A stretch of 42,833 nt of DNA from Eubacteriales Family XIII. Incertae Sedis bacterium (GTDB lineage Bacteria; Bacillota; Clostridia; Peptostreptococcales; Anaerovoracaceae). The position numbers and the translations under genes are program-made. Each line of letters opens with the position of its first letter. Within the stretch, counting starts at the first letter, position 1. The stretch lies in contig JAISMX010000005.1 of assembly GCA_031276515.1 (NCBI GenBank), positions 1 through 42,833 on the forward strand, read 5' to 3'. Positions 1 through 42,833 of this stretch are shown here, one piece after another. A model generated the notes under the pieces. It made no database searches. It saw only the letters and a program-made list of their open reading frames with translations, and was not told the DNA's origin.

Positions 1-753
1 GCTTATGGCGGCCATGCTCGCCCGCCCGACTTCGCCGATGACCTTGGATACGACGTCGTAGCCCTTCCCGAGCGCGCCGACGACGTTCCCTTCCGGAACG
101 CTCACATCGTTCAGGATCAGTTCCCCGGTGACGGAACCGCGCAGGCCCATCTTGTTTTCTTTCCTGCCGGGTTCAAAGCCGGGAGCGCCCTTTTCGATCA
201 GAAAGACGGACAGGAGATTGCGGCCCTTTTCGTCGACGCCGGATTTCGCCGTGACCATCGCGCAGTCGGCTATGTGCGAATTCGTGATGAAGCACTTTCG
301 CCCGTTGAGCACCCAATTTCCGCCCGCGGGCGCGGCGGTCGTAAGGGTCCCCGCGAGGTCGGAACCGCCGCCGGGCTCCGTAACGGCCAAACCCGTGATC
401 TTCTTCCCGGAGCACAGATCGGGGATATATTTCTTTTTTTGTTCTTCGCCGCCATACTCCAGCAGGGCGGCGACGCCCAACTGATGCGTGAACACGAACA
501 TGGCCAAGCCGGCCGAATGCCGCGCGATTTCTTCCAAGGCGATGACCCGCTCCGTATGCCCGAAACCGGCGCCTCCGTAGGTTTCCGGAACGAAAATGCC
601 CAAGATTCCAAGTTCTCCCATTTTCGGAAAAAGCTCTACGGGGCAATGATCCTCCGCGTCCCACTTCGCCGCGTTGGGCGCCACTTCCCGATTCACGAAG
701 TCGGCAAAGGCTTCTTTCAGCATGAGCTGATCCGGCGTGAAATCAAAATCCAT
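1..753 (-). CDS. acyl-CoA dehydrogenase, N-terminal part (runs off left edge)
   Basis: The frame is open from an ATG at 753 to base 1 (251 codons), so the C-terminal third lies outside the window. It starts MDFDFTPDQLMLKEAFADFV, the usual acyl-CoA dehydrogenase N-terminus, followed by LGILGIFVPETYGG, the flavin/substrate segment AVTEPGGGSDLAG, GRKCFITNS and the middle beta-domain LGKGYD. The family oxidises acyl-CoA to enoyl-CoA using FAD and passes electrons to ETF. The acyl-chain preference and catalytic Glu cannot be judged because that part is missing. The ATG has a GGAAGG ribosome-binding site just upstream. It follows the DUF805 gene by about 100 bases on the same strand. Short-chain (butyryl-CoA type) enzymes are common in Clostridia, but that is only an inference here. 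Confidence 0.93.
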   Translation of the reverse strand, partial: MDFDFTPDQLMLKEAFADFVNREVAPNAAKWDAEDHCPVELFPKMGELGILGIFVPETYGGAGFGHTERVIALEEIARHSAGLAMFVFTHQLGVAALLEYGGEEQKKKYIPDLCSGKKITGLAVTEPGGGSDLAGTLTTAAPAGGNWVLNGRKCFITNSHIADCAMVTAKSGVDEKGRNLLSVFLIEKGAPGFEPGRKENKMGLRGSVTGELILNDVSVPEGNVVGALGKGYDVVSKVIGEVGRASMAAIS

Positions 754-850
754 TGTAATCCTTCCTTTCCGCAAAAGGCGCAAAACGGGATGAACTCGGA
801 CCCCTCCGCGCGGCGACCGCAGGTGCCGGAGGTTGATTTTTTTTATGCGC

Positions 851-1417
851 TCAAACCACCGGCGTGCCGTCGTCCGGAACGGAGCGCCCGCAAAGCAATA
901 CGATCAGGACAATGCTGCCGACAAAAGGAATCAAGCTGATGAAAATATAGGGCCAAGGCCTGCCCGCATCCCTGAGACGGCGAACGGTGATGGCCAGACC
1001 CGGGCAGATGGCGGCAAGCCCGAACAACACGAACAAAATATACATAATACCGCTAATCGGATATAAGCCGATGGCTGCCGGGATTGCCATGAGAATACCC
1101 CAAGCGACGCACACGATGATATAGACCAACATGCTCATCCAGTAATCTCGCACACCGGTTCTGTCTTTGAAATTCGTATAATTCTTCCACATGTTTATAA
1201 ACGGCGCGAGAAATCCCGAATTCGCGACGAAATCCGCGTATGCGCGCTTTGAGTCGCCGCTCTCTCGGCGGGTCTCCTGCGCGTCTCCGTATGCGCGCGC
1301 GTTTTCGTATGCGCCGCCCGACGCGTTGGCAAACTCACTCGTCTGCAATTGTTCGCCGCATTTTACGCAAACCCGCGCGCCGTCTTGATTGTTCGTTCCA
1401 CAGTTCACACAGTACAT
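851..1417 (-). CDS. zinc-ribbon DUF805 membrane protein
   Basis: A 188-residue protein. Residues 1-25 form a zinc ribbon with two Cys pairs (YCVNCG and CVKCG). A polar linker of about 45 residues follows, then a DUF805 domain with about four membrane segments (MLVYIIVCVAWGILMAIPAA and onward), the characteristic RRLRDAGRPWPY segment and a C-terminal segment ending CGRSVPDDGT. DUF805 proteins are small bacterial inner-membrane proteins of unknown function; zinc-ribbon fusions are common in Gram-positives. The ATG at 1417 is chosen because GGAGG stands 6 bases upstream; the frame stays open further upstream but without a comparable site. It lies downstream of nif3 on the same strand. Confidence 0.85.
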   Translation of the reverse strand: MYCVNCGTNNQDGARVCVKCGEQLQTSEFANASGGAYENARAYGDAQETRRESGDSKRAYADFVANSGFLAPFINMWKNYTNFKDRTGVRDYWMSMLVYIIVCVAWGILMAIPAAIGLYPISGIMYILFVLFGLAAICPGLAITVRRLRDAGRPWPYIFISLIPFVGSIVLIVLLCGRSVPDDGTPVV

Positions 1418-1512
1418 CTTTGCCTCCGTTCCGGCGCCGCATCGCGGCAATCGCCGCGCGGCGCCACTCAATTCGCGGCCATGCAAAGGCCGCTTCCGAT
1501 CAGATATAAAAT

Positions 1513-2310
1513 TCAGATATAAATAAACGGGTCTTTGCCGTGCTTGGACTCGTACACCTCCGCCACGTCGCCCACCGCGGCCTTCAGCTTCTCGGCGAAG
1601 TTCTTCACGAACAGCCACTCCGTGTCGAAATGGCCCGCGTCTATCAGGCAGATCCCCCTCTCCTCGGCCAGCAGGGCCTCGTGATGCCGCACGTCGCCCG
1701 TGATGTAGAGCGAGCAGCCGTTCGCGGCGAAGGCTTCGATCTGTTCGCCGCCGCCGCCCGTGCAGAGTCCCACCTTCAGTATGCGGGCGCCGGGGTCGCC
1801 GACCGCGGGCAGACGGCGAGAAATGTTCAAGCGTTCGCGCAGCAGGTCGCAGACCTCGGCGAGACGCATCTCGCGTTTGAGATTGCCGATTTTGCCGAGG
1901 ATCTCGCCGGCGCCTTCCTCCTCGGGCAGAACGCGCCTGATCTTCTGCAATTCGAGCACTTCGCACAGATAATCGTTGTTGCCGCCGTACACGACGTCGA
2001 AGCTGGTGTGCGCCGCGTACACCGAGATGCCGGCGCGGATCAGTTCGATGATCTGCCCGCCCACGACGCCGGCGCAGTCGATCTTCCGCAATTTGTTGAA
2101 GATCAGCGGGTGGTGCGCGACGATGAAGTCGGCGTTCAGCGCGCGCGCCTCGCGGATGATCTCCTCCGTGACGTCAAGCGCCACGAGCACGCGCTTGATC
2201 TCCGGACCGCCCACGCTGATCTGTATGCCCGTGTTGTCCCAATCGAGCGCCCGTTCGGGCGGAGCGATTCTTTCGATCTGCTGTATCAGCTTCGTCCGTT
2301 CAATCGGCAT
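1513..2310 (-). CDS. Nif3-like dinuclear metal centre protein
   Basis: A 265-residue member of the NIF3 / GTP cyclohydrolase I type 2 family, which forms toroidal hexamers with a dinuclear metal site. Metal ligands are visible in IVAHHPLIFNK near residue 65, AHTSFDV near residue 100 and GHFDTEW near residue 220. The enzyme's in vivo substrate is not settled. The length corresponds to the short form without the PII-like insertion found in B. subtilis YqfO. The ATG at 2310 has a GGAGG 8 bases upstream; a TTG two codons earlier would be too close to it. It is the usual partner of trmK, which ends 50 bases upstream, in the dnaG-rpoD-trmK-nif3 order. Confidence 0.92.
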   Translation of the reverse strand: MPIERTKLIQQIERIAPPERALDWDNTGIQISVGGPEIKRVLVALDVTEEIIREARALNADFIVAHHPLIFNKLRKIDCAGVVGGQIIELIRAGISVYAAHTSFDVVYGGNNDYLCEVLELQKIRRVLPEEEGAGEILGKIGNLKREMRLAEVCDLLRERLNISRRLPAVGDPGARILKVGLCTGGGGEQIEAFAANGCSLYITGDVRHHEALLAEERGICLIDAGHFDTEWLFVKNFAEKLKAAVGDVAEVYESKHGKDPFIYI

Positions 2311-2360
2311 GTGCAATACCTCCGCGGTACGTCTTCTTCAAGGTTATTTTGCGACGAGGC

Positions 2361-3110
2361 CTAAGGTCGCAGGATGTCGAGCAAGTCGCGCAGGAGCGCC
2401 GCGCGCGCGCGCGATTTTTCGAGCAGGGCTTCTTTCCCCGCGCCGGCGGCCAAAAGGCGCTCCGATACGGCGTCCGCCGTACGCAGCTTGCGTTCGAGCC
2501 ACGGCGCGAGCAGGGGCTCGGCCTTGCCAAAGAGCAGGGGACTGATCTCCGCCGCCGCCCCGCCGGCCGCAAGGAGGGTCTCCGCGCGGCGCAAGGCCAA
2601 AGGCGCGGCGACCGCCGCGCCTTTGGCCGGCGGAACGGGCGATGCGCGGATAATCTCGCAGATGCGTCCCCCTTCTTCGGCCAGCGCCTCGTCCGTCACG
2701 GCGAAGCCGAGTTCGCCGAGGCGGAGACGCAGCTTGTCCGAGGCGTTCCGAGGCTGCAAGACAAAGCGCCCGAACGAGCGCGATTTTTCCGCGTCGGCCG
2801 AAAGGATGTCCGCGATGAGCCGCCCGCCCATGCCCGCAATGACCACGACGTCGGCCTCACCGCGCGCGTAAGGCGCGAGTCCGTCGCCGAGCCGCAGGTC
2901 GAAGACCGCGCCGGGCAAAAGACGGGCGATGTTCGCGCGGGCCTTCTCGAGCGGCCCCGGACGCGCGTCGCTCAGGATCGGCGAATGCGAGCGTCCGCGC
3001 GCATACAGGGCGATGGGCAAGAGCGCGTGATCCGTGCCGACGTCCGCGACGCGCTCCCCCGGCTCGATCATGGCGTATATTTTTTCCAATCTGCCGGATA
3101 GCTTTACCAT
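2361..3110 (-). CDS. trmK: tRNA (adenine(22)-N(1))-methyltransferase TrmK
   Basis: A 249-residue SAM-dependent methyltransferase that makes m1A22 in bacterial tRNAs. The start region KLSGRLEKIYAMI and the SAM-binding segment VADVGTDHALLPIAL are typical, followed by ILSDARPGPLEKARANI and the diagnostic IAGMGG. A C-terminal helical region rich in Ala, Arg and Leu ends the protein, as in the family. Gene order between rpoD and nif3 is the standard Firmicutes arrangement. The start is uncertain: ATG at 3110 matches the family N-terminus but lacks a strong Shine-Dalgarno; a GTG at 3149 would add 13 residues. The stop codon is TAG, which matters for reading the serS case elsewhere in this window. 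Confidence 0.93.
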   Translation of the reverse strand: MVKLSGRLEKIYAMIEPGERVADVGTDHALLPIALYARGRSHSPILSDARPGPLEKARANIARLLPGAVFDLRLGDGLAPYARGEADVVVIAGMGGRLIADILSADAEKSRSFGRFVLQPRNASDKLRLRLGELGFAVTDEALAEEGGRICEIIRASPVPPAKGAAVAAPLALRRAETLLAAGGAAAEISPLLFGKAEPLLAPWLERKLRTADAVSERLLAAGAGKEALLEKSRARAALLRDLLDILRP

Positions 3111-3165
3111 AAGTGCCGCGCAACCGAGCGGGGACGACTTAAATCCCACGCCGCCCGTTTGAAAA

Positions 3166-4305
3166 TCACTCCAAGTAATCCTTTAATTTCTTGCTGCGGC
3201 TCGGATGGCGCAGCTTTCGCAGCGCCTTGGCCTCGATCTGACGGATGCGCTCGCGCGTCACGTCAAAGCGTTTCCCGACCTCCTCCAAGGTTCTGGCGCG
3301 CCCGTCGTCGAGCCCGAAGCGCAGAATCAGCACCTTCTGCTCGCGCTCGGTCAGCGTGTCCAGCACCTCTATGAGCTGCTCCTTGAGCATGGAAAAAGCC
3401 GCGGCGTCGGCCGGCGCCAGCACCTCCTCGTCGGGTATGAAATCCCCCAGATGGCTGTCCTCTTCCTCGCCGATGGGCGTTTCGAGCGAAACGGGTTCCT
3501 GCGCGATCTTCAATATCTCGCGCACCTTCTCTTCGGATATATCCATCTCCGCCGCGATTTCCTCGGGCAGAGGCTCCCTGCCGAATTCCTGCAAGAGCTG
3601 CCGCGAAATGCGGATCAGCTTGTTGATCGTCTCGACCATGTGAACGGGAATGCGAATCGTCCGCGCCTGATCGGCTATGGAGCGCGTGATCGCCTGCCTG
3701 ATCCACCAGGTCGCGTAAGTGCTGAATTTGTAGCCCTTGCGCCAATCGAACTTGTCCACGGCCTTGATCAGCCCGAAATTGCCCTCTTGAATGAGATCGA
3801 GAAAGAGCATGCCCCGGCCCACGTAGCGCTTCGCGATGCTGACCACAAGCCGCAAATTGGCCTCGCAGAGACGCTTCTTCGCGTTGCCGTCGCCTTCTTC
3901 CATGCGCATGGCCAGATTGACTTCTTCGTCGGCCGTCAAGAGCGGCACGGTGCCGATCTCTTTCAGATACATTCTTACGGGATCGTCCACGGCGATGCCC
4001 TTGGGCAGGGTGGCCTCGAGGTCTATCTCGCTTTCGCCCACCACGATTTCGGCGTCGAGTTCGGGCTCTTCTTCTTCGAGGGCCAGCAGTTCGTACGGTT
4101 CGGGCTCCTCCACCTCGGCCACGAGCTCCACGCCGGCGCTGAAAAGCTTGTCGTAGAAATCGTCGATTTGATCCTTGTCTATTTCCAGCGTTTCGAGTTC
4201 ATCCGCGATCTCGGTATAGGTCATGCTGCCCTTGTGTTTGGCCCTATCCAACAGGTCTTGGATCGCCTCCATCTTTTTTTCTTCGTTTTCATCCTCGTAC
4301 ACCAT
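3166..4305 (-). CDS. rpoD: primary RNA polymerase sigma factor RpoD/SigA
   Basis: A 379-residue housekeeping sigma factor. Residues 12-60 are a region 1.1-like helical part, followed by an acidic linker. Region 1.2 starts near residue 107 ([12 protein letters not shown]). Region 2 begins near 150 ([16 protein letters not shown]) and includes the -10 recognition stretch [14 protein letters not shown]. Region 3 contains [14 protein letters not shown]. Region 4 contains [17 protein letters not shown] and the -35 helix [17 protein letters not shown]. Length agrees with Firmicutes SigA. ATG at 4305 is preferred (AGGTG 5 bases upstream); a GTG at 4314 overlapping the dnaG stop is the alternative. 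It is coupled to dnaG, the conserved macromolecular-synthesis operon arrangement. Confidence 0.97.
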
Positions 4306-4310
4306 GGCGA

Positions 4311-6059
4311 TCACCTGCCTTTAACCTCTTTTATCCCGCGCTGAATGTTGATCAATTCCCTTGTCAATGCCTCCACCCTTTCTTTGTTCTCATCGTCGTT
4401 CGCAACCGTCAGCATGCGAATGATCTCTCTCTCCCTGTCCGTGAGCGCGGATAGCCGAAGGGCGTCGACGCATTCGGCGAACACCGCCTCATCCTTGTCC
4501 GCGAGCCGCACTTTATCGCAAATATCGAGCAGCAAGGCCCGATCCGGCCCGTCCAAAGCGTCTTCCAGCTTCCGCATGTCCACCTCTCCGTCGTCGGCGC
4601 AAAGCGCCTTGATGAGCGAATATATCCTGAAAGCCGCCGGCGTGGAAAAAGCCTTTTCGTAGGGTTTTATCCTGTCGACGTACGCGCCGTTCAGCAGCAT
4701 CAGCCGTATGAAATTCCGCTCCAACATGCTCGCGCCGGCGGCTTCCTCCGCGCCTCCCGCGCGCCGCGCCGCCGGGGCGGCGCGTTCCGGCGCGCGTCCC
4801 CGCGCACCCTCACCCAACATCTCCCTGCGAATCGCGCCTTCCGAAACGCGCGCCTCGTCCGCAAGCTTGCGTATGTACACTTCCGCCTCCACGGGACTCA
4901 GATCCCGCAGCACCGCCGCGGCGCGCTTCAGAAAGGCGAGACTTCCTTCCGTCGTGGAAAGATCGCAGCTCTCTCGCGCGGCGGAAAGCTTGTAATCGGT
5001 CAGGGAAGGCGCGCGCGCGACGAGCTCCAGAAACGCTTCCCGCCCGTAGGCCTTGACGTATTCGTCGGGATCCTTCGCGCCCGCCATCCGCAAAACCCTA
5101 ACCTTGCAGCCCGCGTTCCGCAGTATGTCCATGCCGCGCTCCGCGGCGGCCCGCCCCGCTTGGTCGGAATCGTACGCGATGACCGCGTTTTCCGTGTAGC
5201 GCTTCAGCATCGAAGCCTGCTCCGCCGTGAGGGCCGTGCCGAGCGAGGCCGTCACATTGCGCACGCCGTGCCGGTACAGGGAGATCACATCCATGTAGCC
5301 TTCGCAGAGTATGGCGCAGTCCTCCTTCGCGATCTCCTGCCGCGTCACGTTCAGCGCGTAGAGATTGTCCTTCTTCTTAAATACGCGCGAATCCGAAGAA
5401 TTCAGGTATTTCGGCGCAGCGTCGTCGAGCACCCTTCCGCCGAAGCCGATGATCTTGCCGCGCGTGTTTATGATGGGAAACATGACGCGGTTTCTGTATT
5501 TGTCGTAACACCTGCCTTTGGATGAGGAAATCAAACCCAGTTCAAGCAAAAGTTTCTCTTCGATGCCCTTGTCCGTGAAATGCTTGTACAGGCTGTCCCA
5601 TTCCCCGTCGGCGTAGCCGACGCCGAATTTCTTCAGCACGGCATCGCTGATGCCGCGCCCCGCCATATAGGCCAGCGCGGGGTTTCTGCCCGAGCGAAAG
5701 GCCCTGTAAAAGAATGTGGCGGCCTCCCGGTTGATCTCGTAATACGCGGAACGCTTCGTTTCGTTGTCGAACACGTCGCGTTTCCATTCTATTCCATATT
5801 CCTCGGCCAGCTTCTCGGCCGCTTCCAAAAAACTCAGATTTTGCATGCGCTGCACGAAGTTGATGACGTCGCCCGAGGCGCCGCAGCCGTAGCACGTGAA
5901 GCGCTGTTTGTCTTCGGATACGGTGAAAGACGGCGTCTTCTCGCCATGAAAGGGGCAAAGACCCTTGTAATGGGCGCCCGCCTTTTTCAGGGTCACTTGC
6001 CGCCCGATCACATCCACGATGTTGCACCTGCTCTTGATTTCGTCCGCGATGTTCGTCAT
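4311..6059 (-). CDS. dnaG: DNA primase DnaG
   Basis: A 582-residue DNA primase that makes RNA primers at the replication fork. The N-terminal CHC2 zinc finger has C35, H38, C56 and C59 ([11 protein letters not shown] and CYGCGASGD). The catalytic core contains [29 protein letters not shown] and the TOPRIM segment [14 protein letters not shown] near residue 255, with [14 protein letters not shown] further on. An Ala-rich linker near residues 420-445 leads to the C-terminal helicase-binding domain. The gene starts 4 bases after the dgt stop, has no obvious Shine-Dalgarno of its own and is probably translationally coupled; it ends 5 bases before the preferred rpoD start. Confidence 0.97.
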
Positions 6060-6063
6060 GCGA

Positions 6064-7083
6064 CTAAAACGCGAGAATCCGTTTGTCCGCGGCGAATATC
6101 CGGTTGTAACAGTTGACGGCGTAGCGCTCCGTCATGCTCGCGATGTGATCCTTTACCATCTCCTCGAGACCGTAATCGTCCACGAGCCGCGCGAATTCCG
6201 CGGGCAGTTCGCCCGGATGCTCCATAAAATGGTCGTACAGCGAAAAAATCAAATCGCGAACCCCTTCCAGCTTCTCGTTGGTCTTGACCACGCTGTTGTG
6301 GTAGACGTTCACGAACATGAAATCCCGCAGCTTGTTCATGTAAAAAGCGCAGGTCTCGCCCTGGGAGATGAGGTTCTCGCCGTCGCTGTTTTCGGCCAGA
6401 TCCTTTATGAGCGCGTTGATCCTCTCGGTCGTCGTGCCGCCGAGCACATCAACGCAATCGGCGGGCAGATCCGCGTTTTTGATGACGCCGCTTCTGAGCG
6501 CGTCGTCGATGTCGTGGTTGATGTAGGCGATGCGGTCGCTGATGCGCACGATCTGCCCTTCGAGCGTAAACGGCAGACGCTTGCCCGTGTGGTTCAGGAT
6601 GCCGTCCCTGACCTCCTCGGTCAGGTTCATGCCCTGTCTCGTCTCGCTGTTTTCGAGCGCGTCGACGACGCGCAGACTCTGTTCGTTGTGCCGGAAACCG
6701 CCCTTGTGTTTCTCGGCGAGAAAGGCTTCGCCGTTGTGTCCGAAAGGCGTGTGTCCGAGGTCGTGGCCCATCGCGATGGCTTCGGCCAGATCCTCGTTCA
6801 GGCGCAGCGTGCGCGCGATGCTCCTCGATATCTGCGCGACCTCCAGCGTATGCGTGAGACGCGTCCTGTAATGATCGCCCTCCGGCGCCAGAAACACCTG
6901 CGTCTTGTGCATGAGCCGTCGCAGGGCCTTGGAATAGATGATGCGGTCGCGGTCGCGCTGAAAATCCGTGCGGAACTCGCACTGCGCTTCCTCTCGCCGT
7001 CTGCCTTTGGATTCGGCGGCCTTGGCCGCGTAAGCCGAAAGCATCTCGTATTCGCGCTTCTCGGAGTCTTCCCTCTTTAACAT
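6064..7083 (-). CDS. dgt: deoxyguanosinetriphosphate triphosphohydrolase-like protein
   Basis: A 339-residue HD-domain dNTP triphosphohydrolase of the Dgt family, which removes tripolyphosphate from dGTP or other dNTPs and so trims dNTP pools. Visible features are FRTDFQRDRDRIIYSKALRR, the THTLEVAQISR helix, the HD motif GHDLGHTPFGHNGE and the later metal/substrate segment SDRIAYINHDIDD. The ATG at 7083 is supported by GAGG 10 bases upstream and by the family start pattern; longer in-frame extension is low-complexity. It lies between dut and dnaG, and its grouping with two other DNA-precursor or replication genes fits its role. It ends in TAG. Confidence 0.94.
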   Translation of the reverse strand: MLKREDSEKREYEMLSAYAAKAAESKGRRREEAQCEFRTDFQRDRDRIIYSKALRRLMHKTQVFLAPEGDHYRTRLTHTLEVAQISRSIARTLRLNEDLAEAIAMGHDLGHTPFGHNGEAFLAEKHKGGFRHNEQSLRVVDALENSETRQGMNLTEEVRDGILNHTGKRLPFTLEGQIVRISDRIAYINHDIDDALRSGVIKNADLPADCVDVLGGTTTERINALIKDLAENSDGENLISQGETCAFYMNKLRDFMFVNVYHNSVVKTNEKLEGVRDLIFSLYDHFMEHPGELPAEFARLVDDYGLEEMVKDHIASMTERYAVNCYNRIFAADKRILAF

Positions 7084-7147
7084 TGAATCATGTCCTCGAT
7101 CCGCGGTTCGCCAAATCGCCGCAAGGCGCGCAAGGCGGTCGCCGCGG

Positions 7148-7585
7148 TTAAACGCCGGTATGGCCGAAGCCGCCTTCGCCCCTCTCCGTTTCGGGGAGCG
7201 CGGAAACCGTCTCCCACGCGACGCGTTCAAATCGCGCCACGACCATCTGCGCGACGCGGTCGCCGTGGTTGATCACAAAATCCCGCTCGCCCCAGTTGAT
7301 CATGGGAATTTTGATCTCGCCCCTGTAATCGCTGTCCACGGTACCCGTTCCGTTCACGAGACCGATGCCGTATTTGACCGCCAAGCCGCTGCGCGCGCGC
7401 ACCTGCGCCTCGCAGCCGCGCGGCAGCGCGATGAAAAGCCCCGTGGGTACGAGCGCCCGCTCCCCCGCGCGCAGCGTGATCGGCGCCTCGAGGTTGGCGC
7501 GCAGATCCATGCCGGCCGAGCCGGGGGTTTCGTAGGCGGGCAGAAAGCCGCTTGCGGTCCTGATTTTAACAGTTATGTTTTCCAA
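7148..7585 (-). CDS. dut: deoxyuridine 5'-triphosphate nucleotidohydrolase
   Basis: A 145-residue trimeric dUTPase, converting dUTP to dUMP and pyrophosphate and so keeping uracil out of DNA while feeding dTMP synthesis. All five family motifs are present in order: [38 protein letters not shown] and the C-terminal closing arm [10 protein letters not shown]. The only start that gives the full domain is TTG at 7585; there is no ATG in the right place and only a weak AGG upstream. It begins 12 bases after the M16 peptidase stop, so the two are probably co-transcribed with dgt downstream. Confidence 0.95.
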
Positions 7586-7597
7586 ATTTTCAAAAAC

Positions 7598-8842
7598 CTA
7601 CAATAAACGATTTCGGTTTTGACGCGTCCTCGATATCGCCGCGATCGAATACATCGGGACATCCGTGATCGATTCCGCCGCTTCGTGAATCCGCTCCCAA
7701 GTGACGCCGTCGATCTTTGCGACAACTTCCTCCGGAGTGAAAACCTTGTTCAAAAGAAGGAAGTTCTTGCCTATCGAAAACATCCTTCCGTTGACGTTCT
7801 CTTGGCCGAATATGTAATGGCTTTTCATCTGCTCCTTCGCCGTGTCGAGCTCGTCACGCGTGACGCCGTCCTTTTTCAGCTTTGCGAGCTCTTCCCGAAT
7901 GGCTTCCGCGGTTTCCTTCACCTTGTCGTGAGCGACGGCGGCGTAGATGCTGTAGATGCCGTCGCTCGTGAAGGAACTCGCCGATGAGTAGACGGAGTAC
8001 GCGAGACCCTTCTGCTCGCGTATGTTTTGAAAAAACCGCGCGCTCATGCTGCCACCCATGATGTTGTTCAGCAGCATCAGCGGGTAATATCGTTCGTCCT
8101 CGAGCGCGACGCCCCGCAGCCCCATGCAGATGTGGCTCTGTTCGATGTCCTTTACCTTGAAGCGGCTGCGCGGCGCGTACGCGGCGCAATCGGGCGACGC
8201 TTCTTCGCGGCCCGAAGGCAAACCCGAAAAAAGGCTTTCCAATTCGCGCTCCACCTCGGCGGCGTCAAAATCGCCCGCCACGGCCAAAACGATATTGCCG
8301 CTCGTGTAAAGGCGCTTCATGTAAGCGCGTATGGCGGCCGGCGTGATGCCCGCCAGCGTGGAAGGAACGCCGATGACGCTTTTGGCCAGCGATGCGCCGT
8401 GAAAGACCTGTTCGCAGATCATATCGTGGATGTCGTCCTCCGGACTGTCCTCGATCATCTTGATCTCCTCGCGGATCACGCGGCGCTCCTTGTCCATTTC
8501 CTCCCTGTCGAACTTGGAATGCAGCAGCATGTCGCTCAGGATCTCCGCAGCTTTCAAGAAGTTGGGACGCAGCGTTTTCAGATAGTAGCAGGTGGCTTCC
8601 TTGCCCGTGAACGCGTTGATCTGACCGCCGAGGCGATCCACATCCTCCGCGATTTGCTTGGCCGTCCGCTTGGCCGTTCCCTTGAACAGCATGTGCTCTA
8701 TGAAGTGAGAAATACCCGCCCGGCGCGCGCTTTCGCGCACCGCGCCGGCGCGCACCCAAACGCCCATGGAAACGGATTTCACGTAAGGAAGCGCCTCCGT
8801 GACGAGACGAATGCCGCAATTCAATGTCTTCGTTTCAATCAT
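7598..8842 (-). CDS. M16 family zinc metallopeptidase (processing-peptidase type)
   Basis: A 414-residue single-unit M16B peptidase. The inverted zinc motif HFIEH is at residues 46-50, with the third zinc ligand expected in the helix EEMDKERRVIREEIKMIEDS near residue 125. The C-terminal half carries the substrate-cradle segment SARFFQNIREQKGLAYSVYS. Bacterial members are related to mitochondrial processing peptidase and B. subtilis YmxG/MlpA; the physiological substrate is usually unknown. In Firmicutes it often lies near pnp or dut, as here with dut directly downstream. ATG at 8842 has AAAGGA 7 bases upstream, so the longer frame to 8926 is rejected. Stop is TAG. Confidence 0.94.
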   Translation of the reverse strand: MIETKTLNCGIRLVTEALPYVKSVSMGVWVRAGAVRESARRAGISHFIEHMLFKGTAKRTAKQIAEDVDRLGGQINAFTGKEATCYYLKTLRPNFLKAAEILSDMLLHSKFDREEMDKERRVIREEIKMIEDSPEDDIHDMICEQVFHGASLAKSVIGVPSTLAGITPAAIRAYMKRLYTSGNIVLAVAGDFDAAEVERELESLFSGLPSGREEASPDCAAYAPRSRFKVKDIEQSHICMGLRGVALEDERYYPLMLLNNIMGGSMSARFFQNIREQKGLAYSVYSSASSFTSDGIYSIYAAVAHDKVKETAEAIREELAKLKKDGVTRDELDTAKEQMKSHYIFGQENVNGRMFSIGKNFLLLNKVFTPEEVVAKIDGVTWERIHEAAESITDVPMYSIAAISRTRQNRNRLL

Positions 8843-9011
8843 ATAAATTCCTTTGTCGCCGCTCGAAAACATCGCCGGTTTTGATCGATGTCTTTGCGTG
8901 GCGACATTCGTTTGCGTTTGGCGCAAAAAAACGCCGATTGTGTGAATGATACCCTGCTATTTGCCGTTCAAACATATTGAATCGCGCTTCGGCGCCGGAG
9001 ACGCGCAAACG

Positions 9012-11507
9012 TCAGTGGATGGGCTCGTCGCCCGGCGTTTCCGCCGCGCCGCCGTTCTCCCCGGGCGCGGGCGCGCCTTGCTCGCCCACGCCTTGGTTCT
9101 GCCCGGCGTCGCTCGGATTTTGTTCGCCCGCGCCCGCGTTCGGCCCGGTCTCGCCGCCCTCGGGCGGCAGCGGAGCGGGCTGCGATTCCTTCAGCGCGCG
9201 GAGCATGTAGGCCACCTTGGCCGCCTGCGCGCGCGTCGCGCCCGCCAAGGGTTCAAAACCGCCCTCCGGCATACCGTTCATGATGCCCGCGCGCGCGATC
9301 TTGTCCACCGATTCAAAGGCCCACGGGCTGATCGCGCCGGCGTCCGTGAACGCGGGAACGACGCCGTTGTCCGGCAAACTCAAGCCCATGATCGACGCGA
9401 AATTCGCCAGCATGACGGTCATCTGCTCGCGCGTGATCGGGAGGTCGGGCGCGAAACGCGTCTCGTCCACGCCCTTGACGACCCTCGCGGCGTGGCCCCA
9501 GTTCACATAGGCGTAATACCAGCTTTCCATCGGCACGTCCTCGAAGCCCGACGGCGGAGACGCGTTCAGATCGAGTCCGTCGGCGGTCTTGGCGAGCATG
9601 GCCAGGAACTGCGCGCGCGTGAGCGCGAACTCCGGCCCGAACATATCGTCGCCGACGCCGTTCACGATTCCCCGGCTCGCGAGCGATTCGACATAGGGTT
9701 TTGCCCAGTGATCCGCGCCCGTCGCGGAATCGAACAAGTCCGTGAAGCTGATCTTCGCGCCGACCTGCACCGGCACGGCGACGGAATCGCCGGCGTAGGA
9801 AATCCTGATTTCCCCGGCTACACCCGTCTTGTCGGTCGCCGTAAATACGCCGTTTTCGTCTATAGCGCCCACGTTCGCGTCGCATTCCCACGAAAACAGG
9901 CTGTCCTTCTGCGCGACGGGAGCGTAGCCGTAGCGCGCCGTCACGTTCAAGTCCACAACCCCGCGCGGATCGGCGAACACGGCGTTAAGGCTCGGCGTCA
10001 GAGAGAGATCCCGCGACACGATTTCGAGCTCCGCCGTCGTCTCCGCGCCGCCGCTTTGGACGCGAATCCGCACCTTGCCCGGCGCGTCGCCGGCCGTATA
10101 GACGCCGTCTCCGCCGACCGCGCCGCCGCCTTCAAGCACCTCAAAGCGCAAATCCCGGACGGCGCCGCCCGTCCGCTCGTACAGGCTGTTGCTCATGTAG
10201 CCGGTCAACTTCACGTCCGCGCCGGGCATGGCCAGATAATGATCCTGATAGGCGCTCAAGACGGATTCGCCCTGCGCCGACAGCCCCTTGTAGACGAAGA
10301 ACAGGCCGTTCGCCACGGCGCGCGGCGCGCCGCCCGACGGCGAATTCTTCAGCGTCGCCTTCGCGTCCATACCCGGTTCGCGCACGAGCATGGACGAAGA
10401 ACCGCCGCCGTCGAGGTTCGCGACCACGACGCAGCCGAGCTCGACCATGTGCTTCGCCGCGTCCGTGAGACCCAAGCCGTTTGAGATGCCCGGCTGTCTG
10501 CCGTCCAGCACGTAGAGCACGACCGAGCCGTCGTTCTTCACGCCCAGCAGGGTGCGCGGATTCGGGTTTTTGCCCTCCGAGACCCATTTGCCATGGTCGT
10601 AGAGCAGATAGTACATCCCGAGGCATTCCTTGCTCCTCGACAGCGGACCCTTTTCGAGGTCGGTGGCGTTGATCTCCACGCGCATGCCCACGGCCATGCG
10701 CCCCAGGGATTCGGCGGTCATGGAATCCGCCTTCGTGGACAGCACGAGCTGGTTGTCGCCTATGGGCGTGTTGCCGCCGGAGTAGCGTATCGCGGACACG
10801 GTCGCGACGATGGGTCTGCCGAAGCGCAGCCGGGCCGCGTCCTGCGACTCGGCGTTCAGCACGACCTCGAAGTTGTCGCCCTTCGTACCCGTGCTCGCTC
10901 CATAATCCCTGTTGTACAGGTGCAGCGCCTTCGCGGCGCCGTGAGGCACGTTCACATAGCCTATGTTCGCGGCGTAGGGCGTCTGCGCGTGGCTGCCGTC
11001 GGCCTGCGGAACGAAGATCTCCGTCGCCATGGCATAGTTGACGTTGGGCCACACGAGATCGGCCTTGCCCGCCTCGTCAAACGAGATGGCGAACTTGGGC
11101 TCATAGCCCGAGGTGAGGATCACGCCGTCGTGTATGGTGATTCCCTGCGGACAGCCCGTGCCGGTGTCGAAGATGTCGCCGTTTACGCCCGCGACCACCC
11201 TATAGCCTTGCGCTTCCAGCGTATTCACCATCGTGTCGGGCAGATAGCGCGCGTTTATGTCACCCGAAAAAACGAGAGGCCGCAGAGCCGAACGGGAGAA
11301 ATCCGCCGTGACGACGTAGGCGCGCTCCACGCCGTTCAGGTCGTTTCCCGCGTGTATTTTCGAGAAATCGACGCCTTCAAATATCTGTAAATGCGAACTG
11401 TAATACACGTTGCCGATGCCGTTTGTGCGCGCGTAGCCCGGCAAAAAAACGCCGGCCAGCAGGACAAAGGCGAGAAGCAGCGCCCATTTCTTTCCGTTTT
11501 GAAACAT
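9012..11507 (-). CDS. SLH-anchored phosphodiester glycosidase-family surface protein
   Basis: An 831-residue secreted protein. A signal peptide occupies residues 1-26 (Lys-Lys, then a hydrophobic run ending PGYA). A phosphodiester glycosidase domain (NAGPA/DUF2233 type) spans roughly 60-410: AGVNGDIFD, PRTLLGVKNDGSVVLYVLDG and NLDGGGSSSMLVR are its characteristic segments. Two Ig-like stretches follow. Three SLH domains lie near 595-772 (VNGVGDDMFGPEFALTRAQF, VKGVDETRFAPDLPITREQM, NGMPEGGFEPLAGATRAQAA), which bind secondary cell-wall polysaccharide. The last 57 residues are a Pro/Gly/Ala/Glu-rich low-complexity tail. Family members cleave phosphodiester-linked sugars, for example on wall polymers; the substrate here is unknown. 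It has its own promoter at 11551-11580, and AGGTG precedes the ATG. Confidence 0.92.
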   Translation of the reverse strand: MFQNGKKWALLLAFVLLAGVFLPGYARTNGIGNVYYSSHLQIFEGVDFSKIHAGNDLNGVERAYVVTADFSRSALRPLVFSGDINARYLPDTMVNTLEAQGYRVVAGVNGDIFDTGTGCPQGITIHDGVILTSGYEPKFAISFDEAGKADLVWPNVNYAMATEIFVPQADGSHAQTPYAANIGYVNVPHGAAKALHLYNRDYGASTGTKGDNFEVVLNAESQDAARLRFGRPIVATVSAIRYSGGNTPIGDNQLVLSTKADSMTAESLGRMAVGMRVEINATDLEKGPLSRSKECLGMYYLLYDHGKWVSEGKNPNPRTLLGVKNDGSVVLYVLDGRQPGISNGLGLTDAAKHMVELGCVVVANLDGGGSSSMLVREPGMDAKATLKNSPSGGAPRAVANGLFFVYKGLSAQGESVLSAYQDHYLAMPGADVKLTGYMSNSLYERTGGAVRDLRFEVLEGGGAVGGDGVYTAGDAPGKVRIRVQSGGAETTAELEIVSRDLSLTPSLNAVFADPRGVVDLNVTARYGYAPVAQKDSLFSWECDANVGAIDENGVFTATDKTGVAGEIRISYAGDSVAVPVQVGAKISFTDLFDSATGADHWAKPYVESLASRGIVNGVGDDMFGPEFALTRAQFLAMLAKTADGLDLNASPPSGFEDVPMESWYYAYVNWGHAARVVKGVDETRFAPDLPITREQMTVMLANFASIMGLSLPDNGVVPAFTDAGAISPWAFESVDKIARAGIMNGMPEGGFEPLAGATRAQAAKVAYMLRALKESQPAPLPPEGGETGPNAGAGEQNPSDAGQNQGVGEQGAPAPGENGGAAETPGDEPIH

Positions 11508-11550
11508 CTGTTTGGCACCTCGCGCGTGGGACGAAAAACAAAGTCATTTA

Positions 11551-11580
11551 ATTGTACCGGAGGATTCAGGGAGAAAGCAA
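11551..11580 (-). promoter_or_regulatory. candidate SigA promoter for the SLH glycosidase gene
   Basis: Read on the minus strand: -35 TTGCTT, 18 bases, -10 TACAAT, about 45 bases before the ATG at 11507. The -35 is imperfect. It stands downstream of the terminator of the preceding operon, so a new promoter is expected here. Confidence 0.55.
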
Positions 11581-11591
11581 GTTACGGTTGT

Positions 11592-11634
11592 ATGTCAAAA
11601 CGACGCCATGTCACCCGCCATGTCAAAACGACGC
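11592..11634. repeat. 15-base direct repeat just upstream of the SLH-gene promoter
   Basis: ATGTCAAAACGACGC occurs exactly twice, at 11592-11606 and 11620-11634 (28 bases start to start), with a third partial ATGTCA at 11608. The pair lies immediately upstream of the candidate -35 at 11575-11580, between the terminator and the promoter. This is a position for an activator or repressor site, but no regulator is identified. Confidence 0.6.
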
Positions 11635-11642
11635 GGCCGCGC

Positions 11643-11681
11643 AAAAAATATCCGGCAAGACTTCAAATCGTCTCGCCGGAT
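11643..11681 (-). terminator. rho-independent terminator of the Dlt-like operon
   Basis: On the minus strand, a 12-base stem with one mismatch (ATCCGGCGAGAC paired with GTCTTGCCGGAT, 8-base loop) is followed by a run of six T. It begins about 30 bases after the stop of the lipoprotein gene, the last gene of the operon. Confidence 0.85.
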
Positions 11682-11712
11682 ACGGTTTTTCGGCATATGG
11701 AAGGCGTGTCGT

Positions 11713-12327
11713 TCATTGCGCCGCCTCAGCCCGTTTCCGCGCCGGGGCGTAGTACATCGTGACATCCGTCGCGACGCCGTCTTCAAACAGAACCCGCAGC
11801 TCCAAATCCCCGTTTTGAAACAGCAGCGCATTCCCGCTTTCGTTCCACGCGCCGTTTTCGTACACGGCGGTCACCTCGTCGGCGTTCATGCCCAGGTACA
11901 GCCCCTCCTCCGTCTGCACGCTGTCGTCGCGAAAGGAAATCGACAGGATTTTGTCCTCGCCTTGCTCGGGGTAGGTGTTGACGAGAAAGCCCGGATAATA
12001 GTATATGCGGTCGATTCCGTCAAACGCGCAGCTGGGCGCCTCAAAGACGTCGTTCGGCTCTCCGATTGCGGCGAGCAGCGCGCCCATGTCTTCCCCCGGC
12101 ACGATGGGCGCGTCCTTGTGGCGAAAAGCGAAAACCGCGGCGTTTTGAACGGAATCGCTCAAATCCGCCTCCGTCTCGTTCGCAACGGCGCTTCCGCCCG
12201 CGCTCGCGCCCGCGCTCTCGTTCGCCTCCGGCTTCGCGCAGCCGCTTGACGGGACGCACAGCGCGAGCGAAGCCGCAAGGACGATCAACATGCGTGCGGT
12301 GCGATTTTGCTTACCGCTTGACTTCAT
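11713..12327 (-). CDS. putative lipoprotein, unknown function
   Basis: A 204-residue protein that I do not recognise. The N-terminus looks like a lipoprotein signal: basic start, hydrophobic LIVLAASLALC, then SSGC with the modified Cys probably at residue 30 (the -3 position is Ser, so the lipobox is weak). A Ser/Ala/Glu-rich linker follows. The rest is mostly beta and acidic, with repeated segments YLGMNADEVTAVYENGAW and NGDLELRVLFEDG that resemble small SmpA/BamE- or DUF-type beta folds, without clear assignment. ATG at 12327 has GGAGG 5 bases upstream. It is the last gene before the terminator, 49 bases after the SGNH-like gene, so it probably serves the same envelope system. Confidence 0.75.
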   Translation of the reverse strand: MKSSGKQNRTARMLIVLAASLALCVPSSGCAKPEANESAGASAGGSAVANETEADLSDSVQNAAVFAFRHKDAPIVPGEDMGALLAAIGEPNDVFEAPSCAFDGIDRIYYYPGFLVNTYPEQGEDKILSISFRDDSVQTEEGLYLGMNADEVTAVYENGAWNESGNALLFQNGDLELRVLFEDGVATDVTMYYAPARKRAEAAQ

Positions 12328-12376
12328 CCTTGCCTCCATTTTCAACCTCATTTCGACACCTCTTTCTTCGATTTCT

Positions 12377-13429
12377 TTAATACGTAAACGTCCTGATCTC
12401 GCCGTATTCGTCGAGCTCGCGCAGCTGCGCTTCGGCCATTCTCTCGTAGTCTCGCGTCTTCTCGCGCCAAATCGCGGCGACGGCCGCGTCCGTGCGCCTG
12501 TCCTCGAGGCCGTAGTCCTCCGCGAGAAGCTTTCCGAGAAAATCCGTCAGCTTTTCGGCGCCGCGCCTGTTCAGATGCAGACCCCCGTCATAGGTGTCCG
12601 TGTCAAAGTCGATGCCGGCCTCCTCCGCGCGCTCGAGGAAATTGACAAAGCGCAGCCTGTGTTCGTCCGCGTAGTCCCGAATCTGTTCGTCCCACTGCGG
12701 ATACCAATGCGGATAAATCGTGGGCGCCTTCACAAGCAAGAGGTCGATTCCCTTGCTTTCGCACAGCGCCGTGATTTTATCCAGATATTTGTAGCTGTTT
12801 TCGCCGAATCGGTAATCCGCGAGCTTCGGGCCCTCGGGCACGATATTCGCGGGTTTTACGTCGTTTCGCATATAATAGCCGCTGTGGCTCACGGATTCGC
12901 TCGCCGCGAAGTACTTCAGATCCTCGGAAGTGAGCGCGTTCCAGCGATCATGGTATCTGAATATGGGGAATATGTACGAAAGCACCGTCTCCTCCGGCGT
13001 CATCGACGCGAGAATCGCGCCGAGCTTGGCGCGCGAAAGGCGCATGCCGTCGAGGTTCAAACGGTTGTACGCCTCGCTTTGCGGGGCGTCGTACTTCATG
13101 GCCAGCACGTTGAAAACCACGACGTCGGGCGTTTCGTAACGCAAGGCGTCCAGCAGAAGGTAATAGGACTGCCATATCAGCTGCTGGGGGCCGCCGCGTA
13201 TATAGGAGGTTATGCCGTACGCCTTCCAAAGCTCCGCCGGCGAGAAGTTTTCATACACCTCGCAATCCCCTATGAACAATACGTCGTTGTCCTTTTCGTC
13301 GTCGTAGTATTCCGCCGTCAGCGCGCCCTCGTGCAGCGATTCCATGTACTTGGGCGCGAGCAGGCGCTGCGCCGACAGGAAGCAGATGACAAAGGCGATT
13401 GTCGCGACACATATACACAGGCGCTTCAT
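12377..13429 (-). CDS. SGNH/DltD-like membrane-anchored protein with Cys at the nucleophile position
   Basis: A 350-residue protein with one N-terminal membrane anchor (residues 4-22) and an extracytoplasmic domain. Block I of the SGNH fold is recognisable as VLFIGDCEVYENFSP, where the usual catalytic Ser of GDS is Cys56 (codon TGC). The C-terminal block is DGGLHLNRRGAEKLTDF with Asp281 and His285. In such operons the SGNH/DltD-type protein works outside the membrane with the MBOAT protein to transfer an acyl group to a polymer. ATG at 13429 has GAGG 7 bases upstream. It starts 34 bases after the MBOAT stop. Whether Cys56 is catalytic or the site is inactive cannot be told from sequence. Confidence 0.8.
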   Translation of the reverse strand: MKRLCICVATIAFVICFLSAQRLLAPKYMESLHEGALTAEYYDDEKDNDVLFIGDCEVYENFSPAELWKAYGITSYIRGGPQQLIWQSYYLLLDALRYETPDVVVFNVLAMKYDAPQSEAYNRLNLDGMRLSRAKLGAILASMTPEETVLSYIFPIFRYHDRWNALTSEDLKYFAASESVSHSGYYMRNDVKPANIVPEGPKLADYRFGENSYKYLDKITALCESKGIDLLLVKAPTIYPHWYPQWDEQIRDYADEHRLRFVNFLERAEEAGIDFDTDTYDGGLHLNRRGAEKLTDFLGKLLAEDYGLEDRRTDAAVAAIWREKTRDYERMAEAQLRELDEYGEIRTFTY

Positions 13430-13463
13430 TCTGCGGCCTCCCACGCTTGGAATCCTTTCCGCT

Positions 13464-15041
13464 TCAAAACCGATTGTAAATAAATTGCTTCGCGTCATAA
13501 CCGATGCCGTAGCATCCGAACACGGTCGTCGCGAGGAACAAAAGGAAGCACAGGCAGACGCGCGCCGTGAGCGACGTTCCCTTGTACGCGGCGCGGCGCG
13601 TCCACAGCCCGGCCGATATCATGACGCACACGCCCAAAGCGACGACGACGCAATCCGAGACGGACAAGCCCAAATCCAAAACGCTCCGCGCCGCGAACCC
13701 CTCCCGGCCAAAGTCCGCAAAGACAGACGCGTAGGCGCCGAGGGTCACGCCGACGCCGGCGTAGATGTCAAAGACGCGGATGAAGGACATGAGACAAAAC
13801 GTGCGCACGATTTGAAAGGCGCCGTACACTGGGGTTTCGGAAAAGGCAAAGCGGGCGTGAAATCGCTTGTACAGCGGGGACAATTCCTGCGAAACGATGA
13901 TGATCGCGCCGTTCGTGAGCCCCCATACGATGAAATTCCAGCTCGCCCCATGCCAAAGCCCGGTGGTGAACCAAAGCACCGTCGTCACGATGTACACGGG
14001 GATGCGAACGCCGACCCCCTTTCCGAAGATTCTTTTGGACGGCTTGATCAGCTTCAACATCGCGCTCGAAGCGCTGAGGGGATAGAACAGATAGTCTTTG
14101 AACCAAGCGCCCATGGTGATGTGCCATCTTCGCCAATATTCGGCGATGGATTTTGAATAGAAGGGCCTGTTGAAATTCTCCGTCACGTCGATTCCGAACA
14201 GCTTGGCGACGCCGACGGCGATGTCGATCCCGCCCGTAAAGTCCGCGAACAGCACGACGGCGTAAAACCACATGGTCAGCAGGACATAGGCGCCCTTGAA
14301 TTCGTCCGGGGATTTTGTCAAAATCACGACGGCCGGCAAAAGCCTGTCCGCGACCACGAGTTTTTTGAAAAAGCCGAACAGAATCCGCTGCACGCCCGCG
14401 CAGAATTCATCGCGACAAGGGATTCGCCCGGCGAACAAACCGGGGCTCAAATCGCAATACCGGCTTATGGGACCCTGCACGAGCTCGGGGAAAAACGAGA
14501 CGAAGAGCGCAACTTGAACAAGGCTCCCGGCCGCTTCCGTTTTCTTGCCGCGATAAAGGTCCGTCATGTAGGACAGGGCCTTGAACGTGTAGAACGATAT
14601 GCCCAAGGTCAGGGCGAAATCAAAACCCGAGGCCGTGAAAGACAAGCCCAGAACGCGCGCCATCGCGTTCAGGTTTTGCGCGAAAAATCCGGAATACTTC
14701 GTCACCGCGAGGATGCCGACGTTGACGCAGACGCCGAGGAGCAGCCACAGACGCTTTTGCTCCTTCGTCCTCCGGCGCAGCGCCTTGGCCTCGGACGATA
14801 CGAGATCCGCGTCCGCCAATCGCGCCGCCAGGCTTTTTGACAAACGATCCATCCGCTTGCCCGCGTACCACGTCGTCAGGCAGGTCGCGGCGACGCAAGC
14901 CGTGCCGGCCCAGCCGGAAGCAACGCAAAAAAAGCTGTTTGCGAAGAGCAGCCATACCGGGCGAAAACGGCCGGGCGAGACATAATATCCCGTCAAAACA
15001 ACGACGAGGAACAGCACAAACGCGGACGAGGTGAAATACAT
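13464..15041 (-). CDS. MBOAT family O-acyltransferase (DltB/AlgI-like)
   Basis: A 525-residue polytopic membrane protein of the MBOAT superfamily with about 11 hydrophobic segments. Family marks are FFPELVQGPISRY near residue 185, EYWRRWHITMGAWFKDYLFY with His307, and FTTGLWHGASWNFIVWG with the invariant catalytic His364. DltB and AlgI carry an acyl group across or within the membrane to an acceptor outside. It follows the carrier-protein gene by 8 bases, which strongly suggests that the carrier delivers its acyl group to this protein, as DltC does to DltB. Length and topology agree with AlgI/DltB relatives; AlgI-like sequences more often carry acetyl, so substrate class must come from the ligase gene. 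Confidence 0.92.
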   Translation of the reverse strand: MYFTSSAFVLFLVVVLTGYYVSPGRFRPVWLLFANSFFCVASGWAGTACVAATCLTTWYAGKRMDRLSKSLAARLADADLVSSEAKALRRRTKEQKRLWLLLGVCVNVGILAVTKYSGFFAQNLNAMARVLGLSFTASGFDFALTLGISFYTFKALSYMTDLYRGKKTEAAGSLVQVALFVSFFPELVQGPISRYCDLSPGLFAGRIPCRDEFCAGVQRILFGFFKKLVVADRLLPAVVILTKSPDEFKGAYVLLTMWFYAVVLFADFTGGIDIAVGVAKLFGIDVTENFNRPFYSKSIAEYWRRWHITMGAWFKDYLFYPLSASSAMLKLIKPSKRIFGKGVGVRIPVYIVTTVLWFTTGLWHGASWNFIVWGLTNGAIIIVSQELSPLYKRFHARFAFSETPVYGAFQIVRTFCLMSFIRVFDIYAGVGVTLGAYASVFADFGREGFAARSVLDLGLSVSDCVVVALGVCVMISAGLWTRRAAYKGTSLTARVCLCFLLFLATTVFGCYGIGYDAKQFIYNRF

Positions 15042-15049
15042 GTTGCGTC

Positions 15050-15277
15050 CTATTCGTCAAGCAGCGAAACGATCAGCTCGTGCAAGCTCTCCGCGGAATT
15101 GAAATTCTCGGGTATGATTTCCTCCGGAGGAATCGTTACGCCGAAATGCTCGGATATGAGCGCTATGATGGAGATGATGTCGAACGAATCCAGCACCTCG
15201 TCGTCAACCAGATTTTTCTGCGTCGCAAAGTCGATGTCGGGGCGCTGTTCGCGCAAGACGGCGATAAGCTCATCCAT
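15050..15277 (-). CDS. acyl/peptidyl carrier protein (DltC-like)
   Basis: A 75-residue carrier protein. The phosphopantetheine attachment site is Ser31 in VLDSFDIISII; the DSF form with FDI is closer to DltC/peptidyl carriers than to the DSL of fatty-acid ACP. The acidic helical fold and length match the family. GGAGGAGG lies 9 to 16 bases upstream of the ATG at 15277. It sits between the adenylating enzyme and the MBOAT transferase, so it is the expected carrier between them. No phosphopantetheinyl transferase is seen in the window. Confidence 0.93.
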   Translation of the reverse strand: MDELIAVLREQRPDIDFATQKNLVDDEVLDSFDIISIIALISEHFGVTIPPEEIIPENFNSAESLHELIVSLLDE

Positions 15278-15358
15278 GGCGCTTGTCCTCCTCCTTGGGA
15301 TTTTTCCATAGTGGCGCGCCGCCGGCGCATCCGCGCAAGCTCCCGGCGGGACGCAAAA

Positions 15359-16870
15359 TCAAACGGGGCGCTCGGCGACCAATCCGCGAACCGCCGCCCT
15401 GTCGAGCTTTCCGTTGTTCGTGCGGGGCAAGACGGCAATCCGCAGGTATATCGCGGGCTCCATGTAGCGGGGCAGCAGTTTTCGCATCCCGGACGCGACC
15501 GTTTTCTCGGAGACGCTTCCCGCGTAACAGAGCGCGATGCGATCCCGCTCCTCCAAAAACACGCAGCAGGCCTCCTCGACGGCGTCGAGTTTCGCCGCCG
15601 CCGCTTCTATTTCCGCAAGCTCAATGCGATAGCCCATGTGCTTGATCTGGTTGTCCCTGCGGCCGATGTACACAAGCTCTCCGCGTTCGTCGTACTTCGC
15701 GATGTCGCCCGTCCGGTATACGATTTCGGGATAATTCGCGTGCGCCGGGTTTTGAACGAAGGCCTCGCGCGTCTTTTCAAAGCCGTTGAAATAGCCCAAG
15801 GTCACGCCCGCGCCGCGTATGTAAAGCTCCCCCGGTCTCTCGGCTTCGTTTACGAGAACGCCGTCGTCGATCAAGAACACCTCGCTGTTTTGGAAGGCTT
15901 TTCCGATTGGAATCGGCATGTCCGCGTCGAAATCGTCCGGCACCTCGTAATAGCAGGACATGCCCGTACACTCGGTGGGGCCGTAAAGATTTATCCAGCG
16001 GGCCTTTGGCAAGGCCTTGCGCCAAAGGGCGAACTGCTTGGACGGAAACACCTCGCTTCCAAAGGCGATGGTGTGCAGCCTCGGAACGGCTTTTTCCAGC
16101 GTACCCGTCCCCGATATGAGCGTGAGGGCGGAAACGACCCAGCATACGGTGTTCACGCCGTGCCGATTCAGAAATTCGACCAATCTTATCGGCGTCATGA
16201 ACAGCTTTTTGGGGATGAAAACGGTTTTCGCGCCGTATTTCAGGCCGCAGCATATCTCCTTCAAGCAGGCGTCCACATAGAGCGGAACCTGCATGCCGAA
16301 AACGCTGCGCGCGTCGGGGCGAAGCACCGCCCCCAGGGCTTCCGCATAGTCGATTACGTTCCTGTGGCAGGCGACGACGCCCTTGGGAAGGCCCGTGGAG
16401 CCGGAGGTGAACACGACGTACACGGGATCGACGTCCAAAGCGCGGGCGCTCACGCGCGAAAGCCCTTCTTCGTCCGTTTTCGACGCCATGAGCTCTCCGA
16501 TCGAAAGAACGCGCCCGGCGTAATCGAGTTCCTTGGCAAGGGCCTCCGTTTTTTCGTCGCATATCATGAAGGCGGGCGCCGCTCCGTCCAGAATGGCGCT
16601 TATCCTGCTTTGCGACATCTCTTTTTCCAGAGGAATGTAATAATTGCCGCTGTAAACGACGCCGAAAAAGGCGGCTATCATAGAAGGGCCTCTCTCCATG
16701 AAAACGGCTATGGCCCCGTTTCGCCCGCATTGCAGAAGCCCGCTTCCCACCGCGCGCGCCCGCGCGCGGAGCGCGCCGAAGGTCAGGCTTTCGGTCTCGT
16801 CCGAGAAGGCCGCGCAATCGCGGTACGTTTCGGAAATATCTTCTAAATATTCCAATATATTTCGACGCAT
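15359..16870 (-). CDS. AMP-forming adenylation enzyme (DltA-like amino-acid--carrier ligase)
   Basis: A 503-residue stand-alone adenylation enzyme. Core motifs: A3 FTSGSTGLPKG, A5 INLYGPTEC, A7 VYRTGDIAKYDERGELVY, A8 GRRDNQIKHMGYRIELAEIE and A10 PRTNNGKLDR with the catalytic Lys. The A4 region PLYVDACLKE keeps the Asp that binds the alpha-amino group of amino-acid substrates in NRPS/DltA enzymes. Where DltA has FCGEVLP (the Cys is linked to D-Ala selection in B. cereus DltA), this protein has FGSEVFP, so D-Ala cannot be assumed. ATG at 16870 has GGAGG 5 bases upstream; the carrier gene follows 81 bases downstream. Role: activates an acid with ATP and loads it on the carrier. Confidence 0.88.
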   Translation of the reverse strand: MRRNILEYLEDISETYRDCAAFSDETESLTFGALRARARAVGSGLLQCGRNGAIAVFMERGPSMIAAFFGVVYSGNYYIPLEKEMSQSRISAILDGAAPAFMICDEKTEALAKELDYAGRVLSIGELMASKTDEEGLSRVSARALDVDPVYVVFTSGSTGLPKGVVACHRNVIDYAEALGAVLRPDARSVFGMQVPLYVDACLKEICCGLKYGAKTVFIPKKLFMTPIRLVEFLNRHGVNTVCWVVSALTLISGTGTLEKAVPRLHTIAFGSEVFPSKQFALWRKALPKARWINLYGPTECTGMSCYYEVPDDFDADMPIPIGKAFQNSEVFLIDDGVLVNEAERPGELYIRGAGVTLGYFNGFEKTREAFVQNPAHANYPEIVYRTGDIAKYDERGELVYIGRRDNQIKHMGYRIELAEIEAAAAKLDAVEEACCVFLEERDRIALCYAGSVSEKTVASGMRKLLPRYMEPAIYLRIAVLPRTNNGKLDRAAVRGLVAERPV

Positions 16871-16896
16871 TTCCGCCTCCGCGCTTTCGCCGCGCG

Positions 16897-18552
16897 TCAC
16901 TCTTCCACGACGGCCGGGTATTGTTCGGCATCGTAGTCATAGTAGCGCCGACCGATTCGCTGCGTGTATTCTCTTGCCGTTTTTTCCGTAAACATGAATT
17001 TGTTCAGGTTCGATATCGGTGCGGGACAGGCGTCAAAATGCCGCCAGCCGTCGCCCGCGTTGACCAGGCTCCAGTAATGCGCGGTGGGCGTCCCCGCAAC
17101 CCGCCTGACGCCGACGTTGTCGATGCCGGCTCGCGTGAGCAGAACCTCTCCGGCGGCGTAATAGGTGTAGCAGTCGCCGCGTTTGAGCACGAAGGCGTCC
17201 AAAGCGCCCTGCAAAATCCCTTTCTTGCTCCCGGTGTTTATGTACGATACGTTCGCGGACAGCCAATCGTAGATCGCCTTTGCCTTTTCGTATTGACTCA
17301 TGCCGCCGTTGGTAATTTCGCCCAATATCTCGTCGGCCTTGCCGTATACGCTCGCTTCGTCCGCGATCAAAACGGAAACATACGCGGAAACGGTTCTTTC
17401 GTTCCCGCTCGCGTCCACGGCGCGATAATATACGGGATATCTGCCGGGCGCGCCGGTATTCACCGCCGACGAATCGATTTCCAGTCTGACGCTATCGTCA
17501 AAATCGTCCGAAACGCGCACACCCGCGCGATAGCCAATCGAACCGTTCAGGAACACGGAGCGATTTTTCACGCCGGAAATCGTCGGTCTTCCCGTATCCC
17601 GCACCACGGTGAGCGCGGCGACCGCCACGCTTTCGTTGCCGAAAGCGTCCGTGAGCTTGATTTCGACGTCCTGCTTTCCCGTTTTCCCGAAAATCGGAGG
17701 ATTGACAAACTCAACGGAAACCTCCGACATATCTCGAACCTCCGCAACGAAATCCTCCGCCGTCAAGCTGTCAAGCGTGCAAACGGTTCGGTCGCGAACG
17801 GTCGCGGAAGGAGGGCTCGTGTCCGTTACCGCCAGCTTGCAGTCCGCGATGCGGTCTTCGATGTTGATCGGCAGGCTGTAAATCGCGCCCGCGGAGGAAA
17901 TATCCAGGGTTTCCGGCGCAAGCGCGAACTTCGCGGAAATGTTTTCGGGTTTTACAAAGAACAGATCGAGCGCGATGTCGGGCGGCTGATCGGAGGCTTC
18001 CACGCTCGCCTCGGTTCTGCCCGGAAGAATTGTCAGTTTCGCGCCGCAGCGCGTCTTGTTCCCCCTTGTGTCTTCGACGACGAACGCCACCTCTCGCTCG
18101 CCCGGAACGGAACTGTCCGGCGGCGCGTCCGCGTAATAGGCGAAGACCGTCGGCATCTCCCCCTCCGCGTCGGAAAGGGCGGCGCTTATCGATGCGGGCG
18201 TCGCGTTCGCATCGGAATCGGCGGCGGGAGAAAATATCGCGAGGGCTTTTTTATCGTAATACTCCGCGTTTCGCGAGCTGTTTCGCAGGAACTTGGGTAC
18301 CTTTCCATCCCTGATTTCGGCAAAAAAAAGGTCGGGCGAGAGCTCTTCGCCCTGTATCGCGTACACATCCTTGGTGACGGCGACGGGAGCGGAAAAATCC
18401 ATGACGCCCGCCGCGAAAAGAGTCAAGGCGAGCGCCGTCAATATCAAGGACGCAATCGAAACGGCAAACGCCTTCGCGTGCTTGCGCGCCGATGACGCAA
18501 ACAAAGCCGCAAACGCGTTCGCGCGTTTCCTTATCGCAGGCATCAATGGCAT
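16897..18552 (-). CDS. transglutaminase-like extracellular protein with Ig-like repeats
   Basis: A 551-residue protein with a basic N-terminus and one membrane segment (about 29-49), then a long extracytoplasmic part. Residues about 55-400 contain repeated DUF5011/HYR-like beta domains, seen in VAFVVEDTRGNKTRCG, VEIKLTDAFGNESVAVAAL and VYYRAVDASGNERTVSA. The C-terminal domain is transglutaminase-like: KRGDCYTYYAAGEVLL (Cys461), AHYWSLVN (His492) and WRHFDACP (Asp507) form the Cys-His-Asp triad. Such domains act as cysteine proteases, amidases or cross-linkers; the substrate is unknown. First gene of the Dlt-like operon, 26 bases before the ligase, with a promoter at 18586-18615. The Shine-Dalgarno (AAGGGG) is unusually far from the ATG. 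Confidence 0.87.
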   Translation of the reverse strand: MPLMPAIRKRANAFAALFASSARKHAKAFAVSIASLILTALALTLFAAGVMDFSAPVAVTKDVYAIQGEELSPDLFFAEIRDGKVPKFLRNSSRNAEYYDKKALAIFSPAADSDANATPASISAALSDAEGEMPTVFAYYADAPPDSSVPGEREVAFVVEDTRGNKTRCGAKLTILPGRTEASVEASDQPPDIALDLFFVKPENISAKFALAPETLDISSAGAIYSLPINIEDRIADCKLAVTDTSPPSATVRDRTVCTLDSLTAEDFVAEVRDMSEVSVEFVNPPIFGKTGKQDVEIKLTDAFGNESVAVAALTVVRDTGRPTISGVKNRSVFLNGSIGYRAGVRVSDDFDDSVRLEIDSSAVNTGAPGRYPVYYRAVDASGNERTVSAYVSVLIADEASVYGKADEILGEITNGGMSQYEKAKAIYDWLSANVSYINTGSKKGILQGALDAFVLKRGDCYTYYAAGEVLLTRAGIDNVGVRRVAGTPTAHYWSLVNAGDGWRHFDACPAPISNLNKFMFTEKTAREYTQRIGRRYYDYDAEQYPAVVEE

Positions 18553-18585
18553 ATTTGCAATTCATCCCCTTTCCTTGCTTTGCAT

Positions 18586-18615
18586 ATTATATCAGGGACA
18601 AAATGCTTTTGTAAA
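18586..18615 (-). promoter_or_regulatory. SigA promoter of the Dlt-like operon
   Basis: Minus strand: -35 TTTACA, 18-base spacer, -10 TATAAT, ending about 33 bases before the first ATG (18552). The preceding gene, pnp, ends at 18749; no clear terminator separates them. Confidence 0.7.
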
Positions 18616-18748
18616 GGGAGATTTTTTGTCTCGGGTTTCACCGAGGCCGCCGCCGCTTTCTTGGATCTGCCGCGCCCGCGCCTTGCGGTCTCCGCGGGCG
18701 GATCGACCGAAGGCATTTCGGCGGCCCGTGCCGGTCGAACCCTTCTCG

Positions 18749-20833
18749 TTACAGAAGTTCTTTCCTTGTAAGATTGATTCTTCCTTGATTGTCTATCTCA
18801 TACACTTTGACCTTGACGACGTCCCCGACGTTCACGACGTCCTCGACCTTCTCGACGCGCCTGTTTTCCATGCGCGAGATGTGCAGCAAACCCTCCTTGC
18901 CGGGCAGCACCTCGACGAAGGCGCCGAAGTTCATCAGCCGCGTCACCTTGCCCTCGTACACCGCGCCGATCTCCACATCCTTGAGCAGGAGCTCTATGGC
19001 GGCCACGCCCTTCTCGGCGGACTCCATGTCCGGCGCGGCGATGTAGATGAGACCCGTGTCGTCTATGTCGATCTTCACGCCCGTCTCCGCGATGATCCGG
19101 TTGATCGTCTTGCCGCCCGGGCCGATGACCGTGCGGATGTCGTCCACGTCGATCTGCATCGAGATGATGCGCGGCGCGTAGGGCGACAGCGCCGCCCTCG
19201 GCGCGTCGATCTCCTCCAGCATCTTGTCCATGATGTGGAGACGCCCCGCGTGCGCCTGCGCGAGGGCTTCTTCCAGGATGCCCTTGGAAAGCCCGTGTAC
19301 CTTTATGTCCATCTGAATCGCCGTGATGCCGTTCTTCGTACCCGCGACCTTGAAATCCATGTCGCCGAGGAAGTCTTCCATGCCCTGGATGTCCGAGAGT
19401 ATGGCGATGCGGCCGTCGCGCTCGATGAGGCCCATCGCGATGCCCGCGACCGGCGCGGAGATGGGGACGCCCGCGTCCATCAGCGCCAGCGTGCTGCCGC
19501 AGACCGACGCCTGCGAGGTGCTGCCGTTCGAGGAAAGCACCTCCGACACCACGCGTATGGCGTAGGGGAAAGCTTCTTCGCTCGGCAGAACGGGAATCAG
19601 CGCGCGCTCCGCGAGGGCGCCGTGGCCGATCTCGCGGCGGCCGGGACTCCGCATGGGCCGCGCCTCGCCCACCGAATAGGGCGGGAAATTGTAGTGATGC
19701 ATGTAGCGCTTCTCCACCTCGTCGCCGATGCCGTCTATCGTCTGCGCCTCGCCGAGCGGCGCCAGCGTGACGACCGAGAGCACCTGCGTCTGCCCGCGCG
19801 TGAAAAGGCCCGTTCCGTGCGCGCGCGGCAGGAAGCCCGTCTCGCACCAGATCGGCCGTATCTCCGTCGTCTTCCTGTTGTCGGGCCGTATGCCGTCGTC
19901 CAGAATCAGGCTGCGCACCTGCTCCTTTTTGATCGCGTAGAGGATATTGCCCACGTCCTTGCCGTTGTCGGGATAGATTTCCGCGAAACGCGCCTTCGCT
20001 TCCGCGTCGACCGCGTCCATGTTCGCGAGCCGTTCGAGCTTGTCGGGGGTTTGGATCGCGGCGCGCAGCCTGTCCGTCGCGTAGGCCCTGACCGCCTCGT
20101 CCACCTCCGCGGGCGGCGCGTAGAACGCGATCTCGCGCTTGGGTTTTCCCACTTCCGCCACGATCTCGTCGATAAACTCGATGACCTTCTTGATCTCCTC
20201 GTGAGCGAACAGGATGCCGTCCAGCACTTGGGCTTCGGGAACTTCCGAGGCGCCGGCCTCCACCATCATGATCGCGTCGCGCGTGCCCGCGACGACCATG
20301 TGCAGACGGCTCTTTTCGCGTTCCGCCTGCGTGGGATTGATCACGAAGCGATCGTCCACGAGACCGATCAGCACCGAACCCGTCGGCCCGTCAAAGGGAA
20401 TGTCCGAGATGGAGAGCGCGACCGAGGAGCCGATCATGGCCGCGATTTCGGGCGGGCAGTCGGGATCCACGCACATGACCGTGGCCACGACCTGCACGTC
20501 GTTGAAAAAGCCCTTGGGAAACAGCGGCCGCAGAGGCCTGTCCATAAGCCTGGAATTGAGCACGGCCTTTTCGGAGGGCCGGCCCTCGCGCTTGATGAAG
20601 CCGCCCGGTATCTTGCCCGCCGCGTACATCTTCTCCTCATAGTCGCAGCTGAGCGGGAAAAAATCTATGTCCGCCCTCGGCTCCTTCGAGGCCACGGCCG
20701 TCACATTGACCACCGTGTCGCCGTAGCGAACCGTCGCCTGCCCGCCCGCTTGCTCGCAGACCTTGCCGATCTCGAGCTGCAAAAGCCGTCCGCCGACGGC
20801 GGTTCTGTACGTCTTGTAATCTGTGAATCTCAT
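18749..20833 (-). CDS. pnp: polyribonucleotide nucleotidyltransferase (PNPase)
   Basis: A 694-residue PNPase, a trimeric 3'-to-5' phosphorolytic exoribonuclease in mRNA turnover. Two RNase PH domains are visible: the first with [16 protein letters not shown] and [19 protein letters not shown], the second, active one with [29 protein letters not shown] and the metal ligands there. A KH domain follows ([16 protein letters not shown]), then an S1 domain ([19 protein letters not shown]). The protein stops right after the S1 domain at RKELL, shorter than relatives with a disordered basic tail. ATG at 20833 has GGAGG 9 bases upstream. It follows rpsO by 95 bases, the conserved order, and a hairpin lies between them. 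Confidence 0.97.
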
Positions 20834-20887
20834 TAACAACTACCTCCTGTTAATCTTTCTTCCAAACGGCTCGCACGAGCGGGCCGC

Positions 20888-20922
20888 AAAACAAAGGCGA
20901 GGCTCGACCCCGCCTTGTTGTT
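20888..20922 (-). terminator. hairpin between rpsO and pnp (terminator/attenuator or RNase site)
   Basis: On the minus strand an imperfect GC-rich stem (AAGGCGGGG against CCTCGCCTT, loop TCGAG/near) is followed by CTTTGTTTTGC. It lies just after the rpsO stop. In other bacteria a partial terminator here sets rpsO:pnp ratios; the short broken T-run fits partial read-through. Confidence 0.6.
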
Positions 20923-20928
20923 TCCGTG

Positions 20929-21195
20929 TTATTTTCTCAAACCCAAGCGTCCTATCAGCGTTCTGTAGCGTTCGAGATCCTTGTTTTTCAGATAGTTCAG
21001 CAGATTTCTCCTCTGACCGACCATCTTCAGCAAACCCCTGCGCGAATGGTGATCCTTTTTGTGGATTTTCAGGTGCTCGTTCAGATCGTTGATCCTGTAG
21101 GTCATGATGGCCACCTGCACCTCGGGGGAACCCGTATCGTCTTCCTTGGTCTTGTACTCGTCGATAATCCGCGATTTCTTTTCTCGGTCTATCAT
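20929..21195 (-). CDS. rpsO: 30S ribosomal protein S15
   Basis: An 88-residue S15, the primary 16S-binding protein of the small-subunit platform. The full family pattern is present: [58 protein letters not shown] and the C-terminal [12 protein letters not shown] at 21195 has AAAGGAG upstream. A consensus promoter lies 140 bases upstream and leaves a leader of about 130 nucleotides, long enough for an S15 autoregulatory structure as known for other rpsO genes; no specific motif could be confirmed by eye. pnp follows. Confidence 0.98.
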
Positions 21196-21333
21196 TTGTT
21201 TTCTCCTTTTCCAAAATACACCACCCGCCGCGTACCCGCGTCGGAGAGCCGCGGAACCCGGCAAGGGGCATTCAAAATCGATTCCGGCAATCTCGGCCGG
21301 GAAAAACCCGTGCCGTCGCCAAGCCTCGTTCCC

Positions 21334-21362
21334 ATTATAATCGGAATTCTTTCATTTGTAAA
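21334..21362 (-). promoter_or_regulatory. SigA promoter of rpsO-pnp
   Basis: Minus strand: -35 TTTACA, 17 bases, -10 TATAAT. It gives a 5' leader of about 130 nucleotides before the rpsO ATG. Confidence 0.82.
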
Positions 21363-21368
21363 GAAATT

Positions 21369-22211
21369 TCATTTTTTCCGCGCGCTTTTGTGCGCGGGGT
21401 CCGCACGCCGCACGCTGATCGAAACCCGTATGAGATAGTTGTTCGAATCGGCGACCGATATCTCGTTCAGCGGATAAGTCTCGTAGGCGGGTCCGCATAT
21501 CTCGAGACCGTTCTCCTCCATGTGCGCCATCATCCGCCGGTAGAGAGCGTCGCCCCCGCCGTAATAACCGCGCGCGTACCCGACCAGATACAGACCCTCG
21601 GGCTTTGTGTCCGGCGCGCCCGGCATCCTGAAATAGAAGCGGTCGGGCCGGTTCCAATCCCGGTTCTTTATGCGCCGCTCCGAGAACACGCCCCAGACGG
21701 GATAATTCAAATCCAACGAATCGTCGCGAGAGAGACAAAAGGCGTAGAATTCGAGCATGGCTTCCTCGATGGTCTTGCCGTCGGAATAATCGATTTGCGG
21801 ACCCAGAAGCAGCGATTCTTCCCGCATTCGCACCGTCTCTATCCTGTCCTCTTTCGCCGCGATGCCCTCCGTGATGGCTTCCCGCAGCGTCCGCATCAGC
21901 GCCCGCGTCCGCTGCAGTTTTTCCATGCGCCGCTCGACGCGCGCGTCGTATTCGTCGATCATGCTCAGAATGTTTTCCGGCGTGCGATGCCGCAGCAGCT
22001 TCGCGATGTCCTTGAGCGGCATGCCGATATCCTGCAGCGTGGCGACAAGGCGCACGGATTGAAGCTGCCGAGAGGAATAGAAGCGATAGTTGTTCTCGCC
22101 TCTCTTCACGGGCGTGATCAAACCGAGATGATCGTAATGTATCAGTGCCGGGCGGGAAATCCTCGCGTAACGCGCCATCTCGCCAATCGAAATCAAACCC
22201 TCGTCATTCAT
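21369..22211 (-). CDS. MerR family transcriptional regulator with GyrI-like effector domain
   Basis: A 280-residue regulator. The N-terminal winged helix of MerR type reads ISIGEMARYARISRPALIHY followed by DHLGLITPVKRGENNYRFYS. A coiled-coil dimerisation helix covers about residues 80-120 (DEYDARVERRMEKLQRTRAL). The C-terminal part (about 125-270) resembles the GyrI/AraC effector-binding fold of BmrR-type regulators, with YLVGYARGYYGGGDALYRRM and EISVADSNNYLIRVSISV. Such proteins sense small hydrophobic or cationic compounds and usually control exporters, but no exporter is next to it; the ABC exporter in this window is 14 kb away. ATG at 22211 is chosen over upstream frame extension; the promoter is 80 bases upstream. 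Confidence 0.88.
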   Translation of the reverse strand: MNDEGLISIGEMARYARISRPALIHYDHLGLITPVKRGENNYRFYSSRQLQSVRLVATLQDIGMPLKDIAKLLRHRTPENILSMIDEYDARVERRMEKLQRTRALMRTLREAITEGIAAKEDRIETVRMREESLLLGPQIDYSDGKTIEEAMLEFYAFCLSRDDSLDLNYPVWGVFSERRIKNRDWNRPDRFYFRMPGAPDTKPEGLYLVGYARGYYGGGDALYRRMMAHMEENGLEICGPAYETYPLNEISVADSNNYLIRVSISVRRADPAHKSARKK

Positions 22212-22289
22212 AAGCAATCGTTCTCTCTTCCTCTTCCGTGGCCGCATGCGGCATCGGAAGCATCCGCCCAAAATATATACCTTATCTGA

Positions 22290-22317
22290 ATTATATCATT
22301 TTCGACGTCAAAATCAA
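22290..22317 (-). promoter_or_regulatory. promoter of the MerR-type gene
   Basis: Minus strand: -35 TTGATT, 16 bases, -10 TATAAT. Located about 80 bases upstream of the MerR gene ATG. MerR-family promoters normally have 19-20-base spacers when activated by MerR; this is a normal spacer. Confidence 0.65.
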
Positions 22318-22469
22318 CTTGAATCGTCCGCCGCAAGGCCGTCTTGACACCGTTCGCACGGCCGAATTTCCACGTGCGGAGCGCGATGCGCGATGGCTTT
22401 TTCCTATCATAACATATTATTGCCATAATTGCCACATGTCTCTCGTCACATTTTCCTAAATTTTTCCCA

Positions 22470-22499
22470 TTGACAAGCAGGGCATCCCCGTAGTATCAT
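22470..22499 (+). promoter_or_regulatory. promoter upstream of the FMN riboswitch
   Basis: Plus strand: -35 TTGACA, 18 bases, -10 TATCAT. It would start transcription a few bases before the conserved aptamer, as expected for a riboswitch leader. Confidence 0.7.
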
Positions 22500-22520
22500 A
22501 ATAAGCAGAGAAGAAATCTG

Positions 22521-22684
22521 TTTCAGGGCGAGGTGCGATTCCTCACCGGCGGTAATGCGATTGCCGGCTCCACGGCAAGGCGATAAGTCCGCGAGTTTCC
22601 TTTGCGTACGCCCTCGGGCGCGAGCGCAAGGAAACAGAACCGGTTGGATTCCGGTACCGACGGTACAGTCCGGATGAAAGAAAC
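22521..22684 (+). promoter_or_regulatory. FMN riboswitch (RFN element)
   Basis: The conserved RFN sequence is present nearly unchanged: AGGGCGAGGTGCGATTCCTC, ACCGGCGGTAATGC, AAGTCCGCGAG, then a variable extra stem, GAACCGGTTGGATTCCGGT, ACCGACGGTACAGTCCGGAT and GAAAGAA. The aptamer binds flavin mononucleotide. It is followed by a clear terminator at 22711-22744 and the riboflavin transporter gene, so FMN is expected to switch transport off by transcription termination. Confidence 0.97.
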
Positions 22685-22710
22685 AAACTCGACTTTTTGT
22701 TTGTGTCAAA

Positions 22711-22744
22711 AACCCTTTGAAACGACTTTCAAGGGGTTTTTTTT
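22711..22744 (+). terminator. FMN riboswitch expression-platform terminator
   Basis: A 12-base stem with one G-U pair (AACCCTTTGAAA against TTTCAAGGGGTT), a CGAC loop and eight T form a strong intrinsic terminator 27 bases after the aptamer and about 70 bases before ribU. Confidence 0.93.
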
Positions 22745-22817
22745 GTCGGTTGCCTTCGGGTTTCTTCCACAACAATCATATTTTTCAAAATCGTTTAAAG
22801 ATGTAACGGAGGCAACG

Positions 22818-23585
22818 ATGAAAACGCAAAACGAAAACAAGAACGACGGAATGCGCGCCGCGCTCGCGGCGGAGACGGCGGAGATCGGCTCGGGCGCGGA
22901 TTTGCGCGCGGGCGGCGCGGGAGAGAGGACGAAAAGATTCACCGCCATAGCCATGCTCAGCGCCGTGTCCTATATTGTGATGCTTTTGTCCCACCTGATA
23001 CCGATTACGCTTTTCGGGTTCCTTAAATTGGATTTTTCGGACATCGTAACCGTCATCGGCGGCTTCATTTTCGGCCCCTTGGCGGCTCTGTTCATCTCCG
23101 CGGTGGTTTCTTTCGTCGAATCCATAACGATCAGCAGCACGGGTCCGATAGGCTTTGTCATGAACATTCTGTCGACCGCCGCTTTCGCCTGCGTCGCCGC
23201 GTTCGTTTACAAGCGGAAGCAAACCATGTCCGGCGCCGTCGCCGCGCTCGCGTCGGGCGTCCTCGCCATGACGGCCGTCATGCTGCTGTGGAACTACATC
23301 ATCACGCCGCTCTACATGTCGATACCGCGCGCGCAGGTGGCGGCCATGCTCCTTACGGCATTCCTGCCTTTCAATATCGTGAAAGGCTCGATTAACGCCG
23401 CATTGACCCTGTTGCTCTACAAACCGCTGGTGACGGCGCTCCGGCGCGCGCGACTCGTCCCCTCCACGCGCGGAAACGAAACGCTTTCCCAACAAAGACG
23501 CTCGCCGGCGGTCGTGATGATTCCGGCGGCCCTCGTGCTGATCACCTGCGTGTTCTTCGTGCTCGCGTGGGCCGGCATCATCTGA
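22818..23585 (+). CDS. ribU: riboflavin ECF transporter S component RibU
   Basis: A 255-residue membrane protein. A hydrophilic N-terminus of about 38 residues, unusually long, precedes six hydrophobic segments. Family marks are the first helix AIMAMLSAVSYIVMLL region, LKLDFSDIVTVIGGFIFGPL (substrate-binding loop of RibU) and GPIGFVMNILSTAAF. RibU binds riboflavin and works with the shared EcfA/EcfT energy module, which is not encoded here. The FMN riboswitch directly upstream supports the substrate assignment. ATG at 22818 has CGGAGG 5 bases upstream; an earlier in-frame start at 22602 lies inside the riboswitch and is rejected. Confidence 0.94.
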   Translation: MKTQNENKNDGMRAALAAETAEIGSGADLRAGGAGERTKRFTAIAMLSAVSYIVMLLSHLIPITLFGFLKLDFSDIVTVIGGFIFGPLAALFISAVVSFVESITISSTGPIGFVMNILSTAAFACVAAFVYKRKQTMSGAVAALASGVLAMTAVMLLWNYIITPLYMSIPRAQVAAMLLTAFLPFNIVKGSINAALTLLLYKPLVTALRRARLVPSTRGNETLSQQRRSPAVVMIPAALVLITCVFFVLAWAGII

Positions 23586-23602
23586 CGGCGCCGCTTTTGG
23601 AG

Positions 23603-24043
23603 ATGGAGCGACTTCTCAAAGACGAAGCCGAAATCAGAGCGCTCGGCCTTGCGCTCGCGGCCAAAGCGCGGCCCGGAACGGTCATCGCGCTCATCGGAGA
23701 CCTCGGAACGGGCAAAACGACGTTGGCGAAAGCCATCGCCGAAGGTCTCGGCGTCACGGAGAGCGTGACGAGTCCCACCTTCGCGATCATAAAGGAATAC
23801 GCGAGCGGGCGGCTGCCGTTCCATCACTTCGACGCGTACCGTCTCGGCTCTCCGGAGGAGATGTACGCGCTCGGCTTCGAGGAATACTTCTGCGGCGACG
23901 GCGTCACGGTCGTCGAGTGGGCGAACCTCGTGGAGGAGTTTCTGCCCAAGGACGCGATGGTGATCGATATCGCATACGGGCAAAACGCGGGCGAGCGCCG
24001 CGTGCGCGTGAAAGGGATCGGCGATGCGGACGCAAGTGTCTGA
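23603..24043 (+). CDS. tsaE: tRNA threonylcarbamoyladenosine biosynthesis ATPase TsaE
   Basis: A 146-residue P-loop ATPase required for the t6A modification of ANN-reading tRNAs. The Walker A is GDLGTGKTT; SVTSPTFAIIKEY is the conserved switch region; FHHFDAYRL and VTVVEWANLVEEFLP are also typical. The start is not certain: ATG at 23603 has GGAG directly against it, and an in-frame GTG at 23567 that overlaps ribU or a TTG at 23597 is possible. The stop overlaps rimI by 20 bases. The usual tsaB gene is absent between tsaE and rimI. Confidence 0.92.
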   Translation: MERLLKDEAEIRALGLALAAKARPGTVIALIGDLGTGKTTLAKAIAEGLGVTESVTSPTFAIIKEYASGRLPFHHFDAYRLGSPEEMYALGFEEYFCGDGVTVVEWANLVEEFLPKDAMVIDIAYGQNAGERRVRVKGIGDADASV

Positions 24044-24488
24044 TTTGCGCTTGCGCGAGGCGGCGCGCGCGGACGCCCCGGACATCGCGGAGATCGAAAA
24101 GCTGTGCTTTTCGTCGCCATGGAGCCTCGAAGCGATCCTGTACGAACTGGACGGGAACGAATCGGCTCGATACATCGTGCGCGCGGAAGGCCGGCGCGTC
24201 GTCGCCTACGCGGGGCTGCGGGTCGTGCTGAACGAGGGCCATATCACAAATCTGGCCGTGCATCCCGATTTTCGCGGGCGCGGCATCGGCGCCGCCGTGC
24301 TCAAAGAGTTGATCGAAAGGACGCGGCGAGACGACGGTCTCACGGATTTCACGCTGGAGGTTCGGGCCTCAAACGCCGTCGCGTCGCGCCTGTACGCCTC
24401 GGCCGGCTTTCGGGCGGAAGGGCGGCGGCGAGGCTATTACACGGAACCCTTGGAGGACGCCATCATCATGTGGCTGCATACGGTATGA
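24024..24488 (+). CDS. rimI: ribosomal-protein-alanine N-acetyltransferase RimI
   Basis: A 154-residue GNAT acetyltransferase. Motifs: IEKLCFSSPWSLEAILYEL near residue 25, HITNLAVHPDFRGRGIG (acetyl-CoA pyrophosphate loop) near residue 75, TLEVRASNAVASRLYASAGF and the closing RRRGYYTEPLEDAIIM. RimI acetylates the N-terminus of S18 and possibly other proteins. It is embedded in the tsaE-rimI-tsaD cluster, starting inside tsaE and overlapping tsaD by ATGA, so translation is coupled. AAAGGGA lies 7 bases before the ATG. Confidence 0.94.
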   Translation: MRTQVSDLRLREAARADAPDIAEIEKLCFSSPWSLEAILYELDGNESARYIVRAEGRRVVAYAGLRVVLNEGHITNLAVHPDFRGRGIGAAVLKELIERTRRDDGLTDFTLEVRASNAVASRLYASAGFRAEGRRRGYYTEPLEDAIIMWLHTV

Positions 24489-25501
24489 AGAATCGGCGTC
24501 TGCTCACGCTCGCCATCGAGACGAGCTGCGACGAAACGGCGGCGGCCGTGCTGCGCGGCGGGAGAACCGCGCTTTCCAACGTCATTTCATCGCAGATCGA
24601 CGTACACCGCGCTTTCGGCGGCGTCGTGCCTGAGATCGCGTCCCGCTGCCATCTGGAGCGGATCAACGCCGTCGTGGACCGGGCGCTCGCCGATGCCGGC
24701 ATCGGCTTTGGGGACGTGGACCTCATCGGCGTGACGCAAGGGCCGGGCCTCGTGGGCGCGCTCCTGATCGGCCTGGCGACGGCCAAGGCCTACGCGCTCG
24801 CGCTCGGCAAGCCCATCGTGGGCGTGCATCACATCAAAGCGCACATCTGCGCCGCGTACATCGAGCACGCGTCGCTCGAGCCGCCCTTCCTCGCGCTCGT
24901 GGTTTCGGGCGGACACACGAGTCTCGTGCGGGCGATCGGCCGCAACGCGTACGAGGTGCTGGGGCGAACCCGCGACGACGCCGCCGGCGAAGCCTTCGAC
25001 AAGGTGGCGCGCGCGCTGGGGCTCCCCTACCCCGGCGGCCCCGCCATCGACCGCGCGGCGCGGGGCGGCGACCCGGGCGCGGTGGCGTTCAAACGCGCGC
25101 TTCTGGGCAAGGCCGGATTGGAGTTCAGCTTCAGCGGCGTGAAGACCGGCGTGCTCAACCATCTGAACGCGGAAAGGCAAGCGGGCAGAAGCGTGAACGT
25201 CGCGAACATCGCCGCGAGCTTCCGGCAATCCGTCGTGGACGTGCTCGTGGCCAAGACCATGCTCGCCGCGGAAACGCACGGCGAAACGCGGGTGGTCATG
25301 GCCGGCGGCGTGGCGGCCAACAGTCTGCTGCGCGCGTCCATGGACGAGGCCTGCCGCAAGAGGGGGCTTCGCTTGTACGTTCCCTCGCCCGCGCTCTGCA
25401 CCGACAACGCCGTGATGGTCGGCGCGGCGGCCCATTTCAAATACGAAGAAGAAGGCGCCGACGGCCTCGATCTCGACGCGTTCCCGAATTCGGAGCTGTA
25501 G
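24485..25501 (+). CDS. tsaD: tRNA N6-adenosine threonylcarbamoyltransferase TsaD
   Basis: A 338-residue Kae1/TsaD/YgjD protein that transfers threonylcarbamoyl from TC-AMP to A37 of tRNA. ASKHA-fold motifs are clear: AIETSCDETAAAV at the start, TQGPGLVGALLIG, the metal ligands HHIKAH, VSGGHTSLV, RDDAAGEAFDKVARALGL, PYPGGPAID, FSFSGVKTG and the C-terminal AGGVAANSLLR. Length is normal. ATG overlaps the rimI stop (ATGA). It needs TsaB, TsaC and TsaE; only TsaE is nearby. It ends in TAG and the next gene is convergent. Confidence 0.97.
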   Translation: MKNRRLLTLAIETSCDETAAAVLRGGRTALSNVISSQIDVHRAFGGVVPEIASRCHLERINAVVDRALADAGIGFGDVDLIGVTQGPGLVGALLIGLATAKAYALALGKPIVGVHHIKAHICAAYIEHASLEPPFLALVVSGGHTSLVRAIGRNAYEVLGRTRDDAAGEAFDKVARALGLPYPGGPAIDRAARGGDPGAVAFKRALLGKAGLEFSFSGVKTGVLNHLNAERQAGRSVNVANIAASFRQSVVDVLVAKTMLAAETHGETRVVMAGGVAANSLLRASMDEACRKRGLRLYVPSPALCTDNAVMVGAAAHFKYEEEGADGLDLDAFPNSEL

Positions 25502-25564
25502 CGCGCCGCGATTGCGCGCCGGCCGCCGGATTCCCGGTCGGTTTCGCGCGCACGCAAGCGCCGG

Positions 25565-26089
25565 TCAGCGTCGCTCAAAGGCGCCCAAACGCCGCTCGAA
25601 TTCCAGCTCGAACTCCCTCACGTCGGGTACTGCCGCGTCCCAATCGGCGGCAAGCGTCTTGTAAAAGTCGAAAAGCATCCATATCTGCATCCACTCGCCC
25701 GCGAAGGCCTTGACGAGAATGCCTGCCATGCGGTTTGCGAAAAAAACATTCAATTCTTTCATATCCGCGTCGCTGAGCTTCCCTTCTCCGTGCATGTTTT
25801 CCACGACGCCGCTGCGAAACGCGTACTGCGTGATAGCCTTGGCGAGCATATCGACGTCGGGGTTTTCCAGCAGCATGCGCTTGGCGAACGCATTGAAGGG
25901 CAGCATCGTTTCGCCGTTCTGCGCGCGCAAATCCTCCCATATGCGACCCATCAGGCTTATTCCCATTTTTTTTCGTTTGTACTTTACTTTCCCAACTGAA
26001 ACATTGTACATTTCCGCAATTCGGGCATCCGACATCTTCTTGTTCAGCTCCCGCAATTCTTCGGGAGTAATCGCATCCCAATCCAACAT
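25565..26089 (-). CDS. HTH-containing protein, unknown function
   Basis: A 174-residue protein. Residues about 8-45 look like a helix-turn-helix of the kind found in clostridial small regulators (ELNKKMSDARIAEMYNVSV, then KVKYKRKKMGISL). The remainder is alpha-helical, with a cluster of aromatic residues in EWMQIWMLFDFYKTLAADW, and I do not recognise it. It is likely a DNA-binding or regulatory protein, but no target is evident. ATG at 26089 lies 11 bases from AAAGGAG. The gene is convergent with tsaD and has its own consensus promoter at 26227-26254 with a leader of about 130 nucleotides. Confidence 0.72.
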   Translation of the reverse strand: MLDWDAITPEELRELNKKMSDARIAEMYNVSVGKVKYKRKKMGISLMGRIWEDLRAQNGETMLPFNAFAKRMLLENPDVDMLAKAITQYAFRSGVVENMHGEGKLSDADMKELNVFFANRMAGILVKAFAGEWMQIWMLFDFYKTLAADWDAAVPDVREFELEFERRLGAFERR

Positions 26090-26226
26090 TGCATTCAAAG
26101 CTCCTTTCGGGGTGAAACGCGCATCCCGCGCCACGATTCCATCGCCCGCGGCGCCGCCGCCCGCGCGGCGCAAAGCGCTCCGGCCCGCAAAAGCGCAAAA
26201 CGCCCGCGAGCCGCAATCACAATGCT

Positions 26227-26254
26227 ATTATATGCCTGTTGTTTTCATTGTCAA
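26227..26254 (-). promoter_or_regulatory. SigA promoter of the HTH protein gene
   Basis: Minus strand: perfect -35 TTGACA, 16 bases, perfect -10 TATAAT, about 140 bases before the ATG at 26089. Confidence 0.8.
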
Positions 26255-26300
26255 GATTTTATGGGAAAAGAGTAATCCGTTATGGGAATTTACAGAAACC

Positions 26301-27581
26301 TTATTTTTTTGGCTCGATTCTGTCGAATCCGGTATACGGAACCAGCGCATCCGGGATTTTTACGGAGCCGTCCTTTTGTTGGAAGTTTTCGAGAATGGCC
26401 AATATGGTTCGGCCCGTCGCGGAGGCGGTGCCGTTTAGGGTGTTGACGTATTGCCGCTTCCCGTTTTCGTCCGTGTACTTGATGTTCAGGCGCCTGGACT
26501 GGAAGTTCGTGAAATTGCCAACGGAGGTGATCTCCCCGTATTCCCCGCCCTCGCCTTTTCCGGGCATCCACGCCTCGACGTCGTATTTCTTGTGCGCGGG
26601 GGCGCCCATGTCGCCGCTGCACACGCGAATCACCCTGTGGGGAATGCCGAGCTCGCGGTAAATCGCCTTTTCGATGCCCAGCATCTCCTGCAAGGCCCGC
26701 TCGCCGTCCTCGTTGCGCGTGAATTGGTACATTTCCACCTTCGAGAATTGATGCACGCGGTAGAGACCGTAGCCGGCGCGGCCGGCGGCGCCCGCTTCCG
26801 TGCGGAAGCAATGGGAGAAGGCAACGTATTTTTTGGGAAGCTCCGACGCGTCGCAGACGGTATCCGACAGCATGCCGCCGACGGTGATCTCCGCGGTGGC
26901 GATGAGATTCAGATCCATGCCCTCGATGTTGTAGATGTTTCGCTCGCCGCCGCGAGGGTTGAAGCCGGAGCCTCTGAGGATGTCGCCCTTGGCCAGGTCG
27001 GGCGTCACCAAGGGCGTGAAGCCCAAGCCCATGAGCTTTTTCATCACGTGCATCTGAATGGCGAAATCCAAAATCACGGCCTCGTTTTTCAAAAAATAGA
27101 ACTTGTTTCCGGCGACCTACGCGCCGGCCTCGAAGTCGATCAACTCGAGGCGCTTCCCTATCTCCGCGTGATCCAGCGGTTTGAAGTCGAAAGCGGTCGG
27201 CTCGAGAAAGGTTTCGACGACCACGTTCAATTCCTCGTTCTTCCCTATCGGGGTGTCCTCGGCCATCGTATTCGGAACGGAAAGCATCAATTCATCGTAT
27301 TCGGGGCTCATCGCGTCCAGTTTCTCCTTCAGCGCGGCCGCGTCTTCCTTCATTTTTTTGCCGTTCGCGATGATCGCGGCGCGCTCCTCGTCCGTCTTGG
27401 CCGCGCCTATCGATTTTTGATTTTTGTTGATGCCGGCGTTCAGCTCCTCTATGCCCTGCCTGACGGTCTTCATGTCGCCGTACAGCGCTATCAGCCTGTC
27501 GACGTCGCAGACCATGTTGCGGTCGGCGACGTTGCGCTTGACGTCTTCCGGGTTTTCCACGATGTATTTGATGTCCAACAT
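26301..27581 (-). pseudogene. serS: serine--tRNA ligase interrupted by an in-frame TAG
   Basis: The complete seryl-tRNA synthetase (426 codons) is in one frame, but codon 155 (27117-27119) is TAG. Upstream, 27120-27581 encodes the N-terminal tRNA-binding coiled coil (from MLDIKYIVENPEDVKRN to IDFEAGA). Downstream, the frame continues VAGNKFYFLKNEAVI and the class II catalytic domain: motif 2 FRTEAGAAGRAGYGLYR with HQFSKVEMYQF, motif 3 NGTASATGRTILAILENFQ, and IRVCSGDMGAPAHKKYDVE. In relatives the junction reads GA-K/R-VAG, so one base change (AAG to TAG) explains it. Start ATG 27581 has AGAGGA upstream. No frameshift or other lesion is seen. An internal start at 27092 could only make the catalytic half. 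SerRS is essential, so sequencing error, suppression or a second copy must be considered. Confidence 0.9.
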
Positions 27582-27607
27582 AAGTTCTTCCTCTCCGAAA
27601 ATTCTCC

Positions 27608-27636
27608 TTGCATTTCCGCGCGCGATATTTTATAAT
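27608..27636 (+). promoter_or_regulatory. promoter of tRNA-Leu(CAG)
   Basis: Plus strand: -35 TTGCAT, 17 bases, -10 TATAAT, 18 bases before the tRNA 5' end. It points away from serS. Confidence 0.75.
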
Positions 27637-27654
27637 GGATAAGCGGCGAAGCTT

Positions 27655-27741
27655 GCAGGCATGGCGGAACTGGCAGACGCGCACGGTTCAGGTCCGTGTG
27701 AGGGTTACTTCATGGAGGTTCGAGTCCTCTTGCCTGCACCA
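27655..27741 (+). tRNA. tRNA-Leu (anticodon CAG)
   Basis: An 87-base class II tRNA with encoded CCA. The acceptor stem GCAGGCA/TGCCTGC is perfect, the D-arm has TGGCGGAACTGGCAGACGC, the anticodon stem CACGG/CCGTG encloses TTCAGGT with anticodon CAG, there is a long variable arm (GAGGGTTACTTCATG region) and the T loop is GTTCGAGTC. It reads CUG codons. Confidence 0.97.
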
Positions 27742-27750
27742 AAATCATAA

Positions 27751-27799
27751 GCCGAAACGCCGACAGAGCCCTCGCGAACGCGGGGGTTTCGGCATTTTT
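27751..27799 (+). terminator. terminator after tRNA-Leu
   Basis: GCCGAAAC pairs with GTTTCGGC around an inner stem CCTCGCG/CGCGGGG, followed by ATTTTT, 10 bases after the tRNA. In the other direction it could also stop transcripts from the FAD dehydrogenase gene ending at 27811. Confidence 0.85.
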
Positions 27800-27810
27800 G
27801 GCAAGCGTAT

Positions 27811-29193
27811 CTATGCGCCGTACTTCGCGGCCAAGCGCCGCGCGACCCACACGCCGGCGGCGGAAGCCTGCGACAGGGAATGCGTCACGCCCGAGCCGTC
27901 GCCGATGGCGTACAGGCCCTTGACGGCCGTTTCGAGATTTTCGTCCACCTCGACCTCCGAGTTGTAGAATTTGACCTCGACGCCGTAGAGCAGGGTGTCC
28001 TCGTTCGCGGTGCCGGGGGCGATTTTGTCGAGAGCGTAGATCATCTCGATGATGTTGTCGAGCTGACGCTTGGGTATGACCAAGCTCAGATCGCCGGGCG
28101 TCGCCTTCAAGGTGGGAATCGTGAACGACTTCTCCATGCGCTTCGCGCTGCTGCGCCGGCCCTTGATCAGATCGCCGAAGCGCTGCATGAGCACGCCGCC
28201 GCCCAGCATGTTTGAAAGGCGCGCGATGGATTCGCCGTATTCGTTGCTGTTCTTGAAAGGCTCGGTGAATTTGTTGGAGACAAGGAGCGCGAAGTTCGTG
28301 TTCGGCGTGCGCAGACGGGGATCGGCGTAGCTGTGGCCGTTCACCGTGACGATGCCGTTCGTGTTTTCCGCGACGACCTCCCCGTAGGGATTCATGCAGA
28401 AGGTTCGCACCATGTCGTTGTACTTGTCGGTCTTGTAGACGATCTTGCTCTCGTACACCTCGTCCGTGATGTGCTTGAATATCTCGGCGGGAAGCTCCAC
28501 GCGGACGCCTATGTCCACGCGGTTGCTCTTCATTGAGACGCCGAACTTGCGACAGACGCCCGACACCCAATTGGAACCCGAACGTCCCGACGCCAGCAGC
28601 AGATCCTTGCAACGAAACGATTCGCCGCGGTCGGTCTCAACCGCAAAGCCGCCGTCCGTCCGCGTCACGTCGGTCACCGTGCGTTCAAAGAGCATATCGA
28701 CGCAATCCTTCGTATAATCGAAGATTTTTTCCAATATGCGCGCGTTCCTGTCCGTCCCAAGATGCCGCACCTTCGCGTCGAGCAAATGCAGATTGTTTCG
28801 AAGCGCCACGGTCTTTAAATCCGATTCCGACGTGGAATAGAGTCTGGCCTCCGCGCCGCCGTAACCGCAGAGAACCTCGTCCACGTATTCCATGAGCCGC
28901 AGGGCTTCGGCCACGCCGACATGGCTGTGCAGATCGCCGCCGAATTTCGTGGTGATGTTGTATTTGCCGTCCGACAGGGTTCCCGCGCCGCCGTAGCCGT
29001 TCATGATGTGGCAGGGATCGCATTTGACGCAGGCCGCCACGGCGCCCGTCTTGATGGGACACAAACGTTTTTCGAGCCTCGTGCCGCGGTCGATCATCAG
29101 CACGCGCGCACCGCATTTCAGTTTTGTCAGCTCATACGACGCGTAGACGCCGCTCGCGCCGGCGCCGACTATGATCACATCGTAGTCCTTCAT
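27811..29193 (-). CDS. FAD-dependent dehydrogenase (COG2509-type)
   Basis: A 460-residue flavoprotein. The N-terminal dinucleotide fold is VIIVGAGASGVYASYEL, followed by LMIDRG. A Cys-rich segment near residue 55 (ACVKCDPCHIMNGYGGAG) is typical of this uncharacterised family of FAD-dependent dehydrogenases, as is SDGKYNITTKFGG. A second nucleotide or FAD segment is DLLLASGRSGSNWV, and the C-terminus has GLYAIGDGSGVTHSLSQASA, which closes the FAD site. The reaction is unknown. ATG at 29193 has GGAG 9 bases upstream. The gene follows the DUF1292 gene (76 bases) and probably shares its promoter; no biosynthetic context is evident. Confidence 0.87.
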   Translation of the reverse strand: MKDYDVIIVGAGASGVYASYELTKLKCGARVLMIDRGTRLEKRLCPIKTGAVAACVKCDPCHIMNGYGGAGTLSDGKYNITTKFGGDLHSHVGVAEALRLMEYVDEVLCGYGGAEARLYSTSESDLKTVALRNNLHLLDAKVRHLGTDRNARILEKIFDYTKDCVDMLFERTVTDVTRTDGGFAVETDRGESFRCKDLLLASGRSGSNWVSGVCRKFGVSMKSNRVDIGVRVELPAEIFKHITDEVYESKIVYKTDKYNDMVRTFCMNPYGEVVAENTNGIVTVNGHSYADPRLRTPNTNFALLVSNKFTEPFKNSNEYGESIARLSNMLGGGVLMQRFGDLIKGRRSSAKRMEKSFTIPTLKATPGDLSLVIPKRQLDNIIEMIYALDKIAPGTANEDTLLYGVEVKFYNSEVEVDENLETAVKGLYAIGDGSGVTHSLSQASAAGVWVARRLAAKYGA

Positions 29194-29269
29194 CGTCCCG
29201 TCTCCCGCGCGTCGCAAATTCCGCGCTCACAGACAAACAAAACCCGCGCGCGCAATTTCGGAACGGCCT

Positions 29270-29551
29270 TCATTCCACATTGTCGGTCAACTGCTCAAAT
29301 TCCTCGATGACTCGTTCAAATTCATCGTCGTCCAGAATATCGATCAATTCAAATTCGTCGTCGCTGACCTCCTTGTACCCGTAGATATAGACGTCGTCCG
29401 AACCATCGTCGGGAATGAGCGCGATATACTCCTTACCCTCGAAATCGAACACGCCCATGATCTCGCATTCGACCGTCAGCCCGTCATCGAATTCCAGTGT
29501 GATAAAATCGGATTCATCGGGTTGATATGTGTTGCTGTTGTTGTCCGACAT
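29270..29551 (-). CDS. DUF1292 domain protein
   Basis: A 93-residue strongly acidic protein of the DUF1292 (YrzB) family, found throughout Firmicutes. The core reads FITLEFDDGLTVECEIMGVF, KEYIALIPDD and DVYIYGYKE, and is followed by acidic DDEFELIDILDDDEFERVIE. Function unknown; in B. subtilis yrzB lies in the yrrL-yrrK-yrzB group, which is not the context here. ATG at 29551 has GGAGGAGG upstream and a good promoter is at 29600-29628. Confidence 0.92.
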   Translation of the reverse strand: MSDNNSNTYQPDESDFITLEFDDGLTVECEIMGVFDFEGKEYIALIPDDGSDDVYIYGYKEVSDDEFELIDILDDDEFERVIEEFEQLTDNVE

Positions 29552-29599
29552 AAAAATTTTCCTCCTCCGGCCGGCCCCGTGCCGACATCGCAGTACCAC

Positions 29600-29628
29600 T
29601 ATATCACTGTTGCCCGCGCTTTTCAACG
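29600..29628 (-). promoter_or_regulatory. promoter of the DUF1292 gene
   Basis: Minus strand: -35 TTGAAA, 17 bases, -10 TATAGT, about 50 bases before the ATG. It is back-to-back with the ilvD promoter, 22 bases away. Confidence 0.72.
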
Positions 29629-29650
29629 GTTTTTTTGGCCCTTGGCGATT

Positions 29651-29679
29651 TTGACTCCGCCCCTCCTTTGCTGTATAAT
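29651..29679 (+). promoter_or_regulatory. promoter of ilvD
   Basis: Plus strand: -35 TTGACT, 17 bases, -10 TATAAT, 75 bases before the ilvD ATG. The leader is too short for a T-box, and none is seen. Confidence 0.8.
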
Positions 29680-29754
29680 AGCGGTATACGAAAATCCCCG
29701 GCGGCGACGCGCGGCGGAAACGCAATCGAGATACTTGTGAGGAGGATTCGCTTT

Positions 29755-31428
<1,674 letters not shown>

Positions 31429-31469
31429 CGGCGCGGTCCGCCCCCGCGCACGCCGAGACCGATCTCGTC

Positions 31470-32471
31470 TTAAAGCCCCGCCGCGCCGATCAGCCCGTAG
31501 GCCGACTTCGCGGCGCGCACGGCGCGCGCGACGGCGCGCGCCATGACCAAGGCGGCCAGCGAACCCAAGGCGTCCGGGGACGCCTCCGCCTCCCCCGCGC
31601 TCAGCGCGAAGATCGCGTCGCCGTCGGCCGAGGTATGGACGGGCCGGATCGCGCGGGCGAAGCCGTTGTGCGCCGCCGACGCCAGCCGGCCCGCTTCGGG
31701 CTTTGTGAGCCGCGCGTTGGTCAGCACGCAGCCCAGCGTCGTGTTGCCCGAGAACACCTCGCGGCGCGCGCCCATCTCCGCGTATAGAATCCGCTCCGTG
31801 CGGACGAGGGCCGTGCCGTCCTCGTTCAGAAGCCCCGCGATCGCTTGCCCCGTATCCGCGTCGAACACGTCGCCGAGCGCGTTCACGGCGACGAGCGCGC
31901 CGCACTTCACATCCCCTGCCCGCATCGCGTAAATGCCGAGACCCGACTTCATCATGCGCGCCGGCCCGAGGTATTTGCCGACGGTCGCGCCGGTTCCGGC
32001 GCCGACGTTGCCCTCCGCCGGCGCGTCCTTGCCCGCGTTCTCGCAGGCCGCGTAGCCCATGGCCTTGTCCGGTCGCGCCTTCGCGTCGCCGACAACGAGG
32101 TCGAACAGCGACGCGCCGCAGACGATGGGAACGACCGCGACGCCCGCGTCGAAGCCGACGCCCCTCTCCTCGAGAAAGGCCATCGCCCCCGCGCAGGCGT
32201 CGAGGCCGAACGCGCTGCCGCCCGACAGCATGACCGCGTGTACGCGCTCCACCGTGTTGTCCGCGCGCAGCAAATCCGTTTCGCGCGTGGCGGGCGCGCG
32301 CCCGCGAACGTCGACGCCCGCCACCGCCCCCCGCTCGCAGAGCACGACCGTGCAGCCGGTCGCGCCCCGCTCGTCCTGCGCGTGACCGATCTTGAAACCC
32401 TCAATCTCATCGATGCCGATTTCCTCGGGTTCTCTTATCTTCGCTTCCTTTGCGTCCGCCATCGTCGCCAT
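31470..32471 (-). CDS. P1 (DmpA/NylC-like) family N-terminal-nucleophile peptidase
   Basis: A 333-residue member of peptidase family S58/P1 (DmpA, BapA, NylC). Family segments are IEGFKIGHAQDERGATGCTV, VHAVMLSGGSAFGLDA, GNVGAGTGATVGK and the autocleavage/nucleophile site SGNTTLGCVLTNARLTK, in which the second subunit starts at Thr. The C-terminal FALSAGEAEA segment is also usual. These enzymes are aminopeptidases or amide hydrolases acting on D-amino-acid, beta-amino-acid or small amide substrates. The ATG at 32471 has AAAGGAG upstream. It follows the OPT transporter by 116 bases on the same strand, so it may act on imported peptides; this is an inference. Confidence 0.9.
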   Translation of the reverse strand: MATMADAKEAKIREPEEIGIDEIEGFKIGHAQDERGATGCTVVLCERGAVAGVDVRGRAPATRETDLLRADNTVERVHAVMLSGGSAFGLDACAGAMAFLEERGVGFDAGVAVVPIVCGASLFDLVVGDAKARPDKAMGYAACENAGKDAPAEGNVGAGTGATVGKYLGPARMMKSGLGIYAMRAGDVKCGALVAVNALGDVFDADTGQAIAGLLNEDGTALVRTERILYAEMGARREVFSGNTTLGCVLTNARLTKPEAGRLASAAHNGFARAIRPVHTSADGDAIFALSAGEAEASPDALGSLAALVMARAVARAVRAAKSAYGLIGAAGL

Positions 32472-32587
32472 CTCCGTCTCCTTTCGGCCAAGCGCGGCCA
32501 TTTAATCCCTGTTTATTGAATTTATTTCAAACAATAACAATACAGCCGAGGCGAGGCCATTCGCCGCGCGCCGGCCGCCCGGCGCGG

Positions 32588-34264
32588 CTACATGGTCGCA
32601 AAGCCCGATATGGCCTGACACAGCGCGATCAGCACGCCGACGACGGCCTCGCCGCCGAGCAGTCCGGACGCGATGATGAGGCCCGTGCCGCCCCGTTCCC
32701 AATCCGGCGCGAGCTTCCGCGCGACCGGCCGCAAAATCCCGCCGATGAGCGCGGTGGCCGAAAGGTAGAAGGGCAGATACACGCCGAGGCCGAGGGTCAT
32801 GACGGGAAAGCCCGCCACATAGAGCGCGCAGGCCGCGAGCAGCCCAACGACAAAGGCCGGCACGTGCGGAATGCCGCCGACCATGGCCGCGACGGCGCCG
32901 GCCTGCGGCGCGACGAACAGCGCGGGATCGCCGAAGGCCGCGGGGCCATAGGCCTTCAGGATGACGTAAAACACGCCGACGGACAGAAACGCGCCGACGA
33001 CGCCGCCGATGCACTCGCCCAACCATTGGGCCTTCGGATCCGTCTTCAAAATGGCGCCGGCCTTGAAATCGTTCATGACGTCGCCGACGAGTCCGCAGGC
33101 GACCGCGACGGCGGCCGCCACAAAGAAAGCCTGCGCGTGCTCCATGCCGGACAGGGCCTTGGCCGCGAGCAGCACGATTATCCCAAAAATTTCCATTGGA
33201 TTGATGCCCGCCTGCCCGACCACCTGCGCCGACATGGCCGTCGCGAGCCAGACGCCGAGTATCGTGACGATGCTGGGAAGAATCCCCATGTCGCACAAAA
33301 ACGTGAACACAAGCGCGAGCAGTACCATGACCGCCGGCGCGAAGCGCAGATTCACGATACCGTCCGACATGGCCGCCCGGCTGAACATCGGGCCGAAGAT
33401 TTCCCGCGCCTTGGGCAGTATGCCCTTCGCGATGATGCCGACGCCGGTTCCGACCATCAGCCCTATGCCGAGCGAGGACTTGATCGCGGCGGCGGAAGCC
33501 GCGTCGAGCAGACCGGACGCGACGCCGCCGATCAAAATGCCCGCGTCGCCGATCAGCGCCCCGGCGAACCACACGCCCACGGCGAGCGGCCCGACGATGT
33601 AGCCGACGGAGATGAGCATGGGAGACAGCCATATGCCGCCCGCCGAGCCGTAGGCCTGCATCCTGCCGCTGAAAAACGCGGCGGGGATGAGGGTCATGCC
33701 TCCGAGACGCGGTATAGCCGGGATGCCGTCCCGCACAAAGGTGAACAAACCGGCCAAACCGAGAGACGCGAACAGCGCGGCGGACTTGCCGCCGCCCGCG
33801 TCGCCCGCGAGCAGCGTCTCGGCCGCCGCCCGCCCCATGGGATAGGGCAAATCTTTTGTGACGATGAAATACTTGCGTATCAAAGCGGTGAAGATCAGGC
33901 CGAGGACGACCCCGCCCAGGACGACGAGAAGCAGACGCGGCATGTCGAGCCGCGCGCCCGCGTCGAGCATGAATATGCCGGGTACGGTAAAGGCGACTCC
34001 GCCCGCGGTCATGGCGCCGGCGGACATGATGGTGTGCGTGACGTTGATCTCGTTCAGATTGGTATGCCCCAAGATTTTCAGCAGGAACATGGATGTCAGG
34101 GCGACGAATATGATGGGCCAAGGCAGGGCGCCGAGCTTCAGGGCGACGTACATGGAGCTCATGGTGAGCACGACGCAGCCGAGACAGCCAATGATTACGG
34201 CGCGCAGGGTGAACTGCTCCGCGAAAGAAGCGGCATAGCGCGCGTCGGCGGTTTTTCCGAGCAT
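32588..34264 (-). CDS. OPT family oligopeptide transporter
   Basis: A 558-residue polytopic protein with about 14 hydrophobic segments. OPT family marks include TLRAVIIGCLGCVVLTMSSM at the start, LGALPWPIIFVALTSMFLL, NVTHTIMSAGAMTAGGVAFT, LPYPMGRAAAETLLAGDAGG, DVMNDFKAGAILKTDPKAQW and the C-terminal GLGVYLPFYLSATALIGG followed by GTGLIIASGLLGGEA. The family imports oligopeptides or metal-peptide complexes by proton symport. Bacterial members are often next to peptidases; the P1 peptidase lies downstream. ATG at 34264 has AAGGAG 7 bases upstream. The closest promoter could not be defined. Confidence 0.92.
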   Translation of the reverse strand: MLGKTADARYAASFAEQFTLRAVIIGCLGCVVLTMSSMYVALKLGALPWPIIFVALTSMFLLKILGHTNLNEINVTHTIMSAGAMTAGGVAFTVPGIFMLDAGARLDMPRLLLVVLGGVVLGLIFTALIRKYFIVTKDLPYPMGRAAAETLLAGDAGGGKSAALFASLGLAGLFTFVRDGIPAIPRLGGMTLIPAAFFSGRMQAYGSAGGIWLSPMLISVGYIVGPLAVGVWFAGALIGDAGILIGGVASGLLDAASAAAIKSSLGIGLMVGTGVGIIAKGILPKAREIFGPMFSRAAMSDGIVNLRFAPAVMVLLALVFTFLCDMGILPSIVTILGVWLATAMSAQVVGQAGINPMEIFGIIVLLAAKALSGMEHAQAFFVAAAVAVACGLVGDVMNDFKAGAILKTDPKAQWLGECIGGVVGAFLSVGVFYVILKAYGPAAFGDPALFVAPQAGAVAAMVGGIPHVPAFVVGLLAACALYVAGFPVMTLGLGVYLPFYLSATALIGGILRPVARKLAPDWERGGTGLIIASGLLGGEAVVGVLIALCQAISGFATM

Positions 34265-34600
34265 TTTCGCTCTCCTTCAACAACGACGAAACCGCTCTGT
34301 TTTTCCGGGGTTTTCAATCTCCCTCGAAGGACAGGCGCGGCGCCGTCCGCATGAAAGTATTTTTTCCGCAACACTGCTGTAACCGGCCGGTTTGACGCGG
34401 GCCGCCTCCTCTACGGCCCCCTATTTTTCTCTCCCGAAATGCAAACTTAGGTCCTTCGCTCAGCAAGCACATTGTAATATTTGGAAATATTCGGGAAGAC
34501 GGCGGTTGTGTCCGCCGTCTTCCCGTGGATTGCGCGGCGCCCGCTTCGGACGCGCGCCCGGGGTTTCCCCTTAGAGCCCCTTCAACCCCTGTATCTTCTC
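34265..34600. other. 336-base intergenic region between gdhA and the OPT gene
   Basis: No ORF is convincing here. It holds the gdhA hairpin (34492-34525), an adjacent 7-base inverted repeat AATATTT-GG-AAATATT (34476-34491) and the untranslated leader of the OPT gene. I see no clear -35/-10 pair for the OPT gene; TACAAT inside the AT-rich palindrome is a possible -10. Confidence 0.5.
34492..34525 (-). terminator. perfect 14-base hairpin downstream of gdhA
   Basis: CGGGAAGACGGCGG pairs perfectly with CCGCCGTCTTCCCG around a six-base loop. On the minus strand it is followed by AATATTTCC rather than a long T-run, so termination strength is uncertain. It is 75 bases after the gdhA stop. Confidence 0.65.
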
Positions 34601-36400
<1,800 letters not shown>

Positions 36401-38227
36401 TTATTGCGCCGACGCTTCAAATTGACTGTTGTGGAGGTCGGCGTAGAAGCCGCCTTTCTCCAACAAGGCCCGGTGATTCCCGCTCTCGATGATGTCGCCG
36501 TCCCGCATCACCAAAATCAGATCGGCATTTTTGACGGTGGACAGGCGATGGGCGATGACGAACGAGGTTCGCCCCGCCATCAGCTTGTCCATCGCCTCCT
36601 GAATCAACAGCTCGGTTCGGGTGTCCACGCTGCCGGTCGCTTCGTCCAAGATCAGCATCGGCGCGTTTTGTATCATGGCGCGGGCAATGGCGACAAGCTG
36701 TCGCTGCCCCTGAGAAAGACTCGTCTTGTCATTCAACATTGAATCGTATCCTTGCGGAAGCGTTTGGATAAAGCGATGCAAGCCCACCGCTTTGCAGACG
36801 GCGGCCACCCGGTCGTCCGTCACTCCTTGCTTGCGGTAGACGATGTTTTCCTTGACGGTTCCGTCAAACAGCCAGGTGTCCTGCAATACCATCGCAAACT
36901 GCTCGTGCACGTTTTCGCGCCGAACCCGAATCGTCGGAACGCCGTCCAGCAGAATCTCTCCGCCGTCCAATTCATAAAAGCGCATGAGCAGGTTGACGAT
37001 CGTGGTCTTGCCCGCGCCCGTCGGCCCGACAATCGCCACCTTCTGTCCGGCTTTGATTTTTGCCGAAAAATCGCGAATGATCGCCTTGTCCGGCGTATAG
37101 CCGAAATTCACATGGCAAAACTCCACATCGCCTTTTACGGCGGTGAGCTCTGTTGTCTTTTGGCTCTCGTCGGGCAACTCCTCTTCCTCAAAGAAATCGA
37201 ACACGCGTTCGCCGGCGGCGACGGCTCTTTGCAGGTTTTGAAACGCTTGCGCGATTTGGGAGAGAGGCTGCGTGAAAAGACGAACATACAGCATGAACGC
37301 GACGATTACGCCGAAAGTGACGGTTCCGTTCATGGCGAGCGCCGCGCCCACCACGCAAACCGCCACATAGCCAAAGTTCCCGACGAACATCATGATGGGC
37401 ATCATCAAGCCGGACATGAACTGGCTTTTCCGGCCGCTGTCAAACAAATCTTGATTCACGGCTTCAAAGAAGCGCCCGGCCTCCTTGCCTCCATTATAGG
37501 CTTTCACCACGTTGTGGCCCGCGTATACCTCCTCCACATGACCGTTGACGACGCCCAGATCGCGTTGCTGCTTTACGAAGTATTTTTGTGATTTTGCCAT
37601 GATGACGGACATGAGCGCGAAGCCGGGGACGCTCGCGCCAATGGCCGTCAACGCCATAATCGGGTTGTTGCGGAACATCATGATTGCGGCGCCGAAAAGC
37701 ATGGTCGCCGATGTCACCAGAGTCCCGACGCTTTGGTTCAGAGCCATGCCAATCGCGTCTATATCGTTCGTCACGCGACTGAGCACATCGCCATGGCTCA
37801 CCTTGTCAAAGTATTTGAGGGGCAGCCGGTTGATCTTTCCGGAGATGCCGCTGCGCATGTTCTTGGCGATTTTCTGCGTCGCCGTCGCCAGCATATAGCC
37901 TTGAAGAAAGCTGAGGATGGTCGATCCCGCATAAAGCATAACCAGTAAACGCGCGATGTCGGTTATCGCGTCAAAATCCATCGCGCCCGCAACCGGATTG
38001 CCGCCCGCCAACGCGGGCAAGCCCTTCAGAATCTCATCGGTCATTTCCTTCAGCTTATCCGGACCGACGATCTGCAACGCCGCGCCGATAGCCGCCAAAA
38101 CAAGCGCGGCGACCATGACGGGCATGTATCCTTTGCAGTAAACGATGAGCTTTCCGCAGGTTTTCCGGAAATGATTGGGTTTTCCTGCCGCGCCGCCGTT
38201 CATCGAAGCCCGTCCCTTCGGCCCCAT
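36401..38227 (-). CDS. ABC exporter half-transporter with canonical ATP site (second subunit)
   Basis: A 608-residue fused ABC exporter half: six membrane helices in residues about 25-330 (PLKYFDKVSHGDVLSRVTND is the coupling-helix region), then the ATPase domain with Walker A GPTGAGKTT, Q-loop MVLQDTWLFDGTV, signature SLSQGQRQ, Walker B MLILDEATGSVDTRT with the catalytic Glu, and switch IAHRLSTVKNAD. It pairs with the gene upstream to form a heterodimeric exporter of the BmrCD/YfiBC kind, probably exporting drugs or peptides. The start is uncertain: ATG 38227 or 38203; a GTG overlapping the upstream stop (38279) is out of frame with this protein. Confidence 0.93.
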   Translation of the reverse strand: MGPKGRASMNGGAAGKPNHFRKTCGKLIVYCKGYMPVMVAALVLAAIGAALQIVGPDKLKEMTDEILKGLPALAGGNPVAGAMDFDAITDIARLLVMLYAGSTILSFLQGYMLATATQKIAKNMRSGISGKINRLPLKYFDKVSHGDVLSRVTNDIDAIGMALNQSVGTLVTSATMLFGAAIMMFRNNPIMALTAIGASVPGFALMSVIMAKSQKYFVKQQRDLGVVNGHVEEVYAGHNVVKAYNGGKEAGRFFEAVNQDLFDSGRKSQFMSGLMMPIMMFVGNFGYVAVCVVGAALAMNGTVTFGVIVAFMLYVRLFTQPLSQIAQAFQNLQRAVAAGERVFDFFEEEELPDESQKTTELTAVKGDVEFCHVNFGYTPDKAIIRDFSAKIKAGQKVAIVGPTGAGKTTIVNLLMRFYELDGGEILLDGVPTIRVRRENVHEQFAMVLQDTWLFDGTVKENIVYRKQGVTDDRVAAVCKAVGLHRFIQTLPQGYDSMLNDKTSLSQGQRQLVAIARAMIQNAPMLILDEATGSVDTRTELLIQEAMDKLMAGRTSFVIAHRLSTVKNADLILVMRDGDIIESGNHRALLEKGGFYADLHNSQFEASAQ

Positions 38228-38275
38228 CCCATCGGAGCGCCCGCAGACCCGCTTCGATTCCCGCCTTTGCTTTGC

Positions 38276-40039
38276 TCACGCATGAAGCAAGTCCTCCTCG
38301 CTCAATTGGCTCATAGCAATCTGCTTGTAAACCGCGCAGGTTCGCAGCAGATCCTTGTGCTTGCCTTGCCCCACGACCCTGCCCTCGTCCAGCACGACAA
38401 TCCTGTCGGCATCCAGGATCGTGCCGATGCGCTGCGCCACAATCATGCCGGTCACGCCCGCCGTTTCCTTTTTCAGCGCGCTGCGCAGGATGCGATCCGT
38501 CTTGTAATCCAGCGCCGAGAAGGAATCGTCGAAGATGTATATCTCCGGCTTGCGGCAGACGGCGCGAGCAATGGCGAGGCGCTGTTTCTGCCCGCCGGAC
38601 ACGTTCGCGCCGCCTTGGGCGATGTTCGCCCCATAGCCGCCCTCCATGCCTTCCACAAAATCGGCGCCCTGCGCAATGCGCACGGCTCTCTTGACATCCT
38701 CGTCGGAAAATCCGCTCCCGCCGTTGTCGCCGTAGGCCACGTTGGAGGAAACCGTTCCGCGAAACAGCACCGCCTTTTGCGGAACATAGCCTATTTTGTT
38801 GTGCAGGGCTTCCTGCGTGTACTCCCGGACATTCAGGCCGTCGATCAGCACCTCTCCCTCGGTCGCGTCAAAGAATCGAGGCACGAGGTTTATGAGCGTT
38901 GACTTCCCGCTGCCGGTGGAACCGATGAAGGCGATGGTCTCGCCCCGGCGCACCGTGAAGCTCACGTCCTTCAGCGCGTAATCCGCCGCGTCCGGATATT
39001 TGAAGCTCACATGGTTGAAGGTGACTTCGCCGCGAATGCCGCGCGGACTCTCCGTCTCGCTCCCGTCCAAGATGGTCGGCGCGGTTTCCAGCACCTCATT
39101 GATGCGTTTTGCGGAAACGCCGGCGCGGGGGAGCATTACAAAGATAACGATCAGCATCATGAAGGACAGGATCACCTGCACGGCGTAGCTTGAAAACACG
39201 ACCATGTCGGAAAACAGCGTCAATTTGTCCGTCATCCGCGCCGCATCGATCAGATAAGCGCCAATCCAATAGATGGCGAGAGACAGCCCGCTCAGGATCA
39301 CCGTCATGACAGGCATCATGATCGCCATGGCACGGCCGGTGAAAAGATGGGTGGCGGTCAATTCGTCATTCGCCCGCTCAAACTTTTCCTCTTGATAGCC
39401 TTCGGCGTTGTACGCCCTGATCACGCGAAGACCCGTCAGGTTCTCGCGGGTGACGCGGTTTATATTGTCGGTCAGGGCTTGCATTTTCCTGAATTTCGGC
39501 ACAACAAATATCGCAATGAGGCTGATCGTCACCACCAAAACGACAATCGCCGCCCCCGTCGTCAGCGTCCATTCGGCGCCTTTCCCCGCGATTTTGACGA
39601 TTGCCCACACCGCCGTGATAGGCGCTTTGACGACAATCATCAGCCCCATTGTGACCAGCATTTGAATCTGCGTGATGTCGTTGGTCGAGCGGGTGATCAG
39701 ACTGTCGGTGGAAAAACGGTTGATCTCCTCCATCGAGAAGGACTCCACCCTGTTAAAGAGCAGACTGCGCAAGTCCCTTGAGAATGTGGCGGCAATCCGG
39801 GCGGCGAAAAAACCGACGATGACGGCGGCGGCCAGACTGCCAAGGGTACACAGCAACATCTTGCCCCCGGCCAGCCGGATATCGCTCATGGCGCTGCCGG
39901 GCGTCTGCACCAGCACGGTGATTTCGGCCATGTATTCCGGCGACTTCAAGTCCAGCCAAACCTGCGCCACGATGAAGATTAGACAGACGAGCGCCATCAG
40001 CCATTCTTTGCGCTTGAGGTATTTGAAAATTTTGACCAC
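38276..40039 (-). CDS. ABC exporter half-transporter with degenerate ATP site (first subunit)
   Basis: A 587-residue fused ABC exporter half. It begins VVKIFKYLKRKEWLMALVCL and has six membrane helices with RSTNDITQIQML as the coupling region. The ATPase domain has Walker A GSTGSGKST, Q-loop GYVPQKAVLFRGTV, signature NVSGGQKQR and Walker B IYIFDDSFSALD, where Asp replaces the catalytic Glu; the switch is VAQRIGTIL, with Gln in place of His. These changes mark the degenerate site typical of one subunit in heterodimeric exporters. GTG at 40039 has GGGAG 8 bases upstream; the longer frame upstream has no family similarity. The stop is 48 bases before the partner's ATG. Confidence 0.93.
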   Translation of the reverse strand: MVKIFKYLKRKEWLMALVCLIFIVAQVWLDLKSPEYMAEITVLVQTPGSAMSDIRLAGGKMLLCTLGSLAAAVIVGFFAARIAATFSRDLRSLLFNRVESFSMEEINRFSTDSLITRSTNDITQIQMLVTMGLMIVVKAPITAVWAIVKIAGKGAEWTLTTGAAIVVLVVTISLIAIFVVPKFRKMQALTDNINRVTRENLTGLRVIRAYNAEGYQEEKFERANDELTATHLFTGRAMAIMMPVMTVILSGLSLAIYWIGAYLIDAARMTDKLTLFSDMVVFSSYAVQVILSFMMLIVIFVMLPRAGVSAKRINEVLETAPTILDGSETESPRGIRGEVTFNHVSFKYPDAADYALKDVSFTVRRGETIAFIGSTGSGKSTLINLVPRFFDATEGEVLIDGLNVREYTQEALHNKIGYVPQKAVLFRGTVSSNVAYGDNGGSGFSDEDVKRAVRIAQGADFVEGMEGGYGANIAQGGANVSGGQKQRLAIARAVCRKPEIYIFDDSFSALDYKTDRILRSALKKETAGVTGMIVAQRIGTILDADRIVVLDEGRVVGQGKHKDLLRTCAVYKQIAMSQLSEEDLLHA

Positions 40040-40262
40040 GGGTTTTCTCCCGGCGACGTCTTTCGCAAGACCTTCCCATACGGGTGGGACGCATCCGCGT
40101 CCGCAACGATTTCCAATTTGTTTTCGGCGATCATCTCTTTGATGCGCAGCGCGTACCGCCATGCATGGGTTTTTCGCTGCCGTATGTTTCTCATAGATGC
40201 AAAATGGATCCGAACGCTGAACGGAGTGTGCGTTTGGATTGTCCGCGCCCCCGTCGCCGCCA

Positions 40263-40643
40263 TCACGATAAAAATTGCGACGCCGATTTAATGAAGCCCT
40301 CATGCGGGTAATGCCGCAGGTTGCCCGTAATCAAGAATGCGCCGTATTCTTTGGCGACTTCATAAAACTTCTTGTCTTCTTCATCCGCAAAATCCAAATC
40401 GCAAGGCGCGGCGACAACCGCAATCCCGTCATCGCGGATTTTGTTGATCAATATCCCGACCTTCGCGCGTCCGAAAGCAAACTTAGAGCGGCTGAGCACC
40501 TCCTTGTATTCCGTCAAAATCCGCGCGTCGTAAAAAAGCAACAACTCGTCACGGATAAACATATTGAGTATCTTGGCGGCGTTGCCGTCCTTCGACCACA
40601 GCGCCGAAACAAGGATGTTCGTGTCCAAAACCACCCTTGTCAT
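40263..40643 (-). CDS. PIN-domain toxin of a type II toxin-antitoxin pair
   Basis: A 126-residue PIN-domain protein of the COG1569 type. It starts VVLDTNILVSALWS with the first catalytic Asp; LLFYDARILTEYKEVL carries the Glu and DFADEEDKKFYEVA the second acidic pair; it ends with LITGNLRHYPHEGF. PIN toxins are metal-dependent ribonucleases. The ATG overlaps the antitoxin stop (ATGA), so the two are co-translated and regulated from the antitoxin promoter. It lies between the methyltransferase and the ABC exporter in what looks like accessory DNA. Confidence 0.92.
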   Translation of the reverse strand: MTRVVLDTNILVSALWSKDGNAAKILNMFIRDELLLFYDARILTEYKEVLSRSKFAFGRAKVGILINKIRDDGIAVVAAPCDLDFADEEDKKFYEVAKEYGAFLITGNLRHYPHEGFIKSASQFLS

Positions 40644-40939
40644 TTGGCGTTTTTCCTCTTTTCGTCGCGATACGCTTGAATTTCGGCGTCAATCTCCTCA
40701 TCGTTCAAAAATCCGCGCTCGCCGGCTTCCTCGCGCATATCGCCTACGATACGGAGTACCTTTGCCTGACGAATCAATCGCAAGGTTTCTTCAAAATTGT
40801 TTTCCGAAACATTCAACAGCAATGCCGTGGGCTTGCCGTTGTTGGTTACGATGATTTCATCATCGCGGCTCAGTTTATCCCAAATCTCCCGCGAAGAACT
40901 GCGAAAGTCTCTGACCGTAACAAATTGCATTGTATTCAT
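40640..40939 (-). CDS. Phd/YefM-family antitoxin
   Basis: A 99-residue antitoxin. Residues 1-60 are the Phd/YefM DNA-binding fold (FVTVRDFRSSSREIWDKL and DDEIIVTNNGKPTALLLNV); the C-terminal half is charged and helical (EEAGERGFLNDEEIDAEIQA), the expected toxin-wrapping part. It neutralises the PIN toxin and should repress the operon. ATG at 40939 has AGGGGG 4-5 bases upstream, better placed than for ATG 40930. A promoter with an overlapping palindrome lies just upstream. Confidence 0.92.
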   Translation of the reverse strand: MNTMQFVTVRDFRSSSREIWDKLSRDDEIIVTNNGKPTALLLNVSENNFEETLRLIRQAKVLRIVGDMREEAGERGFLNDEEIDAEIQAYRDEKRKNAK

Positions 40940-40957
40940 ACACCCCCTTGCTTTTTC

Positions 40958-40994
40958 ATGATATCATTATACACAATCGTCACTCAAATGTCGA
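40958..40994 (-). promoter_or_regulatory. promoter and candidate operator of the toxin-antitoxin pair
   Basis: Minus strand: -35 TCGACA (40989-40994), 17 bases, -10 TATAAT (40966-40971). A perfect 10-base palindrome ATGATATCAT (40958-40967) overlaps the -10 and the start-site area, a position where a Phd-type antitoxin could repress its own operon. The -35 is inside the end of the methyltransferase gene. Confidence 0.65.
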
Positions 40995-41985
40995 TGATTT
41001 TCTTTATTTCTTCGGCAATGGCACGGATGACCGGCACCGATACCGAGTTGCCGAGCTGCTTATACAAATGCACATCGGACAGGGGCAGCCTGAAGCCGTC
41101 CGGATAGCCTTGAAGCCTTGCCCATTCGCGCGGAGTCATCTTCCTGACGCCCTCCTCGTTTATTTCGCCCCGAATGCGCGTAACGGGAGTGCGGTCCGTC
41201 TGCCGCATGTCAATCAACAAATTGCGTTCCCGACCCATGCCGCCGCAAACAATGGCGCCGGCGACATCGTCCAAGCCTCTGATTTCATATCCGAAGCCGT
41301 GCCCCTTGGCTTCGTGCCGCGCTCTGTGGCGGCGAAGCGTTTCAAGATAAACCTTACTCAGATAGTATTTCGGAGAAACGGGTTCTTCTTCAAGGATGTC
41401 GCGGATTCGTTTCGTCGAATCCGCGGGTGCGGGGAACCTGAACGAAGCGCTGTCGATATCGCGCCCGAAAGCGACGATGTATATGCGCTCACGGTTTTGG
41501 GGAACCCCAAAATCCCTGCTGTTTAAGACGCGCGCGTGTACCGTGTATCCCAACTCCGCAAGCGTCCCTCTGATAATATCGAAAGTGCGCCCCTTGTCAT
41601 GCGTCATAAGGCCTTTCACGTTTTCGCAGAAGATGGCCTTGGGCTTATGCAAAGAGCAAATCCGCGCCACATCGAAGAAGAGCGTTCCGCGAGACCTGCC
41701 TTTATAGTTGTCCGTGAAGCCTTTTCTTTGCCCGGCGAGGCTGAACGCTTGGCACGGAAAACCCGCCAAACAGATGTCGAAAGCGGGAATTTTCCCCTCC
41801 TCGATTTTTGTTATGTCTCCGGCGATATCGAAAGCATCCGCGAAGTTCGCTTTATAGGTCTTTTGCGCGTGCTCGTCCCATTCGCTCACAAATACCGTTT
41901 TTAATTTTTTTCCGAATGCCTGCTCAAATCCGAGGCGTATCCCGCCGATCCCGGCAAACAGATCGATAGAAGTCAATGGTTTCAT
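40984..41985 (-). CDS. DNA (cytosine-5-)-methyltransferase
   Basis: A 333-residue C5 methyltransferase. Motif I DLFAGIGGIRLGFE, motif IV GFPCQAFS with catalytic Cys78, motif VI ENVKGL, motif VIII QNRERIYIV, a target-recognition region around GHGFGYEIRGLDDVAGAI, and motifs IX-X REWARLQGYPDGF and KQLGNSVSVPV. The target sequence cannot be predicted. No restriction endonuclease is visible beside it, so it is either an orphan or its partner is elsewhere. ATG at 41985 has only a distant AAAGGA. It begins 24 bases after tRNA-Leu in the rRNA operon, and its base composition appears less GC-rich than the housekeeping genes, which suggests acquisition. Confidence 0.96.
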   Translation of the reverse strand: MKPLTSIDLFAGIGGIRLGFEQAFGKKLKTVFVSEWDEHAQKTYKANFADAFDIAGDITKIEEGKIPAFDICLAGFPCQAFSLAGQRKGFTDNYKGRSRGTLFFDVARICSLHKPKAIFCENVKGLMTHDKGRTFDIIRGTLAELGYTVHARVLNSRDFGVPQNRERIYIVAFGRDIDSASFRFPAPADSTKRIRDILEEEPVSPKYYLSKVYLETLRRHRARHEAKGHGFGYEIRGLDDVAGAIVCGGMGRERNLLIDMRQTDRTPVTRIRGEINEEGVRKMTPREWARLQGYPDGFRLPLSDVHLYKQLGNSVSVPVIRAIAEEIKKIIDI

Positions 41986-42009
41986 CTCGAACAGCGTCCT
42001 TTAAGCGGA

Positions 42010-42092
42010 TGGTGCGCTCGGAGGGACTTGAACCCCCACGGTCTCCCACCGGATCCTAAATCCGGCGCGTCTGCCGATTCCGCCACGAGCGC
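42010..42092 (-). tRNA. tRNA-Leu (anticodon TAG)
   Basis: Class II tRNA with encoded CCA. Acceptor GCGCTCG/CGAGCGC, D-arm TGGCGGAATCGGCAGACGC, anticodon stem CCGGA/TCCGG around TTTAGGA (anticodon TAG, reading CUA-type Leu codons), a variable arm and T loop GTTCAAGTC. It is the last RNA of the rRNA operon and is followed 24 bases later by the methyltransferase gene. Confidence 0.96.
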
Positions 42093-42131
42093 ACATGCGG
42101 CATTTGCCGAAACATTCCCGAGAAAAGCAGA

Positions 42132-42147
42132 AATCCTTGCAAGGATT
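42132..42147. repeat. 16-base perfect palindrome between two tRNAs
   Basis: AATCCTTGCAAGGATT is a perfect palindrome in the 86-base spacer between tRNA-Leu and tRNA-Glu. GCAAGGAT is repeated at 42163-42170, allowing alternative pairings. It may form a processing hairpin in the rRNA operon transcript; function unproven. Confidence 0.7.
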
Positions 42148-42178
42148 ACAAAATCTGTTTCCGCAAGGATAATTTAAC

Positions 42179-42253
42179 TGGTGACCCTACCGGGACTCGA
42201 ACCCGGGTTACTGCCGTGAAAGGGCAGTGTCTTAACCGCTTGACCATAGGGCC
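42179..42253 (-). tRNA. tRNA-Glu (anticodon TTC)
   Basis: A 75-base tRNA with encoded CCA. Acceptor GGCCCTA/TAGGGTC (one G-U pair), D-arm TGGTCAAGCGGTTAAGACA, anticodon stem CTGCC/GGCAG around CTTTCAC (anticodon TTC) and T arm CCGGGTTCGAGTCCCGG. It lies 12 bases after 5S rRNA. Confidence 0.97.
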
Positions 42254-42265
42254 TTAATAAAAAAA

Positions 42266-42381
42266 GCCGGCGACGACCTATTTTCCCGGGCGGCTGCCCG
42301 CCAAGTATCGTCGGCGCAAATGAGCTTAACTTCTGTGTTCGGGATGGGAACAGGTGTAACCTCATCGCTGTAATCACCGGC
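42266..42381 (-). rRNA. rrf: 5S ribosomal RNA
   Basis: A 116-base 5S rRNA. The terminal stem GCCGGTGAT/GTCGCCGGC and the conserved core CCTGTTCCCATCCCGAACAC and AGAAGTTAAGCTC are present. It follows 23S by about 170 bases, a spacer without genes. Confidence 0.95.
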
Positions 42382-42553
42382 ACGGCTGAAGGGTCCATGG
42401 CGGGGAAAAGGAACCCGCGGCGCGACGCCCTCAAAACCGAACAAGAAGAATCTTTTCAACGAACGCGACATCCCGAAAGTTTCCGGGGAAGAAGGCTCCG
42501 CTCGTCGCCGAACGGCCCTTCGCACCCTTCCCCTTTGTTTTTCTTTGTTCTTT

Positions 42554-42833
42554 TGGTCAAGCGTTCGACCCATTAGTATCGGTCAGCTGAACATGTCGCC
42601 ATGCGTACACCTCCGACCTATCGACGTGATGGTCTCTCACGGGTCTTACCTTTTCAGGAGGAAATCTCTTCTTGTGGGGGGCTTCGCACTTAGATGCTTT
42701 CAGCGCTTATCCCTTCCATACGCGGCTACCCGGCCGTGCCCTTGGCAGGACAACCGGTGCACCGGAGGTATGTCCATCCCGGTCCTCTCGTACTGAGGAC
42801 AGCTCCACTCAAATTTCCGACGCCCACAGCGGA
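42554..42833 (-). rRNA. rrl: 23S ribosomal RNA, 3' end (partial)
   Basis: The last 280 or so bases of 23S rRNA, running off the right edge. The conserved segments TCCGCTGTGGGCGTCGGAAA near the edge, GAGAGGACCGGGATGGACAT, TGAAAGCATCTAAGTGCGAA and the terminal GCTGACCGATACTAATGGGT are all visible on the minus strand. The 3' terminus is set at the end of CGCTTGACC; its exact base is approximate. Confidence 0.95.

Follow-up and report, generated by a model that had tools for sequence, protein, structure and literature searches.

The window analysed here, 42,833 nucleotides from an Eubacteriales Family XIII Incertae Sedis bacterium (contig JAISMX010000005.1), contains a row of six genes that recalls the dlt operon for D-alanylation of teichoic acids, with a transglutaminase-like gene at its head and a lipoprotein gene at its end. 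The question is whether these genes encode a variant of the Dlt pathway or another system, and which group they would transfer.

Gene content and boundaries of the locus

Six intact open reading frames lie head to tail on the minus strand, encoding in this order a transglutaminase-like protein (TG, 18552-16897 in the list of open reading frames), a ligase (LIG, 16900-15359), a carrier protein (ACP, 15277-15050), a membrane-bound acyltransferase (MBOAT, 15041-13464), an SGNH protein (13498-12377) and a lipoprotein (LIPO, 12351-11713). Because of the relatives and the ribosome-binding sites, the probable true start of the ligase is placed at ATG 16870 (15359..16870) instead of GTG 16900, and that of the SGNH protein at ATG 13429 (12377..13429). 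A Pfam scan of the six reading frames gave Transglut_core, AMP-binding, PP-binding (PF00550, in the carrier protein) and MBOAT (PF03062) domains, all past their cut-offs, and no match for the lipoprotein.

A promoter-like site on the same strand (TTTACA-18-TATAAT, 18615-18586) agrees with the consensus at 11 of 12 positions and has the dinucleotide TG before its second hexamer; a terminator-like hairpin with a 14-bp stem and a T run is found at 11683-11648, also on the minus strand. As promoter and terminator matches occur at chance level across the region, these two derive their weight from their position and strength. Together with the intact reading frames they bear out the preliminary description of a six-gene Dlt-like operon between one promoter and one terminator. 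The upstream neighbour is a gene which we take, from its sequence, to encode polynucleotide phosphorylase, and the downstream neighbour (9012-11507 of the window) encodes a protein that combines SLH with phosphodiester glycosidase (NAGPA) domains. The cassette of locus L101, too, has a NAGPA-like gene in its vicinity.

Conservation and distribution of the cassette

A contig scan with one query sequence yielded two named loci with the full gene set, from a Clostridiales Family XIII MAG (L035) and from Herbinix (L036; 51% for the ligase, 56% for the SGNH protein and 44% for the MBOAT). A search with an alignment of three SGNH proteins against 391 Clostridia genomes gave 49 strong matches (below 1e-120), the window's own included, with a clear gap to the next group; among 398 genomes from across the phylum there were three strong matches, all in the same class. 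The neighbourhoods of the 48 other SGNH loci were read, 42 of which have at least 6.5 kb of upstream sequence. In these 42 SGNH-selected loci, a TG gene is present within 6.5 kb in 41 and a LIPO gene in 36, in addition to SGNH-LIPO fusions in L099, L100 and L103; over the same distance an MBOAT gene is found in 35, a carrier gene in 32, a ligase gene in 30 and a racemase gene in 23. The commonest order is TG-(racemase)-ligase-carrier-MBOAT-SGNH-lipoprotein. No match to the TG or LIPO profiles was found in 16 control loci (canonical dlt, other ligases or MBOATs, a racemase) and six outgroup loci. Clustering of the flanking genes for further conserved members revealed sharing in small sets of loci only. 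Directly downstream of the SGNH-LIPO fusion in L100, a gene (10556-12496) encodes L,D-transpeptidase and S11 carboxypeptidase domains in a single protein; similar genes occur near L099 and L103, the domains having been checked in L100 alone.

Several loci are reduced. No ligase gene is present between racemase and carrier genes in L072 and L078. L104, L106 and L112 retain the SGNH, LIPO and TG genes without ligase and carrier, and seven loci of one genus (L107-L111, L113 and L114) retain these three genes without ligase, carrier and MBOAT. In the genomes of the latter seven, an MBOAT encoded elsewhere ends in FIYA[RT]I; in L109, which is annotated, the genes for the Cys-type SGNH protein, lipoprotein and transglutaminase lie beside those for GT2 and GT87 glycosyltransferases. 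The donor-less variants that carry an MBOAT all come from one family. Because of these variants, the extracellular trio may have a broader role. A literature search that reached few subscription journals found no description of the cassette, which is a conserved Clostridia gene set and an apparently undescribed variant of envelope aminoacylation.

The ligase and its probable substrate

In a maximum-likelihood tree, 38 cassette ligases form one group (support 100/100) that is separate from DltA (100/100), and the ligase of the window scores below the cut-offs of both TIGR01734 and PRK04813. Its pocket reads D-A-K-C-I-F-L-G-M-K and is nearly invariant among the 38 ligases (D-A-K-C-I/V-F-L-G-M-K), the exceptions being Lys to Arg together with Met to Ile in two ligases and Phe to Ala in one. 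The pocket of control DltA proteins is mostly D-L-M-V/I-F-F-T-V-A/C-K, which is unlike that of the cassette at seven of ten positions and argues against D-alanine as the transferred group. The preliminary description had noted a non-canonical parallel to Dlt in which a transglutaminase and a lipoprotein are additions, and this holds: relatives (the Family XIII MAG, Herbinix and dozens of other Clostridia) share the six-gene association with its extra genes conserved, and by tree, pocket and a score far below the DltA equivalog cut-off, the ligase lies outside canonical DltA.

The pocket positions are read here according to established knowledge of adenylation domains, with comparison to the specificity codes for Asp and Glu. 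The Asp that anchors the alpha-amino group (position 235, GrsA numbering) is present in 38 of 38 cassette ligases, suggesting that an amino acid is activated, and the closest relatives of known structure are adenylation domains for amino acids. Position 239 is Lys in 36 and Arg in 2 of the 38, and such a cationic residue would favour an acidic side chain; Lys at this position is found in non-cassette ligases as well.

Of the 48 loci, 26 include a gene for a member of the aspartate racemase family. The encoded racemases score past the TIGR00035 cut-off where tested and have both catalytic cysteines. Most carry the motif PC[IV]T, compared with PCNT in aspartate racemase, and several also reach the NCBIfam cut-off for cysteate racemase, so the exact substrate may differ. 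The operon of the window has no racemase gene; a racemase with 36% identity is encoded elsewhere in the genome. In L102 an asparagine synthase gene (10081-11922) lies in the cassette operon between the SGNH and racemase genes, which hints at Asp/Asn chemistry. Taken together, pocket, racemase and asparagine synthase, none of them decisive alone, indicate that the substrate is probably an acidic D-amino acid, with D-Asp favoured.

Carrier protein and MBOAT with a fused acyl-shuttle motif

The carrier protein has its phosphopantetheine attachment site at Ser31 (codon 15185-15187), which is a serine in 45 of 45 sequences. The MBOAT (525 residues, with full-length cassette MBOATs of about 516-530) has catalytic His364 within a conserved His motif and ends in the hexapeptide FIYNRF (13467..13484, minus strand; Tyr522). 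Other cassette MBOATs end in FIYNQF, FIYNRF or similar. Its best NCBIfam match is DltB (TIGR04091), at 153.5 bits against a cut-off of 375.

The terminal hexapeptide matches the acyl-shuttle motif FXYXXF of the acyl-Tyr relay that is established for Dlt and PatAB; in the non-Dlt MBOAT-SGNH pathways the MBOAT itself bears the motif as a fusion, and an acyl-CoA donor is used without a carrier (PMC12148441). As the cassette has both a carrier and an MBOAT-fused motif, it joins the donor side of Dlt to a fused shuttle of the PatA type. The window's own genome encodes two more MBOATs with such ends (FIYFRF in L124, FLYFRF in L125), with no match to the cassette SGNH family nearby.

SGNH protein, lipoprotein and transglutaminase-like protein

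The SGNH protein gave only a sub-threshold Pfam match, to Lipase_GDSL_2. Its nucleophile position is Cys79 (numbering of the open reading frame; codon 13262-13264), and the catalytic His is His308. Every complete cassette SGNH protein has a Cys for the catalytic Ser (GDC[ED]) and retains the His, and all except that of L075 retain the Asp; outgroup SGNH proteins have a Ser nucleophile. The literature search, within its reach of few subscription journals, found no description of Cys-type SGNH enzymes. The structural model is poor (mean pLDDT 54), and although designed scaffolds head the list of its fold matches, many others are SGNH enzymes, e.g. TesA and, lower down, PatB, giving the predicted fold weak support. 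This Cys nucleophile, the MBOAT-fused shuttle motif and the racemase of many relatives are absent from the preliminary description.

The lipoprotein has its lipobox cysteine at C38 and an ectodomain cysteine, C108, that is invariant (51 of 51). Its model is confident at residues 71-212 and has weak fold matches only, to YjgB (DUF4309), YfeY and a BLIP-like protein. Since the two proteins are fused in L099, L100 and L103, the SGNH protein and the lipoprotein are likely to act together. The TG protein is membrane-anchored, with Ig-like repeats and a transglutaminase-like domain (PF01841, 34.2 bits, cut-off 23). Its Cys-His-Asp triad, consisting of C461 (17170-17172), H492 (17077-17079) and D507 (17032-17034), all on the minus strand, is invariant in 76 of 76 relatives.

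Canonical dlt genes in cassette genomes

Canonical DltA was found in at least 17 of the 391 genomes of the class (up to three candidates scored per genome), and the cassette SGNH protein, in 49 of 391, is thus commoner in the sampled Clostridia. A search of 40 cassette genomes gave no DltA-level match, the best reaching at most 221 bits versus at least 265 for canonical DltA; this best match was often none other than the cassette ligase, or it lay within a long NRPS-like frame. As the genome of the window is 77% complete, absence of DltA there is weak evidence. Mutual exclusion of cassette and dlt is not claimed: the overlap is zero, but chance alone would give only about two genomes, and the comparison is confounded by lineage.

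Proposed function and alternative explanations

The gene set is conserved, its catalytic residues are in place, and its ligase, MBOAT and SGNH protein depart from canonical Dlt. We propose, as the reading that we consider reasonably probable, that the cassette is an extracytoplasmic aminoacyl relay resembling Dlt and PatAB and distinct from Dlt, which probably handles an acidic D-amino acid, with D-Asp favoured, and includes a cysteine thioester step. By analogy with its family, the ligase would adenylate an amino acid, probably an acidic D-amino acid and by preference D-aspartate, and load it onto Ser31 of the carrier. Precedent from Dlt and PatA and the terminal motif suggest that the MBOAT would then transfer this aminoacyl group through the membrane onto its own Tyr522. 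Cys79 of the SGNH protein, where known relatives use Ser, could accept the group as a thioester with assistance of the lipoprotein and hand it over to an acceptor on the surface, for which a wall or secondary glycopolymer is the likeliest candidate. More speculatively, the transglutaminase-like protein might prepare the acceptor, or process or cross-link the product. In a bolder version, which we think rather unlikely, the universal Ser-to-Cys change makes the SGNH protein a thioester aminoacyltransferase that forms amides instead of esters and, together with the transglutaminase and the Cys-containing lipoprotein, builds or cross-links isopeptides with D-Asp (or D-Asn) on the surface; this would be a novel wall chemistry replacing D-alanylation of teichoic acids.

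The four biochemical roles are identical to those of a dlt operon, DltB is the closest NCBIfam family of the MBOAT, and since canonical DltA was not seen in the 40 cassette genomes searched the cassette could replace dlt. Even so, we consider it improbable that it is a diverged dlt operon which still D-alanylates teichoic acids and has transglutaminase and lipoprotein as mere accessories, because the ligase falls outside the DltA clade with most of its pocket changed, the racemase is of the aspartate and not the alanine type, and a Cys-type SGNH protein is combined with a fused shuttle. The reduced loci bring in a different possibility, namely a protein- or glycan-modifying system centred on transglutaminase, Cys-type SGNH protein and lipoprotein, for which ligase, carrier and MBOAT are just one among several interchangeable donor modules. 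Such a system would account for the three loci without ligase and carrier, for the glycosyltransferases found instead in the seven loci of one genus (annotated in L109), and for the several TG copies in the donor-less loci; however, the donor genes stay in the operon at most loci, the donor-less variants with an MBOAT are one family and the glycosyltransferase type is one genus, and we regard it as unlikely.

Transfer of another acid, such as a hydroxy or fatty acid, is conceivable in that the AMP ligase superfamily activates many acids and in the related ligases of L118 and L123 the amino-anchoring Asp is missing. The constancy of this Asp in the cassette ligases, their relationship to amino acid adenylation domains and the amino acid racemase of many cassettes make it very improbable. 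Chance adjacency of genes that do not act jointly is ruled out for practical purposes, as the set recurs over many families while the flanking genes change, and SGNH and LIPO are fused in some loci.

If the proposed relay is correct, many of the sampled Clostridia would use a combination of two known relays to modify their surface with an amino acid that is not D-alanine, and this would have consequences for surface charge, for recognition by the host and for resistance to antimicrobial peptides. The natural Cys-type SGNH protein also offers a test case for the role of the nucleophile in the SGNH class.

Comparison with known systems

The controls included eight canonical dlt loci of the same family and order. 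Their genes run A-B-C-D; the DltB has 382-404 residues, a small DltX-like reading frame of its own ends in FxYxxF, and the DltD has GSSE. None of the eight contains a TG or a lipoprotein gene. The cassette shares with the Dlt pathway (DltX-A-B-C-D) the ligase, carrier, MBOAT, SGNH protein and acyl-Tyr shuttle motif, but differs in ligase clade and pocket, gene order, a shuttle fused to the MBOAT without DltX, Cys for Ser in the SGNH protein, the additional TG and lipoprotein and, often, an aspartate-type racemase.

The AlmE/AlmF/AlmG system for glycylation of lipid A in Vibrio likewise uses a stand-alone adenylating ligase and a carrier, but its final transferase is of another kind and its acceptor is lipid A of a Gram-negative bacterium. 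Also related to the cassette are the loci L119, L120 and L123, with a ligase, a carrier, an MBOAT with a C-terminal Tyr shuttle motif and an SGNH protein of the same wider family, which differ in a Ser-type SGNH protein, other pocket residues and the lack of TG and lipoprotein. In L120 (4694-9903) a ligase with the pocket DSKDIFIVDK and a GNAT acetyltransferase accompany carrier, shuttle-type MBOAT and Ser-type SGNH protein; this locus may represent a version for glutamate or for an N-acetyl amino acid. Finally, PatA/PatB and the MBOAT-SGNH pairs for O-acetylation of alginate and cellulose resemble the cassette in the fused C-terminal FxYxxF and the SGNH partner, but they use an acyl-CoA donor without a carrier (PMC12148441), and their SGNH nucleophile is a Ser, where the cassette has a carrier and a Cys.
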